Assembly (NCBI GenBank): GCA_019638575.1
Contig: JAHBTN010000006.1
Coordinates: forward strand, 62,001-126,000
Origin: Ferruginibacter sp.
GTDB taxonomy: Bacteria; Bacteroidota; Bacteroidia; Chitinophagales; Chitinophagaceae
Length of the DNA: 64,000 nt
Direction: 5' to 3'
How positions within the stretch are numbered: position 1 is the first letter of the stretch; each line of letters starts with the position of its first letter. The notes under the pieces were generated by a model. That model made no database searches, had not been told where the DNA came from, and worked only from the letters and a program-made list of their open reading frames with translations. The translations under genes and the position numbers were made by a program. Shown here in pieces: positions 1 through 64,000 of the stretch.

Positions 1-305
1 AATTAAAAAAACACATCAAAGGCGTATCATTTAACGGTGATACTCTTGGCAGAAGTTTATATACAGTACTGAGTGCAGGTTTTCCAAAAACAGAAAAATC
101 GGAAATGATATTATTTAACCTCGATATAAATAATATTTGTGCCAGCGGTGGTAGCGCCTGTACAAGCGGTGCCGACCAGGGGAGCCATGTTATTCGTGCC
201 ATCAATAATAATCCCAACCAGGTTACGGTGCGTTTTAGTTTTAGTAAGCATAATACAAAGGCAGAGGTTGATACAGTAGTTTCAAAATTAAAAGAACTGG
301 TTTAA
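1..305 (+). CDS. Cysteine desulfurase, C-terminal end (partial, cut by window start)
   Basis: The frame is open from base 3 and the gene begins before the window. The visible ~100 residues are the C-terminal domain of a PLP-dependent NifS/IscS-type cysteine desulfurase, which takes sulfur from cysteine for Fe-S clusters and thiolated tRNA. The diagnostic part is the mobile catalytic loop, read as CASGGSACTSG, with the persulfide-forming cysteine in SACTSG, followed by the typical end VTVRFSFSKHNTKAEVD. The PLP-binding lysine lies outside the window. It converges on the TPR gene with only 4 bases between stop codons. Family is secure; IscS, NifS or SufS subtype cannot be told from this fragment. 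Confidence 0.88.
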   Translation, partial: LKKHIKGVSFNGDTLGRSLYTVLSAGFPKTEKSEMILFNLDINNICASGGSACTSGADQGSHVIRAINNNPNQVTVRFSFSKHNTKAEVDTVVSKLKELV

Positions 306-309
306 CGTT

Positions 310-1335
310 TTAGTTTCTTTTATAAGCGATATACCAGTTGGAAAAATCCATATACTTTTTATTGTTATCCTGTAACCAGGTATAAACCAAATTATCTTTT
401 TTTGCCTGGTTAATATAATAACAGAATGTTTCTGTATGGCCGGCATCGTTAAGTGCATTATAAAAGCCAACATAAAAATCCCACCAAAAACCTTTATTTT
501 CTTTTTTTAATTCGCCCAGCATCGAAAACAATGATTTCATATTTTCAGCCAGTAGCTCATATTTTGATTTGCCTTTATTAGCTTCATTATAGTTTGACGA
601 TTGCATTAATGACAACATTAAATCGGCAGAGCTAAACTCTTCATCTTTTTTTGAAAAGGGCACTGTTATATTTACACCGCTGCTATCATTATTTTTTACA
701 TGTTTGTTTAATTCATCTTCGTATAATGCCAATGCACTTTCGGCTCTTTTTCCGGTAGGCTCCAGCATTAAAAAATTACCAAGCGCTAAAATGCTTTTTA
801 TGCGGTTGCCTTGTACACTCATACTGTAGCCAAGTAATAAGTGGCTACTTGCATGCGACGGGTTTATTTTCAGGCCTTTCATCAATGCATTATCGGCATC
901 TTTGTATTCTTTAAGGTTAAATGCAGTTAAGGCCAGGTTGTAATACAGCAGGCTGTTGTTTGTATATTTCTTAATTCCTTCTTTATATGTTTTTAATGCC
1001 TGTGTATGTTTGCCAGATTCATCAAGTATAGATCCTTTTAGGATATATGCCTGGTCAACATATCCTTTGTTGGCTGCAATCACTTTATTGCAATAAGTTA
1101 ATGATTCATCGTATTTTTTATAGGCATAATAAGTTGATGCTAATTCATAATTGGCTTGTTGCGAATTTTTGTCAATCTTAAGGGCCTGTTTATATTTTTC
1201 AATTGCTCCGCTGTAATCGCCCCTGTCGTGCAGTTTCACACCTTCGGCTATCAAATTTGCAACGGTGTTTTGCTGAGCAAATACTACTGTAATTGAAAAA
1301 ATAAAACATAAGGCCAAGCCAACAATCTTTTTCAT
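310..1335 (-). CDS. Secreted TPR-repeat protein
   Basis: About 341 residues with an N-terminal signal peptide (MKKIVGLALCF... ending near VFAQQ). I chose the MKKI start; a second ATG two codons upstream (1341) is equally possible. Residues ~25-210 form at least five tetratricopeptide repeats (for example GDYSGAIEKYKQALKIDKN and YYNLALTAFNLKEYKDADNA). The C-terminal ~120 residues are not recognisable. TPR arrays mediate protein-protein contacts, here presumably in the periplasm or at the outer membrane. It follows the 172-codon gene by 3-9 bases, so the two are very likely cotranscribed. Specific function unknown. Confidence 0.85.
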   Translation of the reverse strand: MKKIVGLALCFIFSITVVFAQQNTVANLIAEGVKLHDRGDYSGAIEKYKQALKIDKNSQQANYELASTYYAYKKYDESLTYCNKVIAANKGYVDQAYILKGSILDESGKHTQALKTYKEGIKKYTNNSLLYYNLALTAFNLKEYKDADNALMKGLKINPSHASSHLLLGYSMSVQGNRIKSILALGNFLMLEPTGKRAESALALYEDELNKHVKNNDSSGVNITVPFSKKDEEFSSADLMLSLMQSSNYNEANKGKSKYELLAENMKSLFSMLGELKKENKGFWWDFYVGFYNALNDAGHTETFCYYINQAKKDNLVYTWLQDNNKKYMDFSNWYIAYKRN

Positions 1336-1344
1336 GTACATTTT

Positions 1345-1824
1345 TTAGTTTGTCAGTACTGCATTTTCTTCAAGTTTTTTCCTAAACTTCTTTTTAAGAT
1401 TAAATTTATTGGCCGGCTTATTGCAATAATCCAGCACCATCCTGCAAGCATTTTTTTCTACAGTAAGTGCATCGGCAGGGTTTTGTTTATGCTCCAGGTT
1501 GTATTTGGCCATAGCAGCAATAAACAGGCTAAGCAGGTTAATATTACTTCTTATATATTCAGCAACATTTTGCATGTAAAAATTATATTTTTTTGTCCCC
1601 GATACCCAATCGGCCAAAAACTTTACAGCATTTTGCCTGCTAATACTTTCGGCATCAAATGTGGTTGTTAAAATATAATTGGCGGCAGATAAAGCAAAAG
1701 GTTCGGTTTCAATATAATCCGATGGCTTTTCCAGTTTTATATCCTGGTAAGGATAAATGGTTTGGCCAACAGAAACCCTCCCGGCACATATCAAAAGAAA
1801 GATGAGAAATATCCTGTTCATCAT
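1345..1824 (-). CDS. Hypothetical exported protein, TPR-gene partner
   Basis: Not a family I recognise. I place the start at the internal MMNRIF, giving ~159 residues; the frame is open to 1863 but that would put 13 unlikely residues before the signal peptide. The N-terminus MMNRIFLIFLLICAG...VGQ is a hydrophobic signal sequence. The mature part is about 130 residues, mostly helical in character, ending in a lysine-rich segment (FNLKKKFRKKLEE). It sits directly upstream of the TPR gene on the same strand with 3-9 bases between, suggesting one operon and possibly a shared envelope role. Confidence 0.7.
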   Translation of the reverse strand: MMNRIFLIFLLICAGRVSVGQTIYPYQDIKLEKPSDYIETEPFALSAANYILTTTFDAESISRQNAVKFLADWVSGTKKYNFYMQNVAEYIRSNINLLSLFIAAMAKYNLEHKQNPADALTVEKNACRMVLDYCNKPANKFNLKKKFRKKLEENAVLTN

Positions 1825-2095
1825 TTTAAAAAATAAGATGCCGGTAAAAAATTGTAACAGCAATCTGTAAAAATAAATTATACCGGCAATTAAAATTACG
1901 GAGAATATCCTTTTAAAACTTTTTTGAAATTAGAAGTGATGTGAAAGCAGATTTTTAATAGTGTGAGGAAATGGACGATTATTTCAATAACATTTCAACA
2001 ACATTTAATCACAGTAACTTTATACCAAACAAATTACTTTATATTATTAAAACATAATGTAAGGTTATATATTATCCAACTTAAACTATCTAATT

Positions 2096-2515
2096 ATGGA
2101 ATTCGAGTATGAACAAACAGAGTTTTCAAAATCTCTTTTAGCCGGCCTGTTTGCCGGTATTACCGCCACCGTGTTGTGCTTACTGTATAATGCAATTATA
2201 AGATACAGTATTGGTTTTCACCTGTCGGAAATGATAAATGTTTCTACCATTATTTTTGCCATGCTGATACTGGCTACACTGGCAGGTATAGTTTATTACT
2301 TTTTTCGGCATTACATAAAAAAAGGCGGATTAATTTTCCAGGCATTAAGTGTATTAATAACTGTTTTATTGGTTATTGGCACCCAGTCTGTACAAAGGTC
2401 ATCAATACCTTCGTTAACAATTGAGTTCCGGGAGCTTTTAACAGGTATCATCATCATCACAGCACTTTGCGTGGTTTTTATTATACCTTATTTGTATAAA
2501 CATGAAATAGTTTAG
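2096..2515 (+). CDS. Small integral membrane protein, four predicted TM segments
   Basis: A 139-residue protein with four hydrophobic stretches at about residues 15-37, 45-67, 76-97 and 112-133, and a short charged N-terminus (MEFEYEQTEFSK). The topology resembles small Bacteroidota membrane proteins of unknown function. There is no catalytic motif I can name. A 232-base gap precedes it and a strong hairpin terminator follows at 2623-2657, so it is probably a single-gene unit. Coding status is supported by length, hydrophobic pattern and absence of a better ORF on the other strand. Confidence 0.7.
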   Translation: MEFEYEQTEFSKSLLAGLFAGITATVLCLLYNAIIRYSIGFHLSEMINVSTIIFAMLILATLAGIVYYFFRHYIKKGGLIFQALSVLITVLLVIGTQSVQRSSIPSLTIEFRELLTGIIIITALCVVFIIPYLYKHEIV

Positions 2516-2622
2516 CCGTAATATGGAGCATGCATTAATGATATTACAGTAATGCTGTCAATTAATGTTTGGTTCATAGATATAGTGACTGCCTTTTATA
2601 CTGCAAGAATTTTTCTAAATAG

Positions 2623-2657
2623 AAAACGGGATGCTTTTTACTGCATCCCGTTTTTTT
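2623..2657. terminator. Bidirectional intrinsic terminator
   Basis: Perfect 12-bp stem: AAAACGGGATGC at 2623-2634 pairs with GCATCCCGTTTT at 2643-2654 around an 8-base loop. Seven T follow the GC-rich part on the + strand, and the A-rich left arm supplies the U tract on the - strand. It lies between convergent genes (membrane protein at 2515, M13 peptidase ending at 2672) and can serve both. Confidence 0.85.
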
Positions 2658-2671
2658 ATTTACAATTTCTA

Positions 2672-4696
2672 TCACCAAATTTTTATTCTTTTATCCGGCG
2701 CTTTGTACATGGCATCGCCGGGTTTTACATTAAAGGCTTTATAAAAAGCATCCATATTGGTTAAGGGGCCATTACTGCGGTACATACCCGGTGAGTGGTT
2801 GTCGGTAAGTATACGTTGTGCTGCTGCTTCGGGTAAAATATTATTTCGCCATATCTGGCTCCAGTTTAAAAAGAAACGCTGATCGGGTGTAAACCCATCA
2901 ATCTTTTTATTGCTTTTGCCTTCTTTAGTATTTTTAAATGCTTCGTAAGCTATGCTTAAACCACCAAGGTCGGCCAGGTTTTCGCCAAGCGTTAACCTGC
3001 CATTTACATGCAAAGTATCAAGAATGGTGTAAGCATCATATTGTTTTACTACTTCATCGGCACGTTTTTTAAACTCATCGGCATCGGCCTTGGTCCACCA
3101 ATCGTTGAGGTTACCATCAGCATCAAATTGCCTTCCCTGGTCATCAAAACCATGTGTCATCTCGTGGCCTATTACTGCGCCAATGCCTCCATAATTAATA
3201 GCATCATCCGCTTTAAAATCAAAAAATGGTAAGCGTAAAATACCTGCCGGAAAAACAATTTCATTTTTTTGAGGACTGTAATACGCATTTACAGTAGGTG
3301 GCGTCATTCCCCATTCAGTTTTATCAATTGGTTTGCCCAGTTTGTTGATATTGTAATTATAATGCCATTGGTTGCAACGGCGTACATTACCCAGGAAATC
3401 GTCTCTTTTCATTACAAGCCCATCATAGTTTTTCCATTTATCCGGAAAGCCAATTTTTTCTACAAACGCATGTAATTTAGCTAATGCACGCTGTTTGGTT
3501 TCGGTGCTCATCCAGTCTAATTTTCTAATTCGGTTGTCAAAAGTTTGCTCCAGGTTTTTAACCAGCTCCAGCATACGCACTTTAGCTGCCTGGTTAAAAT
3601 ATTTATCTACATATAACTGGCCCAGCAGGTCGCCCAGTTGCCTGTCAACCAAACTGCTCATGCGCTGCCAGCGTGGGGTTTGTTGTTTTTGGCCGCTAAG
3701 CGCCTGGTTAAATAAAAAGTTTGCTTTTACAAAATCGCTGCTCAGGTAGGGCGCAGCATCTTTCATCACATTCCATTGCAGGTAAATTTTCCAGTCTTCT
3801 AAAGGCACAGCGCTTAATAACGAATCTACAACCTTCATAAAATTGGGGTTACTAACAACCATGTTGTCAACTTTGGTTTTATAACCAAGCTGTGGTAATA
3901 TATCCTGCCAGTTTAAATTAGGTGTTATAGCAGTTAAGCCTGCAATAGAAAATTTGTTATAAAGTTTTTCGGGGTTTCGCATTTCTACACGGCTCATCTG
4001 TGCGTTTGCTAAAGCAGTTTCTATGTGTATGATGGAAAAAGAATTTGCCAGTGCCCTGTATTCTTCCAATCCGCAAAGCGAAAAAAGTTTTGCAATATAG
4101 GCTGCATACTCGGTACGTATTTTTGAACTGCGGGCATCACTTTTTAAATAATAGTCCCGGTCGGGCAAGGTAGTGCCGCCCTGGCCTATGTTGATGATAT
4201 ATTGTGTAACATTTTTTGCATCCTGCCCAACACCAATGCGGTACAAAGGCGAGCTGATGGAATTGGCACGTAAATAATTTAAGTAAGTTAATACCTGTGC
4301 TTTTGATGCAAGGTCTTTTATTGCATCCAGGTAGGGTTTTATAGGTTGATAACCCAGTTTTTCAATAGTGATGCTGTCCATGCCACTGGCATAAAAATCG
4401 CCTACCCGTTTCATTATATCATTCTCTCCGGGGTTTTTTGCTGCATCTTCCAACAGGCCTTTTAATGCCTGCGAACTTTCCTCGCCTAAGGCATCAAAGC
4501 TGCCCCATCTTGTTTTTGATGCAGGCACCGGTGTATTTTTTATCCAGTTACCATTGGCATACAGGTAAAAATTATCGCCGGGTTTTACCGACAGGTCCAT
4601 ATTGGCTACATCAATAAATTTTGTTGTTTGGGCATTGGTAGTAATAACTGCAAGCATCAATCCGGCAGCTACTATACATTTCACAATCCTGGTCAT
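2672..4696 (-). CDS. M13 family zinc metallopeptidase (PepO/neprilysin-like)
   Basis: About 674 residues from the MTRIVK start, which precedes a clean signal peptide ending at TNAQ; the frame is open to 4744 but that start adds 16 polar residues ahead of the signal. The gluzincin motif HEMTH is at about residues 511-515, the third zinc ligand is the glutamate of GENLADLGG (about 572), and the substrate-binding NAYYSP motif lies just before. Length and order match full-size M13 oligopeptidases, which cut peptides in the periplasm or at the cell surface. No neighbour suggests a specific substrate. A terminator at 2623-2654 follows the gene. Confidence 0.93.
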   Translation of the reverse strand: MTRIVKCIVAAGLMLAVITTNAQTTKFIDVANMDLSVKPGDNFYLYANGNWIKNTPVPASKTRWGSFDALGEESSQALKGLLEDAAKNPGENDIMKRVGDFYASGMDSITIEKLGYQPIKPYLDAIKDLASKAQVLTYLNYLRANSISSPLYRIGVGQDAKNVTQYIINIGQGGTTLPDRDYYLKSDARSSKIRTEYAAYIAKLFSLCGLEEYRALANSFSIIHIETALANAQMSRVEMRNPEKLYNKFSIAGLTAITPNLNWQDILPQLGYKTKVDNMVVSNPNFMKVVDSLLSAVPLEDWKIYLQWNVMKDAAPYLSSDFVKANFLFNQALSGQKQQTPRWQRMSSLVDRQLGDLLGQLYVDKYFNQAAKVRMLELVKNLEQTFDNRIRKLDWMSTETKQRALAKLHAFVEKIGFPDKWKNYDGLVMKRDDFLGNVRRCNQWHYNYNINKLGKPIDKTEWGMTPPTVNAYYSPQKNEIVFPAGILRLPFFDFKADDAINYGGIGAVIGHEMTHGFDDQGRQFDADGNLNDWWTKADADEFKKRADEVVKQYDAYTILDTLHVNGRLTLGENLADLGGLSIAYEAFKNTKEGKSNKKIDGFTPDQRFFLNWSQIWRNNILPEAAAQRILTDNHSPGMYRSNGPLTNMDAFYKAFNVKPGDAMYKAPDKRIKIW

Positions 4697-4825
4697 AGAT
4701 TTCTTTTTTGAAATTAAAAATAATGATACATGGGTAAACTGCATCTTATATATATGTTAACGATAAAGGTTTTATGCATTTCATTAAAACAGGCATGTAG
4801 GTATTGATTTTGGCAACTTAATTTT

Positions 4826-5341
4826 TTATGATGTTGCCAATTGGGGTAATCGTTTTACCAGCCAGCTATTTTTTAAAGGGATAATCCAGTTTTGTAATAA
4901 ATCTTTTTTTGTATTTACTGTATTATTGAAGTACAACGTATCTGCATTGATAAAATTGTTGTTAACTGCATATTCAAGCTGGTTTAATGGAAGCAGTTCA
5001 ATTTTATCTTTCAATACAAATGCAAGTGTTTCCCGGTTAAACATCTGCACATTATATTTTTGTTCAATTGTTTTAACCAGCCTCACCGAACTGTCGGTAC
5101 TGCATCCGCTGATGACGGTGGCGGTTTCATCGGCCATAATAATGATGAACCGGCCAAACAATAAGCCGGCAAATCCTTTTACATCATCGCCATGGCTTTT
5201 CCAGTTAGCAGCAAAGTCGTTCAGCATCTCTTCCATTTGCAACGCTTCGCTTATATGAAACAATCTGCTGCTTTGATAAATCCAAACTCTTGAGTTATCA
5301 TCAAAATCTGAAGGTAGATGTTCTGTAAAATTGAGGTCCAT
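4826..5341 (-). CDS. Conserved Bacteroidota protein (often mislabelled ABC transporter ATPase)
   Basis: A 171-residue soluble protein. The segments SRVWIYQSSRLF near the start and GCSTDSSVRLVKTIEQKY in the middle match a small family conserved across Bacteroidota that I recall from genome annotations. Databases often call it ABC transporter ATPase, but I see no Walker A, Walker B or signature motif, so that label is not supported. It lies 27 bases downstream of the cysteine-rich Fe-S gene and is probably cotranscribed with it. Function unknown. Confidence 0.82.
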   Translation of the reverse strand: MDLNFTEHLPSDFDDNSRVWIYQSSRLFHISEALQMEEMLNDFAANWKSHGDDVKGFAGLLFGRFIIIMADETATVISGCSTDSSVRLVKTIEQKYNVQMFNRETLAFVLKDKIELLPLNQLEYAVNNNFINADTLYFNNTVNTKKDLLQNWIIPLKNSWLVKRLPQLATS

Positions 5342-5368
5342 ATTTGTAATGAAAAATTTTAAAATTTT

Positions 5369-6148
5369 TTATTGCATAGATGCTGCAACCAGTTCAGCAA
5401 TATCCATCACCTGTACATCATCTTCTTTGTTGCTGTTTTTAACACCATCTGTAAGCATAGTGTTACAAAACGGGCAGGCGGCAGCAATTACATTGGCACC
5501 GGTTGCAATGGCTTCATTGGTGCGTTCAATATTAATCCTTATATCGCCTTTTTCTTCTTCCTTAAACATTTGAGCTCCACCAGCGCCACAACAAAGCCCG
5601 TTGCTTTTGCAACGTTTCATTTCAATTAATGAAACATCCAGCGCTTCTAATACTTTTCGGGGAGCTTCATAAATGTTGTTGGCACGGCCCAGGTAGCAAC
5701 TATCGTGGTAAGTAATTTTTTTGCCTTTAAATGTTCCGCCACCCGCCATTGTTATTTTTCCTTCATCTATTAATTGCTGTAAAAATGTAGCGTGATGAAT
5801 TACTTCATAATTACCGCCCAGCTCAGGATATTCATTTTTAAAAATATTAAAACAATGTGGGCAGGCTGTTACTATTTTCTTAATGCCATATCCATTTAAT
5901 ATTTGAATGTTTTGGTATGCCATCATCTGAAACATAAATTCGTTACCGGCCCTGCGGGCAGGATCGCCATTGCACATTTCTTCTTTGCCTAAAATGGCAT
6001 AGTTGATGCCAACCTTATGAAGTATGGTTACAAATGCCTTTGTTATTTTTTGTGCCCGCTGATCAAAACTTCCGGCACATCCCACCCAAAATAAAACTTC
6101 GGGGCTTTGGCCATTTGCCGCCATTTGGGCCATAGTAGGTACCTGCAT
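5369..6148 (-). CDS. (Fe-S)-binding protein with two cysteine-rich CCG domains
   Basis: 259 residues carrying two CCG (heterodisulfide-reductase HdrB / LutA / GlpC type) domains. The cysteine clusters are ACPHC, HDSCYLGR, CKSNGLCCGAGG and ACPFCNTM, plus WVGCAG near the start. Such proteins bind an Fe-S cluster and pass electrons between a dehydrogenase or flavoprotein and the respiratory chain; partners in related genomes are often ferredoxin-like or lactate/glycolate-oxidation subunits. No ferredoxin-domain partner gene is in the window. It is first in an operon with the 171-residue conserved protein. Exact electron donor unknown. Confidence 0.88.
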   Translation of the reverse strand: MQVPTMAQMAANGQSPEVLFWVGCAGSFDQRAQKITKAFVTILHKVGINYAILGKEEMCNGDPARRAGNEFMFQMMAYQNIQILNGYGIKKIVTACPHCFNIFKNEYPELGGNYEVIHHATFLQQLIDEGKITMAGGGTFKGKKITYHDSCYLGRANNIYEAPRKVLEALDVSLIEMKRCKSNGLCCGAGGAQMFKEEEKGDIRINIERTNEAIATGANVIAAACPFCNTMLTDGVKNSNKEDDVQVMDIAELVAASMQ

Positions 6149-6240
6149 AATATTATCTTAATTTGGTATGATAAGATAAAACAAAAATAAGTTATTGCAT
6201 ATTCTTTGGCAAAGTTCCTTTTGGACATATACATTTTAAA

Positions 6241-6248
6241 TATCTTCG
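6241..6248 (+). promoter_or_regulatory. Candidate -7 promoter element for the ATP-grasp gene
   Basis: TATCTTCG, one mismatch from the Bacteroidota -7 consensus TAnnTTTG, with a TTTTGG stretch about 17 bases upstream as a possible -33 element. The GTG start is at 6265, leaving a short leader. Inferred from consensus only. Confidence 0.4.
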
Positions 6249-6264
6249 CAGCAATCATATATAA

Positions 6265-7311
6265 GTGAAAAATATCTTACACCGAATTACAAACTGGGAA
6301 GCCTGGCCATTTAAATTATTATATGCACCCATTGCACCGGTATGGCTTTGGTATATGCTTAAATCCCGTTCGGTTTGGTTTTTTACTCCCAGCAATCCCA
6401 AGATAACTTTTGGCGGTATGGATGGAGAACCCAAAAAAGAAATGTACAAGCTGCTACCCAAAAACTTTTATCCCGCAACTTTTAATGTATTGCCGCAGCA
6501 GGATTTTGAAACGGCCCTGGATGGTTTGCAAAAAAGCGGCATTCAATATCCATTTATTGTAAAGCCCGAAGTGGGTTGCCAGGGAATTTTATTTAGAAAA
6601 ATAAATACACAGGCCGAGTTTAAAAATTACCATGAGAAGGTACCCGTTGAATATATTGTACAGGCGTTGGTAAGTTACCCAATGGAAGTAAGTGTGTTTT
6701 ATATCCGGCACCCGCTGCAGGAAAAAGGAAGGATAACCGGTTTTTTACATAAGATACCGTTGCAGGTAATTGGTAATGGAACCGACACTTTGGAAGCATT
6801 GGTGAAACAGCATCCCAAAGGTAAAAAGCGTGTGACTGAATTATATAATAAACATAATGAACGCTGGCACCATGTATTGCCAGCCGGTGAAAAATATATG
6901 CTAAGTTATGCGGCTAACCATAACCGTGGCGCTCATTTTATTGATTTAAAAGAGCATATTGATGACAAACTGCTTGCTATTTTTGATAAATTAAGTTTTA
7001 AGGTAGATGATTTTTTTTATGGCAGGTACGATATTATGTGCACAAATGTGGAAGACTTAAAGAACGAAAAAAATTTTACTATACTTGAATACAATGGCTG
7101 TGGCGCCGAGCCTAATCATTTTTATGATACAGGTTATACTTTAATAGGTGCATACAAGGAAATTTTAAAGCATTGGAAAGCGCTCTATCAAATTTGTAAA
7201 TATAATAGTAAGCAGGGTATTAAACCATGGCCTTTTAAAAAAGGTAAACTTTTTATTGCCCAAATTAAAACACACTATAAGTTAATAAGGCAGGCCGATG
7301 CAATGATTTAA
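6265..7311 (+). CDS. ATP-grasp domain protein
   Basis: 348 residues, starting with GTG. The region around residues 85-290 has an ATP-grasp layout: FIVKPEVGCQG (phosphate-binding/adenine segment), VEYIVQALV, and the acidic end FYGRYDIMC...ILEYNGCGAEPN, where D and E/N would bind Mg-ATP. ATP-grasp enzymes join a carboxylate to an amine, thiol or similar via an acyl phosphate. The N-terminal ~45 residues contain an aromatic, hydrophobic stretch (LLYAPIAPVWLWYML) suggesting membrane association. Substrate unknown; D-Ala-D-Ala ligase labels for such proteins are not justified from sequence. It converges on the polyketide operon but is on the opposite strand. Confidence 0.75.
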   Translation: MKNILHRITNWEAWPFKLLYAPIAPVWLWYMLKSRSVWFFTPSNPKITFGGMDGEPKKEMYKLLPKNFYPATFNVLPQQDFETALDGLQKSGIQYPFIVKPEVGCQGILFRKINTQAEFKNYHEKVPVEYIVQALVSYPMEVSVFYIRHPLQEKGRITGFLHKIPLQVIGNGTDTLEALVKQHPKGKKRVTELYNKHNERWHHVLPAGEKYMLSYAANHNRGAHFIDLKEHIDDKLLAIFDKLSFKVDDFFYGRYDIMCTNVEDLKNEKNFTILEYNGCGAEPNHFYDTGYTLIGAYKEILKHWKALYQICKYNSKQGIKPWPFKKGKLFIAQIKTHYKLIRQADAMI

Positions 7312-7317
7312 TAAAAA

Positions 7318-8457
7318 CTAAAAAGGCTGGCCGTGTGTTTGCCTGATGAGGCTTTTTGTAAGGAAAGGTAACTTTTTTAAAATGGCAACAAAAAAATTAG
7401 TGACCCAGGTTTTTCCAAAAAGCAATTGAATGCGCCTTCCATAACGCAACCTGTTTTCAAAATTTTTTTTCCAGGCCATGGTATACTTTGTTTCCAGTTG
7501 TTGCCTGCTAATTTTGTTTTTTAAAAAATCATCAACCAATAATGCCGCTATCTTGCTGCCATGCAAGGCCATGCTCATACCGTTGCCGCAAAGCGAGGTT
7601 ATCATACCGGCTGCATCGCCAATAAGTAATACATGGTTTTCAACCTGCGATTTTTTATTGAATGATATTTGTGAAATGGTAACCGGCGATTGGTACAGGA
7701 ACCGGCAGCCGGTAAAAATTTTTTTAAGATGCGGATTCTTATACAGGATTTCTTTTTCCATTTGCCGGATGGAGTTGTTGCAGTTTTTTAAGTTTTGTGC
7801 ATTGGTAAGATAGCAAAGGCAATACCTGTTGTCTTCTATTTTTGAAATACCACAATAACCGTCTTTAAAATTGTGTAAGGCGATAGTATCATGCGGATGG
7901 TTGATGCTGATATGGTATTTTACTGCGATGAAGTTATCGAGTTTGTTGGGTTTGCTGCTGATGAAAGGGCGGTTCCATTTTACATCAAGGTTACTTCGTT
8001 TGCCATAACTGCCGCAACATATACGGCAATTGAATTGTCCTGCTGTTGTTTGCAATCGAAAAAAATCATTGTTAAAATCAACATCATTTACTTTACAGTT
8101 TTCAAAAACCTGCACATTGTTTAATACGGCAATCTCTTTTAAACCGTTATCGAGTTTATAACGGCTGATGCCGAAACCGCCAAGCGGCAGGCTATGCTGC
8201 AACATGTTTCCATTGGGTGCACTTACCAAAAGTTTTTTTATGATGGGTAAGCCGGCGTCTGAAAGCGGATACCCAAGTTTTTGAATAAAGTTCCAGCTTT
8301 CGAGGCTTATGTATTCGCCACAAACTTTATGAAAAGGATAAGTTTCTTTTTCAAAAACCGCCACCTTATAACCAAGTTTAGCCAGTTGTATGGATAAGGC
8401 AAGCCCGGCTAATCCGCCGCCAATGATGCAGGAATCATATTGTTGTACTTTATTCAT
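7318..8457 (-). CDS. FAD-dependent oxidoreductase of the geranylgeranyl-reductase/hydroxylase type (type III PKS operon)
   Basis: 379 residues. The N-terminal dinucleotide fold reads CIIGGGLAGLALSIQLAKLG followed by VFEKE, and the second FAD motif VLLIGDAAGMITSLCGNGMS contains the GD of the p-hydroxybenzoate-hydroxylase superfamily. Such flavoproteins hydroxylate aromatic rings or reduce prenyl double bonds. It is the last gene of the four-gene operon and overlaps the methyltransferase gene by 8 bases, so its substrate is probably the operon's polyketide or prenylated product. Hydroxylase versus reductase cannot be decided by eye. Confidence 0.85.
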   Translation of the reverse strand: MNKVQQYDSCIIGGGLAGLALSIQLAKLGYKVAVFEKETYPFHKVCGEYISLESWNFIQKLGYPLSDAGLPIIKKLLVSAPNGNMLQHSLPLGGFGISRYKLDNGLKEIAVLNNVQVFENCKVNDVDFNNDFFRLQTTAGQFNCRICCGSYGKRSNLDVKWNRPFISSKPNKLDNFIAVKYHISINHPHDTIALHNFKDGYCGISKIEDNRYCLCYLTNAQNLKNCNNSIRQMEKEILYKNPHLKKIFTGCRFLYQSPVTISQISFNKKSQVENHVLLIGDAAGMITSLCGNGMSMALHGSKIAALLVDDFLKNKISRQQLETKYTMAWKKNFENRLRYGRRIQLLFGKTWVTNFFVAILKKLPFLTKSLIRQTHGQPF

Positions 8458-9157
8458 TTTTGCAGGTTACCAGGTGCCTGAAAGCCCAATGCCAGGTAAT
8501 TGAATAATTTTTAATACCGGCTTTTTTAAAAATATTTTCCCATTCTTTTTTTTTAAAGCCACGGGCTACCGATAAAGCTGCATCATTTTTTACCAGATAA
8601 GATTTAGAAAAAGCAGCAGTAATACATTTGATACTATAATAAGCCAGTATATGCCGGTGCAGGTCGTTTATAAAAAAGCCAGCAGATGCATTTGATTTCA
8701 TCCATTGCAGCATATAAACTAATTCTTCATCAGTAAAATGATGGCAAAAAAGCGATGAGAAAATGATATCGGGTTTTTGGTTTTTAAAATCTGCAAGCCT
8801 GTAGTCGGTTATCATCCAATCAGCATCAAGTTGTGGGTATTGCTGTTTTGCATACACAATACATTCGCTTTTAATATCGATACCTGTATAAGTTACAGAC
8901 AGTTTATTTTTTTTGCAAAAGTTATCAATAGTTTTCAGGTTATCGCCACCGCCACAGCCTATTTCGCAAATGTGTAATTTATTTTTATTGCTGATGCCTG
9001 TAATTATTTTTCTTAAACCTTTGATGGTAATGGCATGGCCGCCAAGCTTAGTGTTGATGATATTCAATTCATGCATGTTTTGCTTAATATCATCAAAAGG
9101 GATAGCAACATAATCCAGTAATTCTTTTTTGTACGATCTGTGTGAAAGGTTAATCAT
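8450..9157 (-). CDS. Class I SAM-dependent methyltransferase (type III PKS operon)
   Basis: 235 residues with the Rossmann-type SAM motif I CEIGCGGGDNL (about residues 74-84), an acidic motif II around TGIDIKSECI, and post-motif II DIIFSSLFCHHF. It overlaps the polyketide synthase gene by 8 bases and the flavoprotein gene by 8 bases, implying translational coupling. By context it methylates an oxygen or carbon of the type III PKS product. It is soluble, unlike the membrane-bound methyltransferases of some alkylresorcinol clusters. Confidence 0.87.
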   Translation of the reverse strand: MINLSHRSYKKELLDYVAIPFDDIKQNMHELNIINTKLGGHAITIKGLRKIITGISNKNKLHICEIGCGGGDNLKTIDNFCKKNKLSVTYTGIDIKSECIVYAKQQYPQLDADWMITDYRLADFKNQKPDIIFSSLFCHHFTDEELVYMLQWMKSNASAGFFINDLHRHILAYYSIKCITAAFSKSYLVKNDAALSVARGFKKKEWENIFKKAGIKNYSITWHWAFRHLVTCKNE

Positions 9158-10247
9158 ACGAAGCTATAAATGTTTCCATAGTAAGGCCGGGGCCAAAGGC
9201 GGCGCCAAATATTTTTGCAGGTTTTTGTTCAACATCGTTTTTAATGTGGTTAAAAATATCCTGCAATACAAATACAATGGTAGAAGAGCTCATGTTACCA
9301 TAGTTACTGAGTATCTTGTATGAATGATGTAAACTATCTGCCGGCAATGCAATACTTTTTTCAATGGCTTCCAGTATCTTTTTACCACCGGGATGAAAAC
9401 ACCAGTGTGTAATTGCTTCTTTATTAAGCGATGAGTTTTTTAATGCAGCAGAAAATAATGATTCAAAATCTTCCTGTACCAGTTCGGGTACATAACCTGT
9501 TAAAGTCATTAAAAATCCTTTTGCCGATAGTGTCCAGGCCATATCGGGCTTGCCTTTAAATGCAACCTGCGAAAAGAAACTATCAAATGAAATTCCTTTT
9601 TCTACCGGGTTACTTTGCATTAACACGGCTGCACAACCATCGCCAAATAAAATGGTGGCAGTAATATTATCTATTGTATTTTCTTTTTGAAAATGTAAGG
9701 TGCAGAGCTCGGTACATACCACTACCACATTTGCATTTTGCGATGATTTACATAAAGCATCAGCCAGTTTAAAAGCATGAATAGCAGCATAACAACCCAT
9801 AAAATTTACCGAAGTGCGAAAAATTCCTTTTGGCAGCTCCATCGTTTCCATGATATCAAGATCAAGCCCCGGTGCACTTAAGCCTGTGCAGCTAACGGTT
9901 ATCAGGTGGGTTATTTCATTTTTGTTTATTTTGCCGGCAATACATTCTTCTATGGTTTTTATAGATAAAGGAGTTGCATGTGCAGCATACCATTGCATAC
10001 GTTTATCCATATCGGGAAACGGTTCCAGGTTTTCGGTGGTGGGAAAAAAACTTCGTTCAGCTGCAGGCAGGGTATAATCGGGCACTATCGAGTACCTTGT
10101 TTTAATTCCGCTATGATTATATAAATATCTGTATTTCCTGCTTTCATCGACATTTGCATTATAAATCTTATCTGCAAATTGGCATATCTCGTTTTGGTCG
10201 TGCTTATAGGCAGGTACATTGGTTGCTATGGATATAATCTTGCTCAA
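9150..10247 (-). CDS. Type III polyketide synthase (chalcone/stilbene synthase family)
   Basis: 365 residues, the normal length for the family. The catalytic triad is visible: Cys152 in NFMGCYAA, His285 in HWCFHPGGKK, Asn318 in SNYGNMSS. The C-terminal GPG loop is present (GAAFGPGLTMET). These homodimeric enzymes extend an acyl starter with malonyl-CoA and cyclise it to pyrones, resorcinols or phloroglucinols. The operon context (UbiA protein upstream, methyltransferase and flavoprotein downstream) suggests a tailored phenolic lipid or quinone. Starter unit and ring type cannot be read from sequence. Confidence 0.95.
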   Translation of the reverse strand: MSKIISIATNVPAYKHDQNEICQFADKIYNANVDESRKYRYLYNHSGIKTRYSIVPDYTLPAAERSFFPTTENLEPFPDMDKRMQWYAAHATPLSIKTIEECIAGKINKNEITHLITVSCTGLSAPGLDLDIMETMELPKGIFRTSVNFMGCYAAIHAFKLADALCKSSQNANVVVVCTELCTLHFQKENTIDNITATILFGDGCAAVLMQSNPVEKGISFDSFFSQVAFKGKPDMAWTLSAKGFLMTLTGYVPELVQEDFESLFSAALKNSSLNKEAITHWCFHPGGKKILEAIEKSIALPADSLHHSYKILSNYGNMSSSTIVFVLQDIFNHIKNDVEQKPAKIFGAAFGPGLTMETFIASYD

Positions 10248-10253
10248 TATTTT

Positions 10254-11132
10254 TTAAAGTATTAATAAAGTTATAAACGCAATATTGCTACAAATAGATG
10301 CCAGTATATTCATTTGCATGGTATTTTTATAATTGGCAGCGCTATTATTTTCAAAAACTTTTTTAAACCACCAAATGAAATATACAACAACAGGTATAAA
10401 AAACAATTGTATGATAAAAAAATTCATTTCTTCCTGTTTGTTTATAAGATAAACCCCCAGGGCACAAACCGCCAGTAAATAAATAATACCTGTAAAAATA
10501 AATGTGCCATTATAACCCAACAGGCTGCTTATCGAAATTACGCCATCTTCTTTATCCTGCCGGTGCTGGTAAATTTGTGTAAGTGGGTAAAAGCCTCCAA
10601 TAAGCAGGCCGGCACTAATTATACCCAAAACTGGCACTTGTGTTACTTTTTCAACATTACAACCATGCATCACCAAAAAAAAGGTAAGGCAACCCTGGAA
10701 AACAACAACAGTTAAATACCCTGTAATTGGATATTTTTTTAACCGAATCTGGCGCCAGCTATAAGCTTTTGATGCAAGTATATAACCCATAATACCAAGC
10801 ATAAAAATTAAACTGATAAAGTAACTGAGTATTATAGCCAAACAATCTAAAATAACTGTACAATAAAATAATTGTTGGGTGGGCTGCAAAGGTTTTTCAA
10901 TGCCACCAATACTTTCGGTATCCTTATCCATATAACTGTTATAACCATTACTTGCGGGGTAAACCAGTAAATGTAAAATGATAAAAACAAGAAAAGTATG
11001 TACGGTATTAATATGCTGTACCTGGCTTAAAGCAAACCAAAATACGGGCATCAGGAAAAATGAAAACTTAAATCGAAGAAGTTGTATGGTAGAATTTTGC
11101 AACAAAATAAGTTTTACTAAAAATACAGTCAA
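10254..11132 (-). CDS. UbiA-family prenyltransferase (type III PKS operon)
   Basis: 292 residues, very hydrophobic, with about eight or nine membrane segments. The two aspartate-rich motifs of the UbiA superfamily can be seen: N65-x3-D69-x-D71 in NSYMDKDTE and D193-x2-D196 in YQHRQDKEDG, both shorter than the canonical versions. UbiA proteins transfer a prenyl group to an aromatic acceptor in the membrane. It is the first gene of the operon, 6 bases before the polyketide synthase, so the PKS product is the obvious acceptor. A role in quinone or lipid prenylation is inferred. Confidence 0.8.
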   Translation of the reverse strand: MTVFLVKLILLQNSTIQLLRFKFSFFLMPVFWFALSQVQHINTVHTFLVFIILHLLVYPASNGYNSYMDKDTESIGGIEKPLQPTQQLFYCTVILDCLAIILSYFISLIFMLGIMGYILASKAYSWRQIRLKKYPITGYLTVVVFQGCLTFFLVMHGCNVEKVTQVPVLGIISAGLLIGGFYPLTQIYQHRQDKEDGVISISSLLGYNGTFIFTGIIYLLAVCALGVYLINKQEEMNFFIIQLFFIPVVVYFIWWFKKVFENNSAANYKNTMQMNILASICSNIAFITLLIL

Positions 11133-11184
11133 AAATTAATTCCCCGGTTTTTTTATAAAAGTATATTGCCTGTTTAATACTCAA

Positions 11185-11192
11185 CAAAGTTA
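11185..11192 (-). promoter_or_regulatory. Candidate -7 promoter element of the UbiA/type III PKS operon
   Basis: Read on the - strand as TAACTTTG, a perfect match to TAnnTTTG. It lies 53 bases upstream of the UbiA start in the 275-base divergent gap shared with the YceI gene. I find no convincing -33 TTG at the usual spacing. Confidence 0.45.
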
Positions 11193-11407
11193 GCAGATTG
11201 GTTAATTATGTAAAAATTGGATTTACTTTCACAAAAAACACTTTTCGGTTTGTTTTTATTATTATAATAAATTTTAGTTTTGAATAGTTAAAAAGATAGT
11301 TGCAAGCTGTTTCATTTTTACCATATGGAATTATTTTAATGGTAGATTGTAAATAGCAGTAACTTTAAAAGTAAATTAATTTTTATATTCACTAATAGAT
11401 ATACAAA

Positions 11408-11953
11408 ATGAAAAAATACCTGTCATTTTCTATCATTTTTATTTTTGCTACATTATTATTAAAAGCACAGGCAACTCTTACACCGGTAGATGATGGAAGT
11501 AAGGTTCATTTTGTAATTAAGAATTTTGGAATAAAAACCGGTGGTGATTTCTCGGGGCTAAAAGGCACAATAAAGTTTGATCCAAATAATTATAGCGCAG
11601 CAAGTTTTGATGTAACGGTAGATGCAGCTACCATTGATACCGATAATAGCTCTCGTGACGGGCATTTAAAAAAAGAAGAATATTTTAATGTGGATACTTA
11701 TAAAACACTTCATTTTAAAAGTACCAAAGTTGTTAAATCAACTATTGAAGGCAGGTTTTATATATACGGTAACCTAACCATTAAAGGTGTAACCAAACCG
11801 GTTGAATTTGGTTTTGGCGCCACACCCAAAAGCGGCGGTTATGTTTTTGAAGGCAATTTTGAAATTAACCGCAGGGATTTTGGTGTTGGCGGCAGCAGTA
11901 TTTCCATGGCAGATAATCTTACTGTATCGTTGTCTGTTTTTGCAAAACCTTAA
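11408..11953 (+). CDS. YceI family lipocalin-like periplasmic protein
   Basis: 181 residues: signal peptide to about residue 20 (LLLKAQA) and then a YceI beta-barrel. Typical family features are VHFVIKNFGI near the start, FDVTVDAATIDTDNSSRDGHLKKEEYF in the middle (the conserved sRDgHL...yFd pattern) and VEFGFGA / INRRDFGVGG towards the end. YceI proteins bind isoprenoid or other amphipathic lipids in the periplasm. It is divergently transcribed from the UbiA/PKS operon, so a link to a prenylated product is possible but unproven. Confidence 0.92.
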   Translation: MKKYLSFSIIFIFATLLLKAQATLTPVDDGSKVHFVIKNFGIKTGGDFSGLKGTIKFDPNNYSAASFDVTVDAATIDTDNSSRDGHLKKEEYFNVDTYKTLHFKSTKVVKSTIEGRFYIYGNLTIKGVTKPVEFGFGATPKSGGYVFEGNFEINRRDFGVGGSSISMADNLTVSLSVFAKP

Positions 11954-12060
11954 TAAAATTGCAGTATCCTCACATTTCTTTTAAAAATTATTATCCGCAT
12001 CTTCATTGGCAATTATACATACATTACAGCTAACTACATGTTTTAAAATTTAATTGATAC

Positions 12061-12068
12061 TATCTTTG
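12061..12068 (+). promoter_or_regulatory. Candidate -7 element immediately before the LysE-type gene
   Basis: TATCTTTG matches TAnnTTTG and ends only 4 bases before the ATG at 12073, so the transcript would have almost no leader. A T-rich TGTTTT about 20 bases upstream could act as -33. Consensus-based inference. Confidence 0.45.
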
Positions 12069-12072
12069 CCCA

Positions 12073-12750
12073 ATGCCAAAATTATTGAAAGTTTTTTGCT
12101 GGGGTTTGCTGATAAGCTTTTTAGGCTCGTTGCCCCTGGGTACGCTAAATGTGGCTGCCATGCAAATAGGCATACAGGAATCTATCAAAGAAGCCATTTA
12201 TTTTTCATTTGGTTCATTACTGGTTGAAATGTTTTATGTGCGTATCTCTTTAATTGGTGTTGATTGGATACGAAAACAGGAAAGAATAATGAAATTGATG
12301 GAGTGGTTAACACTGCTCATCATTTTGGCGCTGGCTGCAGGTAGCTTTTGGGCCGCTGCCAGCAAGGGTGATGATGCAAAAAATGTTTTTTTGCAAAATA
12401 ACATGCATCGTTTTTTATTGGGTATGTTTATGAGTGCCGTAAACCCGGTGCAAATACCTTTTTGGTTTGGATGGAGCACAATCCTCTTCAATAAAAAAAT
12501 ACTGGAGCCTGTAAAAAGCCAATACAACATTTACATTGTAGGCATTGGCCTGGGAACTTTAATGGGTAATTGTCTTTTTATATTTGGCGGTAAATGGCTG
12601 GTGCAGCGTATATCAAACAGCCAGCAATATATCAACTGGGTGATAGGAAGTATATTTGCATTAACAGCATTGATACAGGCAATAAAAATGATTCGGCATA
12701 AAGATGCTATACATAAGTTTACGCATTCGCACGAAAATAAAACGGTTTAA
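12073..12750 (+). CDS. LysE family transporter
   Basis: 225 residues with about six membrane segments. The family signature is the N-terminal SLPLGTLNVAAMQIG and the central SAVNPVQIPFWFGW, equivalent to the GPNN and NP motifs of LysE/RhtB exporters. These export amino acids or related small solutes; the substrate here is unknown. The C-terminus is a short His-containing tail (KFTHSHENKTV). Its stop codon shares the bases TTAA (12747-12750) with the stop of the convergent cupin gene. Confidence 0.85.
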   Translation: MPKLLKVFCWGLLISFLGSLPLGTLNVAAMQIGIQESIKEAIYFSFGSLLVEMFYVRISLIGVDWIRKQERIMKLMEWLTLLIILALAAGSFWAAASKGDDAKNVFLQNNMHRFLLGMFMSAVNPVQIPFWFGWSTILFNKKILEPVKSQYNIYIVGIGLGTLMGNCLFIFGGKWLVQRISNSQQYINWVIGSIFALTALIQAIKMIRHKDAIHKFTHSHENKTV

Positions 12751-13076
12751 TCCACAATAAACAAAACACACCCGTTTTTAGATGTACTGCAGTGTGCATC
12801 ACTGTTATCGCCAACATGGTATGTCATACCCTGGCGTAAGATGAACTCCCTGCCATCCTGCAGCTTTGTTGTCATCTCTCCTTTAATGCAATAGATAATA
12901 TGGCCTTTATTGCACCAATGGTTGGCAATATAACCGGCAGTGTATTCAACCATACGTACCCTGATATTGCCCATGTTAAATATTTTCCAGGAAGCTTTTC
13001 CGGAAGTGCCCTGATGTTCTTCGGCTTCTATATCCTCCCAGTTAACTGTTTGAAATGGGAACTGTTTTATTTTCAT
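12747..13076 (-). CDS. DHCW-motif cupin fold protein
   Basis: About 109 residues from the start MKIKQFPFQTVNW; an open frame reaches 13118 but the extra 14 residues do not look conserved. The family's namesake motif appears as NHWCNKGHI, with Asn in place of the usual Asp, followed by IKGEMTTKLQDG and HVGDNSDAHCS, a small beta-barrel cupin with possible metal ligands. Enzymatic role unknown. It is convergent with the LysE gene, sharing a 4-base stop overlap. Confidence 0.85.
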   Translation of the reverse strand: MKIKQFPFQTVNWEDIEAEEHQGTSGKASWKIFNMGNIRVRMVEYTAGYIANHWCNKGHIIYCIKGEMTTKLQDGREFILRQGMTYHVGDNSDAHCSTSKNGCVLFIVD

Positions 13077-13157
13077 ACCTATACATTTTACCGGCCAAAA
13101 TTGCATTGTTACAACCAACAGAAAAAATAATAATTATCCCAACAATTGGTAATTTAG

Positions 13158-14501
13158 ATGTTCATGAATTTTGCAATAGTAGATATTGAAACTACCGGTG
13201 GGCATGCATCGGCCAATGGTATTACCGAAATTTCGGTTTTTGTACACGATGGGCAGCGTGTGATAAAACATTTTGAAACACTCATCAACCCACTACAGCC
13301 TATTCCCAGGTTTATAACATCGCTAACAGGTATTGATGATACAATGGTAGCCGATGCACCTTCTTTTGAAGAAATTGCTGATAAACTTTTTGAAATACTG
13401 GATGAAAATGTGTTTGTAGCCCACAATGTAAATTTTGATTATTCATTTATAAAACATCAGCTTAAGCAATCGGGTTACGAACTTACTTCTAAAAAGTTAT
13501 GTACAGTACGTTTGGGAAGAAAAGTATTTCCGGGCCTTCAGTCGTATAGTTTGGGTAACCTTTGCCGTGCATTAAACATACATATAGATAACAGGCATAG
13601 GGCAGGGGGCGATGCAAAGGCAACGGTTAAATTATTTGAACACATGCTGGCTAATGGTGCCCAAACTTATATCAGCCAAATGCTAAAACGTTCATCTGCC
13701 GAGCAATGGCTGCCTATGCATATTGATAAGCAGGTGATAGATAAACTGCCGGCCCAGCCGGGTGTGTATTATTTTCATAACATTAAAAACAAAGTGATAT
13801 ATGTAGGCAAAGCCATCAACTTAAAAAAAAGAGTTAGCAGCCATTTTACACATAACGAACCTGGATTAAAACGACAGGGTTTTATTCGTGATATTTATAA
13901 GGTTAGTTATAAACCATGTGCCACCGAACTGGAGGCTATTGTTTTTGAAAGCACCGAAATAAAACGGTTATGGCCCAGGTATAACCGCAGCCAAAAACAA
14001 CCGTCTGTAAAGTTTGCATTATATAGTTTTGAAGATAGCCGTGGTTACATACGGCTGGCCATTGATAAAAAGAAAAAAAATTTACAAGCCTTATACACAT
14101 TTAATTTACTGGTTGAAGGGCAGGCGATGCTGAAAAGAATAGTGGCAGAGTTTGAACTGGATGCAAGGCTTTGTTTTATTGACAGAACACCCTTTTTGAA
14201 AAATGATAAGATTGAACCACCGGCTGTTTATAATCAAAAAATTAAAAGGGCTATTGATGCACTTGATGAAAAACTGCCCAGTTTTGCATTAATTGATGAA
14301 GGAATAAAGGATGATGAAAAATTATGTTTGCTGGTTGAGCGTGGTAGTTTTTGGGGAATGGGGTATTTACCCAAGGCTTTTCCCGTTCTATCATCCAAAG
14401 AATTAAAAAACCATTTAAGCCCTTATGCCGATAATGATCTTATCCGTAATAATATTTTTTCATTTGCTGCTGCCAATCCTCATAAGAAAATACAATTATG
14501 A
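13158..14501 (+). CDS. DnaQ-type 3'-5' exonuclease fused to a GIY-YIG (UvrC N-terminal-like) nuclease
   Basis: 447 residues. Residues ~1-165 are a DEDDh exonuclease: Exo I IVDIETTG, Exo II HNVNFDYSF, Exo III HRAGGDAKAT. Residues ~195-285 are a GIY-YIG domain: PGVYYFHN...VIYVGKAINLKKRVSSHF, then ELEAIVFESTEIKRLWPRYN, close to the UvrC N-terminal nuclease. The last ~150 residues are uncharacterised. Such fusions occur widely in Bacteroidota and Actinobacteria and are thought to act in DNA repair beside UvrABC. The start could also be the ATG two codons later (13164). Confidence 0.92.
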   Translation: MFMNFAIVDIETTGGHASANGITEISVFVHDGQRVIKHFETLINPLQPIPRFITSLTGIDDTMVADAPSFEEIADKLFEILDENVFVAHNVNFDYSFIKHQLKQSGYELTSKKLCTVRLGRKVFPGLQSYSLGNLCRALNIHIDNRHRAGGDAKATVKLFEHMLANGAQTYISQMLKRSSAEQWLPMHIDKQVIDKLPAQPGVYYFHNIKNKVIYVGKAINLKKRVSSHFTHNEPGLKRQGFIRDIYKVSYKPCATELEAIVFESTEIKRLWPRYNRSQKQPSVKFALYSFEDSRGYIRLAIDKKKKNLQALYTFNLLVEGQAMLKRIVAEFELDARLCFIDRTPFLKNDKIEPPAVYNQKIKRAIDALDEKLPSFALIDEGIKDDEKLCLLVERGSFWGMGYLPKAFPVLSSKELKNHLSPYADNDLIRNNIFSFAAANPHKKIQL

Positions 14502-14563
14502 AGTTGATAAATAAAGGCACATCCAATACAGTGTTGTATATTTAAGATGTATAAATAAACATT

Positions 14564-15559
14564 TTGCAAACAGCATTATATAATTTAAAGATTCAAAAAA
14601 GGATTGCTGCAGTTTCTGTCATTCTGTTGATTGTAAAAGCTGCTGCCTGGTATATCACCGGCTCGGTGGCTATATTAACAGATGCACTCGAAAGTATTGT
14701 GAATGTGGTGGCAGGCCTGGTGGGAGTGTACAGCCTGTATGTTTCAGCCAAACCGCAGGATAAAGACCATCCTTACGGGCATGGAAAAGCAGAATTTATT
14801 TCGGCTGCATTAGAAGGTTTTATGATTACTGTTGCAGCAATCCTTATCATTTATGAAGCTGTTTATAACTTGCTTCATACACACGAGATAAAAAAACTTG
14901 ATTATGGAATTTATCTTATAGCCATTACCGGTATCATTAATTATATATGCGGTGTTATTTGTATTAATACCGGTAAAAAAAATAATTCTCTTGCATTAAT
15001 TGCAAGCGGTAAACACCTGCAAACAGATACCTGGTCAACCATTGGTATTGTGGCCGGGCTGATATTAATTTATTTAACTAAACTTTTGTGGCTTGATAGT
15101 GTTATTGCAATTTTGTTTGCAATTATTATTTTATATACCGGGTACAAAATATTAAGAAGTTCTTTTGCCGGCATTATGGATGAAGCAGACATGAAACTAC
15201 TAAAACAAATGGTAGAAATGCTGAATGCCAACAGGCGTGAAAACTGGATTGACCTGCATAACCTGCGTATTATAAAATATGGCAGCCGTATTCATCTTGA
15301 TTGCCACCTAACAGTGCCCTGGTACCTTAATGTAAATGAAGCGCACGAAGAGATTGATGCTTTATCGGGCCTTGTTAAAAAAGAGTATGGCGAATCGGTT
15401 GAACTGTTTGTTCACTCAGATGGTTGTATGGATTTTTCCTGCCGTATATGTACAAAAAAAAATTGTGCTGTTCGTAAACATGATTTTGAAAAAAAGATTG
15501 AGTGGACGATTGAAAACATATCGAGCAACAACAAACACAGTATTGACGGCCAAACTTAA
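14564..15559 (+). CDS. Cation diffusion facilitator (CDF) family transporter
   Basis: 331 residues starting at TTG; no in-frame ATG precedes it and the alignment of the first membrane segment supports this start. Six membrane segments, the TM2 motif TDALESIVNV, the loop HPYGHGKAEF and the TM5 motif HLQTDTWS (HxxxD) identify a CDF divalent-metal/proton exchanger. The second TM2 position is Ser rather than Asp, so the metal site differs from YiiP. The C-terminal cytoplasmic domain ends in a cysteine-rich stretch, CMDFSCRICTKKNC, that may bind metal. Metal specificity (Zn, Fe, Co) is not determined. Confidence 0.93.
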   Translation: MQTALYNLKIQKRIAAVSVILLIVKAAAWYITGSVAILTDALESIVNVVAGLVGVYSLYVSAKPQDKDHPYGHGKAEFISAALEGFMITVAAILIIYEAVYNLLHTHEIKKLDYGIYLIAITGIINYICGVICINTGKKNNSLALIASGKHLQTDTWSTIGIVAGLILIYLTKLLWLDSVIAILFAIIILYTGYKILRSSFAGIMDEADMKLLKQMVEMLNANRRENWIDLHNLRIIKYGSRIHLDCHLTVPWYLNVNEAHEEIDALSGLVKKEYGESVELFVHSDGCMDFSCRICTKKNCAVRKHDFEKKIEWTIENISSNNKHSIDGQT

Positions 15560-15565
15560 TCATGG

Positions 15566-15604
15566 GCAAAAAAAATCCCTTTTAGTTTATACTAAAAGGG
15601 ATTT
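15566..15604. terminator. Bidirectional intrinsic terminator
   Basis: Perfect 14-bp stem, AAATCCCTTTTAGT (15573-15586) against ACTAAAAGGGATTT (15591-15604), with a TTAT loop. On the - strand it is followed by a long U tract (A run at 15568-15575), so it ends the beta-helix gene well; for the + strand CDF gene the tail is weaker. Confidence 0.85.
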
Positions 15605-15622
15605 GTAATAATAAAAAGTTCT

Positions 15623-17764
15623 TTATTGTGATATTGTATTTTTAATGATTGATTCTTCGGGTGTTGCCACTTTTACATAATATAATCCACTTGCAATAGG
15701 TGGAAGTATTTTGGTAATGTTATTAGTGCCTGATAGTAACGAAATGCTTGTGTTATAAACAATACGTCCGCTTGCATCAATCACGGCAAGGTTGGCTGGC
15801 TGTGCTTTAGCGCTGTTAATAATAATTGTTGAATTGCTGCCAGATCTTGAAATGTTTATATAACTAAAACCAAGCGAGCCGCTGAATTTGTTGTTAAGCA
15901 TTACAATATTGCTGTATGCAAAAGATGCATCTTTATCAACCATCACAAGGCGATAATAATTTTTACCAATAGATGGCCTGTTATCGGTAAACGAATAACT
16001 AATTTCTATGGATGAGTTGCCCGCAGCATTTACTATGCCAATGGGGGTGTAGTTATTACCATCATTACTTTTTTCAATGGTGAAATAAGCGCTGTTTATT
16101 TCAGTGGCTGTTTTCCAGGATAGTATATTTATCCCTTTATCTTCTTTGGCTGTAAAATAAAGCAGGTTAACCGGCAGCGTACCACCTGTTTCTTTAAAGC
16201 CCCTGTTAGGAGCCGAGCCGTTGTAAGGCAGGCCTACATTAACACCTGTTTCAATAACAGGGCTTCCTGGTAAGGGAGAATAGGTAGCATCTAATTTTGG
16301 ATTGATAAAAATATTGCTGGCATTAGTATAATTAGTGGGGTTACCATTAGCAAATTCAAAATTGTTATTACTTCCATTATTATATAATACGTTGTTTTTT
16401 ATTTGCAAGCCATTTATATGGCTGCCATAATCGCTACGCATAACATAGTAATTAAAATTGCAAAGGATATTGTTGATGTACTGAACATTGGTAGCGCCAT
16501 TGCCTCCGGGTATATCTGCACCAAAGTATGGTGAGTTAGCACCGGTTAATGCTAAAAAAGTATTATTGTACACAATAAAATTAGATGCGGTGTAATTAGT
16601 ACCGTCATCATTTACCTGTATATTGATAGCTTTTCCCTGGCGGGTACCATCTGTTTTACCAATGTTGTAAGCCAGGTTTTTTTGTATGGTGATGTTGTTC
16701 ATATAATTGCCCGGCCTTAACGAAAAAAATATGGGATGCGATATGCTTTTAAAAGTATTGTTTTCAATAATGCAGTTTTCAGTTGAGAACTCAAGTATTA
16801 CTCCCGACTCCCAGTGTGCGGCTTGTGTACTTCTGCCAATGATGTTATCATGAATGTAAGCGCTGTATTCATAAGAGCCTTTTGTTTGGTAGTTAAGGTC
16901 AATACTGCCTTCGATAGTGTTGTTGTAAATTTCTAATCCCTGTTCATGAAACATTTCAATACAAAAATCAAAATAATTATCGGTACCATTCACTTCATAA
17001 GGGAAGGGAGGCCTCTTTAAAACGTTATCGTAAATTTTACAACCTTTTATATAACCATCGTTCCATAATTTTATTGGCCAGCCAGGAGTAGTGCCTGTGG
17101 TTGTTATGTTATTGTTGTAAATAAGCATGCCTTGCTGGCCGCCAATATTTAAACAACCATAACCATAGGTGCCATCAAAGCTTGCACAGTTGGTAACTGT
17201 GTTATTATAAAATTTGTTGCCGGTGGCATAAATCAACGGGGGATTATCGGAGTTGTCGCTGCGGCCACCCCAAACAATACCTCTTTGTGCAAAATCAACT
17301 ATTGTACAATCATGTATTTCAAAATTTGAACGGCCCTGTATTTGTATAGCCCAGGAAGTACTGTTTTGCCCATCCATTTTTATATTACTGATATGTTGGT
17401 TGCCATTAGTTCCTTCGGGGCTTATGGCTTGTATAATCATTTCGTACATGGTTGAAAAGGATGCTTTGATGACAGATGTTACACCATCGCCTTCAATGCT
17501 AACTCCCGGCGCCAGGATGCAGGTAGTGGTTTCAATATAAGTGCCGGCATTTACATGTATAATATTACCCGGTGTGGTAATAGTTGATGTGGCTTTTCGT
17601 AATGTTTTCCAGGGATTACTAATTGAACCGGTACCGGTTACATCGTTACCTGTAGGACTGATGTAATAAGTACCTGCAAATGCCATGGATGAAAATAGTA
17701 CGATACAGGTAGTGAACAGAATGGTTGATACAATCCTGCTTGCAGAAAATTGGTAGGTTTTCAT
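15623..17764 (-). CDS. Secreted right-handed beta-helix protein with T9SS sorting domain
   Basis: 713 residues. Signal peptide to about residue 31 (SSMAFAG), then YYISPTGNDVTGTGS, the usual opening of parallel beta-helix surface proteins, with ~15 rungs rich in Asn (IYNNTI, IENNTF). From about residue 530 there is a fibronectin-like module (LPVNLLYFTAKEDKG...LSWKTATEINSAYFTIEKS), and the last ~75 residues are a type A T9SS C-terminal domain (GRIVYNTSI ... SGLYYVKVAT). It is thus exported by the type IX system and is probably a polysaccharide-active or polysaccharide-binding protein. Substrate unknown. A 766-base gene-free region precedes it. Confidence 0.88.
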   Translation of the reverse strand: MKTYQFSASRIVSTILFTTCIVLFSSMAFAGTYYISPTGNDVTGTGSISNPWKTLRKATSTITTPGNIIHVNAGTYIETTTCILAPGVSIEGDGVTSVIKASFSTMYEMIIQAISPEGTNGNQHISNIKMDGQNSTSWAIQIQGRSNFEIHDCTIVDFAQRGIVWGGRSDNSDNPPLIYATGNKFYNNTVTNCASFDGTYGYGCLNIGGQQGMLIYNNNITTTGTTPGWPIKLWNDGYIKGCKIYDNVLKRPPFPYEVNGTDNYFDFCIEMFHEQGLEIYNNTIEGSIDLNYQTKGSYEYSAYIHDNIIGRSTQAAHWESGVILEFSTENCIIENNTFKSISHPIFFSLRPGNYMNNITIQKNLAYNIGKTDGTRQGKAINIQVNDDGTNYTASNFIVYNNTFLALTGANSPYFGADIPGGNGATNVQYINNILCNFNYYVMRSDYGSHINGLQIKNNVLYNNGSNNNFEFANGNPTNYTNASNIFINPKLDATYSPLPGSPVIETGVNVGLPYNGSAPNRGFKETGGTLPVNLLYFTAKEDKGINILSWKTATEINSAYFTIEKSNDGNNYTPIGIVNAAGNSSIEISYSFTDNRPSIGKNYYRLVMVDKDASFAYSNIVMLNNKFSGSLGFSYINISRSGSNSTIIINSAKAQPANLAVIDASGRIVYNTSISLLSGTNNITKILPPIASGLYYVKVATPEESIIKNTISQ

Positions 17765-18530
17765 ACGGATACATTTTGGTTTTTAACAGATATTGATTTG
17801 TACTGCTATTGGATTAACAGGCCAAATTTTTAATTTACAAAAATCACAAAGCAGAAAATAATTAAGAGTAGTTTGTTAAACAATTTTCTTGTAGAGAAAA
17901 TTCTAAATGCAAAAGCATACTTATTTTATTTCGTATACAACATGCATCTAAAATAAATCTCTTATTTTCTACACTTGTAAAATCTTTTTGTTGCTGGATT
18001 GTTTGCCTGTGGATGGCAGGCGTAGGATATGTTTATCTTAACCGCAAAAAATAATTCTGCAGTAAAACAAACTAAATAAAATAACTTGAAATTTTTTGAA
18101 GAACTGTACGGATATGTTTTGGTTCTTCAGTGATAGTGTATAATTAAGTTTTCATAGGTTATTAATTTTTTGCTTTAAACACATCTTGAAATTTAACAAC
18201 AATTATGCCAAAAATTTAAAAAATATTTGCTATTAATATTTTTTAAAGCAGTAAGCTGAAAAAGAAGTTTTTTTTTCTTATTCAATTTTCTAAACAGCTT
18301 TTAGTTAAGCAATTGCAGTTATTCAATTAAATGTGGAACGACAATGAAAAAAAATTATTTTACAAATCAACTTTTTTTTTTTGAAAAGGTATTTTTTGTT
18401 TTTAAAGTTAGTATAATTCAATACTGGCAATGGGTTTGTTGCGTATTTATACATGTAAAAATACCCTTGTATTGTAGTTGATTGTATGTATAAAACTGTA
18501 GGATGAATGCCGCAAATTGTAATAAAAATA
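17765..18530. other. Gene-free, A/T-rich region (766 bases)
   Basis: No ORF with coding character on either strand. Contains short inverted repeats (GCCTG/CAGGC around 18009-18026; GAAGAAC/GTTCTTC around 18099-18128) and long T and A runs. It must hold the promoter of the beta-helix gene (- strand) and the 3' end of the VIT1 transcript; I see no clear TAnnTTTG next to the start. Confidence 0.5.
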
Positions 18531-19235
18531 CTACTTAAAAAGTTTTGCTACTGCAAATGCTGCTGCAGCAGCAACAGCGCCAATGATTGTTACTTTTAAT
18601 GCACCTAACCATGGATTGATACCTGTGATGCGGCTTTTAATGAAACCAAAAACAAACAGGCAGAATAATGTAACAATCACAGAAACTTTTAATGCTTCTA
18701 CAGTGTTACTTATAAAAAAATAGGGAGCCAATGGAATGATACCACCAACGATATACGAAATACCAATGTTTAATGCGCTTTTGGTTGCTCTTTTAGGGTC
18801 TGGCTTATCAAGCCCCAGTTCGTACTTCATCATAAATTCAACCCATCTATCTTTATCTTGAGCAATTTCAGCAGTTGCTTGTTCCTGCAAAGCAGGGCTT
18901 AATCCAATATTGGCAAAAAATTCTTTGGTTTCTTCAATTTCCCTGTGACGAAGATTTTCCACTTCATCATATTCTCTTTGCACTTCACTTGCATAATGGT
19001 CTTGTTCTGTTTTACCTGCAAGGTAACCGCCAAGACCCATGGCAATACTGCCGGCAGCAATTTCGGCAATACCTGCAAGTACTACAATATTGCTATTGTC
19101 TACCACGCTGCTAAGGCCTGCTGCCAATGCAAAAGGTACTGTTAAACCATCGCTCATACCAATAACTACATCCCTTAACAGGTTACTGCTTTTTAAATGA
19201 AACTCGGTATGAATTTGTTGTGAAACAGGCTCCAT
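18531..19235 (-). CDS. VIT1/CCC1 family iron/manganese transporter
   Basis: 234 residues. The first membrane segment carries the family pattern DVVIGMSDGLTVPFALAAGLS, the second IAEIAAGSIAMGLGGYLA, and the cytoplasmic helical domain between TM2 and TM3 is rich in Glu (EYDEVENLRHREIEETKEFF), as in the metal-binding domain of VIT1. Three more membrane segments follow. These proteins move Fe2+ or Mn2+ out of the cytoplasm. It lies alone between gene-free DNA and the aminotransferase gene. Confidence 0.92.
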   Translation of the reverse strand: MEPVSQQIHTEFHLKSSNLLRDVVIGMSDGLTVPFALAAGLSSVVDNSNIVVLAGIAEIAAGSIAMGLGGYLAGKTEQDHYASEVQREYDEVENLRHREIEETKEFFANIGLSPALQEQATAEIAQDKDRWVEFMMKYELGLDKPDPKRATKSALNIGISYIVGGIIPLAPYFFISNTVEALKVSVIVTLFCLFVFGFIKSRITGINPWLGALKVTIIGAVAAAAAFAVAKLFK

Positions 19236-19306
19236 AATTTTATAAATCTAAACCAGGTTTTATAAAGTCAAAAAAAAGTTTCTGAATATTGTAAACATAA
19301 CTGCAG

Positions 19307-20548
19307 CTATATATTATTAAGCTGTTGCAGGCTTTTTGCAATGATGCTTACACATTCCATTACCTGTTCTTTATTAATAATTAAAGGCGGAGCAAAACGA
19401 ATCTTATCGCCATGTGTGGGTTTTGCAAGCAGTCCGTTTTCTTTTAAAATTAAACATAATTCCCAGGCAGCATCAGGATTTTTATGTTTTATAACAATGG
19501 CATTTAATAAACCCATACCTCTAACAACTGAAACAAATGGCGTATTAAGTTTTTTCAATTCGCTGCGTAACAGGTTTCCCATCGCTTCGGCATTGGCACT
19601 TAAGTTTTCATCTTTTAAAACTTGCAATGCAGTTATGGCTACAGCACAGGCAAGAGGATTGCCACCATAAGTGCTTCCATGCTCGCCGGGTTTTATCGTC
19701 ATCATAATTTCATCATCGCACAAAACAGCGCTAACGGGTAACATGCCACCACTTAAAGCTTTGCCAAGAATCAAAATATCAGGCCGTACATCTTCATGGT
19801 CGCAGGCTAGCATTTTGCCGGTTCGTGCAAGACCACTTTGTATTTCATCAGCCACCATCAACACATTGTATTCATCACAAAGGTTACGGATGCCTTTAAA
19901 ATACCCGGCATCGGGCACTACTACTCCGGCTTCGCCCTGTATGGGTTCAAATAAAAAAGCCGCCACATTTTTATCCTGTAATGCTTTTTCTAATGCGTGC
20001 AAATCATTATGTGGTATTGATGTGTAACCTGCAGTGAAAGGCCCAAAATTATTTTTTGCAGTGGAGTCGCTGCTGAAAGAAATTACATTGATGGTACGGC
20101 CATGAAAATTACCATCGCATACAATAATCTTTGCTTCGTTGGCAGCTATTCCTTTTACCTGGTATGCCCACTTACGGCAAAGCTTAATGGCTGTTTCTAC
20201 CGCTTCTACACCTGTATTCATGGGCAGTACTTTATCGTATCCAAAATAAGCGGTGATATATTTTTCGTATTCGCCAAGCAGGTTGCTGTGAAAAGCACGG
20301 GATGTAAGTGTAAGTTTTTGTGCCTGTTCAATTAATGCTGCAACAATTTTTGGGTGGCAATGCCCCTGGTTAACGGCTGAGTAGCCGCTTAAAAAATCAT
20401 AATATCGCTTATCATCCACATCATATAAAAAAACACCTTCGCCTTTTTTTAAAACTACGGGCAGCGGGTGGTAATTATGTGCACCGTATTTATCTTCAAG
20501 GTTAATGTATTGCTGTGTATTGGCTGTAACAGCTAAAGTAGTATTCAT
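19307..20548 (-). CDS. rocD: Ornithine--oxo-acid transaminase
   Basis: 413 residues from MNTTLAV; the frame is open to 20599, but those 17 extra residues are hydrophobic and come from the leader region. It converts ornithine plus 2-oxoglutarate to glutamate semialdehyde plus glutamate with PLP. Key residues: PLP Lys263 in [11 protein letters not shown], Asp234 in [12 protein letters not shown], and [18 protein letters not shown] near 110, all typical of OAT. The high similarity to the family core makes the call firm over acetylornithine aminotransferase. Upstream lies a 23-codon ORF and a terminator-like hairpin that could control it by attenuation. Confidence 0.95.
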
Positions 20549-20577
20549 AAAAAATAAATTAAAAAGTAGTAGAATAG

Positions 20578-20605
20578 AAAATAAAAACACAGCCTGCATG
20601 GCGCA
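20578..20605 (-). terminator. Terminator-like hairpin in the rocD leader (possible attenuator)
   Basis: On the - strand: ACCTGC, loop GCCAT, GCAGGCTG, followed by TGTTTTTATTTT. The stem is five GC-rich base pairs (CCTGC/GCAGG) followed by a U-rich tract, and it lies between the leader ORF stop (20617) and the rocD start (20548). The 3' arm GCAGG could instead pair with CCTGC inside the leader ORF, giving two exclusive folds. Short stem, so moderate confidence. Confidence 0.45.
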
Positions 20606-20616
20606 GGTTAAAAACT

Positions 20617-20688
20617 TTATACAGCTCGATGATTGAGCAGGTCGAGATTGCTGTAAAGAAAAGAAGATATGTTGTTTTTCGTGTTCAT
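20617..20688 (-). CDS. Candidate 23-residue leader peptide upstream of rocD
   Basis: ATG to TAA on the - strand, 23 codons: begins [10 protein letters not shown], continues LYSNLD and ends LLNHRAV. It starts 19 bases after the ispE stop and ends 69 bases before the rocD start, immediately ahead of a terminator-like hairpin. It contains an Arg near its end and a short internal hairpin (CTCGA ... TCGAG). Arrangement as in translational attenuators or metabolite-sensing arrest peptides; E. coli speFL is a known ornithine-sensing leader. No homology claimed; could be a chance ORF. Confidence 0.4.
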
Positions 20689-20706
20689 TGATGGCTGCAA
20701 GTTAAC

Positions 20707-21540
20707 CTAATTTATTGTTTTAATAAAATAGTTCTTGCCTTCAAACATCTTTGTATCAATGTTTGTATTAAAAACGCCAAAAACCGTACTGCCGCTGCCG
20801 CTCATAGCAGCATATAAGGCTCCCATTTTGTATAATGTTTCTTTTATCTCTTTTATTTGAGGATGAGCGTTAAAAACCGGTAATTCAAAATCATTCAGCA
20901 ATTCATCTTTCCAGCTTATGATGGGTTGTGCTATGATTTGTTTTATTGATTTACCTGTACGTATAAATGTTTTTTCATTGTACGATTGTTTTAACAATTG
21001 CGAAAAAGCCCAACCGGTATTTACATGAATACCCGGATTAACAAGTACGATTTTATATTTGCTTATATCAACTTCAATTTCTTCCAATCTTTCGCCACGG
21101 CCTTTGGCTATGCATGGTTTATTGATGATGAAAAAAGGGCAATCGCTGCCAAGCTGCAAAGCATAATTAATTAGTTGGGGTGTTGTTAAGTTAAGATTGA
21201 ATTTGTTATTAAGAAGATTTAGCATGAATGCCGAATCGGCCGAACCACCGCCCAGCCCGGCACCCATTGGAATTGATTTGTGCAGGTGAATTTTAACATA
21301 GGGCAACTGCGGAAAATCTTTTTTTAATAAATGATATGCTTTTACACAAAGATTATCTGCCATGCTGCCATCAACTGGTAAGCCTGTTGCGGTAAATTCT
21401 AAAGTAGCGGATGATATTATTTCAAGTGCATCATAAAGAGCAACAGGGTAAAAAACAGTTTCTATTTCATGAAAACCGTCTTCTCTTTTACCCAAAACCT
21501 GTAAGCCGATATTTATTTTGCAATTAGGAAAACTTATCAT
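20707..21540 (-). CDS. ispE: 4-diphosphocytidyl-2-C-methyl-D-erythritol kinase
   Basis: 277 residues, a GHMP kinase of the MEP isoprenoid pathway; it phosphorylates CDP-methylerythritol. Visible signatures: CKINIGLQVLGKREDGFHEIET at the start, the ATP-binding glycine-rich motif PMGAGLGGGSADSA (about residues 91-104), and MSGSGSTVFGVF near the end. Full length. The gene precedes the rocD leader with 18 bases between, and follows the bifunctional-nuclease gene by 45 bases; cotranscription with the latter is likely. Confidence 0.96.
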   Translation of the reverse strand: MISFPNCKINIGLQVLGKREDGFHEIETVFYPVALYDALEIISSATLEFTATGLPVDGSMADNLCVKAYHLLKKDFPQLPYVKIHLHKSIPMGAGLGGGSADSAFMLNLLNNKFNLNLTTPQLINYALQLGSDCPFFIINKPCIAKGRGERLEEIEVDISKYKIVLVNPGIHVNTGWAFSQLLKQSYNEKTFIRTGKSIKQIIAQPIISWKDELLNDFELPVFNAHPQIKEIKETLYKMGALYAAMSGSGSTVFGVFNTNIDTKMFEGKNYFIKTIN

Positions 21541-21585
21541 GGCTTAGCATATTATGCCATTGAAGAAAAAATAAATTCCGAAAGA

Positions 21586-22170
21586 TTATTTATTGCTGCG
21601 TCTTTTAATTTCATCCCTGATGGCAATGGCACGTATATAATCTTCGTGTTCTAAAACTTCTGCCAATAACCCTTCCAGTTCTTCAAGCGATAGGGTTTTT
21701 AAATTATCGCCACTGCCTTGTTCGGAAGTAACTGCTGCTGCTGGTTTGGGTTTACCATCATCTTCCATCAATATGCCGGCCTGGTCTAATATAGTATCAT
21801 AAGTATAAATAGGGCAGCCAAACCTTACCGCCAAAGCTAATGCATCAGAGGTACGGGAATCTATGTCAACCGTATCATTTGCAGAGCTGCAAACCAGTTT
21901 GCTGTAAAAAATACCTTCCTGCAAATCGTTTATCACCACTTCGTGAAGCTCTACATTAAATGCCATCATAAAATTCTTCATCAGGTCGTGCGTTAAAGGA
22001 CGGCTGGGGCTCATACGTTCTAATGCCACAGCTATGGCCTGTGCTTCAAAACCACCAATAACAATGGGTAAACGGCGTAAACCATTTATTTCTCCCAGCA
22101 CCACCGCATATGAATGCGTTTGTGTAATGCTATGCGATAAAGCAACTATTTCCAATTCTATCTTTTTCAT
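21586..22170 (-). CDS. Bifunctional nuclease family protein (DUF151) with C-terminal UvrB/UvrC motif
   Basis: 194 residues. Residues 1-130 match the bifunctional nuclease (BFN, DUF151) fold: LPIVIGGFEAQAIAVALE, RPLTHDLMKNF, DSRTSDALALAVRFGCPIY. The final ~40 residues (LEELEGLLAEVLEHEDYIRAIAIRDEIKRR) are a UvrB/UvrC-type helical hairpin, a known combination in Bacteroidota. Plant and archaeal-type BFN proteins have RNase and DNase activity; the cellular role here is unknown. Confidence 0.92.
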   Translation of the reverse strand: MKKIELEIVALSHSITQTHSYAVVLGEINGLRRLPIVIGGFEAQAIAVALERMSPSRPLTHDLMKNFMMAFNVELHEVVINDLQEGIFYSKLVCSSANDTVDIDSRTSDALALAVRFGCPIYTYDTILDQAGILMEDDGKPKPAAAVTSEQGSGDNLKTLSLEELEGLLAEVLEHEDYIRAIAIRDEIKRRSNK

Positions 22171-22213
22171 ACCACAAACCTTCTGTTACAAAATTTATCT
22201 TGTTGTTAAACAG

Positions 22214-22221
22214 CAAATATA
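22214..22221 (-). promoter_or_regulatory. Candidate -7 promoter element for the BFN/ispE unit
   Basis: TATATTTG on the - strand, matching TAnnTTTG, 44 bases upstream of the bifunctional-nuclease start and just downstream of the etfA terminator hairpin. The -33 element is unclear. Confidence 0.4.
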
Positions 22222-22225
22222 AACG

Positions 22226-22257
22226 AAAAGCCTTTCAAAATTAAGTTGAAAGGCTTT
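22226..22257 (-). terminator. Intrinsic terminator after etfA
   Basis: 12-bp perfect stem AAAGCCTTTCAA/TTGAAAGGCTTT (arms 22246-22257 and 22227-22238) with a 7-base loop, followed on the - strand by CTTTTCGTTT. It is 31 bases past the etfA stop and insulates etfBA from the BFN gene. Confidence 0.75.
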
Positions 22258-22287
22258 AAATGTAAAATAGGTTATTTTATAGATTCA

Positions 22288-23250
22288 TTAAACCCCTTTT
22301 AATTTTTTTACTGCATCAATAATCTTTGGCATCACTTCAAAAGCATCGCCAACAATACCATAATCGGCGGCTTTAAAGAAAGGCGCTTCGGGGTCTTTAT
22401 TGATAACAACAATCACTTTACTGCGGTTAACGCCGGCAAGGTGTTGTATGGCTCCCGAAATACCAATTGCAAAGTAAAGGTTGGGTGCAATAGCAAGGCC
22501 GGTTTGTCCCACATGCTCGTGATGCGGCCTCCAGTCGCTGTCGGCAACAGGGCGGCTGCAGGCAGTTGCTGCACCCAGCAGTTTTGCAAGGTCGGTAACC
22601 ATCGCCCAGTTTTCGGGCCCTTTTAATCCACGGCCACCACTCACAACAATTTCTGCTTCGCTTAATGGAATTTCGCCAACCACTTTATCAGTACTTATCA
22701 CCTGCACTTTAGACGCATCTGCTGTTGTTGCAAACGGCAACACTTCGGCTTTAGCATCGGTAGTGGTTATGCTGTATGAGTTAGGGTTTAGGGCAATGAT
22801 TTTAATATCGGTGTTGATGGTTACATTGGCAAAAGCCTTACCGCTAAAAACATTTTTCTTTACGGTGAAACCATTAGTAGTATCGGGCAATGCCACGGCG
22901 CCAGAAACAAGTCCGGCTTTTAAACGTACACTCAGGCGTGGTGTAATTGCTTTTCCGTTAAAATTATTTGAGAAGATGATTACTTTGGCACCAATGCTTG
23001 TTGCAACTTCAGCAATTAGCTTTGCATAAACCTGTGCATCCATATTATTAAGTGCATCATTGTTTATGGTATGCACTTTACCAATTCCGTAGTTGCCAAT
23101 GGCAGCCAGGTCGTCGGTAACATTGCCTAAAACAATAGCTTCGGCGCTTGTGCTTAATTGTTGTGCAACTTTTGCGCCATAAGAAGCAGCTTCTAAAGAA
23201 GATTTTTTTATTTGTCCTTCTGACTGATCTAAAAATATTAATACTGACAT
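22288..23250 (-). CDS. etfA: Electron transfer flavoprotein, alpha subunit
   Basis: 320 residues. The C-terminal FAD domain has the strongly conserved GRGLKGPENW, ACSRPVADSDWRPHHEHVGQTG, YFAIGISGAIQHLAG and VINKDPEAPFF motifs. With EtfB it forms the soluble heterodimer that passes electrons from acyl-CoA and other dehydrogenases to ETF-quinone oxidoreductase. It is 21 bases downstream of etfB in a two-gene operon, closed by a terminator. Confidence 0.97.
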   Translation of the reverse strand: MSVLIFLDQSEGQIKKSSLEAASYGAKVAQQLSTSAEAIVLGNVTDDLAAIGNYGIGKVHTINNDALNNMDAQVYAKLIAEVATSIGAKVIIFSNNFNGKAITPRLSVRLKAGLVSGAVALPDTTNGFTVKKNVFSGKAFANVTINTDIKIIALNPNSYSITTTDAKAEVLPFATTADASKVQVISTDKVVGEIPLSEAEIVVSGGRGLKGPENWAMVTDLAKLLGAATACSRPVADSDWRPHHEHVGQTGLAIAPNLYFAIGISGAIQHLAGVNRSKVIVVINKDPEAPFFKAADYGIVGDAFEVMPKIIDAVKKLKGV

Positions 23251-23271
23251 AAATAAGTTTATAAGATGTAA

Positions 23272-24015
23272 TTAAATAACTTTCGCTTCTTCGTGTAATA
23301 ACCTTACCAATTCTTCGGGTGTATCGGGCGATACAAGTTTTACACTTGCTTTTGCAGGCGGCAAATCAAAAGATGCAATACTTGTTAATGCATCTACTGC
23401 AACCGGTTCAACCACGTTCAGCGGTTTGCTTCTTGCACCCATAATACCTTTCATATTTGGTATGCGTTGTTCGGCCATTCCTTTTTGGCAACTTACCACA
23501 AGCGGCAATGTAACTTTATCAGTTTCTTCGCCGCCTTCAATTTCACGAACAATTTCTGCATCGGTACCGCTTAAAGTAAATTTAGTAGCCAGCGAAACAT
23601 AAGGCATATCCAATAATTCTGCTACCATTCCGCCTACAGAAGATCCATTGTAGTCAATGGTTTCTTTACCTGTAAAAACTAAATCGTAACTGCCTTTTTT
23701 TGCAATCTCAGCAATCTGCGAAGCAATATAAAAGCTATCATGGCTATCGGCATTTACACGGATGGCTTCATCGCCACCAAGTGCAAGCGCTTTGCGTATG
23801 ATGGGGTCGCAATCGGCGCCACCAACTGTTACAAGATGAATAACGGTTGAAGGGTCGGCTTCTTTTAGTTCAATAGCCCTAACAAGTGCATACCATTCAT
23901 CGTAAGGGTTAATGATCCACTGTACTCCATCAGCAGCGAATTTCGTATTGTTATCGGCGAAAGCTATTTTTGCCGTGGTATCAGGCGTTTTACTGATACA
24001 AACTAAAATCTTCAT
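23272..24015 (-). CDS. etfB: Electron transfer flavoprotein, beta subunit
   Basis: 247 residues. Family features: MKILVCISKTPDTTAKI at the start, INPYDEWYALVRAIELKE, a GKETIDYNGSSVGGMVAE signature, and LPLVVSCQKGMAEQRIPNMKGIM, the nucleotide (AMP) binding and ETF beta signature region. First gene of etfBA. No other beta-oxidation gene is adjacent; the acyl-CoA carboxylase at 57.5 kb is the nearest fatty-acid/amino-acid catabolism gene. Confidence 0.97.
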   Translation of the reverse strand: MKILVCISKTPDTTAKIAFADNNTKFAADGVQWIINPYDEWYALVRAIELKEADPSTVIHLVTVGGADCDPIIRKALALGGDEAIRVNADSHDSFYIASQIAEIAKKGSYDLVFTGKETIDYNGSSVGGMVAELLDMPYVSLATKFTLSGTDAEIVREIEGGEETDKVTLPLVVSCQKGMAEQRIPNMKGIMGARSKPLNVVEPVAVDALTSIASFDLPPAKASVKLVSPDTPEELVRLLHEEAKVI

Positions 24016-24063
24016 GTATGTTTATTTTTAAATTCCTGAAATAAGTTGTTTATGCAACTATTG

Positions 24064-24071
24064 CAAAGATA
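24064..24071 (-). promoter_or_regulatory. Candidate -7 promoter element for etfBA
   Basis: TATCTTTG on the - strand, perfect TAnnTTTG, 49 bases upstream of the etfB start in the 105-base divergent gap with the TPR gene. No clear -33 at standard spacing. Confidence 0.5.
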
Positions 24072-24120
24072 AGCGAAGAACGGTTATTTTTAGATAAAAA
24101 AAACAAATAATTATTACAGC

Positions 24121-24432
24121 ATGAGCAGGATTGAAAAATTGCAGGAACTTTTGAAAGAATCTGGCGAAGATAGTTTTCTGCAACATGCGCTGGCATTGGA
24201 ATACATTAAGATTGGCAATGATGCAGATGCCCGTTTATTATTTACAAAAATATTACAGCGTGAACCAGCTTATATTGGATCTTACTATCACCTGGCAAAA
24301 CTGTTGGAACGAGCAGGTGAAATTGATAAAGCGATTGAGGTATATAAAAAAGGGATGATGGAAGCAAAAGCGGTAAACGACAACCATGCTTATAACGAAT
24401 TGATGATGGCGCTTGAAGATATTGAAGAGTAA
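24121..24432 (+). CDS. Small cytoplasmic TPR protein
   Basis: 103 residues without signal peptide. Two to three TPR units cover most of the chain (DSFLQHALALEYIKIGNDADARLLFTKIL and YIGSYYHLAKLLERAGEIDKAIEVYKKG). Highly acidic C-terminus (ALEDIEE). Small stand-alone TPR proteins like this are common in Bacteroidota, often near tilS or rhomboid genes; partner unknown. 83 bases separate it from tilS, and both face the same way. Confidence 0.85.
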   Translation: MSRIEKLQELLKESGEDSFLQHALALEYIKIGNDADARLLFTKILQREPAYIGSYYHLAKLLERAGEIDKAIEVYKKGMMEAKAVNDNHAYNELMMALEDIEE

Positions 24433-24515
24433 GCCTGTAATAAATCTTGCAAAAGAAAAAATTTGTACAAAAATTATTATGGTAAAACGAAATTGAACAA
24501 TTAGTTTTTTTTACA

Positions 24516-25895
24516 ATGAACCTGTTAAAGGAATTTGAACAATATATAAAACAGCAAAATCTTTTTAATGCAAAAGATAAATTGCTGCTTGCGGTAAGCG
24601 GTGGTGTGGATTCGGTTGTGCTGTGTGAATTGTGCAGTCTGGCAGGTTTTGATTTTATGATTGCTCATTGCAATTTTCAGTTAAGAGCTGCAGAAAGTGA
24701 AAGGGATGAAAATTTTGTAAGAGAGCTTGGCAAAAAATATGCGGTAGAAGTATTTGTAAAAAAATTTGATACTGAGAAATATGCAGCTGATAATAAATGC
24801 AGCATACAGGTGGCCGCAAGAGAGTTGCGTTATGCATGGTTTGATGAAATTTTGAATGATGTAAAAAACAATCTTGTTTCTACAACCGGGAAACAGCCTG
24901 CAACTGCTGTGTGGTTGTTAACTGCACATCATGCAAACGATAATATTGAAACCCTGCTCCTGAATTTTTTTAAAGGTACCGGTATCAGCGGACTGCATGG
25001 CATAATACCAAAACAAAAAAATATTTGCCGGCCATTGCTGTTTGCAAAAAAAGAAATGCTGCTGGCTTTTGCAAAAGAAAAACATCTTGCATTTGTTGAA
25101 GACTCATCCAATGCATCTAATAAATATGCCCGTAATTATTTTCGTAATGAGTTGATCCCGGGATTGCAGAAAGTTTTTCCACAGGTGGAAGAAAACCTGC
25201 TTGATAATATAGAACGGTTCGTCGAAATAGAAGTTGCCTACCTGCAGTTCATCAACCAACAAAAAAAAGGGCTGATGGAAAACAAAGGGAACGAAGTGCA
25301 TATCCCGGTACTGAAACTACTAAAGGCAAAGCCTTTAAAATCTATCGTGTTTGAAATAATTAAAGACTTTGGGTTTACTGCACATCAAACCGGTGAAGTA
25401 ATTGGTTTGCTTACCAGCGAATCTGGAAAATATATACCCTCTGCATCGCACCGTATCATTAAAAACCGCAACTGGCTTATCATTTCGCCCAACCAAACTA
25501 CTGAAGCAATTAATATTTTAGTAGAAGAAACAAGTAAAAAAATAAAGTTTCAGCCCGGCACCATTAGTTTTGATATGATAACTGCTGATAAATTTTCGGG
25601 GCATATTCAAACAGCTAATCATATAGCGCAACTTGATGCCGGTGAAATAAAATTTCCATTGCTGTTGCGTAAATGGAAGGCCGGTGATTATTTTTATCCG
25701 CTTGGCATGAACAGGAAAAAGAAACTAAGCCGTTTTTTTATCGATCAAAAATTATCAGTTACACAAAAAGAAAATACCTGGGTTTTGGAGATGGATAAAA
25801 AAATTATCTGGGTGGTAGGCATGCGTATAGATAACCGTTTTAAAGTGATTAACAGTACAAAAAATATTTTGCAGGTAACCTTAACCGTTTCCTAA
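24516..25895 (+). CDS. tilS: tRNA(Ile)-lysidine synthetase
   Basis: 459 residues. N-terminal N-type ATPase with the PP-loop AVSGGVDSVVL (SGGVDS at residues 28-33), the HCNFQLRAAES segment, and LTAHHANDNIETLLLNFFKGTG. The C-terminal substrate domain ends with RKWKAGDYFYPLGMNRKKKLSRFF, typical of TilS. The enzyme converts C34 of tRNA-Ile(CAU) to lysidine and is essential for decoding AUA. The last 15 bases overlap the 3' end of the convergent rhomboid gene. Confidence 0.96.
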   Translation: MNLLKEFEQYIKQQNLFNAKDKLLLAVSGGVDSVVLCELCSLAGFDFMIAHCNFQLRAAESERDENFVRELGKKYAVEVFVKKFDTEKYAADNKCSIQVAARELRYAWFDEILNDVKNNLVSTTGKQPATAVWLLTAHHANDNIETLLLNFFKGTGISGLHGIIPKQKNICRPLLFAKKEMLLAFAKEKHLAFVEDSSNASNKYARNYFRNELIPGLQKVFPQVEENLLDNIERFVEIEVAYLQFINQQKKGLMENKGNEVHIPVLKLLKAKPLKSIVFEIIKDFGFTAHQTGEVIGLLTSESGKYIPSASHRIIKNRNWLIISPNQTTEAINILVEETSKKIKFQPGTISFDMITADKFSGHIQTANHIAQLDAGEIKFPLLLRKWKAGDYFYPLGMNRKKKLSRFFIDQKLSVTQKENTWVLEMDKKIIWVVGMRIDNRFKVINSTKNILQVTLTVS

Positions 25896-26534
25896 AATAC
25901 TTGGGTGTTTCAACTGCTCGATGATGCCAGTAAACAAATCCGGCTGCATAAATGCTATTAATGCAAGTGTAAATACAAGGCCAAATACCGAGCCCCAAAG
26001 GTGGGCATCGTGGTTTATATTATCGCCGCCTTTTTTACCCATATACACACAGTACAGGATATACAGTACAGCATACACTGTGGCAGAAATTTTTAATGCG
26101 CCGTAAATGTAAATACTGCTCCAGGGGCTGAAGATAATGGTGGCAAAAACCACGGCCGACACCGCACCCGAAGCGCCAAGCGACCTATAGTGGTAATCAT
26201 CTTTATGCTTAATGTAACTTGGAATATCAGAAATGATGAGCGCCAGGAAATATAGAGCCAGGTACGAAAACATGCCGCCCAGGCCATAGATGCTGAAATA
26301 AATTTCGAGGTTGCGGCCAAAAAAGAAAAGCGTAAACATGTTGAAGATAAGGTGCATGTAATCGGCATGTAAAAATCCCGAAGTGATAAAACGGATATAT
26401 TGGTTTTCACGGGCTACACGGTAGGGCCACATGATGGTTTTATCAACCATATCCCTGTTTGAAAATCCAATTAAAGAAAAAATAACATTAGCAATAATTA
26501 AACCGATGGTAACCGGGTAATCCTGGAAATTCAT
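25881..26534 (-). CDS. Rhomboid family intramembrane serine protease
   Basis: 217 residues with six membrane segments. Catalytic dyad visible: Ser122 in SLGASGAVSAV and His178 in HDAHLWGSVFG; the HLIFNMFTLFFFG stretch supplies the conserved Asn of the oxyanion region. Rhomboids cleave membrane-anchored proteins within or near their transmembrane segments; the substrate is unknown. The 3' end overlaps tilS by 15 bases; the rlmH gene lies 36 bases upstream on the same strand and may be cotranscribed. Confidence 0.93.
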   Translation of the reverse strand: MNFQDYPVTIGLIIANVIFSLIGFSNRDMVDKTIMWPYRVARENQYIRFITSGFLHADYMHLIFNMFTLFFFGRNLEIYFSIYGLGGMFSYLALYFLALIISDIPSYIKHKDDYHYRSLGASGAVSAVVFATIIFSPWSSIYIYGALKISATVYAVLYILYCVYMGKKGGDNINHDAHLWGSVFGLVFTLALIAFMQPDLFTGIIEQLKHPSILGNG

Positions 26535-26570
26535 ATTTATTGTTTAAATTTTTTTAATGGTTTAAAGCAG

Positions 26571-27044
26571 TTAATTATGATGGTATTTTTCGTTCCTGAT
26601 AATTGTGCATGCCCTGTATAACTGTTCGGCTACCATCAGCCGTACTAACTGGTGCGGAAAAACAAGTTTTGATAAACTCCATTGATAGTTGGCTCTTTTC
26701 TTCACTTCATCGCTAACACCAAAAGCGCCGCCAATTAAAAATACAATTGTTTTAGCGCTTTCATTGGCCCTTTGCTGAATAAAATTTGCCAGTTCGGGGC
26801 TGCTTAACTGCTTACCACGTTCATCCAATAATACCAGGTAATCTTCTTTTTGCAAAAAGCCGTTAACCAATTCTCCTTCTTTTTTTTTCAGTTCTGTTTC
26901 GCTCATGCTGCCGGCATATTTAGGTGTTGGCAAAATAACCCATTCAACAGGGTAGTAGTTGCCAATTCTTTTGGTAAAAATTTCTATGCCTTCTTTTACA
27001 AAAGGCTCATGAGATTTGCCGATGCTGCATAACTGAAATTTCAT
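26571..27044 (-). CDS. rlmH: 23S rRNA (pseudouridine(1915)-N(3))-methyltransferase
   Basis: 157 residues, the standard length of this SPOUT methyltransferase. Motifs: LLDERGKQLSSPELA, FLIGGAFGVSDEV (SAM-binding trefoil-knot loop) and the C-terminal LSKLVFPHQLVRLMVAEQLYRA. It methylates pseudouridine 1915 in helix 69 of 23S rRNA. Annotation is close to certain. Confidence 0.97.
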   Translation of the reverse strand: MKFQLCSIGKSHEPFVKEGIEIFTKRIGNYYPVEWVILPTPKYAGSMSETELKKKEGELVNGFLQKEDYLVLLDERGKQLSSPELANFIQQRANESAKTIVFLIGGAFGVSDEVKKRANYQWSLSKLVFPHQLVRLMVAEQLYRACTIIRNEKYHHN

Positions 27045-27146
27045 GCGGTAAAAATAAGAAAGAGATGCAAACGGGGGTTCTATTTATTTTGTATTTGCAA
27101 TTTGCAATACCTAGATGTATAAGGAACTGTAAAATATTTTTAGTAT

Positions 27147-27178
27147 AAAAAAAAGAGCCAGCCAAGAATGGCCGGCCC
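27147..27178 (-). terminator. Intrinsic terminator of the SusC/SusD unit
   Basis: On the - strand GGGCCGGCC, loop ATTCTT, GGCTGGCTC (9 bp with two G-U pairs), followed by eight T. It sits 62 bases past the SusD stop. Confidence 0.85.
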
Positions 27179-27239
27179 TTAAACTAACTGCTAATATTTA
27201 TTAACTGCAGCTTGCTTTGACATATGAGAAAAACAACTT

Positions 27240-29147
27240 TTAATGTTTTGCCCACCAAAGTGGTGTAAGTACTTCATCAGGTCCCCCTAATAAAGAAACG
27301 GCCTGGTTGTAACCTGTTAAATTACTGTTTTTTAATCCTGATGGGTACCGTACCCGTTGTGGGAAAAATTGCACATTGCTTGTCATGTAATTACCTGCAG
27401 TTAGTGCCGGTAAATTTGGCAAAGTGTTTTCAATAACAGGGTTTTCAAAAAATGGAAGTCCCAGCCTGCGGTTGTCGTTCCATGCTTCTAATGGCACCCA
27501 TGGAGTTTGTGCAATAAATTTTTGTGTGATGATCTTTGTTAACCTGTCGTTTCTTACCGTACCATTTTTGTACAAATCGTTTTTAGGATAATTGATAGTG
27601 GCAACACCTGGTGTATTTGTATAACCATCTACATAGTCCATGTTATAAGTGGCGCCCGGCTCGGCAGTATGGTTCCAATTAACAGAGGTTCCGGCCCTGT
27701 TGTAATCTGTTGAAGCCAGGTAAGTATTTACAAAAGATGATACACCCCAGTAATCAAAACTTGCCCTGATGCCATTTTCATAAGCTACTTGTCCTGATGA
27801 AGGAATAGACCAACCTCTTTCAGCAGCTTCTGCTATTAAGAAATAGGTTTCCCAGGGAGCAAAAAATATCCGTTTACTGGTGCTGGCCCTGAACTGTTGT
27901 GTTAACCTGGGTATTGTTCCAGAAAATAATCTTACCTGGTTATTAGAGCCCTTTGCACCCCAGTCTCCGCCAGGAAAAGCATTCCAGTTGTACTTGGCAT
28001 CAATAGTTTTAACAATGGTACTTCCATTCATCAGGTTGCGAACAGTAGTTTCTGCATCATTATCCCAGCTTGGGTATGTGCAAAAATTAGGGTTGGTAAA
28101 ATCGCCGGGAAGAATATATGTTTTGTATGCCCTTGGATCGATTGAATAAGGCAATCCATCTAACCAATATCCGGCCATTGGGAAATTGGTAGTAGTGGGA
28201 AAATGGTCCAGGTATCTTTGACCGATATAGTTGGCAGGCTTGATATAAGATTGCAAAGAAGCCGGTAATTGCGACTGGCTGGTTACTCCGCCTAAACCTG
28301 TATATAAAGTATTGAGTGTGGCAGTCAGGTAATGTGGGTTCCATTCACGGCTCATTACGCCGGTATATGAATTCCAACCTCCGGTTTCTGCAACCTGGAA
28401 CATATCGTCTGCTGAAGTTATAAGATCGCCGGCAACAGCATTCTCAAACTCAGATTTAGCTTTGGCTGCATCCACTTCTGATAAACGCATGGCAAGACGA
28501 AGGCGCAGTGAATTGGCATACTTTCTCCATTTTGTATAATTGTATCCATAAGCCGGATCAAGTTTACCAAGAGTTGAAGGGTTCACTACCGTTACATCTA
28601 ATTTTGATGAAGCGTCTTTCAACTCATCAAGCATAAAATAATATACATCTTTTACACTTGAAAACTCTGGATTAACCCCCTGAAACCCATTGATGGGAAT
28701 TGGCCCAAGCAGGTCAGTTAATTCACTCATCAGGTAAGCCCTCCATATACGTGCCACCTGTAAAAGGTTACCTGTGTATGGCTTTACATTGCCCGAAGCA
28801 ATTTTTTCGTTGGCTATTTGAATGGCAGTATTGGCTGTGTTGAGCCAGCTTGAAATATAACCGTTGTAATAATCGCTTGTCCAGCCATCATTATAGCTTC
28901 CGCCAGAAAGACCGGTACCATTAAAGGATGTATGCCCGGCTACTTCCCAGTAAAGTACAAAAATCCTTTCGGCAATATGTGGATCCATTTGGGCGCCACC
29001 GATTGAATTATTGATGAAATACTCAACCTGCACCTGGTCGGCATTTGCCGCCGTGGGATTTACGTTTATTTCATCAAATTTTTTACACGATGCCAGCAAA
29101 ACAGTAGCTGCTAGCGGCATGTATAATTTTGATAGTATCTTTTTCAT
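27240..29147 (-). CDS. SusD/RagB family nutrient-binding outer-membrane lipoprotein
   Basis: 635 residues. Lipoprotein signal ending LLASCKKF (Cys at about 21). The mature protein is of the SusD-like type 2 group: helical TPR-like core with ARIWRAYLMSELTDLLGPIPING, KWRKYANSLRLRLAMRLSEVD, and AWNDNRRLGLPFFENP. SusD proteins cap the SusC pore and capture glycan oligomers. It is 21 bases after the SusC gene and ends with a terminator. The ligand is unknown; no glycosidase lies in this unit. Confidence 0.95.
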   Translation of the reverse strand: MKKILSKLYMPLAATVLLASCKKFDEINVNPTAANADQVQVEYFINNSIGGAQMDPHIAERIFVLYWEVAGHTSFNGTGLSGGSYNDGWTSDYYNGYISSWLNTANTAIQIANEKIASGNVKPYTGNLLQVARIWRAYLMSELTDLLGPIPINGFQGVNPEFSSVKDVYYFMLDELKDASSKLDVTVVNPSTLGKLDPAYGYNYTKWRKYANSLRLRLAMRLSEVDAAKAKSEFENAVAGDLITSADDMFQVAETGGWNSYTGVMSREWNPHYLTATLNTLYTGLGGVTSQSQLPASLQSYIKPANYIGQRYLDHFPTTTNFPMAGYWLDGLPYSIDPRAYKTYILPGDFTNPNFCTYPSWDNDAETTVRNLMNGSTIVKTIDAKYNWNAFPGGDWGAKGSNNQVRLFSGTIPRLTQQFRASTSKRIFFAPWETYFLIAEAAERGWSIPSSGQVAYENGIRASFDYWGVSSFVNTYLASTDYNRAGTSVNWNHTAEPGATYNMDYVDGYTNTPGVATINYPKNDLYKNGTVRNDRLTKIITQKFIAQTPWVPLEAWNDNRRLGLPFFENPVIENTLPNLPALTAGNYMTSNVQFFPQRVRYPSGLKNSNLTGYNQAVSLLGGPDEVLTPLWWAKH

Positions 29148-29168
29148 AATTGTATGTTTTATTTTTTA

Positions 29169-32100
29169 TCAGAATGTTAATGATAGGTTTACCAGGAATG
29201 TGCGGATGGAAGGGGCACTTCCGTTTTCGAAACCAACGGCATTGGTACCTGTAGCAAAAACTGATTCAGGGTCGAGACCGTTCAAGTGGCTTTTAATTAA
29301 CCATACATTATTGCATGACACACCAACCCTTGCTTTTTGGATGGGTGTTTTTGATAAGAGCCTGCCGGGCAGATCGTATTGCAATTGTATTTGCCTAAGC
29401 CTTACATTGGTTGCATCATACAGGTTAGCTTCTGTAATACCGAGGTTGTTGACGCCGGCAACTGCATTCCAGTATTGTTGTGGGGATACTTTTTTTGTGT
29501 TTTGTACATAGCTGCTGGTAGATGCATCCCATATCACACCATCTACTACCATGCTATCCCTGCCGCCATTAGCAACAGTTACAGAAGAAGTACCCATTTG
29601 TTGCATATCGGCCAAAGTACCTGAGAACATTTTCCCTCCAATCCTTGCATCTACAAGAAATGATAGTGCCAGGCCTTTATAACTAAATGTATTGGTAAGA
29701 CCTAGAATTGCTTTGGGTTGTTGATTGCCCAGTCTTATAGTTACCGGATCTCTTTCTGGTAATCCATTTCCATTTAATAAAATCCTGCCAAACTCAGGTT
29801 TTGTTTTATCAGTAACACGTTTGTATTGTGTACCATAAATATCACCATATCTTTCGCCTACAACAGCAAGTATGGAAATATCATCGTAACCGCCGAGGCC
29901 ATAAGTGGTAACGCCAGGATAAAGGTCTTTGATAAGATTTTTATTGGTAGAGTAGTTGGCAGAAACATTCCACTGTAATGAATTTGGATTTGTCAGTATT
30001 CTTGCATCTGCAACAATTTCAATACCGCTGTTTTGAATATTACCTGCATTGATCTTTTTTGAATTGTAGCCACTCATCGGATCCATTGGCAAGTTTAAAA
30101 GTTGGTTTGTAGCATTTGATTTATACCATGCAAAATCAATACCCAGCCTGTTATTTAAGAAACGTAATTCTGCACCTAATTCGGTAGATTTTATAAGTTC
30201 GCTTCTTACATTGGGATCAAGCAATACCCTGTCTCTTGATGCAGTAGTATTTCCATTAGGGTCTTTACCAATGCCATAAACATTGTAAAGCTGGTAAGCT
30301 GGTAAATCGTTACCTACTGTTGCATACGAGGCCCTTAGTTTACCATAGCTTAACCAGTCTGGTCTTTTTATCCCAATGTTTTCAAGCATTTCGGTAAATA
30401 TATAACTCATGCTAAAAGAAGGATAGAAGAAAGAACGGTTAGATTTACTAAGAGCAGATGACCAGTCGTTACGTGCAGTGATATCAAGGTACAGGTAACC
30501 ATCCCAGTTAAACTGAACTGAACCATAAACTGAGTTTATTTTCTTTTGGTTGAAGCCTTCACCTACCTCAGGGCTATTAACTCCATTATTTATTGCAAAT
30601 AAATTTGGCACTACCAATTCACCTGCACTGGCATTTAAAGAAGAATACTTCTGGTGCATGAGGTTACCGCCAAGAGTGGCAGAACCACCCAATTTACCAA
30701 ACAGGTTATCTTTTGTAGCTGTAATTAATGTACCGAAATTGGTTTCCCTGAATGTTTGTTTACCTAGGCTATATCGGCCGGTTGATGTTAGAGGGCTGCC
30801 TGCATAAGTTTTTGCATCAGATTCGGTAGTGTACATATCTGCACCTCCTTTTACTTCAGCTGTTAGCCAGTTTGTAAATTTATATTTTAAAGAACCATTC
30901 AGGATAAAGCGGTTTCTTTCATCCTGGTTTTGGTTATACTTGCTGTTCCAGTATGGGTTCACCTGGTTGCCTGCGCCACTCCACCAAATCATATTTCCAA
31001 ATTCGTTTGTAGCATCTTTAAAATCCCTGATATCAATTGATCGTGGCAAAAGGTTCATCATATAATATCCGTTGGTTGGGTTGGGGCCACCGATGGGGCG
31101 GTTATTTGCAACTGCATTGGTATATTGAATTTTTGTATCAGTTATCCAGCGGTCGCTGTTTCCAAATGTACTTATGGCCCTTGCCATCAGGTTTGTCCTG
31201 CTAAGTTTTGCACCGGGTAACATGCTCTTATCATCTAACCGGTTAAAAGAGGTATAGATGGATGTACGCTGAATTTGTTGTTGAAAAGAAACATTATAGT
31301 TTTGGGTGGTTCCGTTTTTACTGAAATAATTCCCTACATTATCATAAGCTTTAAGAGGTACCTGCTGCCCATTCCAGTTAGTAACCTGTTGCCCTGCAAT
31401 TTTTGGACCCCAGCTTAGTGTAGAAGTCTGGTTATACACATTATCTGAACCCTGCCCAAAATCACTTTGTATTTTAGGCGATGTAAAAATACTTTCAAAA
31501 CCTATGGCTGATGAAACGGTAATACCAAGGCCTTTTTGTTTTTTACCAGATTTGGTGGTAATCATTACAACACCGTTACCTGCCCTTGAACCGTACAAGG
31601 CTGCAGCAGATGGGCCTTTTAATACTGATATGTTTTCGATATCATCTGGATTGATATCGGCGATACCGTTACCCATATCAAGCGAGGGGTTCCAATAATC
31701 GTTATTGCTGGCACCGGTGAAATTATCCATTGGTACACCATCAACAATTATTAAAGGCTGGTTACTACCGGTAAGTGAGTTATATCCTCTTAATACCATT
31801 TTAGATGAACCTGCAGGCCCGTTGCTGGAGCGTATTACCTGCAAGCCGGCCACCTTACCTGTTAAGGCATTTGCCAGGTTGGGTTCACGGGCATCTACCA
31901 GGCTTTGTCCTTTAATTTCCTGCACGGCATACCCCAGCGATTTTTTTTGCCGCTTTATACCCAACGCCGTTACCACAACTCCTGTCAATTCTGTAGTAGC
32001 TTCGGTTAATTTTACATCAGCCACACCGGCAGCATCAGGAGTTACTTCCTGTGTATTAAAACCTACCGAACTGATTACAAGTTTGCCACCGGGAGCGATG

Positions 32101-32297
32101 GAGATTTTAAAAACACCATTCAGGTTGGATGTTACCTGGTTGGTGGTTCCTTTTTCTTTGATGGTGGCAGATGGTACAGGGTTTCCATCAGGGCCATGTA
32201 CCGTACCTGTCACCTGTTTTTTTTCTTGTGCACTAACATCCAGGAAGCACACAAGTGCCATCATTACTGGCATTAGCATTTTTAGCAGTTTTTTCAT
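29169..32297 (-). CDS. SusC/RagA family TonB-linked outer-membrane protein
   Basis: 1042 residues: signal peptide to ~24 (DVSAQ), a carboxypeptidase-regulatory-like beta-sandwich (VTGTVHGPDGNPVPSATI), a TonB box near TELTGVVVTALGI, a plug domain (LANALTGKVAGLQV, IIVDGVPMDN, NISVLKGPSAAALYGSRAGNG) and a long beta-barrel ending in NLSLTF. It imports SusD-bound ligands using TonB energy. Directly follows the ROK regulator gene (94 bases) on the same strand. Confidence 0.96.
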   Translation of the reverse strand: MKKLLKMLMPVMMALVCFLDVSAQEKKQVTGTVHGPDGNPVPSATIKEKGTTNQVTSNLNGVFKISIAPGGKLVISSVGFNTQEVTPDAAGVADVKLTEATTELTGVVVTALGIKRQKKSLGYAVQEIKGQSLVDAREPNLANALTGKVAGLQVIRSSNGPAGSSKMVLRGYNSLTGSNQPLIIVDGVPMDNFTGASNNDYWNPSLDMGNGIADINPDDIENISVLKGPSAAALYGSRAGNGVVMITTKSGKKQKGLGITVSSAIGFESIFTSPKIQSDFGQGSDNVYNQTSTLSWGPKIAGQQVTNWNGQQVPLKAYDNVGNYFSKNGTTQNYNVSFQQQIQRTSIYTSFNRLDDKSMLPGAKLSRTNLMARAISTFGNSDRWITDTKIQYTNAVANNRPIGGPNPTNGYYMMNLLPRSIDIRDFKDATNEFGNMIWWSGAGNQVNPYWNSKYNQNQDERNRFILNGSLKYKFTNWLTAEVKGGADMYTTESDAKTYAGSPLTSTGRYSLGKQTFRETNFGTLITATKDNLFGKLGGSATLGGNLMHQKYSSLNASAGELVVPNLFAINNGVNSPEVGEGFNQKKINSVYGSVQFNWDGYLYLDITARNDWSSALSKSNRSFFYPSFSMSYIFTEMLENIGIKRPDWLSYGKLRASYATVGNDLPAYQLYNVYGIGKDPNGNTTASRDRVLLDPNVRSELIKSTELGAELRFLNNRLGIDFAWYKSNATNQLLNLPMDPMSGYNSKKINAGNIQNSGIEIVADARILTNPNSLQWNVSANYSTNKNLIKDLYPGVTTYGLGGYDDISILAVVGERYGDIYGTQYKRVTDKTKPEFGRILLNGNGLPERDPVTIRLGNQQPKAILGLTNTFSYKGLALSFLVDARIGGKMFSGTLADMQQMGTSSVTVANGGRDSMVVDGVIWDASTSSYVQNTKKVSPQQYWNAVAGVNNLGITEANLYDATNVRLRQIQLQYDLPGRLLSKTPIQKARVGVSCNNVWLIKSHLNGLDPESVFATGTNAVGFENGSAPSIRTFLVNLSLTF

Positions 32298-32391
32298 TTT
32301 AGTTTTTATTTTTTGTTATTAAAAAAGAAGTAGCTAAACCATTCAGTGCTTTACAAAGGGTAATGTTTTTTAATTTTTTAAGGGTAAATAA

Positions 32392-33603
32392 CTAAGCAAC
32401 TTCGGTAATCCTGTTTTTTATCAAATCCAGTTCATCGTAATTTTCCATCACAAGGGCTGCTGCACCAACCAGCTCGGCCTGGTAACCAAGTGAAGAAATT
32501 TCAACTTCCGTATCCTGTGCTATTTTTGGAATACAATGTTCATTAATGGCCTGCTGTATTGGGGTTAGCCATAGTTTGCCCGCCTTTGATCCCCGGCCGC
32601 TCAATACAATCAGTTCGGGGTTTAACAAATGGATGAGGATGGCCACACCACGGCCAATATTATACCCGGCTTCTGACAATAGCTCCACAGAAAACTTATC
32701 GCCATTGATGGCGGCGTCCATTATTTTTTCAGAAGCGGTTTCAATGTCATCAACCGAAATATTTTTAAGATTGGATATTTTTCCCTGCTGTAGCGCTTTT
32801 ACAGCTTTTTCTACAATCATCAACAGCGATGTTTCCGTTTCAAGGCAGCCCATTTTACCACAACTGCATATCTTATTATTTGAAAAAAGGGGGATATGGC
32901 TGAACTCGCCGGCAAAACCATTATAACCCCTGAACAATTCACCTTTCAATATCATACCAAGGCCAACACCCCAACCCATATTTATCACCATCGCATTTTG
33001 TTTACCCCTGGCTGCACCAAACCGGTATTCTGCCAGGGCAATCAGGCTTGAGTCGTTATCTATAAGTACCGGTATATCTACCACTGCTTCTATTTCGCCT
33101 ACAATGGTTGATCCTTTTTTTGTTTTAAGGAAAGAATGATTGATGCCTTTTGCCACATCCACAAAGCCCGGCATACCAATACCAATACCGATTATCTTCT
33201 CTTTTGCAATCCCCGACGATTCAATATGCTTATATATATGTGTTGTTAACTGGCTGAGTGCATCCGGGTTATTGGCTAAGGGGATATATACTTTTGTAAC
33301 CTCACCTACAGTTTTATTATTGATGCCGATTGTTGAGATCTTTGTTATCAACTGATCCATCGATACTGCCACCACGTACATCTGGTCCGGCTTTAATGAA
33401 TACATAAGTGGGCGCCTGCCCCCGGTTGAATTTGCAAAGCCTGTTTCTATCACAATATTTTCATCTACCAATTCTGATAAAACCCTTGTGGTAAGCGGAA
33501 TACTTTTTTGTGTAAGTTCACATAGGTCGCCACAACATAGCTCATTATTAAAATAAAGATGTTTTACTATGTTACGCTTATAAACAGTTTGCTTTTTAAG
33601 CAT
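32392..33603 (-). CDS. ROK family transcriptional regulator (NagC/XylR-like)
   Basis: 403 residues. Residues ~8-70 form a winged helix-turn-helix, the rest a ROK sugar-kinase-like fold with IGIGMPGFVD, IDNDSSLIAL, and the zinc site His236 (GEFSHIP) plus Cys246, Cys248 and Cys253 (CSCGKMGC). ROK repressors release DNA on binding a sugar or sugar phosphate. It is upstream of and codirectional with SusC/SusD and so probably controls them; its own upstream region holds paired inverted repeats that could be operators. Confidence 0.93.
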   Translation of the reverse strand: MLKKQTVYKRNIVKHLYFNNELCCGDLCELTQKSIPLTTRVLSELVDENIVIETGFANSTGGRRPLMYSLKPDQMYVVAVSMDQLITKISTIGINNKTVGEVTKVYIPLANNPDALSQLTTHIYKHIESSGIAKEKIIGIGIGMPGFVDVAKGINHSFLKTKKGSTIVGEIEAVVDIPVLIDNDSSLIALAEYRFGAARGKQNAMVINMGWGVGLGMILKGELFRGYNGFAGEFSHIPLFSNNKICSCGKMGCLETETSLLMIVEKAVKALQQGKISNLKNISVDDIETASEKIMDAAINGDKFSVELLSEAGYNIGRGVAILIHLLNPELIVLSGRGSKAGKLWLTPIQQAINEHCIPKIAQDTEVEISSLGYQAELVGAAALVMENYDELDLIKNRITEVA

Positions 33604-34215
33604 GGGTAAAATTTTGAGACTAAAGTAAAATAAACTTTCTAATAAAATTAATAAAGTTTCTATCTTTTTTTAAAAAGTTTATCAACATTCAAACTTTTTT
33701 TAAAATCATTGACAAATAAGTATTACATAACTCTTTAATTTTGTTGCTTTTAAGTTGTTAATCCTTTGCAGTATAATTTTGAAATAATTTATTTACAGGT
33801 ATGAAACTTTTATTAAATATTTGAGCTTCCATACTATTATTCATATTTATCACCATTTTTTTTATCAACTCTTAATAAATATATAATAAGGCCTCAGCGT
33901 AAAACTTTCGTAAAACAGTTTTTAATTAAATCAATCTATGGCGCTGAATTTTTTATCAAACAAAATCTATTGCCTGTAAAAAAAGCAATTATGGAGTTGC
34001 TGATTTTTTAGCTATACAAATGCAAAGCATTTTATTTTTTGCAAAAGGGTTTACTGTAAAGTATGAAATGGACAGATGATTTAATTTAGTACATATCATC
34101 AAAGCTGAAATGCTAACTCAAATTTTGTCTGTAATTTTTTGGGTGAGGGATTGAAACTGCAAGTAAACTTTTACTTTAAAACATTTAATAAATGGATATA
34201 AAATGCAGAAGGATT
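33604..34215. other. Gene-free region with inverted repeats upstream of the ROK gene
   Basis: 612 bases, very A/T-rich, no coding ORF seen. Nearest the ROK start are AAACTTT (33632-33638) and AAAGTTT (33653-33659) facing each other, then AAAAAGTTT (33672-33680) and AAACTTTTT (33691-33699) with a 10-base spacer. The rest shows no feature I can name. Confidence 0.5.
33632..33699. promoter_or_regulatory. Candidate ROK operator cluster (AAAGTTT/AAACTTT inverted repeats)
   Basis: Four half-sites in 68 bases: an AAACTTT-N14-AAAGTTT pair and an AAAAAGTTT-N10-AAACTTTTT pair, 29 bases upstream of the ROK start. Autoregulation by ROK proteins through A/T-rich palindromes is known for the family. The A/T-rich background makes chance matches possible. 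Confidence 0.35.
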
Positions 34216-34743
34216 TTATTTTGTTAAACTATAGATGATATAATTAGGATTTTCAGCAAACGGGTTTGCAGTTTTTTTAAATTCCAGTTTTTCTAAAAGT
34301 CGTGTTGAATTTTGATTGTCCTTATGAGTACAGGCTTCTATCAACTGTATGTTCATTACTCCTGTGGCATAGTCAATAACTTTTTCAGCAGCTTCTTTCA
34401 TGATGCCCTGCCCTTGAAAAGCTGGTAAGAGTTCGTAGCCGATTTCGCATTTGTTGTTTTCGTCTGACAGGTCAAAAAGGCAAATAGTGCCGGCAAAAGA
34501 ATCATCACTGCTTAATGTGATTGCCCAATAAACAGAAATATTTTTTTTGATGTACCCATTAATGTTATTGATGAAATTTCTTGCATCATCAATAGTTTCA
34601 CTGGCCTGCCTGTCAAGATATTTGTTTATTTCACTGTTTGAACGCAAGGTTAAAATATGCTGGTCGTCGGTTATTGCTAATTGCCTTAAGGTTAACCGTT
34701 GGGTTTTTAAAACTGGAAAAGGGTTGAAAGAAATATGAAGCAT
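34216..34743 (-). CDS. GNAT family N-acetyltransferase (RimJ/RimL type)
   Basis: 175 residues. Begins with the RimL-like TQRLTLRQLAITDDQHIL and carries the acetyl-CoA binding motif A as ELLPAFQGQGIMKEAA (Q-x-x-G-x-G region, about residues 105-120), followed by EACTHKDNQNSTRLLEKLEF. Acetylates a protein N-terminus or a small amine; substrate unknown. It stands alone between gene-free DNA and the esterase gene. Confidence 0.9.
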   Translation of the reverse strand: MLHISFNPFPVLKTQRLTLRQLAITDDQHILTLRSNSEINKYLDRQASETIDDARNFINNINGYIKKNISVYWAITLSSDDSFAGTICLFDLSDENNKCEIGYELLPAFQGQGIMKEAAEKVIDYATGVMNIQLIEACTHKDNQNSTRLLEKLEFKKTANPFAENPNYIIYSLTK

Positions 34744-34803
34744 TAAAAACTATTTTTCTGTTTAAAGATAGCGAATCAATATTGCCCAGGATATTGCTGC
34801 CGT

Positions 34804-35664
34804 TTATTCTTCAGTTGATGGATATAATAACCTGAAAGCATTAAATACAGCCTGGTGCGTTACAGTAGTATGGTTTTCTAATGGCAGGTAATCAAAATAA
34901 ACTTTTACAGATTTGCTTTTACTTTCTTTTATTTTTTCAGCCAGTAAATTGGCATCCACTTCCATTACATGGTTATCCCATCCGGGGCTTAATCCTTCTT
35001 TGCTAACACCAATATAAATAGAAGTTGGCGTGTTGAAATTTGCTGATAGAATTTCGGGGTTTGTTTTTAAAAGGGCGCCGTCGTTCCACCAAAGGCTTGG
35101 GCTTACTATAATATATTTATTAAATAGAGTTGGTTTTGTAAATAATATTTCTGTAGCCAATAAACCGGCAAATGATTGGCCAATGATGGTATTTTGATGG
35201 TTTGTGTTATATTTTTTATTGATGTAGGGTTGTAGTTCCTGTTCAATAAAACTGATAAATTTTGCAGAGCCACCCCCTGTTGGTGCAAGTTGTTTGTCAA
35301 TTGCAAAATTACTGGGCCCGGTAAAATCCCTGCGTCGGTCCACATTTGCAATACCCACAACAATTGATTTAGGCACCCTGTTTATCCAGGGAAAATTATT
35401 GTATTGTACAATACCGGCAATATGAAAAAAATCTTCATCAATTGCACCATCTAAAATATAAATGACCGGGTACCTGGTGCTGTCTGTGTTTTTATAGCCT
35501 TCGGGTAAATAAATGTTCAGTACCCTGTTTTCGGATAAAATATTTGAATAGAGTTGGTCGATATTCCCAATTATTAGCGGTTTGCTTTGGGATGTTTTTA
35601 CCTGTGCGTTAGTGGTTAAACTTATTAGCAGTAATAATAAATATAGAAAACAAATTCTTCTCAT
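34804..35664 (-). CDS. Secreted alpha/beta hydrolase, putative esterase (esterase D / IroE type)
   Basis: 286 residues with a signal peptide ending near TTNAQ. Alpha/beta-hydrolase features: YLPEGYKNTDSTRYPVIYILDG, the nucleophile elbow IGQSFAGLLA (GxSxG) and a probable catalytic His in LPLENHTTVTHQA. The class includes siderophore esterases and acetyl-xylan esterases, but no neighbour points to a substrate. Paralogous in type to the gene at 53347, which lacks a signal peptide. Confidence 0.88.
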   Translation of the reverse strand: MRRICFLYLLLLLISLTTNAQVKTSQSKPLIIGNIDQLYSNILSENRVLNIYLPEGYKNTDSTRYPVIYILDGAIDEDFFHIAGIVQYNNFPWINRVPKSIVVGIANVDRRRDFTGPSNFAIDKQLAPTGGGSAKFISFIEQELQPYINKKYNTNHQNTIIGQSFAGLLATEILFTKPTLFNKYIIVSPSLWWNDGALLKTNPEILSANFNTPTSIYIGVSKEGLSPGWDNHVMEVDANLLAEKIKESKSKSVKVYFDYLPLENHTTVTHQAVFNAFRLLYPSTEE

Positions 35665-35889
35665 TTTTATAATTTAATAAACCAATGTATAAAGATATAG
35701 CTCATATTCTATCATTGTAAAAAATCTTTACTTAAAGATGTATTCATTAAATAGCATTTTTAACAACTTGCATTTCAGCGTTAAGAACTATAATGTTGGT
35801 AATCTTTATGGTTGCCTTTGAGAGTATGAAATATTCCAAAGCCAACAAAACCGGTTTGTTGCTTTTGAAATTTAATGAAGAATTAAATT

Positions 35890-38037
35890 TTATTTTTTCA
35901 ATGGTGACTGTATGATTGTATAAGAAGGTTTTATTTTGCCTATAGCAATACCGTTATATAATGGTGTAATAGGATTGTAAATAGGTTGGGTTACTATATT
36001 ACCATTCTTGTCTATAATACCAAAATTTTTATCCTTGTAATAAATAAAGTTACCCCTGTTTCCAGGTTCAATATTTTCATATTGGGGTTCTATAACTATT
36101 TTACCTTTTTTGTCAATGATACCCCATTTACCATTTAATTTTACTCTTGCATAATTTCCTTCAAAATGATCACAGTCTTCATATGTATAAGGAATAAGTA
36201 GATTACCTTCTGCATCCATGTAACCCCATTTTTTATCCTTCTTTACTGCCATCAATCCTTCTTTTGAAAATTTTATACCTTCAATGCCAGTCAATTTCTT
36301 ATAAATTTCACCTTTTGTATCCATTAGTTCATATACACCTGACCTGTTAACTACAGCAATATTTTCCTGGAATGCATAAGCCTGTAAAGCTTTTATTGTA
36401 ATAGATTCTTTCAGGTTTTTATCAATATAATAGTAAGTGCTATACTTTCCGGTATCTTTAACAATGCCCAAAGCAAAGCCCGACCTAAACGCAATTAGTT
36501 TATCATACTTTCGTACAATAGGTTTTTCATTTCCATTTTTATCAATGAAATAAAATATGCTATCCTTGGTAACAATAGCCCAACCATCCTCAAAACTGGT
36601 GGCATAATCATATTTAAAAGGTATAATTTCTTTACCGGTTGAATCGATATAGCCACTTTTTGATTTACCATTAATATTTTTAGAAACACTGGCAATACCA
36701 TGATTAAATGCATTGAATCCAGTAAACTCTGCTTCGGTAATTTTTTTACCTTTCATGTTTATAAAACCGTATAATCCATTGTCGTTCGATTGGTAACCTG
36801 CAATTCCATCAACAAAAGAGAAAATGTTTTTATAATCATCTAATACTTTTAATTTATTTCCTTTAGCATCAATCATAGTAAAGGGTTGTGAAGTTTCTTT
36901 GAAGACTGTATAATCAGAATAAAAATCTGAATAACCAGAACCATCTTTGGTTAGTGTGCCGTAATCTTTTCCCGTTTTGTCAATATAATGATATTTATTG
37001 TCTGTCATTTTAACCCAGGTGCCACCATAATCATCAAACGTATTATAAGTAAAAATATAAACCGGTTTTATCATCCAATTTCCTTTTGTATCTAGAAATC
37101 CATACCTGTTAGTAGCAGGGTCTTGAGCGTAGGCAAGTTCGTTATTAAAACCACCCAGTGATTTGTATTGAATTGGTATAATAACTTTCCCTTGTTTATT
37201 AATATATCCATACTGAGTAATGTAATTTGATGTTCCAACAAGATTTCCTACTTTGGCAAGGCCATATTTATTGAATTCTTCAGCTTTGTCGTATTGCGTA
37301 GGAATCACTTCTTCACCTTTTAAATTCAGATAACCGAATTTACTATTGACTTTACAAACGATCATACCCTGGCTGTAACCATATAAATCATAAACTAATT
37401 TTGATTTTTTAAATAGCCATGTGCCTTTCAAATCTATAAATCCATAATCATTACCAATTTGAGCTTTAGCAACTTTATCTTCAGGATATATTACCAGTAC
37501 ATCATAATCCAGTGGCAAGATATCTTTGCCTGTAATATCTTTCAATCCATAACGATAGTTTTTCTTTACTACAAAATATTGTCCATCTTTATAAATAAAG
37601 TCATAGTCAAATGGTACTATCATTTCCTGTTGGAGATTTATTACTCCATATTTAGTTTTGCCACTTATCTGTTTACTTACAACCATATTCAATGTGGGTT
37701 TAGTATTTAAAGAGATTGAATTGTATTCATAAGGAAGTATTAACTTACCTGTTTTATCTATTAAGCCATACTTATTACCTTTTTTGAAAACTGCATAACC
37801 TTCTGTAAACTTTGGAATAGCATTATAATCACCGGGTTTCAATCCAAGTGAAGTTGGAATAATGACTTTTTTATTTTTATCAATGTAACCCACACTACTG
37901 TCTTGAATAAATCCAAATAAACCACTGCCGCTATACTCTAATTTTTCATAAAATAATTCCGAACTTACTTTGAACTTATGATTAATTTGAGCGATTAAAG
38001 TGAAAGGGAGCAGAAGCAGAACAATTAATAGTTTCAT
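35890..38037 (-). CDS. Secreted WG-repeat protein (about 13 repeats)
   Basis: 715 residues. Signal peptide to about residue 16, then almost the whole chain is WG (KWG) repeats of ~20-45 residues with the pattern Y-G-[FLY]-I-D-K-x-G-K-x-I-I-P-x-x-Y, for example KYGLIDKTGKLILPYEY and KWGIIDKKGKIVIEPQY. The repeat count by eye is about 13. WG repeats form beta-rich repeats of unknown function, common in Bacteroidota exported proteins. The gene is divergent from a second WG protein at 38677 across a 639-base gap, suggesting related roles or common control. Confidence 0.88.
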   Translation of the reverse strand: MKLLIVLLLLPFTLIAQINHKFKVSSELFYEKLEYSGSGLFGFIQDSSVGYIDKNKKVIIPTSLGLKPGDYNAIPKFTEGYAVFKKGNKYGLIDKTGKLILPYEYNSISLNTKPTLNMVVSKQISGKTKYGVINLQQEMIVPFDYDFIYKDGQYFVVKKNYRYGLKDITGKDILPLDYDVLVIYPEDKVAKAQIGNDYGFIDLKGTWLFKKSKLVYDLYGYSQGMIVCKVNSKFGYLNLKGEEVIPTQYDKAEEFNKYGLAKVGNLVGTSNYITQYGYINKQGKVIIPIQYKSLGGFNNELAYAQDPATNRYGFLDTKGNWMIKPVYIFTYNTFDDYGGTWVKMTDNKYHYIDKTGKDYGTLTKDGSGYSDFYSDYTVFKETSQPFTMIDAKGNKLKVLDDYKNIFSFVDGIAGYQSNDNGLYGFINMKGKKITEAEFTGFNAFNHGIASVSKNINGKSKSGYIDSTGKEIIPFKYDYATSFEDGWAIVTKDSIFYFIDKNGNEKPIVRKYDKLIAFRSGFALGIVKDTGKYSTYYYIDKNLKESITIKALQAYAFQENIAVVNRSGVYELMDTKGEIYKKLTGIEGIKFSKEGLMAVKKDKKWGYMDAEGNLLIPYTYEDCDHFEGNYARVKLNGKWGIIDKKGKIVIEPQYENIEPGNRGNFIYYKDKNFGIIDKNGNIVTQPIYNPITPLYNGIAIGKIKPSYTIIQSPLKK

Positions 38038-38676
38038 AATTATTTTTTTTGAAATTTAATTCAATTATTATTTAGGTACATACCCATTTAAGGGTATTTA
38101 TGCAAAAGGATAACTATAAGATGATGTAATCTTGTAAAAAAATCTTTTAATTGGTAATATATTTATGAAATTAGGATATAGTTTATTTTAACTTAAAATA
38201 ATTTCAATATTATTTTTTTTTGTTTGGCCTGTGGAGGTTATTATTTTTTACAAAATCTATAAATGAAATTTTTTCAGCAAATTTTTCAGGAAATAATAAA
38301 TTCAGATACAATCTTCACCTATTATAGGGATGAGTTTTTGGAAACATAGTTTCAATAACTTTGTTAACTGCCAAAATAATTTTTACTTTCTATAACAAAT
38401 TATTAAACATAGTTGTTGTGTAAGGTTACCTTCAAAAAACAATTCAGTATATTTTTTCGTGCAAAAAAAAGCTATATGTTATTTAAAATTTATAATAATA
38501 TTGAGTAAGAGTTAGCTGAGTAAAAATTTTGCATTTGAATTTGATTTTACCGGATACTAAACTATCGTTTTGTATAAACAACTTTCTTATAAATACCATC
38601 TGTTGGGTATTTTTACTTCAAATAGTAAGTTCTATTTTCAATCTATATATTTTAATTTACCGGTAAATAAATATGT
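38038..38676. other. Divergent intergenic region between two WG-repeat genes
   Basis: 639 bases, strongly A/T-rich, no credible ORF. Contains an inverted repeat ATACCC-N6-GGGTAT (38080-38097) near the left gene and a perfect 14-bp palindrome ATTTACCGGTAAAT (38655-38668) next to the right gene start. Promoters for both genes must lie here; I could not place them confidently. Confidence 0.5.
38655..38668. promoter_or_regulatory. Palindromic operator-like site ATTTACCGGTAAAT
   Basis: Perfect 14-bp palindrome with a central CpG, the layout of LacI-family operators, ending 8 bases before the ATG at 38677. A shorter match TTACCGGTAA occurs upstream of the GH88 gene (47894-47903) and TACCGGTA upstream of the 54773 gene. 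A regulator cannot be assigned. Confidence 0.4.
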
Positions 38677-40737
38677 ATGTACAAAAAAACATTACTTATC
38701 ATTTATCTTTTATTTTTAATTACGTTACTTCAGGCTCAAACTCCCGTAATTTTCAAAGATGCCAACAATAAATATGGCTTAAAAGACCAGGCCACGGCGG
38801 CCATCATTTTGCAGCCCAGGTATGATTATATCAACAAATTTGAAGACGGGATAGCAAGGGTTCGGCTTGGGGATCTCATAAACTACCCTGCTAAGTACGG
38901 GTTCATCAACACAAAAGGACAAGAGATAATTCACGTACAATATTCCAGTGCAGGCGGATTTGATGAAGGACTGTGCCCGGTACAAAAGGATGGGAAAAAT
39001 GGGTTTATTGATAAAACCGGCAAAACCATCATACCCTTCATGTATGAGTTTTCCGGATCAGGTTTTCATGATGGAATAGCTGCCGTGAAACTGAATGGGA
39101 AAATGGGATATATTGATAAAAACAATAAAACGGTGTTGCCATTTGTTTATGAAGATGCCCGATCTATAAGAGATGGGTTGGCACTTGTAAAATTAAACGG
39201 CAAGTATGGTTTTATCAGTAAAACGGGCAAACAGGTAATTGCTGCCAATCACGACTATGCGTATGAATTTTCTGAAGGACTGGCCGCAGTAAATAAAGGT
39301 GGGGTGATGGGAGATTATTTTATAAAGGGTGGTAAATGGGGCTTTATAGATAAAACCGGCAAACAGGTAATTCCTTTTTTATATGATAATGTTAATCCAT
39401 TTTCTGAAGGACTGGCTTGCGTAATGCAAAATAAAAAAGCGGGATATATTGATAACACCGGCAGGCTGGTAATTCCAATGCTTTATGGAACCCTCAGTAG
39501 TTTTGAATATGGCAAAGCCCCGGTAACACTAAATGGCCAGCATTTTTATATTGATAAAACAGGAAAACAAGCGCCACCATCTAAAAAAGTAATATTTACC
39601 AATGGAATTTATATTGGAGAGGTTGCCAGTGATGGCACTACTCCTAATGGCTTTGGAAAAATGAATTGGACCAATGGCAATTCCTATGATGGTGCCTGGC
39701 TTAATGGTAAGATGCATGGAAAGGGAAAATATACTTTTAAAGATGGAAAAATAAATGAAGGTGATTTTGTAAATGGAAATTTTCAGGGCAATACCTCAAC
39801 ACCTGCAACCACCGAAAGAAAAGTGTATCCTACAAGCATCCCATCGCCGGAGCCGCATGAAACAAATTTTAAAAAAGCATTTTATGCAGCCACTACTTCC
39901 GATGCCAGAGGCGCTGCATTGGCTACATATCTGGAAGCTATTGACAAGATGAATTTTTCCGAAGCAGACAAAACAAGTTTAACTGTTGCCAAATTTAACG
40001 AAGGCATGGATGTTGATTTTTTTGGCGTATTTCAAGCCATTTTGAAAGCAAGTAAAATCAACACCGGATTTTTTACACAAAGCATTTTCCCAAAATTGTT
40101 GCCTGAGCAGGCTGCAGCGTTTAAAGCTTTATCAAAATATACGGTTGATAAATATGTGGCTAAAAGAGATAATAAACCCGAGCCCATTTATCCTGCAATT
40201 GCGCCTCCACCCGGTGCTCCCTGGGGAAAAAATACAGCTACCCCCACTCCCCCTGTAAAACCCGTTGTAAAAACGGAACCCGAAAAAACTACAGTTAAGA
40301 ATGACGACTGCCAAAATGCACATTACAATGATATTACCAAACAAAACGGGTTGTATGAAAAAGGAACGGTATTAAAAAATAACAGCGGCGCCCTGTTTGT
40401 AATTGATTACCCCGTTTGCACTACAAACGGCTACTATGTAGTTGAAAAAAGAACAGGCGGCTATTTTGACCGAAATGGCAGAGGAAAAATGTACAGGGAA
40501 AATGTAACCATCAAGTTTACGGAAATTGCTAATCGCTATTATACTTTATCGGATGTGAAATACCTATGTAAAGTTTGCCAGGGATATGGAGCCGTTACAG
40601 AAAAAGATGGTTGGGGTGCCAGGGTGGGCAACGAATATATTTCAGGCGGAAGAGACCGGGCCGCCATTTGTAACAATTGCCATGGCATGGGGCTGGTAAC
40701 AAAAGACAAAGCCAATATTTTAAAACTATCCAATTAA
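38677..40737 (+). CDS. Secreted WG-repeat/MORN-repeat protein with C-terminal CxxCxGxG motifs
   Basis: 686 residues. Signal peptide to ~20 (LLQAQ); WG repeats from about 25 to 300 (KYGFISKTGKQVI, KWGFIDKTGKQVIPF); two or three MORN-like repeats near 325-365 (SYDGAWLNGKMHGKGKYTF, EGDFVNGNFQG); a helical region and Pro-rich linker to about 540; and a C-terminal ~140-residue domain ending with two DnaJ-type zinc motifs, CKVCQGYG and CNNCHGMG, spaced by ~30 residues. MORN usually mediates membrane or protein contacts. The zinc-ribbon pair in a secreted protein is unusual. Function unknown. Confidence 0.87.
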   Translation: MYKKTLLIIYLLFLITLLQAQTPVIFKDANNKYGLKDQATAAIILQPRYDYINKFEDGIARVRLGDLINYPAKYGFINTKGQEIIHVQYSSAGGFDEGLCPVQKDGKNGFIDKTGKTIIPFMYEFSGSGFHDGIAAVKLNGKMGYIDKNNKTVLPFVYEDARSIRDGLALVKLNGKYGFISKTGKQVIAANHDYAYEFSEGLAAVNKGGVMGDYFIKGGKWGFIDKTGKQVIPFLYDNVNPFSEGLACVMQNKKAGYIDNTGRLVIPMLYGTLSSFEYGKAPVTLNGQHFYIDKTGKQAPPSKKVIFTNGIYIGEVASDGTTPNGFGKMNWTNGNSYDGAWLNGKMHGKGKYTFKDGKINEGDFVNGNFQGNTSTPATTERKVYPTSIPSPEPHETNFKKAFYAATTSDARGAALATYLEAIDKMNFSEADKTSLTVAKFNEGMDVDFFGVFQAILKASKINTGFFTQSIFPKLLPEQAAAFKALSKYTVDKYVAKRDNKPEPIYPAIAPPPGAPWGKNTATPTPPVKPVVKTEPEKTTVKNDDCQNAHYNDITKQNGLYEKGTVLKNNSGALFVIDYPVCTTNGYYVVEKRTGGYFDRNGRGKMYRENVTIKFTEIANRYYTLSDVKYLCKVCQGYGAVTEKDGWGARVGNEYISGGRDRAAICNNCHGMGLVTKDKANILKLSN

Positions 40738-40830
40738 ATCTTTACTGCATAAGGTTTATTTATTTCGGTAAAAGCAGTTTTATCCTTGCAAGTTAATACG
40801 CTTACATCATTACCCGGGTTAGGAAAATAG
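40738..40830. other. Short intergenic stretch after the WG/MORN gene
   Basis: Contains ACCCGG at 40812-40817 and CCGGGT at 40831-40836, a 6-bp inverted repeat that may act as a weak terminator, but no U tract follows. No gene seen. Confidence 0.3.
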
Positions 40831-41047
40831 CCGGGTGAATTTTGGAGAACGGATACGCCCTATGGCAATGCATATCCAAAAGACAAATGCAATAAAGTAG
40901 AAATGCAATTTTTAATACCGGAATTGATGAAGGCTTTGCCCGATGGTTTGTAATGTATGTCACTATGCACAAATTTTGGAGCCACTATCTTTAAAAGAAA
41001 AAGTAAATGCCATCTTAGAAAAAAGTATGGAGCTACTGAATAAATAA
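40831..41047 (+). pseudogene. Possible frameshifted gene remnant
   Basis: Two partial frames join by eye into one coherent protein-like sequence. Frame one is open from 40831 to its stop at 40951-40953 (PGEFWRTDTPYGNAYPKDK, then CNKVEMQFLIPELMKALPDG). A frame shifted by +1 continues from about 40943 to the stop at 41045-41047 (VCNVCHYAQILEPLSLKEKV, then NAILEKSMELLNK). Neither has a good start codon. The amino-acid composition resembles true protein and the switch point is where the two overlap. I do not recognise the family. The short ORF MVCNVCHYAQ... (40943-41047, 34 residues) could be real on its own. Confidence 0.3.
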
Positions 41048-41061
41048 AAAATGGTTTCAAC

Positions 41062-42141
41062 TTATTTTATCACTCCCTTAATTTTTCCCCAAAGTTCATT
41101 ATCAAAACCCGATTTTGCAAAGCTTGTATTGGCCCGATAAGCAGCATTTCCCATTCGTACAATCACCATATTTTTACTGGGTATGATGTAAAGTTTTTGA
41201 TCTTTTGCGCCCAGAGCCGCAAACATATCGGCCGGGGCATTGGGAATTAAAGTGCCGTGATAGATTTTTTGTGAACCAGGGAGCATGTACTGCGATTGGC
41301 CATTGAGCCATGTTAAATATCCATAAGCCGGGTTAATAGTTTGTGATGAATGGATACTCTCGTTAAAATAATCTTCATTTAAAATTTGTTCACTATTCCA
41401 TTTTCCCCTGTTTAACTCCATCAACCCAAAACGGGCCATGCTGCGTGCCGTACTGTGATAAATGGTAAAAATGAGTCCTTTCTTCCAATAACCATCCATA
41501 CCAATTTTATCTTTCAGCTTATTATTAAAATAAGTTTCAAAATCGCTATAGCTTGTAGCCGTAACTACTTCAAACATTTTTTGAAACACATTGCTGTACG
41601 ACCATCTGCTTCCAGCATCGGCAATATAGGTGAGCCCCTTTTTTCTTATTATCTGTCGTTCGTCATTGAGCCCCGATGTCATAGTAAGTAAGTGTTTGCA
41701 GGTGATGAGATTTTCATTTTGCAAAGGCTCGCTTGTCCATCCTTTTCCTAAATAATCAGATACTTTATTGTTGATATTGAGTAGCCCTTCCTGTTGTGCA
41801 ATGCCGGTTGTAACACCTAATAATGTTTTGCCTGCGCTGTTCCATTCCCAGCTATCTGAGGCGATTTGTCCATTAAAATATTCTTCTACAGCAATTTTTC
41901 CATTTACTAAAATGATAAATGCTTTGGTATGTCTTTCGGCAAGATATTTTTTTAACGATTTTAAAGAATCGGTATTCCAGCCCAGCGATGCAGGTAAAAT
42001 TGTTTCCCATTTGTTACCCGATACCGGTGGAAAGTAAAGCGTGTCAGTTTTTGAAGGAACGGTGTTTGTCCCGGAATTATAACCGCACAAGGCTAATACA
42101 AGCAGAAGAGATGATAATGAAAAGATGAATTGTTTTCTCAC
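41062..42141 (-). CDS. Serine hydrolase, beta-lactamase class C family (lipoprotein)
   Basis: 359 residues. Lipobox-like LVLALCGYNS places an acylated Cys at about 19. Penicillin-binding/class C motifs: S102-x-x-K105 in NSAGKTLLG, Y182-S-N184 in WSYSNVFQ; the third KTG-like motif appears as YHGTLIP and is not a clean match. Members include esterases and D-amino-acid peptidases, so no activity on beta-lactams is implied. Flanking genes give no clue. Confidence 0.88.
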   Translation of the reverse strand: MRKQFIFSLSSLLLVLALCGYNSGTNTVPSKTDTLYFPPVSGNKWETILPASLGWNTDSLKSLKKYLAERHTKAFIILVNGKIAVEEYFNGQIASDSWEWNSAGKTLLGVTTGIAQQEGLLNINNKVSDYLGKGWTSEPLQNENLITCKHLLTMTSGLNDERQIIRKKGLTYIADAGSRWSYSNVFQKMFEVVTATSYSDFETYFNNKLKDKIGMDGYWKKGLIFTIYHSTARSMARFGLMELNRGKWNSEQILNEDYFNESIHSSQTINPAYGYLTWLNGQSQYMLPGSQKIYHGTLIPNAPADMFAALGAKDQKLYIIPSKNMVIVRMGNAAYRANTSFAKSGFDNELWGKIKGVIK

Positions 42142-42329
42142 GGAGTTTTTTTATAGGATAGATTTAGGATCAATAAGTTTAATTATCTGCCTCAGATTAT
42201 TGCGAGTATTAAGTGATGAAATTGTTATAAGCATAAACTAATACGCAGGTCAACAGTACTGGAAATTTTCATTTATCATTTAATCTCTTACTTAGTGTAA
42301 TTAGTCAGGGGAGGTGATATAAATATTTC

Positions 42330-43142
42330 TTAACAATACTTCATCTTCAACTCCTTCGAAAATCCCTGATACCAGTCAACTGCATCCTGGTATTCACCAT
42401 TTTTTATCATGGCTACTGACGGTGTAATCATGTTTTGGTATAAATAGTCGTAAATCTCTTTTCTGTTTTCGCAATGAGAAATTGCAGCAACCACCGCTGG
42501 CCCCAGGGTTTGGTATTCGGCCAATAAGGTTTCCCCCTGCGGAGTCTGGCGCATATAGTTTTCTCTTAAACTTCTTAAGGTGGTCAGTTCATCACAATTA
42601 TCTGCCAATCCCTTTTCGGTAACGCAGGCGGTGGTGATAAAACATTCCTCATCATCATCAACTGTTTTTAATTTCATTGTTGTAAAAGTTTTGCCTGTTT
42701 TATCCAGCAAAACAGCAGATTCATTTATTTTAATTTTAAAAGTTGGATTTGCTGCCAATTCTTTTGGCCATTCCAGTTTTCCAAATTCCCGCAGGGCGGA
42801 TTTTGTTTTTATGATATACGTATTAGCATCTTTACTGTCTTTGGTTATGGATGCAATGGGCAATAAATATTGGAATGTGTCTTTGTAAACATACTCACCG
42901 CTTTTTTCATATAAAAAACTAAACAGCTTAATATTTTTCTCCTCTTCGGTTGCTTTAGCAAAATTGGTTAGTGCATTATGATAAACCTCTATGGAATACT
43001 CGTATTGATTTGGTTTGCTGTGATCAACGACGTTGCTGTAAATGCTTTTTGTATACTGTGGTTGCATTTTTTTTGCCAAAGGCAGTCCCGCAACTGCCAA
43101 AGAAAGTGAGCCGGATCTTTTAATAAAATTTCTTCTGTTCAT
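42330..43142 (-). CDS. Tat-signal protein with C-terminal CFI-box-like motif
   Basis: 270 residues. N-terminus MNRRNFIKRSGSLSLAVAGL is a twin-arginine-type signal. The central part has no recognised domain. The C-terminal ~105 residues begin with CFITTACVTEKGLADNCDEL (Cys167, Cys173, Cys183) and continue TTLRSLRENYMRQTPQGE and PAVVAAISHCENR, matching a motif seen at the ends of many otherwise unrelated bacterial and phage proteins that I recall as the CFI-box type. Function of the motif is unknown. Monocistronic. Confidence 0.7.
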   Translation of the reverse strand: MNRRNFIKRSGSLSLAVAGLPLAKKMQPQYTKSIYSNVVDHSKPNQYEYSIEVYHNALTNFAKATEEEKNIKLFSFLYEKSGEYVYKDTFQYLLPIASITKDSKDANTYIIKTKSALREFGKLEWPKELAANPTFKIKINESAVLLDKTGKTFTTMKLKTVDDDEECFITTACVTEKGLADNCDELTTLRSLRENYMRQTPQGETLLAEYQTLGPAVVAAISHCENRKEIYDYLYQNMITPSVAMIKNGEYQDAVDWYQGFSKELKMKYC

Positions 43143-43281
43143 ATTATATACTTTTTTGTACTGGTTAATAAATAAATGTAAACTGATTTTTTAAAAATAA
43201 TAAAATAATTACCGGTGTATCATCCTGGTTCATTTTATATTAAACCAGCAATCTTAAACATTTTTTTAAAATTTGTCAGTT

Positions 43282-46200
43282 TTAATTATTTCTTTTTTCA
43301 TATCCTGGCTGTTTGGGTGCTGTATAAGGTTTATTTTTTAATGCTGTTTTTATTTCAGATATGGCACGCTCTAATTGTGGGTCAATATTTTTACTCATTA
43401 GTGAAAGGTCTTCAGCAACAGGGATATCCGGATCAACTCCGTGGCCTTCTTTAAACCAGGTACCATCGGGATTGTACATACGAAAAGATGGAGAAGTGAT
43501 TGAGCCTCCATCAATAAGTACAGGCATACCGCTAATACCAATCAATCCGCCCCAGGTACGGGTACCAATTAATTTGCCCAGCCCTTTCTTTTTAAAATAA
43601 TCAGGGAAAGCATCTCCTCCACTTCCACTCCATCCATTAATTAGCATAACTTTTGGCCCAAAATGTGCAAAGGGCGGCCATGGCCAAGTAGCGCCATCAC
43701 GGGTTGCGAAATAGGCTAGTGGGGTACGGTTAAGCATTTCAATAAAACGATCGGGTATTTGTCCACCACTATTAAAGCGTTCATCAATGATTAGTGCTTT
43801 TTTATCCCATTGTGCATTAAATTGCCGGGTTAGCTCTTCCTGCCCGTCTTGAGCAGTACTGGGTACATATATATATCCTACATCACCATTGCTGGCTTCT
43901 TCCACATGTTTGCGGTTAGTTTCTACCCAGGCCAGGTAACGCAATTTATACTCATTATCCATTGTTTGCACAATAGCAGTTTTGGCTCCTGAAAAACCTG
44001 GAGTATTATTATAAGTTAATTCTACTGTTTTATTTGCAAGGCCCTGGAAGAATGCAAAAGGTTCTTGATTAGTGGTTATTGGCTGTCCGTTCACTGCCAA
44101 TATATAATCTCCTTCTTTGATAAGAATACCCGGTTGATCAAGAGATGAACGAGTTGATACATCCCATGAGGCGCCACGGATTATTTTTTTTATTTTATAA
44201 AAATTACCTGCTGCTTCCCAGTCAACGCCCAGGTAACCTACTGTTTTATTAGTTTGTTTCTCTACATCGCCACCGCCATGATAAGTATGAGATGCATTTA
44301 ATTCGCCAATCATTTCACCAATAATAAAATCAACGTCTTCCCTGGTAACAGCATCATCCAGCATCTTTGAATAACGATCTTTAATCGTGTTCCAGTTTAC
44401 TGCATGCATGTTAGGATCATAAAAATAATCTCTTTCCATACGCCATACATCGTTAAAGAGTTCTTTCCATTCTGCAGCAGGGTCAACCATCAATTCCATC
44501 TCATTAAGACGTATAGTTTTTTCAAACTTTTGTTTTTCTTCAGGGTTTATAATGGCATAATCATTGCCACGCTGTACCAGTAATTTGTTACCATTAGCCG
44601 CCAGCCAAAAATTATTTATGTTATCCGTAATGTCTTTTTCTTCCCGTTTATCAATACTATAATATTTCAAAATGGGTTTGGCATCTTTGCTGCTGCCCAG
44701 GTTGGGAAATTTCTGGTAAATAAGTTTGCCTTTAGTTGTTGCCAGGTTCCCATAATTACCGGCTTCCATTGGTAATAAAACCATACGAGATTGAATATTG
44801 GTAAAATTAATATCTACAGCAGTTGAATTTTTTACTTCATCTTTTTTCTTATCATTATCTTTTGCATTATTATTTTTTACTGCAACAGTGTCATTTTCCG
44901 GAAATAAAACAGAGGGTGTATTTTTTAAAAGGGAGATGGCCGCTAATTTAGTGCTGTTGCCATAAATAAATGAATTATCTATATCGCTGTAATATGGATT
45001 AAAACTTTGATTGGTTGTAAGAAAAAGATATTTTCCTTCGCTATCAAACACAGGATTATTACAACTATAAAAACCATCTGTAACCTGCTGTAGTTTTTTA
45101 TTTTGTACATCAAAAATATAAACAGCGGTATGATAATTGTCCAGGTCTCTGGCATAAGTAAACCACCTGCTATCTGGCGACCAGCTCACAGAAAAACCTT
45201 CGCAACCTCCATGCATAAAACGCAGTGCCTGGTCTACTTCTGTAATACTGCCATTAGTTACATCAATCATTTTTATCTTCATTGCCTGGTTAATAGTTAC
45301 TATTTTTTTACTATCAGGGCTCCAAAATAAGTGATAACCAAACCCATTTTTAAAACTGGTTAGTTTTTGAGGCGGTGCATCTGTGTTGGGCTTTAATAAC
45401 CATATTTCATTTTCCCCTGTTTGATCGCTCCAATAAGCAACAGTATTGCCATCGGGCGACCATGAGGGATATCGTTCAAATGAAGATGTAGTACGAGTAA
45501 TATTTTTTACAAATCCTTTTTCGGCAGGTAATGAAAAAATATCGCCACGGGCTTCTATCAATGCCCGGTTACCATCTGGGCTAATATTTACATGTTGTAT
45601 ATATTTATTTGCATTAACTAACCTTGGCTTTAGAAATGCTTTATCTGTTACTACATTTATATTTACAGCTTTTACTGTTTGTAAGGCAAATGAAAAAAGA
45701 AATAATTTTCCTCCCTGTTCAAATACAATATCATCGGGCCCTGCAGAAGGAAAATGAATATCATAATCTTTATAATTGGTGAGTTGGGTAAATTGTTTTG
45801 TGTTGATTGAATATTTCCAAAGATTCATTCTTTCTTCTGTGCCCCGGTCGCTTATAAAATATATATCATCACCATGCCACATCGGAAATTCATTTCCTGC
45901 AACTTCGCCAGCAGAAATATTCATATCTGTATTTTTTTCGAAATTGAACAGGTGAATGGAAGCTTTCATGCCGCCACGGTAACGTTTCCAGTTACGGAAA
46001 GCTTGTGATAAAAATACCACTGCCATATTTTTTCCATCGGGTGAATACGAACCAAATTCGGCATAAGCAAACGGGAGTTTAATTGCCGGGCCGCCATTTG
46101 ATGATATGGTATAAAACTGGTTAAAACGGTTACGGCTACTTTCTCTGCCCGATGCAAATAAAATACTTTTACCATCGGGAGTCCAGTCAACAACACGGTC

Positions 46201-46524
46201 AGGAAAACCATGTTGGGTAATACGCTGTGGAATTCCGCCATTAACCGGTATAGTGTACACATCCTGGTTGCCATCATAATTCCCGGTGAATGCAATTGTT
46301 TTTCCATCCGGCGAAAATTTTGGAAAACTTTCAACACCTGCAGGTGAACTTAATTTTTCTGCTGTACCACCTTCTTTTGATACAACCCAAATATTATTGG
46401 CATAAGTAAAAACAATTTGTGTTTTTGATACATCCGGATATCGAAGCAGGCCGGCATCTATTTGTGCATTGGTATGTAAACTTAACAATAGGGCAATGCA
46501 TATATAAATAAAAGATTTCTTCAT
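43282..46524 (-). CDS. Tricorn-like S41 family protease
   Basis: 1080 residues with signal peptide (LLLSLHTNAQ). Residues ~30-300 and ~310-680 form WD40/TolB-like beta-propellers (FSPDGKTIAFTG, WTPDGKSILFASG, WSPDSKKI). Residues ~690-800 are the tricorn core-1 region, ~810-900 a PDZ domain (YILAVNGQPI), and the C-terminal S41 domain has the catalytic region LINGWSGSGGDAFP with the serine at about 966-968, then GKLIGTRTWGGLIG. This matches the archaeal tricorn architecture; bacterial versions are periplasmic proteases. Monocistronic. Confidence 0.93.
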   Translation of the reverse strand: MKKSFIYICIALLLSLHTNAQIDAGLLRYPDVSKTQIVFTYANNIWVVSKEGGTAEKLSSPAGVESFPKFSPDGKTIAFTGNYDGNQDVYTIPVNGGIPQRITQHGFPDRVVDWTPDGKSILFASGRESSRNRFNQFYTISSNGGPAIKLPFAYAEFGSYSPDGKNMAVVFLSQAFRNWKRYRGGMKASIHLFNFEKNTDMNISAGEVAGNEFPMWHGDDIYFISDRGTEERMNLWKYSINTKQFTQLTNYKDYDIHFPSAGPDDIVFEQGGKLFLFSFALQTVKAVNINVVTDKAFLKPRLVNANKYIQHVNISPDGNRALIEARGDIFSLPAEKGFVKNITRTTSSFERYPSWSPDGNTVAYWSDQTGENEIWLLKPNTDAPPQKLTSFKNGFGYHLFWSPDSKKIVTINQAMKIKMIDVTNGSITEVDQALRFMHGGCEGFSVSWSPDSRWFTYARDLDNYHTAVYIFDVQNKKLQQVTDGFYSCNNPVFDSEGKYLFLTTNQSFNPYYSDIDNSFIYGNSTKLAAISLLKNTPSVLFPENDTVAVKNNNAKDNDKKKDEVKNSTAVDINFTNIQSRMVLLPMEAGNYGNLATTKGKLIYQKFPNLGSSKDAKPILKYYSIDKREEKDITDNINNFWLAANGNKLLVQRGNDYAIINPEEKQKFEKTIRLNEMELMVDPAAEWKELFNDVWRMERDYFYDPNMHAVNWNTIKDRYSKMLDDAVTREDVDFIIGEMIGELNASHTYHGGGDVEKQTNKTVGYLGVDWEAAGNFYKIKKIIRGASWDVSTRSSLDQPGILIKEGDYILAVNGQPITTNQEPFAFFQGLANKTVELTYNNTPGFSGAKTAIVQTMDNEYKLRYLAWVETNRKHVEEASNGDVGYIYVPSTAQDGQEELTRQFNAQWDKKALIIDERFNSGGQIPDRFIEMLNRTPLAYFATRDGATWPWPPFAHFGPKVMLINGWSGSGGDAFPDYFKKKGLGKLIGTRTWGGLIGISGMPVLIDGGSITSPSFRMYNPDGTWFKEGHGVDPDIPVAEDLSLMSKNIDPQLERAISEIKTALKNKPYTAPKQPGYEKRNN

Positions 46525-46632
46525 TGTTAATGATTTATTGATTAAAATTAAAAGCGGAAAAATAAATTGGAAGAGTAAGTTAAATAAAATTAATAAATAT
46601 TAAATCAAACCCTTTTAAGTGGTTATGCATTA

Positions 46633-47610
46633 TTAATGGGATGATGTTATTGCATCTATCCAGCGCATAATTTCAGCGCCATCCTGTCCTGTGCATGGGT
46701 TGGGAGCTTTATCAAGGAAATACTGTACGGTTTTTTTAATCATGGGTTGTTGCACATGCTGCAATTTTTCAAAGTTAAATTCGGTGCAGCCGTTATTATT
46801 GGCAAGTGTAATTTTATTGCTGCTGAAAAAACTAAAACTGATTGTACCGTTTGTACCAATCAGTTCACATTGATCTTTAGTTGTTGATGTATTAAAACAC
46901 CAGGAGCCATTAAATACTATCCCGTTTTTAAAAAGAATGTTTCCTGCAATAATATTATCAGCAGCTTTCACATCGTGCCGGTTAACTGTAAGTCCATAAA
47001 TTTTATTTACTGGGCCAAAAATATGGTACATAATATCCAACTGGTGAGGGGCAAGGTCGTGAAACAACCCACCGCCGCTGATTTTTGGATTTAAGCGCCA
47101 GGCGTTTTTTTCTATTGCTAAGTCGGCAGGGCTTTGTGATGGTTTATAAAATTGCAGATTAGCAAGTTGAATTTCACCAATAATATTATCTGCAATCAGT
47201 TGTTGTAACTTTTTAAAAAGAGGCCATTCTCTGCGATAATGAGCAACTACTAATTTTACATTTTTATTAGCCGCTGCCGTGGCCATCTCCTGTGCTTCAG
47301 TATAATTAAGCGCCATTGGTTTTTCTACATAAACAGGTTTGCCAGCATCAATGGCCATCAATGCATAGTTGATATGTGAAGAAGGAGGAGTGGCAATATA
47401 TATAGCATTTACTTCATTGTCTTGTATTAATTGATTAGCATCAGAATACCATCTGGGTACATGATGTCGGCGGGCATAGTCTGCAGCTTTAGCAACATCC
47501 CGGCGCATAACCGCCACCAATGCAGAATCAGGCACTTTATTAAATGCCGGGCCGCTTTTAATTTCCGTTACATCGCCGCAACCAATAATACCCCATTTTA
47601 TTTTTTTCAT
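46633..47610 (-). CDS. Gfo/Idh/MocA family NAD(P)-dependent sugar oxidoreductase
   Basis: 325 residues. Rossmann domain with WGIIGCGDVTEIKSG at residues 5-20, then IATPPSSHINYALMAIDAG and the catalytic-lysine motif GKPVYVEKPMAL, and the C-terminal half with GGLFHDLAPHQLDIMYHIFG. Such enzymes oxidise or epimerise sugars, sugar acids or inositols. It is divergent from the GH88 gene, so a role in processing uronic-acid-containing glycans is plausible. Confidence 0.94.
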   Translation of the reverse strand: MKKIKWGIIGCGDVTEIKSGPAFNKVPDSALVAVMRRDVAKAADYARRHHVPRWYSDANQLIQDNEVNAIYIATPPSSHINYALMAIDAGKPVYVEKPMALNYTEAQEMATAAANKNVKLVVAHYRREWPLFKKLQQLIADNIIGEIQLANLQFYKPSQSPADLAIEKNAWRLNPKISGGGLFHDLAPHQLDIMYHIFGPVNKIYGLTVNRHDVKAADNIIAGNILFKNGIVFNGSWCFNTSTTKDQCELIGTNGTISFSFFSSNKITLANNNGCTEFNFEKLQHVQQPMIKKTVQYFLDKAPNPCTGQDGAEIMRWIDAITSSH

Positions 47611-47706
47611 TATACAATTCGTTTAAAAAGTATAATAAGATTTTTTAATTATTTACCCTTGGCACAATAGTTGCAAGTTTACAGGTACTCAAGATACTTA
47701 ATATAA

Positions 47707-47783
47707 AAACAGGGTGACAGGTTTATTGAATTTTTGTTTGTGCTTTTTTCAGATCGATATTCAGTAATGCCTGCACCCTGTTT
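47707..47783. repeat. Large stem-loop with 10-bp terminal inverted repeat
   Basis: AAACAGGGTG (47707-47716) is perfectly complementary to CACCCTGTTT (47774-47783). After one bulged base, CAGG/CCTG adds four more pairs and the inner ends TTTATTGA/TCAGTAATG are partly complementary. The loop is ~40 bases. It could be a structured RNA leader, a protein binding site or a remnant of a miniature element. Confidence 0.5.
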
Positions 47784-47893
47784 ACATTGTTACACTTTGC
47801 TTTTCTGTTATTTAACTCATTTATTTTTAACCTATCCAAAGGTTGGTAAAAATCAGGTACTTCATTTTAACTGTATTACATTTGATAATATAA

Positions 47894-47903
47894 TTACCGG
47901 TAA
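47894..47903. promoter_or_regulatory. Palindromic operator-like site TTACCGGTAA upstream of GH88 gene
   Basis: Perfect 10-bp palindrome with central CpG, 75 bases before the preferred GH88 start. Same core as the site at 38655-38668. Consistent with LacI-family control, which is inference. Confidence 0.35.
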
Positions 47904-47977
47904 ACAGAATAGGTGGTTTGGGAAATAATTTTAAACAAACCTTGCATTGCCTGTATAAAACAATAAAGAAATATCAA

Positions 47978-49171
47978 ATGAAAAAAACAATATTATTTCT
48001 TGCATTGATGGTTGAATCTTTTTTTGTGCTGGCGCAAACCGTAAGTGTAAAAGAAAAAATGCAACAATTGATAAAAGATAATTTTGCATTAGCAGATACC
48101 CAGTATCGCTATATGATGACTTTAACAGCACCCAACAAAATGCCGCAGACTTATGATGAGAAAAATAACAAACTGGATGCAAGGGATATAACCTGGTGGT
48201 GCAGCGGCTTTTACCCGGGTACACTTTGGTATATTTATGAACAAACCCATGATGATATAATAAAAAAAGAAGCCGAAAGGGCGCTGCAGGTGATAGAGCC
48301 CAATCAAACTTACACCGGCAACCACGACCTGGGTTTTATGATGTATTGCAGTTTTGGAAATGCATACAGGCTTACCAAAAACGAAAAATATAAAGACATT
48401 ATTTTCCGATCGGCACAATCATTGGCTACCCGTTACCGGCCTTCAATAAAAGCCATTCAATCGTGGAATAAGAATAAATATTTTAATTGCCCTGTGATTA
48501 TAGACAATATGATGAACCTTGAAATGTTGTGCTGGGTTAGTGCAAATGGCGGCGATAAAAAATATGAGGATATTGCAATCACACATTCCAATACAACTAT
48601 TAAAAATCATTTTCGTAGCGACTATAGTTCTTATCATGTGGTTGATTATGATTTAACAACCGGGCAGGTGATAAGAAAAGCTACCTGGCAGGGAGCAGCC
48701 AACTGTTCGCCCTGGGCAAGAGGGCAGGCATGGGGCCTGTATGGGTTCACCATGATGTACCGCTTTGCAAAAAATAAAGTATACCTGAAGCAGGCAAAGA
48801 ATATTGCAAAGTTTATTTTAAATCATCCAAACCTGCCTGCCGATAAAATCCCTTACTGGGATTTTGAAGCGCCAATGATTCCTTTTGCCAAAAGAGATGC
48901 ATCGGCAGCAGCCATCATGGCTTCTGCATTATTGGAACTGGGGCAATATGTAAATGCTACAGAGAAGAATGAATATATTTCTGCAGCAGAGACTATCCTC
49001 CAATCATTATCAGGCGAAGAGTATCGTGCAAAGGCTGGCCAAAACGGTGGATTTCTTTTAAAGCATAGCACCGGGGCTTTTCCATTCAACTCCGAAATTG
49101 ATGTACCATTGATTTATGCTGATTATTATTTTCTTGAAGCATTGAAAAGATACAAGGATTGGTATTTATAA
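47978..49171 (+). CDS. Glycoside hydrolase family 88 (unsaturated glucuronyl/galacturonyl hydrolase)
   Basis: About 397 residues from MKKTILF; the frame opens at 47918 but the extra 20 residues precede a normal signal peptide (ending VLAQ). GH88 (alpha/alpha)6-barrel features: WWCSGFYPGTLWYIYE, the two catalytic-region aspartates Asp117 in NHDLGFMMYCSFG and Asp176 in IIDNMMNLEML, and WARGQAWGLYGFTMMY. It removes unsaturated uronic acids left by polysaccharide lyases. It lies beside a DUF2264/GH154 gene and a Gfo/Idh oxidoreductase, a uronic-acid glycan set. Confidence 0.93.
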   Translation: MKKTILFLALMVESFFVLAQTVSVKEKMQQLIKDNFALADTQYRYMMTLTAPNKMPQTYDEKNNKLDARDITWWCSGFYPGTLWYIYEQTHDDIIKKEAERALQVIEPNQTYTGNHDLGFMMYCSFGNAYRLTKNEKYKDIIFRSAQSLATRYRPSIKAIQSWNKNKYFNCPVIIDNMMNLEMLCWVSANGGDKKYEDIAITHSNTTIKNHFRSDYSSYHVVDYDLTTGQVIRKATWQGAANCSPWARGQAWGLYGFTMMYRFAKNKVYLKQAKNIAKFILNHPNLPADKIPYWDFEAPMIPFAKRDASAAAIMASALLELGQYVNATEKNEYISAAETILQSLSGEEYRAKAGQNGGFLLKHSTGAFPFNSEIDVPLIYADYYFLEALKRYKDWYL

Positions 49172-49299
49172 TGGTGAGTTTAAAAATTCTTCAAAATTTC
49201 AAAATGTTTTTTATACTTTATTTATAGGGAAAGATTGATGGGTTTTGTATAAAAAATTTGAAATTAAATTTTCTCTTCATCAAAAATTAAAACAAAATT

Positions 49300-50565
49300 A
49301 TGCAAAGGCGAAAATTTCTCAGGTGGTCATCGTTGTTAAGTGTTGCAGGTTTGATACCAGTAAAAAATATGCTGGCCATTTCAAATGATGAAGATAAAAA
49401 TGTTTTTAAAAATAAAGATGACAGAAAGTATTGGGTAGCGTTATTAGATAAAATTGCATCGCCGGTGCTATCTAATATGAGTAAAGGCGAGTTAAAGAAA
49501 AACATGAAAGTGGCATACAGTCCTACCTGGGATGGCCGTAATAACCAGGTGGCATATATGGAAGCATTTGGCAGGCTGATAGCAGGCCTTGCCCCTTTTC
49601 TTGCATTGCCGGATGATGGAAGTGAAGAAAGCAAGGTAAGGGAAAAGCTACGCAGGCAAACACTTGAAAGCCTTGTGCATGCTGTAAATCCGCAAAGTCC
49701 CGATTATTTATACTGGGGATCGCCACAAACACGGCAGCCATTGGTGGATGCAGCTTACATTGCACAAGCATTACTTACTGCTCCCGAAGCATTATGGCAT
49801 CCGCTTGATGATATCACCAAACAGCGCTTTGTTCATGAGTTTAAATCTATCAGGCAGATACAACCTTTTAACAGCAATTGGTTATTGTTTGCCGCCATAA
49901 TTGAAAGTTTTTTACTTAGCATTGGCCAAGAAATTGATGCAACAAGGATTGATAACGCCATTGATAAAATAAATAAATGGTATGTGGGAGATGGTTGGTA
50001 TAGTGATGGCGAAAAGTTTCACTTTGATCATTACAACGGTTATGTGATTCATCCCATGCTTACACAGGTATTGAAAGTAAATGTTGCTAAAGGTAGAAGA
50101 GATAAAAAAGAATATGATATTGCATATAAAAGAATGCAGCGGTATGCCAGTTTCCAGGAGCGGTATATTTCTCCCGAAGGAACATATCTTGTTGTTGGCC
50201 GTTCATCCACTTATCGCATTGGTGCATTTTGGCCGCTAACTAAATTATGTCTCGATAATAACTTGCCGGAAGATATAAAACCTGCACAGGTTCGCTGTGC
50301 ATTAACAGCCGTAATGAAAAAAATGTTCATCCCGGCAACATTCACCAGCGATGGTTGGCTTACATTGGGACTTGTAGGTGATAAGCAAGAAGCCTTAGCA
50401 GATTATTATTCCAATACTGGCAGCATGTACATAACATCACTGGCATTTTTACCGCTTGGGCTTCCAGCCACACATGAATTTTGGAGCGACCCATTTACCG
50501 AATGGACACAATGTAAAGCCTGGAGAGGCAAACCTTTTAAAAAAGATTATGCAGTGGATTACTAG
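49300..50565 (+). CDS. DUF2264 protein (GH154-type, probable uronic-acid glycosidase)
   Basis: 421 residues with an N-terminal Tat-like signal (MQRRKFLRWSSLLSVAGL). The body is DUF2264: GRLIAGLAPFLALPDDG, WLLFAAIIESFLLSIG, WYVGDGWYSDGEKFHFDHYNGYVIHP, GRSSTYRIGAFWPL and a C-terminal WRGKPFKKDYAVDY. DUF2264 proteins were later placed in glycoside hydrolase family 154 with activity reported on uronic acids; I rely on memory for that. Directly follows the GH88 gene (128 bases) on the same strand. Confidence 0.88.
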   Translation: MQRRKFLRWSSLLSVAGLIPVKNMLAISNDEDKNVFKNKDDRKYWVALLDKIASPVLSNMSKGELKKNMKVAYSPTWDGRNNQVAYMEAFGRLIAGLAPFLALPDDGSEESKVREKLRRQTLESLVHAVNPQSPDYLYWGSPQTRQPLVDAAYIAQALLTAPEALWHPLDDITKQRFVHEFKSIRQIQPFNSNWLLFAAIIESFLLSIGQEIDATRIDNAIDKINKWYVGDGWYSDGEKFHFDHYNGYVIHPMLTQVLKVNVAKGRRDKKEYDIAYKRMQRYASFQERYISPEGTYLVVGRSSTYRIGAFWPLTKLCLDNNLPEDIKPAQVRCALTAVMKKMFIPATFTSDGWLTLGLVGDKQEALADYYSNTGSMYITSLAFLPLGLPATHEFWSDPFTEWTQCKAWRGKPFKKDYAVDY

Positions 50566-50588
50566 AAAATGAAATTGTTGATTTTAAT

Positions 50589-50843
50589 CTATTCAGTTGA
50601 GCTACCAATCAACCGCTCTATCATCCTCTTACTTTTCCAACGTTTAATCTCATACTCCCTCTTACGGGCTTCATCATTTGTTTCAAAATATTGACTGAAG
50701 ACTACAATCCAGTCTTTAGCCTTTGCTGTATGGCCTTTGTGCATTTGTAAATGACGTTCCAGTCTTTCTTCTACAGTAAGAGATGTTGAACCTACATAAT
50801 AGGAACCCAAACTTTCAGCATATAAAATATAACAAAAGGGCAT
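50589..50843 (-). CDS. GIY-YIG nuclease family protein with tRNA-derived C-terminus
   Basis: 84 residues, single domain: CYILYAESLGSYYVGSTS (GIY-YIG motif), the conserved Arg in EERLERH and the Glu in KREYEIKRWKSKRMI. Such small proteins occur in many copies in Bacteroidota genomes, and some look mobile. The last codons (IGSSTE and the TAG stop) are written in an 18-base segment identical to the D-arm of the tRNA-Arg gene 300 bases away. The start codon sits at the tail of the tRNA terminator hairpin. Function unproven; homing endonuclease-like activity is inference. Confidence 0.85.
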   Translation of the reverse strand: MPFCYILYAESLGSYYVGSTSLTVEERLERHLQMHKGHTAKAKDWIVVFSQYFETNDEARKREYEIKRWKSKRMIERLIGSSTE

Positions 50844-50869
50844 AAAAAAAGCACCGGTTTAAAGTGCTT
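50844..50869 (-). terminator. Terminator after tRNA-Arg
   Basis: Stem AAGCAC (50849-50854) / GTGCTT (50864-50869) with a 9-base loop, followed on the - strand by a run of T from 50848. It directly follows the tRNA-Arg gene and abuts the start codon of the GIY-YIG gene at 50843. Confidence 0.6.
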
Positions 50870-50873
50870 ATTG

Positions 50874-50947
50874 TGACCCCGTCAGGATTCAAACCTGAAA
50901 CCTTTTGATCCGTAGTCAAATGCTCTATTCAGTTGAGCTACGGGGCC
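50874..50947 (-). tRNA. tRNA-Arg (anticodon ACG)
   Basis: Complete cloverleaf by eye: acceptor GGCCCCG/CGGGGTC (one G-U pair), D-arm GCTC-AACTGAATA-GAGC, anticodon stem TTTGA/TCAAA with loop CTACGGA giving anticodon ACG, and T-arm TCAGG-TTTGAAT-CCTGA. Discriminator base A. CCA is not encoded. The 5' 28 bases are repeated exactly at 51016-51043. Confidence 0.93.
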
Positions 50948-50969
50948 ATTAATTTTTTTTGTTCGATTT

Positions 50970-51043
50970 TTTTTAGAAGGATTCGAACCTAAAACCTTCC
51001 CGACCTGTGGTCGGGATGCTCTATTCAGTTGAGCTACGGGGCC
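50970..51043 (-). pseudogene. Degenerate tRNA-Arg copy
   Basis: Bases 51016-51043 are identical to the first 28 bases of the intact tRNA-Arg (acceptor 5' side and D-arm). The anticodon arm is replaced by a perfect 8-bp hairpin, TCCCGACC/GGTCGGGA with loop ACA, too long and lacking U33. A T-loop TTCGAAT survives but the T-stem pairs poorly, and the acceptor 3' strand (A-rich) cannot pair with GGCCCCG. It cannot fold as a normal tRNA. Confidence 0.75.
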
Positions 51044-51090
51044 AATTTTTTTTGGAGGGCAAAGATAGGATTTTTAACTATCTGTACAAA

Positions 51091-52203
51091 TTACAAACCA
51101 TTTAAAAATTCAGTATGTATATAATCAACTACATCTACCAGGCTTTTTGATTTTTCATAAACTTTAATCTGGCGGTCTGCCCCGGTACCTTCTTCCAGTA
51201 TTTTGTGTGCATGGTTTATGGCATGCCTGCTACCTAAATCGGGTACCACATCATCAATAAAATCCAATAATTCATAAATTAAAACACGGGTATTCACTTC
51301 AGTTTCTTTTCCAAAATCTATCATGCTTCCATCAATGCCATAGCGGCTGGCACGCCATTTATTTTCGTTTAATAAAGCACGGGAATACATCATAAAATTT
51401 AGGTTTTGGCTGCGTAGTTTATACAGCTTTGCACATATAGCCTGGAAAAGTGCAGCAATAGTAATGGTTTCCTGTACTGTTAAAGGCACATCGCAAATCC
51501 TGAACTCAACAGTGTTAAAGAAAGGATGTACTCTTAGGTCCCACCATATTTTTTTTGCATTGTCAATACAATTTGTTTTTACCAAAAGCTTAATGTAGTT
51601 ATCATAAGCTTCTATGCTGTCAAAAAAATCGGGGATACCGGTTCGTGGAAATTTATCAAAAACTTTTGTTCTAAATGATTTATAGCCTGTAGTGCGTCCT
51701 TCCCAAAATGGCGAATTGGTACTTAATGCATAAATATGTGGTAAAAAATAACGGGCCGAGTTGGCAATATGTATAGCCATTTCACGGTTTTCCATTCCCA
51801 CGTGTACATGCAATCCAAAAATAAGGTTGCTGCGTGCAGCTTCCTGTAATTCGTTTACAATTTCGTTGTACCGTACATGTTCGGTAATTAACTGGCTTTC
51901 CCAGTGGCTAAAGGGATGTGTACCGGCAGCACCAACCCAAAGCCCCAGTTCATCGGCAATGCCACTGATTGTTTTACGCAATGTACCTACATCAATAAAA
52001 GCTTCATCAATATCCTGGCAAATATCTGTTCCTACTTCCACCACTGCCTGGTGCATCTCGGCCTTTACTTTATCTTTAATTACTTTCTGGCCTTCCTGTA
52101 CAATTTTTTGGTCATGGCTTTTAAGCTCCCTTGTTTGAGGATCTATAACCATATACTCTTCTTCTACACCAAGTGTAAAATGTTTGTAAGATAAATTTGC
52201 CAT
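51091..52203 (-). CDS. GCS2-type carboxylate-amine ligase (YbdK-like)
   Basis: 370 residues, the YbdK length. Signatures: FTLGVEEEYMVIDPQTREL at the start, a HVHVGMENREMAI stretch, and YRLRS-like C-terminal segments with AINHAHKILEEGTGADRQI. The family is related to glutamate-cysteine ligase and forms amide bonds between a carboxylate and an amine using ATP. It is 6 bases downstream of the ATP-grasp gene. Substrate unknown. Not the essential glutathione pathway enzyme by default, as Bacteroidota often have several such ligases. Confidence 0.93.
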   Translation of the reverse strand: MANLSYKHFTLGVEEEYMVIDPQTRELKSHDQKIVQEGQKVIKDKVKAEMHQAVVEVGTDICQDIDEAFIDVGTLRKTISGIADELGLWVGAAGTHPFSHWESQLITEHVRYNEIVNELQEAARSNLIFGLHVHVGMENREMAIHIANSARYFLPHIYALSTNSPFWEGRTTGYKSFRTKVFDKFPRTGIPDFFDSIEAYDNYIKLLVKTNCIDNAKKIWWDLRVHPFFNTVEFRICDVPLTVQETITIAALFQAICAKLYKLRSQNLNFMMYSRALLNENKWRASRYGIDGSMIDFGKETEVNTRVLIYELLDFIDDVVPDLGSRHAINHAHKILEEGTGADRQIKVYEKSKSLVDVVDYIHTEFLNGL

Positions 52204-52209
52204 ATGCTG

Positions 52210-53166
52210 TTATTTATAAAGTTTCTTTTTGGCAGCACTGTTTTTAATATAGTTGCCCCATGTTAAATTATCGGCATTGTCTTTATGCTCTAATGCTTTT
52301 TCAATAGCATAAGTGGCTGCTGTTTCCACTACCCAGTCAAAGTTTTCCTGGCCCACGCTTTTTACTTCTGCATCGGGCGCCGGGTTACAAAAATCAATGG
52401 CATACGGCACGCCGTCTCTTACTGCTAATTCCACCGTATTGAAATCGTAGCCTAAATAATGGCAAATCCTCAATACGATATCTTCCATCAGTTTATATCT
52501 TTCTGCCGATGGTTTAAAATCGGCAACATAACGCAGGTGATGCGGATTACGGGGTTCATAAGGCATGATACGTACATATTTGCCGCCAATACAATAACAC
52601 CTGTAATATTCTTCAAATTTTATTTCTTCCTGCAGCATCATAACCAACTGGCCGGTTTCTGCATGTTTTTCAAAAAACTCTTCCATACTGTTTAACTGGT
52701 AAACACTTTTCCATCCGCCACCCGAAAATGGTTTCATGTATGCCGGAAAACCAATGTAATTAAAAATACCTTCCCAGTCTAAAGGGTAGGCAAGGTTGCT
52801 GAAAGATTCTTCGCTGGTATCATTGGGTAAATCCCTTGATGGCAGTATAACGGTTTTAGGTACCGGCACATCAATTTTTGTTGCCAGGCAGTTATTAAAG
52901 AATTTTTCATCGGCACTCCACCAAAAAGGATTATTAATAACAGTTGTGCCACACAATGCTGCGTTTTTTAAGTAGGCACGGTAAAACTCAACATCCTGCG
53001 ATATACGGTCGAAGATAACGGCATAGCCCGATGGTTCGCCCTGCATCACTTTATCTATACGTACGGCTTCAGCCATAATTCCATCTACTTTTTTACTGTT
53101 TACCCTTTCTATAAAGGCTTCAGGAAAACTTCTTTCTTTTCCAAATAAAACTCCAATTTTCTTCAT
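52210..53166 (-). CDS. ATP-grasp family ligase adjacent to GCS2 ligase
   Basis: 318 residues. ATP-grasp fold: KKIGVLFGKERSFPEAF at the N-terminus, FPAYMKPFSGGGWKSVYQ as the ATP-binding loop, VMMLQEEIKFEEYYRCY, and VELAVRDGVPYAIDFCNPAPD at the metal site with the Asp/Asn pair. These ligases add an amino acid or carboxylate to an amine. It shares an operon with the GCS2-type ligase, suggesting two steps of one small-peptide or modified-amino-acid pathway. Substrate unknown. Confidence 0.88.
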   Translation of the reverse strand: MKKIGVLFGKERSFPEAFIERVNSKKVDGIMAEAVRIDKVMQGEPSGYAVIFDRISQDVEFYRAYLKNAALCGTTVINNPFWWSADEKFFNNCLATKIDVPVPKTVILPSRDLPNDTSEESFSNLAYPLDWEGIFNYIGFPAYMKPFSGGGWKSVYQLNSMEEFFEKHAETGQLVMMLQEEIKFEEYYRCYCIGGKYVRIMPYEPRNPHHLRYVADFKPSAERYKLMEDIVLRICHYLGYDFNTVELAVRDGVPYAIDFCNPAPDAEVKSVGQENFDWVVETAATYAIEKALEHKDNADNLTWGNYIKNSAAKKKLYK

Positions 53167-53333
53167 AAATTATTTTTTAGATTATTTGCAGATATGGTTC
53201 CGGTTATTGTTATACCTAATCAAATATATTTTTTAGCAGGCAATTAAAAAAATTAAGTTTTTAATATTTTCTTCAAAGGCAAATAATAGCAAGTTTAATT
53301 GCTTTAATAAGAATCATTTTAAAGGTATTTCCT

Positions 53334-53341
53334 TATTTTTG
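53334..53341 (+). promoter_or_regulatory. Candidate -7 element before the esterase gene
   Basis: TATTTTTG, matching TAnnTTTG, ends 5 bases before the ATG at 53347, implying a near-leaderless transcript. -33 element unclear. Confidence 0.4.
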
Positions 53342-53346
53342 GCGAT

Positions 53347-54174
53347 ATGTCATTGATAAAGACAGCCCGGATTTTAGTAGAAAACCACACAATACAATCA
53401 GTTTATTTGGAACGTGAAGTAAAAGTTGACTTTTATTATCCGCCTACTTATGTACCACCCAATAACCTTAGCCTTTTATTGATAAACGACGGGCAAGACC
53501 TGGTTACCATGCAGTTTGAAAACATTTTAGAAGAATTGTATGAAACCAATAGTATCAATAATCTTTTTTGTGTGGGCATCCATTGCTCTACCGACAGGAA
53601 AAATGAATATGGTACGGCCAACTACCTTGATTATAAAGGCCGTGGTGCAAAAGCAATACTGTATAACCAGTTTGTTTTTGATGAGTTGATACCTTTTATC
53701 CGTAAAACTTTATCAGTTTATTCATTTAAAGAAAAATGTTTTGCCGGTTTTTCGCTGGGTGGCTTGTGTGCCTTGGATATAGTTTGGAACCATCCACTTG
53801 AGTTTAGTAAGGTGGGAGTTTTTAGCGGATCATTGTGGTGGCGGGATAAAGACCAGCACGATGCTGATTTTAATGAAGATACCGACCGCATTATGCATAA
53901 GCAGGTTAGAGAAAGCAAAAATTTTTATCCCTGGCTAAAATTCTTTTTTGAAGTAGGCACTTTAGATGAAGTGGCCGACAGAAATAACAATGGTGTAATA
54001 GATTCTATAGATGATACTTTGAGTTTTATTGAAATACTTGAAGAAAAAGGGTATGATCAGGGCAGGGATATTAAATTTATAGAACTTAAAGACGGCCACC
54101 ACGATGTACATACCTGGGCCATTGCTTTTCCACAATTTTTAAAATGGGGCTGGGGTATTGAAGATGAGTCGTAA
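53347..54174 (+). CDS. Cytoplasmic alpha/beta hydrolase, esterase D family
   Basis: 275 residues without signal peptide. Nucleophile elbow FAGFSLGGLCAL (GxSxG), acidic residues in GTLDEVADRNNNGVIDSIDD (calcium-loop-like DxNxDG pattern), and a C-terminal GHHDVHTW with the probable catalytic His. Family members hydrolyse acyl esters including siderophore and formylglutathione substrates. Divergent from the GCS2/ATP-grasp pair with 180 bases between; a common pathway is inference only. Confidence 0.87.
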   Translation: MSLIKTARILVENHTIQSVYLEREVKVDFYYPPTYVPPNNLSLLLINDGQDLVTMQFENILEELYETNSINNLFCVGIHCSTDRKNEYGTANYLDYKGRGAKAILYNQFVFDELIPFIRKTLSVYSFKEKCFAGFSLGGLCALDIVWNHPLEFSKVGVFSGSLWWRDKDQHDADFNEDTDRIMHKQVRESKNFYPWLKFFFEVGTLDEVADRNNNGVIDSIDDTLSFIEILEEKGYDQGRDIKFIELKDGHHDVHTWAIAFPQFLKWGWGIEDES

Positions 54175-54772
54175 AAATAAAACACTTAATATTTGTTTAA
54201 AGGATTGCCAAATTTTAAGTACTCAGCGTTTCATTCAGTAAATGCTGTTAATATCTAAACTTAATCTCCCGTATTTAATTGAATAAAATTTTACAGCATT
54301 AACATGAATACTGCTGATGTTTTACCAAATAAAATATATATAACCTATGCGGCTTCATGATAAAACCAAAACATTGGTTAAACTGTTGCTGTAAATTATG
54401 CCATGTAGTTTTTAATTGTTAGCTTTGCACTAATGTTTGCAAAAAATATATATAATATGCCATTACATACACCAGGGTACACAATACCCGGGCCTTTGGC
54501 ATTTATTATATCATCATTTAAGGAGTTTCTTCCTTTTTGCAACAAAGTTTTTTACTTTTCAAGTTATAAAGACTTTAAAACCTTAGCCCTGGCCTAATAC
54601 ACACCTGGTCCGGGATTGCTTTGCTCTATAGATTTCCATTAATTTAAAAAATGCGTTCACTGGCGCTGTTTTCAGAAAATGAAAAAGGCGGCAGTTAGTA
54701 TCGATGCCGCTTGTGTAAATTTTACCGGTATAATTGATAAACGCATTTTAAACAATCTAAAAATTTTTTAAA
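54175..54772. other. Long intergenic region upstream of the 54773 operon
   Basis: 598 bases. Holds one 54-codon ORF (54433-54597) with weak coding character, a TAGCTTTG (-7-like, 54420-54427), and inverted repeats GCGGCA/TGCCGC (54688-54693 and 54705-54710). Also a TACCGGTA palindrome (54723-54730) near the operon start. No further gene seen. Confidence 0.4.
54433..54597 (+). CDS. Possible small ORF, 54 residues
   Basis: ATG to TAA, starting MFAKNIYNMPLHTPGYTIPG and ending FKTLALA. It begins 6 bases after a TAGCTTTG -7-like box, so it would be nearly leaderless. Aromatic-rich with no recognised domain; Pro/Gly-rich middle. Could be noncoding RNA or chance. Low confidence. Confidence 0.2.
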   Translation: MFAKNIYNMPLHTPGYTIPGPLAFIISSFKEFLPFCNKVFYFSSYKDFKTLALA

Positions 54773-55300
54773 ATGTCAACTATCATCAGTGCTGCAATTA
54801 TCATTGCTGTACTTATACTTATCACATGGCTGTTTATAGCTATTCATAAAAATAACCAGGAAAAAAAAGCTGCCGGGCTCAGGGTACAATTTAATGAACT
54901 GGCAATTAAAAATAACCTGGTAATTAACGATACCGAAATAATGCACAACCAGTTGTTTGGAATTGACGAACTATATAGTAAAATACTGGTTGTAGAAACA
55001 ACAGGTAAAAACAGGTACCGGCACCGAATCGTTTTCCTTGACGACGTTATTGCATGCACTTTGCAAAAAAATACCCGGGCTGTATATGAAAATGGTAATA
55101 CAGGTAAAATTACAGAAGTAATTGCAGAACAGGTAAGCCTTTTGTTTGAATATACAGACAAACGAAAACCTTTTGAATTGGTTTTTTATAAGAATGATAC
55201 CGATTACATTTTTGAATTACCTCAGTTGCAAACTAAAGCAGAAAACTGGCAGGAACATATTTCGAAAAAAATAAAAAATCAATTAAGAAACATAGCGTAA
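54773..55300 (+). CDS. Membrane-anchored hypothetical protein
   Basis: 175 residues. A single N-terminal hydrophobic helix (IISAAIIIAVLILITWLFIAI) followed by a ~140-residue soluble domain rich in beta and charged segments. No recognisable motif. First gene of a compact operon with the FMN glutamate-synthase-like gene (14 bases) and the Rnk-type gene (5 bases). Role unknown. Confidence 0.75.
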   Translation: MSTIISAAIIIAVLILITWLFIAIHKNNQEKKAAGLRVQFNELAIKNNLVINDTEIMHNQLFGIDELYSKILVVETTGKNRYRHRIVFLDDVIACTLQKNTRAVYENGNTGKITEVIAEQVSLLFEYTDKRKPFELVFYKNDTDYIFELPQLQTKAENWQEHISKKIKNQLRNIA

Positions 55301-55314
55301 TAAAAATAAATAAA

Positions 55315-56889
55315 ATGAAAAAGTTGAGTTTTAACAGAGGAGTTTCAATAAGCGGAATGATTGTGCTAATCATTGTTTTACTGAATGCAATAATTATAAA
55401 CCATGCGTTTATTAATAATGCAAACATGTACTGGGCATTAGTTGTAACACTGCCTTTATTGATGTTAGCTATATACGACAGGTGGCAAAAAAAACATGCT
55501 GTTGTACGCAATTATCCTGTTATAGGGCATTTGCGTTATTTCCTTGAATCTATTCGCCCGGAGTTGAGGCAATATTTTTTTGAATCTGATTTGGATGGAA
55601 AACCTTTTAACAGGCGGCAGCGTTCAATTGTATACCAACGGGCTAAAAACGAAAAACAAACAGTGGCATTTGGAATGCAGGCCAATCCTTATGAACGTGG
55701 TTTTGAGTGGGTGGCTCATTCATTGTATCCGGTAAAAATAAAAGAAACCGATTTAAGAGTAATGATTGGGAATCATTTATGCAGCCAGCCCTTTAGTGCA
55801 AGTATTTTAAATATTGGCGCCATGAGTTATGGTGCATTAAGCAGAACGGCTATTGAGTCGCTTAATAAAGGAGCCAGGTTGGGAAACTTTGCACACAATA
55901 CCGGCGAAGGGGGCATAAGTGAATATCATTTACAAGGTGGCGATCTTATCTGGCAAATAGGTACCGGTTACTTTGGTTGCCGAGATGAAGAAGGGAAATT
56001 TAATCCGCAATTGTTTAGTAACAATGCCAAGCTGCCGCAGGTTAAGATGATTGAATTGAAATTATCGCAGGGCGCTAAGCCAAGTCATGGCGGCATTTTA
56101 CCGGCACAAAAAAATACACCTGAGATTGCAGCTATCAGGCAGGTGAAGCCCGGTATAACGGTGCATTCGCCTGCCGGCCATTCATCTTTTAACACACCGG
56201 AGGGACTGGTAAATTTTCTTAATTGGCTGCGTGAGTTATCTGGTGGTAAACCTGTTGGGTTTAAAATATGTATTGGAGATAAAACTGAGTTTGTTGACAT
56301 ATGCAAAGCTATCAGGGCAAAAAGGTGTTACCCCGATTTTATAACTGTTGACGGTGCAGAAGGCGGCACAGGTGCAGCATCGCTTGAGTTTACCGATAAC
56401 CTGGGTATGCCTTTGTATGATGCATTATCATTTGTGAAGCAAACACTGGATGAATTTAATTTGTCGCAACATGTAAAAATAATTGCTTCGGGAAAAATTA
56501 TTACAGGCTTTGATATTTTAAAAGCACTTGCAATGGGTGCATCGGCATGCTATTCATCAAGGGGCATGATGTTTTCGCTTGGGTGCATTCAGGCGCTTGT
56601 ATGCGATAGCGGCAAATGCCCGGTTGGCGTGGCCACACAAAACCCATCGTTGTATAAAGGGCTGCACCCGGCAGAAAAATCTGTAAGGGTATTTAATTTT
56701 CACAGCAATACCATTAAAGCTACCCGTGAATTGATGGAAGCATGTGGTTTTAGGGATATACATAGTGTACAGGCCCGAAAGTTTTTTAAAAAAATTGACG
56801 AACAATCAACAAAATCATTTGAAGAAATTTATTTCAATAACAACATGCTGCCGGTAAAAAAGCAGCACATTCAATCACTTTTAAATTAA
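55315..56889 (+). CDS. FMN-binding glutamate synthase family protein, membrane-anchored
   Basis: 524 residues. Two N-terminal membrane helices (residues ~12-34 and ~41-60), then the glutamate-synthase large-subunit-like FMN domain: INIGAMSYGALSRTAIESLN, NTGEGGISEYHLQGG, VDGAEGGTGAASLEF, and the Fe-S cysteine motif CIQALVCDSGKCPVG (three Cys). Lacks the amidotransferase domain, so it probably uses ammonia or another acceptor and is not a classic GOGAT. Middle gene of the operon. Confidence 0.93.
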   Translation: MKKLSFNRGVSISGMIVLIIVLLNAIIINHAFINNANMYWALVVTLPLLMLAIYDRWQKKHAVVRNYPVIGHLRYFLESIRPELRQYFFESDLDGKPFNRRQRSIVYQRAKNEKQTVAFGMQANPYERGFEWVAHSLYPVKIKETDLRVMIGNHLCSQPFSASILNIGAMSYGALSRTAIESLNKGARLGNFAHNTGEGGISEYHLQGGDLIWQIGTGYFGCRDEEGKFNPQLFSNNAKLPQVKMIELKLSQGAKPSHGGILPAQKNTPEIAAIRQVKPGITVHSPAGHSSFNTPEGLVNFLNWLRELSGGKPVGFKICIGDKTEFVDICKAIRAKRCYPDFITVDGAEGGTGAASLEFTDNLGMPLYDALSFVKQTLDEFNLSQHVKIIASGKIITGFDILKALAMGASACYSSRGMMFSLGCIQALVCDSGKCPVGVATQNPSLYKGLHPAEKSVRVFNFHSNTIKATRELMEACGFRDIHSVQARKFFKKIDEQSTKSFEEIYFNNNMLPVKKQHIQSLLN

Positions 56890-56894
56890 AAATC

Positions 56895-57290
56895 ATGAAA
56901 ACAATAAACAACAGTTTAATTCTTACAAAAGACGATCATAACCTGCTGCTTTCTTATTTAAAAGGATGGTGGCATAACAGGAATGTTGACAGGCGCTTTG
57001 CTGAAGCATTGCAGGATGACCTTAAAAGTGCTCATTTAGTAGACACGAAAGATGCACCGGCAGATGTGGTAAGGCTTAATTCGAAAGTAAAAATTAAAAC
57101 AGCCGACAAGGATGATGTAATGGAATTAACATTGGTTACTCCCGAAGAGGCAAATATTAAAGAGAAAAAAATTTCAATTATGGCACCTATCGGCACAGCG
57201 CTTATTGGTTTTCGAAAAGGCCAAAAAGTGAAGTGGAACATGCCATCAGGAAAAAAAGTTTATACCATATTGGATGTGATAAATGCCTGA
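56895..57290 (+). CDS. GreA/GreB-family protein (Rnk-like)
   Basis: 131 residues. C-terminal GreA/GreB C-domain: VRLNSKVKIKTADKDDVMELT, LVTPEEANIKEKKISIMAPIGTALIGFRKGQKVKWNMPSGKK. The N-terminus is short and lacks the long coiled-coil of GreA, like the Rnk regulator of nucleoside diphosphate kinase. Such proteins may bind RNA polymerase through the C-domain. Last gene of the operon, followed by a strong terminator. Confidence 0.88.
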   Translation: MKTINNSLILTKDDHNLLLSYLKGWWHNRNVDRRFAEALQDDLKSAHLVDTKDAPADVVRLNSKVKIKTADKDDVMELTLVTPEEANIKEKKISIMAPIGTALIGFRKGQKVKWNMPSGKKVYTILDVINA

Positions 57291-57339
57291 TGACGGCAGC
57301 ATTTGTCATTAACTGAAAAACCAAAACCGTTTTAAGAGT

Positions 57340-57406
57340 TACCTGTACAAAGGAGTAAGTGGAATATATAATTCAACAACTTATCTCTTTTGTGCAGGTA
57401 TTTTTT
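57340..57406 (+). terminator. Intrinsic terminator of the 54773-57290 operon
   Basis: Long imperfect hairpin: TACCTGTACAAAGGAGTAAG (57340-57359) pairs with CTTATCTCTTTTGTGCAGGTA (57380-57400) through about 19 pairs with some mismatches and G-U pairs, followed by T6 at 57401-57406. Confidence 0.8.
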
Positions 57407-57480
57407 ATTTATAAACGTCTTAATTAATTTAATAAGGCCACAAACGGCATAGTAGATTATCTTAAAAAATTTTAAACAAA

Positions 57481-59109
57481 CTATACCTGAAAAACACCGG
57501 TTTTAAATTCGGCCATTTCGGGATTGTGATTGGCGGCTGCAATACCTTCGGATATATATGTACGGGTTTTACCGGGATCTATTATTTCATCAACCCAAAG
57601 CCGGGCAGCAGCGTAAAACGGCGTGGTTTGCGAATCGTACCGGTCTATCAGTTTGTTTAAAAGATTTTTTTCATCTTCTGCAGTAATAGTTTGCCCTTTA
57701 CTTTTAAGGCCCGCAATTTCAATCTGCAACATAGTTTTAGCAGCCTGTTCTCCGCCCATTACTGCAATTTTTGCAGTAGGCCATGCATAAATAAAACGGG
57801 GGTCGTAAGCCTTGCCACACATAGCATAGTTACCTGCACCATACGAATTGCCAACAATGATGGTAATTTTTGGAACAACAGAATTGGCAACAGCATTCAC
57901 CAATTTTGCACCATCTTTTATGATGCCGTTGTGTTCGCTGCGGCTACCCACCATAAAACCTGTAACATCCTGCAAAAAAACAAGTGGTATCTTTTTTTGA
58001 TTACAGTTCATGATGAACCTTGCCGCCTTATCGGCGCTATCGTTGTATATCACGCCACCCAATTGCATTTCGCCTTTTTTGCTTTTTACAACAAGGCGTT
58101 GGTTAGCTACAATCCCCACTGCCCATCCATCTACACGGCCATAACCGCATACAATTGTTTTACCATAATCTTCTTTAAACTGGTCAAAGCTGCCATCATC
58201 ACAAATACAATTTATCATATCAACCATATCATAAGGCTTGGTATTACCGGCGCTCATGATACCATAAATTTCGCCATTGTTGTTTTTGGGTGCTTTGCTT
58301 TCAACCCGGTTAAAACCGGCTTTCTTTTGTTCGCCAATTTTGTTCATTATTTTTTTTACCTGGTCAAGGCATGCTTCTTCAGTTTCAAATTTATAATCGG
58401 CAATACCGCTGATGCTGTTGTGTGTATCGGCGCCACCAAGGGTTTCGCTGTCAACATCTTCACCAATAGCGGCTTTAACAAGGTACGGCCCTGCCAGGTA
58501 AATTGAGCCATTGCCTTGCACCATCAATGTTTCATCGCTCATAATAGGTAAATATGCCCCACCTGCAACACAGGCGCCCATAACGGCTGCAATTTGTGTA
58601 ATGCCCATAGCGCTCATCTTTGCATTATTGCGAAAGATGCGGCCGAAATGTTCTTTATCAGGAAAAATTTCATCTTGCTTTGGAAGAAAAACACCTGCAC
58701 TATCAACCAGGTAAATGATGGGTAAATTATTTTCCATTGCAATTTCCTGCATACGTAAATTCTTTTTGCCCGTGATAGGAAACCAGGCGCCTGCTTTTAC
58801 CGTTTGGTCGTTGGCAACAATTACACATTGCCTGCCGCTTACATAACCAATACCGCTTACTGTACCGCCTGCAGGGCAGCCACCTTCTTCTGCATACATA
58901 TCAAAACCGGCAAAAGCGCCAATTTCAATAAAGGTTGATTCTTTGTCAATCAAATATTCAATCCTTTGCCTTGCAGTTAGTTTGTTGCGTTCCTTTTGTT
59001 TATCGGCCGATTTTTTACCACCGCCTTCATATATCTTTTCCAGTTGGCGCTTCACATTGCTCCAGGTCATTTTCATGGCGTCTTCATTTTTGTTGAATGC
59101 TATATCCAT
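57481..59109 (-). CDS. Acyl-CoA carboxylase, carboxyltransferase (beta) subunit
   Basis: 542 residues. The two carboxyltransferase lobes show GGCPAGGTVSGIGYVSGRQC, VDSAGVFLPKQDEIFPD, IMSDETLMVQGNGSIYLAGP, and the acyl-CoA site LQDVTGFMVGSRSEHNGIIKDGAKLV. Best match in style is methylcrotonyl-CoA carboxylase beta, used in leucine breakdown, but propionyl-CoA carboxylase cannot be excluded by eye. The biotin-carboxylase alpha subunit gene is not in the window. Start at the MDIAFN site; in-frame ATG downstream (MKMTWS) also possible. Confidence 0.9.
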   Translation of the reverse strand: MDIAFNKNEDAMKMTWSNVKRQLEKIYEGGGKKSADKQKERNKLTARQRIEYLIDKESTFIEIGAFAGFDMYAEEGGCPAGGTVSGIGYVSGRQCVIVANDQTVKAGAWFPITGKKNLRMQEIAMENNLPIIYLVDSAGVFLPKQDEIFPDKEHFGRIFRNNAKMSAMGITQIAAVMGACVAGGAYLPIMSDETLMVQGNGSIYLAGPYLVKAAIGEDVDSETLGGADTHNSISGIADYKFETEEACLDQVKKIMNKIGEQKKAGFNRVESKAPKNNNGEIYGIMSAGNTKPYDMVDMINCICDDGSFDQFKEDYGKTIVCGYGRVDGWAVGIVANQRLVVKSKKGEMQLGGVIYNDSADKAARFIMNCNQKKIPLVFLQDVTGFMVGSRSEHNGIIKDGAKLVNAVANSVVPKITIIVGNSYGAGNYAMCGKAYDPRFIYAWPTAKIAVMGGEQAAKTMLQIEIAGLKSKGQTITAEDEKNLLNKLIDRYDSQTTPFYAAARLWVDEIIDPGKTRTYISEGIAAANHNPEMAEFKTGVFQV

Positions 59110-59237
59110 AACATTTTATTTATTGAAACAAACAGTATCTAAATAGATATATGATAGTTTAATAACTGTTCATAATAATCTTTGAGTTTTAGTGCGTTTG
59201 TTGGTAATTTTAATAGTCTAAAATAAGTTACAAAAAT

Positions 59238-59699
59238 ATGGGTAATGAAATTAATCGCATATTAAAACAATTTGCAGAGTTGCAACATGGCAACCATTGG
59301 ACAGATAATAGTTTTAAACAAGTACTGCATGGTATAGATGCAAAAAAAGCGATGATGGCCATTGAGGGAAAAACAAACAGTATCTGGATGTTGGTATCGC
59401 ATATCATTTATTGGCGTACTTATGTGGCAAACCGGTTAACCGGCTCTAATAACCCTCCGCCATTTGCCGATTTTAATTTACCTGCAGAAACTAATTCCGA
59501 AACCTGGCACCAGGCTTTACAGGATTTTGAATCGGTTTATCATTTACTGCGTAATGCTATCCATCATTTTAATGAAGATAATTTAGACAAGCCTTCTCCC
59601 AAAAAAGATCAAACGTTTTATGAACTCATCATTGGTTGCCTGCAGCATGATGTATACCACCTGGGGCAGATGATGCTAATAAAAAAACTTTGTGCATGA
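59238..59699 (+). CDS. DinB-like/YfiT family protein
   Basis: 153 residues, four-helix bundle with the putative metal-binding histidines in LVSHIIYW and LQHDVYHLGQMM (HxxxHxxx pattern). DinB-family proteins bind a divalent metal and are often linked to thiol-dependent detoxification, though most are uncharacterised. Its 3' end overlaps the open frame of the next gene by 8 bases, but the preferred start of that gene is 26 bases further on. Confidence 0.88.
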   Translation: MGNEINRILKQFAELQHGNHWTDNSFKQVLHGIDAKKAMMAIEGKTNSIWMLVSHIIYWRTYVANRLTGSNNPPPFADFNLPAETNSETWHQALQDFESVYHLLRNAIHHFNEDNLDKPSPKKDQTFYELIIGCLQHDVYHLGQMMLIKKLCA

Positions 59700-59724
59700 T
59701 TCTTGCATCAATCAGCCAAAAGAT

Positions 59725-61341
59725 ATGGATATGATTAAAAACGCCGCCGTACCTGCGCTGCTTCCTTTTGTTTTGTTATTGTTTATCTGTTGTAAACAAC
59801 AACCTGTTTTTTCTCAAAAAATAAAAGTGTACGACCTGGTTAAAGATTTTAATGCCGTGCCCGATGATAAAACAGATAACTACCAGGCTTTTGCTAAAGC
59901 GGCTGAAACCTTATCCAGGGCCGGCGGCGGGCAATTAAATATTCCAGAAGGGAAATATTATATAGCAGCTTATAAAGCAAAAGACGGGGATAAAGTTTTG
60001 CAGGTAACTGATATTACATTTGCAAACTGTAAAAATTTAACTATTAACGGTAACAACAGCACCATAAGGGTGAACGGAAAATTTACAAGAACAAAAGATT
60101 ACCAATTGAAGGGGTTAAGTTATCATTATAGTTATAACAATACCGTTTGCCCTTTTAAGTTTACAAACTGTAAAAATGTTTTGTTAAAAGATGTAACACT
60201 TTATGGCGAGGTAGATAAAATGCGAAAAGAAGATGGCGTAGTAGAAGGCCAATCGTATGGTGTTTCAATTAATGATGCAACAGATACCGATGAAAGCAGC
60301 CATATTGTTTTACAAAACATTACGGCACATCATTTTGCAGCTGATGGATTTTTAATACAAAGCAACGGAAAAGATATTGTGATGGATAGCTGCAGGTTGT
60401 ACAACAATGCCAGGCAGGGACTTAGCATTGTTAAAGGAAAACAAATAAAAATCCTCAACTCTGTTTTTGATTCCACTGCTAATACGGGGGCTTATGGATG
60501 GCATGCGCCGGGTGCAGGCATTGATATAGAAAATGAATTTGGCCCGGGTAAGTTAAGTGATGTAGTAATAAAAAATTGCACATTCAGGCATAATAAAGGC
60601 TTTCAAATTGTAACCACCATGGCGTCGGACAGGGTGTTAATTGATTCCTGTTTTATTGCAGATCTTTCATCAGGTTATGCTGATGCATTGAACGGGATTG
60701 GTATGTACAGTTTACATTCTACAATCTCCAATTCCATACTTTTTGCCGGCATACAAGTTGACCTCTCTGACCAGATATACAGGGGAGAAGCAGTGCAGGA
60801 AATCAAAAACAATATCATTTACTCAGGCAACAGGGGTATTGTTAGCGCTGATTTTGCAAGGCCGGTTAACATAACCGGAAATATTTTGGTGATGCTTCCC
60901 AATCCAAAATTAGATACCTATTTCCCTTATATACAAAACCACAATGCGGTGTTTAATGACAACATCATTGTGGTACATGCCGACAGGGTTAAAAAAGATC
61001 CCAACCAGGTTACGGCCCTCATGCAAAATTGCAAAGAGGCAAAAAATAATTTTTGGTTGGTAAACGGGTATGATATGCCGGTTGAAAAACAAAAAGATTA
61101 TTTTTTTATGCCTGCTGTAAACAATGTAAAAAATATAGGCACCCAGTTTTTTATGGATCGTGCTGTTGTGGCAAGAAGCAGTTTTAAAGAAAAGAAAATC
61201 ATCACTGCAGCGCAGGTAAATAAAATTCTTTCTTATAAATTATTTACAGCTTACAAACAATCGGCTTACAATAAAAACTACATGGCAGAAGCAACTGCTG
61301 TTTGTAAATACACCGGGCAAATTGCAGCGGCTGCAAAATAA
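59725..61341 (+). CDS. Secreted parallel beta-helix protein (pectate lyase / GH28-like fold)
   Basis: About 538 residues from MDMIKN; the frame is open to 59692, but that overlaps the DinB gene. Signal or lipoprotein leader ends near FICCKQQPVFSQ. The mature protein opens like pectin-active beta-helices: VYDLVKDFNAVPDDKTDNYQAFAKAAETL, LNIPEGKYYI, then many rungs (NITAHHFAADGFLI, LSIVKGKQIKILNSVF). Probably a carbohydrate-active surface protein. Catalytic residues not certain. Convergent with the PL6 gene, so a common polysaccharide target is plausible. Confidence 0.85.
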   Translation: MDMIKNAAVPALLPFVLLLFICCKQQPVFSQKIKVYDLVKDFNAVPDDKTDNYQAFAKAAETLSRAGGGQLNIPEGKYYIAAYKAKDGDKVLQVTDITFANCKNLTINGNNSTIRVNGKFTRTKDYQLKGLSYHYSYNNTVCPFKFTNCKNVLLKDVTLYGEVDKMRKEDGVVEGQSYGVSINDATDTDESSHIVLQNITAHHFAADGFLIQSNGKDIVMDSCRLYNNARQGLSIVKGKQIKILNSVFDSTANTGAYGWHAPGAGIDIENEFGPGKLSDVVIKNCTFRHNKGFQIVTTMASDRVLIDSCFIADLSSGYADALNGIGMYSLHSTISNSILFAGIQVDLSDQIYRGEAVQEIKNNIIYSGNRGIVSADFARPVNITGNILVMLPNPKLDTYFPYIQNHNAVFNDNIIVVHADRVKKDPNQVTALMQNCKEAKNNFWLVNGYDMPVEKQKDYFFMPAVNNVKNIGTQFFMDRAVVARSSFKEKKIITAAQVNKILSYKLFTAYKQSAYNKNYMAEATAVCKYTGQIAAAAK

Positions 61342-61365
61342 TAAACGCAATATTTTTTAACCTTT

Positions 61366-63609
61366 TTACAGGTTGGTAACAAATATATTTTCTGCAATTG
61401 CACCGCTGTTGGTTAGCGAATTATTTTTTTGCTGATGATCGGCTCTTACTTTATCCTCGTACAAAATTGTATTGGAGTGTGGGTTACAATTTGTAAAAAT
61501 ATTATCACTTACCATCGATTCCTGAACACCGTACAGCCTTATCAATTCATAATCGTTACGGCAGTTGGTAATTTTATTATTGCTGAACAATAGTTTTGGC
61601 CCCATAGTGCTTTCATCGTTACCGCCACGGTACATGTTTAGCAGGCTGCCTACATTGTTTTCAAAATTACAGTTGCTAATCACCATCTCTTCAGTATTAT
61701 AAAAACCTTTATTATCGTTTTCGTCTTTTAAACTGAAAATAGGCCCTGTTATTCTATTAAAGCTTGTATTGGTAACCGAAATAATGTTTGCAAATGAGTT
61801 TTTTTGAATGTTACAAAAAGCAATCACATCCATTCCTGTAAACTGGCAGTTGTTGATATAGATACTGAAATAATTGCAACTGCCGGCTGAATCAGTATTG
61901 ATGAATTGGTTAAATGCAAGTGTATCCGTCATCAGGTTAAGGTTTTCTAAACTGAGCGTATTGCTGCCTGTTATTTCAAAAAAATTAATAAGGTTATGAT
62001 CTGATGAAAAAGCAATTTGCCTGTTGGGGCCGTTGATACGGGTGTTTGCAGTTACCTGTAATGGTTTGCTAAAAAAATACCAGTTGCCTGTTAGTTCAAT
62101 ATCAACCTGCCCACTGCCCGATGATAAAGCTGCATACACTTCATTGGCATCTTTACATTTAAAAACTTTGGCATTGCCTGTTTCCTTTGCCACAGTTTCT
62201 TTCCAGGAGGTTCCCATTTGCGTACTGTTATTGTACAAATGCATGAAATACGAAAGATTTTCACAGCCTGCCAGTTTTGGAAATGTTTCTTTTAGCCTTG
62301 TACTTTCAAGGTTACGCATCGCATCGGGTAAAATGTTTACCGATTTTTTTGCTACGTTAGGAAAATCGTAGCTGTCCCATTTAGATAATTTTATTTTAGT
62401 TTTTTCAAACCCCTTAATGGTATGTACATTTTGTTTGTTGCTGATGAAATTATTGGCAAAATAAATGCTATCGGTAGGGCTGTATTGATTAAATAATACA
62501 TTGCTGCCCGGGTTATAAAATACATTGTTGAAAATATAAACATTTATAGGTTGTACTGTGCGTTCTGTATCGGCGCCTTCGCCAAGGCTAACAGGGCTGC
62601 AGTTGTAAAAAGTATTGTTTGCAATTACTGCATCACGTACAGCCAGGTACCTGTGTGGCGGCGAATTAAATACACCGTTCATAATTGCCAGCGGCGATTT
62701 AAAACCCTTGCCTACGCAGTTATAAAAATAATTATTTACAATCCAGTTGCCTTCATTAATTACACGTACACCGCCAGAGCCTCTTTTACCGTTGCCCCAA
62801 AAAATATTTCCTTCTACAGTGTTGTTATTGCCATGCCGCAATACTACACTGCCCTGGCACTCTTTAAAAACATTGTTTCTTACCACGTTGCCACACGATT
62901 TGATGGAAACAATCTCAGTTTCTCCATCGCAATGTTCAAAAAAGTTATTGCTTATAACCGTATTGCTGTAAAAAGTGCAATGCTGCGATACACCAACCCT
63001 TATTATTTCTCCGCCATTGCTGCCCAGTGGTATTCTTTTACCAAAATAATTGCTGTCGATGCTATGGTTGTTTTGCCGGCTCCTGTCATCATCTAATATA
63101 ACGGCAACCAATACACCCAGGTTGGTCTTATCAATAAAATTACAATGATCTACCCGGTTGTTTTTACCATAAAAGGCCACCCAGTAATTTTCTTTTTTAC
63201 GGTTTGTATTGTTGAAACTTTTTATTGTGCAATTGGTAATACGGCAGTTGTTTGCAACTATTTTTCTTTTCCTGAATTCCCATACGCTACCGGTAGATGC
63301 AAAACCATTTGTAAAAAACAATCCTTCAACAATAATATAACTACCACCCAGCCTTAAGCTGCTTTTGCCTGTTATAGTTACCCGGCCGTTTGTCTCTGCT
63401 TTAAAAACTATCGGTTGCTTAGCATTGCCCCGGCAGCTAAGTATCATATCAAGGTTTTGCCATTCGCCGTTTTTAAGCAAGATTGTATCGCCGGGTTTTG
63501 CATCTTCATTAGCAGCCCTAAGTTCTTCTGCATTGGTAACAATAATTTTTTTTGCCTGAACTGATGAACAGCATAATAAAAGAAAAAAAATCAGTGAATG
63601 CTTTATCAT
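61366..63609 (-). CDS. Polysaccharide lyase family 6 (alginate lyase/chondroitinase-B type)
   Basis: 747 residues, secreted (signal ends SSVQAKK). N-terminal beta-helix with the PL6 active-site set: Glu230 and Glu232 (GETEIVSIK) for calcium, catalytic Lys237 and Arg258 (SVVLRHGNNN). The C-terminal ~300 residues are a second beta-helix, as in two-domain alginate lyases. It cleaves uronic-acid polysaccharides such as alginate by beta-elimination. The LacI-type gene 9 bases upstream on the same strand suggests cotranscription and sugar-responsive control. Confidence 0.93.
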   Translation of the reverse strand: MIKHSLIFFLLLCCSSVQAKKIIVTNAEELRAANEDAKPGDTILLKNGEWQNLDMILSCRGNAKQPIVFKAETNGRVTITGKSSLRLGGSYIIVEGLFFTNGFASTGSVWEFRKRKIVANNCRITNCTIKSFNNTNRKKENYWVAFYGKNNRVDHCNFIDKTNLGVLVAVILDDDRSRQNNHSIDSNYFGKRIPLGSNGGEIIRVGVSQHCTFYSNTVISNNFFEHCDGETEIVSIKSCGNVVRNNVFKECQGSVVLRHGNNNTVEGNIFWGNGKRGSGGVRVINEGNWIVNNYFYNCVGKGFKSPLAIMNGVFNSPPHRYLAVRDAVIANNTFYNCSPVSLGEGADTERTVQPINVYIFNNVFYNPGSNVLFNQYSPTDSIYFANNFISNKQNVHTIKGFEKTKIKLSKWDSYDFPNVAKKSVNILPDAMRNLESTRLKETFPKLAGCENLSYFMHLYNNSTQMGTSWKETVAKETGNAKVFKCKDANEVYAALSSGSGQVDIELTGNWYFFSKPLQVTANTRINGPNRQIAFSSDHNLINFFEITGSNTLSLENLNLMTDTLAFNQFINTDSAGSCNYFSIYINNCQFTGMDVIAFCNIQKNSFANIISVTNTSFNRITGPIFSLKDENDNKGFYNTEEMVISNCNFENNVGSLLNMYRGGNDESTMGPKLLFSNNKITNCRNDYELIRLYGVQESMVSDNIFTNCNPHSNTILYEDKVRADHQQKNNSLTNSGAIAENIFVTNL

Positions 63610-63618
63610 ACTATTTAT

Positions 63619-64000
63619 TTAGTGTTTAATTTTTTTTTGAGAAGATTGCCTTATGTGCAGTTTTGTTTTAAGAACTTTTTCAACATTACTCATGTCTTCC
63701 TTGTTGTGCATACATTCAATAAAAAGTTTGGCGGTTGTTTTTCCCATTTCAAAAAAAGGTTGCTCTACACTTGAGATGGTAGGAGATACCAGGTTCAGTA
63801 TGGGTTCGTCGTTAAAACCAACAAGGCCTATATCATCGGGCATTATCAATCCTTTCTTTTTAATTGCCAGCATGGCGCCAATGGCCATGCGGTCGCTGAT
63901 GGTGAAAATTGCATCGGGCCTTTTTTTCATCGATAATAACTCTTCCGTTGCAAAAAATGCATAGTCCTGGTTAAAATCGCAATGCATAATAAGGCTGGGG
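63619..64000 (-). CDS. LacI family transcriptional regulator, C-terminal part (cut by window end)
   Basis: Only the last ~127 residues of the sensor domain are present: RPDAIFTISDRMAIGAMLAIKKKG, DDIGLVGFNDEPIL, SPTISSVEQPFFEMGKTTAKLF, the LacI/periplasmic-binding-protein fold. The frame stays open to the window edge (PSLI before the first Met), so the DNA-binding half is outside. Located 9 bases upstream of PL6 on the same strand, it is the likely regulator of that gene. Confidence 0.9.
   Translation of the reverse strand, partial: PSLIMHCDFNQDYAFFATEELLSMKKRPDAIFTISDRMAIGAMLAIKKKGLIMPDDIGLVGFNDEPILNLVSPTISSVEQPFFEMGKTTAKLFIECMHNKEDMSNVEKVLKTKLHIRQSSQKKIKH

Follow-up and report, generated by a model that had tools for sequence, protein, structure and literature searches.

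The DNA analysed here, referred to below as the window, is a stretch of 64,000 nt in which a small GIY-YIG nuclease gene is set among tRNA-Arg sequence on the minus strand. In the direction of that strand, the order is a pseudo-tRNA, tRNA-Arg(ACG), a hairpin, the GIY-YIG open reading frame (ORF) and a segment equal to tRNA positions 7–24. The features are listed in this order, together with the two flanking genes.

51091..52203, minus strand: conserved upstream neighbour, GCS2 (PF04107; Pfam), which defines the orthologous tRNA-Arg site
50978..51043, minus strand: palindrome-bearing pseudo-tRNA-Arg (shares 28 nt exactly with the intact tRNA; Rfam 19.8 bits)
50998..51016, minus strand: palindrome TCCCGACCACAGGTCGGGA replacing the anticodon arm (comparison with the intact tRNA)
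50873..50947, minus strand: intact tRNA-Arg(ACG) (ARAGORN, Rfam)
50849..50869, minus strand: terminator-like hairpin separating the ORF from the intact tRNA (consensus scan only)
50589..50843, minus strand: GIY-YIG nuclease ORF, 84 aa (PF01541; ORF list)
50588..50605, minus strand: shortened downstream tRNA copy, tRNA-Arg positions 7–24 only, holding the TAG stop (repeat search)
49300..50565, plus strand: convergent downstream neighbour, DUF2264 (PF10022; Pfam)

ARAGORN identifies the tRNA-Arg(ACG) as the single tRNA of the window, and Rfam concurs. The 18-mer GTAGCTCAACTGAATAGA is present in three exact minus-strand copies (50588–50605, 50924–50941 and 51020–51037), where 0.03 would be expected and none of 100 shuffles has as many, which rejects a chance repeat. 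No further site with up to three mismatches exists in the 64,000 nt. The initial annotation had reported these three copies, and they match exactly at all positions; its placement of the nuclease TAG stop within the copied D-arm segment, and its count of exactly 28 bases shared by the two larger tRNA copies, were likewise borne out. The last residues of the ORF, SSTE, are encoded by D-arm sequence, and the T-run of the tRNA terminator directly precedes the start codon; the hairpin scan returns three such sites in the window against 0.8 expected. The tRNA copy at 50978–51043, which contains the 18-mer at 51020–51037 and was earlier described as broken, is indeed broken, but not at random: the 17-nt anticodon arm is swapped for the 19-nt TCCCGACCACAGGTCGGGA, the tRNA resumes at position 45, and the 3′ end is lost. 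Its Rfam score lies under the gathering score of 29 bits. The junction between DUF2264 and the 3′ end of the GIY-YIG gene is also present in a sister genome, G072, the nearest of the same genus.

The 84-aa product is assigned to GIY-YIG by PF01541 (E 9.8e-16; 58.3 bits against a curated cut-off of 22.6) and corresponds to the bare catalytic domain. Tyr16, Arg27, His31, Glu63 and Lys67 are invariant among 40 aligned homologues, and the first four we take to be the catalytic positions of GIY-YIG. The nearest solved structures are UPF0213 (E 5e-14) and the structure-specific SLX1 (5e-8), with I-TevI at 0.0055; the best matches are 1zg2, 1ywl and 7cq2. The group I intron endonuclease model TIGR01453 is matched by 17 of the 40 relatives, and not by the window protein. 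Comparison of the window gene with each of the two GIY-YIG copies in G072 gives dN/dS values of 0.15 and 0.20, indicating purifying selection; the value between the two G072 array copies themselves (0.71) counts against the homing reading set out below.

No PHROGs family was found at E 0.01 for three proteins of the group, and the window protein has no match at 1e-5 in 50,697 phage records (tblastn) and none in plasmids; these searches thus point to no vector, which counts against the homing reading. A group I intron can be dismissed, as the tRNA-Arg is intact and Rfam places no intron at 50300–51300 up to E 1. The same applies to an integrase-type element: apart from the GIY-YIG gene, no ORF of at least 60 aa is listed in the stretch from the intact tRNA to the D-arm fragment. 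The initial annotation had likened the insertion to that of site-specific integrating elements; the tRNA-flanked arrangement agrees with this, but an integrase mechanism is unlikely in a unit that has no recombinase gene.

tRNA genes beside GIY-YIG homologues

At E 1e-8, the GIY-YIG family is present in 190 of 296 sampled Bacteroidota genomes and in 99 of 139 genera, with at least 838 matches and a median of 3 per positive genome, scoring being capped at 19 candidates per genome. Several homologues in G054, G022, G031 and G005 lie at contig ends, which fits assemblies broken by repeat arrays, and counts from fragmented genomes may be low. Outside Bacteroidota, a locus of Candidatus Neomarinimicrobiota (Fidelibacterota; L011, 2911–3605) has a tRNA-Gly followed after 17 bp by a GIY-YIG gene and, in tandem with it, a second one.

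Within the genus, 57 homologues occur in 32 of 59 genomes, and all 57 were examined with their flanks; the phylum set consists of 68 loci from 68 of the 190 positive genomes, one per genome and strongest matches only, and is thus not random (L171 and L173 were excluded as duplicates of L015 and L012). The tRNA sequence that the initial annotation expected in the flanks of homologues is found within 300 bp, on the same strand, as a tRNA or a fragment, at 55/57 genus and 65/68 phylum loci, and on both sides of the gene at 39/57 and 51/68. With a tRNA library freed of palindrome-bearing copies, the values are 55/57 and 65/68 for either side, and 39/57 and 50/68 for both. An unaltered tRNA called by ARAGORN lies within 300 bp at 43/57 genus loci (L034, a palindrome-bearing copy, being left out) and 55/68 phylum loci. 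ARAGORN places no tRNA on the opposite strand at any of the 57 genus or 68 phylum loci. Loose fragment matches on that strand (1/57 and 11/68) count against the pattern, as do the five of 125 loci that have no tRNA-like sequence within 300 bp (L024, L036, L221, L249 and L251), two of which begin at a contig end. Among 20 regions picked for strong or clustered matches, a tRNA is present in 19, the exception lying at a contig start, and HNH nuclease genes of the same phylum, used as a control, have a tRNA at 0 of 30 loci searched up to 3.1 kb. The arrangement is thus real and phylum-wide, and not a local oddity.

Two layouts can be distinguished. In the commoner one, layout (i), the intact tRNA is followed by its terminator, the GIY-YIG gene and a tRNA copy that usually starts at about positions 5–66 and often reaches the tRNA 3′ end. 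In layout (ii), seen in the Ser-TGA arrays L194 and L196, a 5′ tRNA piece precedes the gene and an intact tRNA lies at or over the 3′ end of the ORF. Over the 125 loci, the unaltered tRNA is upstream in 88 and downstream in 10. The stop codon falls inside the downstream tRNA-like segment at 45 of the 97 loci having such a segment within 150 bp, and the state seen in the window is therefore common. Tandem arrays reach five near-identical units, of 315 bp behind tRNA-Asp (L193) and of 365–366 bp behind tRNA-Met (L195). The idea that tRNA dosage is the purpose was rejected, since the arrays as read multiply defective copies and not the intact tRNA.

At least 20 tRNA isoacceptors are found at GIY-YIG loci, and plain tandem duplication of a tRNA, the alternative that the initial annotation had named against its own proposal, does not account for the gene being present beside such a variety of tRNAs. 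In a tree built from 98 GIY-YIG proteins, the 20 tRNA labels can be placed with 36 changes against a shuffled mean of 72.6, and 0 of 200 shuffles give a value as low; the tree is built on few columns, has 11 of 95 inner branches starred and labels L078 as Glu from a palindrome-bearing copy, and the test asks for clustering only. Clades of the protein thus tend to keep one tRNA. The window gene is closest to Val-tRNA genes of one Bacteroidales MAG and one Flavobacteriales MAG (61–62% identity) and more distant from the Arg-tRNA GIY-YIG genes of its own genus (41–50%), pointing to a switch of tRNA target or of host. The closest of the cross-order relatives found are those at 61–62%, which gives no sign that the gene passed recently from one distant host to another and counts against mobility.

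Orthologous sites show the gene present in some species and absent from others. The GCS2–tRNA-Arg site was compared in 31 same-genus genomes, of which 4 have the GIY-YIG gene, 23 lack it and 4 are too short. The downstream junction of the unit in the window is unsuited to an empty-site comparison, as the close relative G072 shares it and is rearranged, and sites at tRNA-Met and tRNA-Ser were therefore compared. The GIY-YIG copies of G072 sit on another contig than its GCS2–tRNA-Arg site. Of 30 loci at the Met-CAT site, 5 are occupied, 22 are empty, 1 holds a palindrome-only scar and 2 have no tRNA in reach. For the Ser-TGA site, likewise with 30 loci, the corresponding numbers are 4 occupied (L306 decayed), 12 empty, 1 scar, 4 short and 9 without tRNA in reach. 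The distance from the tRNA start to the next gene at the Met site is 174–234 bp in 20 of the 22 empty loci and 538–585 bp in the five occupied ones. In L313, the added stretch consists of the ORF, tRNA positions 29–36, a palindrome, tRNA positions 47–73 and a second terminator. Two species carry, at the Ser site, GIY-YIG genes from separate parts of the tree and in opposite layouts (L088/L283 and L098/L284), which suggests that this one site was invaded repeatedly. The orthologous sites are empty in most readable relatives, and the comparison with strains lacking the gene, proposed earlier, thus yields empty sites at three tRNA genes, the occupancy being compared between species of one genus.

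Three of the 23 tRNA-Arg sites without the gene (G039, G043 and G072) have an ICE-like configuration. In G072 (C4; L159 1250–2098), as in L109 and L111, the host tRNA-Arg is broken after about position 48–50 and followed by a complete, divergent tRNA-Arg. This was considered as a relative of the GIY-YIG unit and set aside, since, judged by eye, it is better accounted for by an ICE-like insertion of its own, seemingly a different element that uses the same tRNA.

The palindrome in the extra tRNA copy

The replacement of part of a tRNA by a palindrome is not confined to the window. In 60 loci of layout (i), the extra tRNA copy (tRNA′) extends into the 3′ part of the tRNA, and in 56 of these it contains a perfect palindrome (arm of at least 6, loop of at most 8), where shuffles give 6.0, downstream windows 5/56 and neighbouring tRNAs 14/60; with the cleaned tRNA library the value is 57/61. 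Its location recurs across 64 loci, in each of which the palindrome that agreed best with the flanks was taken. The anticodon arm is replaced in 21/25 copies of Val, Ala, Arg, Lys and Leu tRNAs, the flanks stopping at positions 25–28 and resuming at 44–48. The right flank of Met-CAT copies resumes at 47–49 in 11/13, and in Asp copies the palindrome stands in place of about 51–58 in 7/11. The palindrome has TCC..GGA ends in 52/64. The initial annotation had regarded the tRNA copies as a duplicated target, and partial copies are indeed present; the upstream broken copy, on the other hand, is a palindrome-bearing scar and not simply one half of the target of an insertion. ARAGORN calls several of the copies with a palindrome tRNAs.

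The part of tRNA′ to the right of the palindrome is best matched by the tRNA of its own genome in 40 of 46 testable loci, with 2 ties and 4 better matches elsewhere. A laxer threshold gives 48 best, 2 ties and 5 better elsewhere (n = 55), and when loci are admitted by their own match, a choice that favours the result, the values are 39, 2 ties and 1 worse (n = 42). Because the tRNA of the own genome fits tRNA′ best, the nuclease and the palindrome look element-borne and the tRNA body host-derived, either by local origin or by gene conversion.

Homing and alternative readings

Taking these comparisons together, we consider it probable that the window holds a member of a widespread class of chromosomal selfish genes, in which a free-standing homing-type GIY-YIG nuclease inserts at tRNA genes. 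This assessment draws on the tRNA flanks, partial duplication, empty sites, arrays, the loyalty of clades to their tRNA, the palindrome, and purifying selection in a few pairs; from these we infer cleavage, homing and movement, a role for the palindrome, and expression by read-through. The initial annotation had proposed a mobile ORF that inserts at tRNA genes, duplicates part of the target and rebuilds the tRNA, and the flanks and the three empty-site comparisons support such a view, with movement as its conditional part.

In such a scheme, the nuclease would cut a particular tRNA gene that has no insert, and the break would be repaired from a chromosome carrying the intact tRNA, terminator, GIY-YIG gene and tRNA′, with tRNA sequence on both sides serving as homology. 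The left end would be repaired from the intact tRNA of the donor and the right end from its tRNA′. The product would have one intact tRNA upstream, so that the tRNA gene is not lost, with the nuclease added behind the tRNA terminator and the palindrome-bearing tRNA′ left downstream; the ORF may be expressed by read-through from the tRNA. If the intact tRNA of a carrier were cut again and repaired from the sister chromosome, further units could be added, and the resulting tandem arrays would have a single intact tRNA at one end, which is the form observed. The palindrome may be a record of the cut site, may inactivate that site by destroying the target, or may act as a structural signal. Further points count against homing: the protein is a bare catalytic domain, the intact tRNA of the carrier should itself be a target and yet survives, and UPF0213 and SLX1 as the nearest solved relatives speak against simple sequence-specific cutting.

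The scheme can be extended to a Bacteroidota “home-and-rescue” class, in which a minimal nuclease would target an essential tRNA gene, carry a working replacement tRNA and leave a palindrome-broken copy that ends the cutting, the palindrome marking the cleavage site and seeding hairpins dispersed over the genome. We offer this full version tentatively, and rather doubt it.

An alternative that gives the palindrome the leading part is a structure-guided mobile hairpin system. An SLX1/UPF0213-like nuclease would here act on the TCC...GGA hairpin and not on tRNA sequence, the tRNA being a landing place and dispersed palindromes non-autonomous offspring, much as REPs are the non-autonomous offspring of RAYTs. 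The nearest solved folds agree with this, as do the frequency of the palindrome in tRNA′ and its recurrent ends. Furthermore, one palindrome type has a median of 10 in the 190 gene-positive genomes against 2 in 106 others (p 2.5e-16), and within one family of 11 in 27 genomes with the gene against 2 in 38 without (p 0.004); this correlation ignores shared descent, includes the palindromes of the loci themselves and scores genomes absent from the list of GIY-YIG positives as negative. In G156 (C44, L358 401–1224), TCCCGATAGCTATCGGGA lies inside all three tandem GIY-YIG coding sequences and the reading frame is broken there, which also favours this alternative. The association of clades, and of the place of the palindrome, with tRNA type argues in the other direction, and none of the 4 palindromes sampled in G261 falls within tRNA-like sequence. 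We therefore regard a hairpin-directed system as unlikely.

Of the 8 such palindromes in the genome of the window, 4 are within or next to tRNA-like sequence, recognised in two cases through BLAST matches to pseudo-copies and in the other two through a shorter or visual resemblance; three of the four have no GIY-YIG gene nearby. These three are in or beside tRNA-like pseudo-copies (G000; L346 374–433, L347 401–438 and L345 401–420), one of them Asn-like by BLAST and the other two recognised by short or visual similarity.

The gene may also be a passenger at recombination hot spots, where tRNA duplication and ordinary recombination would keep a host GIY-YIG gene near tRNAs although the gene is not self-mobile. 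Direct tRNA repeats alone can expand arrays, and the body of tRNA′ follows the tRNA of its genome. We nevertheless find this quite improbable in view of the uniform strand of the ARAGORN tRNAs (0/125 opposite), the many isoacceptors with clade loyalty across orders, the negative HNH control, and the presence and absence of the gene at orthologous sites.

An RNA-level system, with tRNA or a tRNA-like RNA as the substrate of the nuclease and the palindrome-bearing copy as its decoy or antidote (toxin–antidote or anti-phage), is favoured by the folding of the L028 tRNA′ (z –2.62 against shuffles, 2/200 as good) and by a report on SegB that ties tRNA copies to defence (PMC13096335), but appears very improbable given the unremarkable folding of the window pseudo-tRNA (z –1.58) and the L025 tRNA′ (z –0.27), the multiplication of defective copies in arrays, and the many tRNA′ that retain just a 3′ or 5′ piece.

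If the homing reading is correct, it would account for small GIY-YIG genes being so common in Bacteroidota, and tRNA genes would join the targets of chromosomal free-standing homing elements. It would also be an example from nature of a nuclease that comes together with a rebuilt, working copy of its essential target, which is the logic of engineered gene drives. The palindrome-bearing copies are a source of false tRNA calls, and the short loci are suited to the study of homing, amplification and the origin of bacterial palindromes.

Comparison with known systems

UPF0213- and SLX1-type small GIY-YIG proteins have the same catalytic domain as the window protein, but are not defined by nesting among tRNAs. 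As in REP/RAYT systems, where the RAYTs are Y1 transposases, a nuclease-type gene lies beside short palindromes that are also dispersed in the genome. Unlike these, the unit described here codes for a GIY-YIG protein only, and the palindrome replaces part of a tRNA. In common with tRNA-targeted integrative elements (ICEs, phages and islands), the insert is flanked by tRNA copies. For archaeal tRNA-targeted inserts, flanking partial and complete tRNA copies and sizes of about 9–23 kb are reported (PMC9897764), whereas the array units of the window family measure about 315–366 bp and have no recombinase gene.

The closest likeness is to SegB of phages T4 and T6, which is also a free-standing GIY-YIG gene among tRNA genes. 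According to two reports, a 718-bp tRNA-Tyr/segB unit amplifies in tandem in T6, with microhomology between the 5′ end of tRNA-Tyr and the 3′ end of segB, and homologues of segB are found close to tRNAs of many isotypes (PMC13096335, PMC2988022). The tRNA neighbourhood, the tandem amplification and the homology between tRNA and gene 3′ end are thus shared, as a likeness of behaviour and not of descent. SegB is phage-encoded with a full tRNA in its repeat unit, and the window family is chromosomal, encodes about 80–100 aa and has overlapping tRNA copies; the passages on SegB consulted mention no palindrome-bearing tRNA copy (PMC13096335, PMC2988022). The PHROGs (3 proteins) and phage tblastn (window protein) searches revealed no kinship in sequence, and we therefore describe the element as working like SegB without classing it as SegB. 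An earlier account of chromosomal GIY-YIG/tRNA units was not found among the titles and abstract openings listed in searches of the open-licence literature, which does not establish its absence from print, and no described system is known to have a palindrome graft in an extra tRNA copy. So far as that literature extends, the arrangement is an undescribed one, and we view it as a variant of the free-standing homing-type elements that is distinguished by its palindrome graft.
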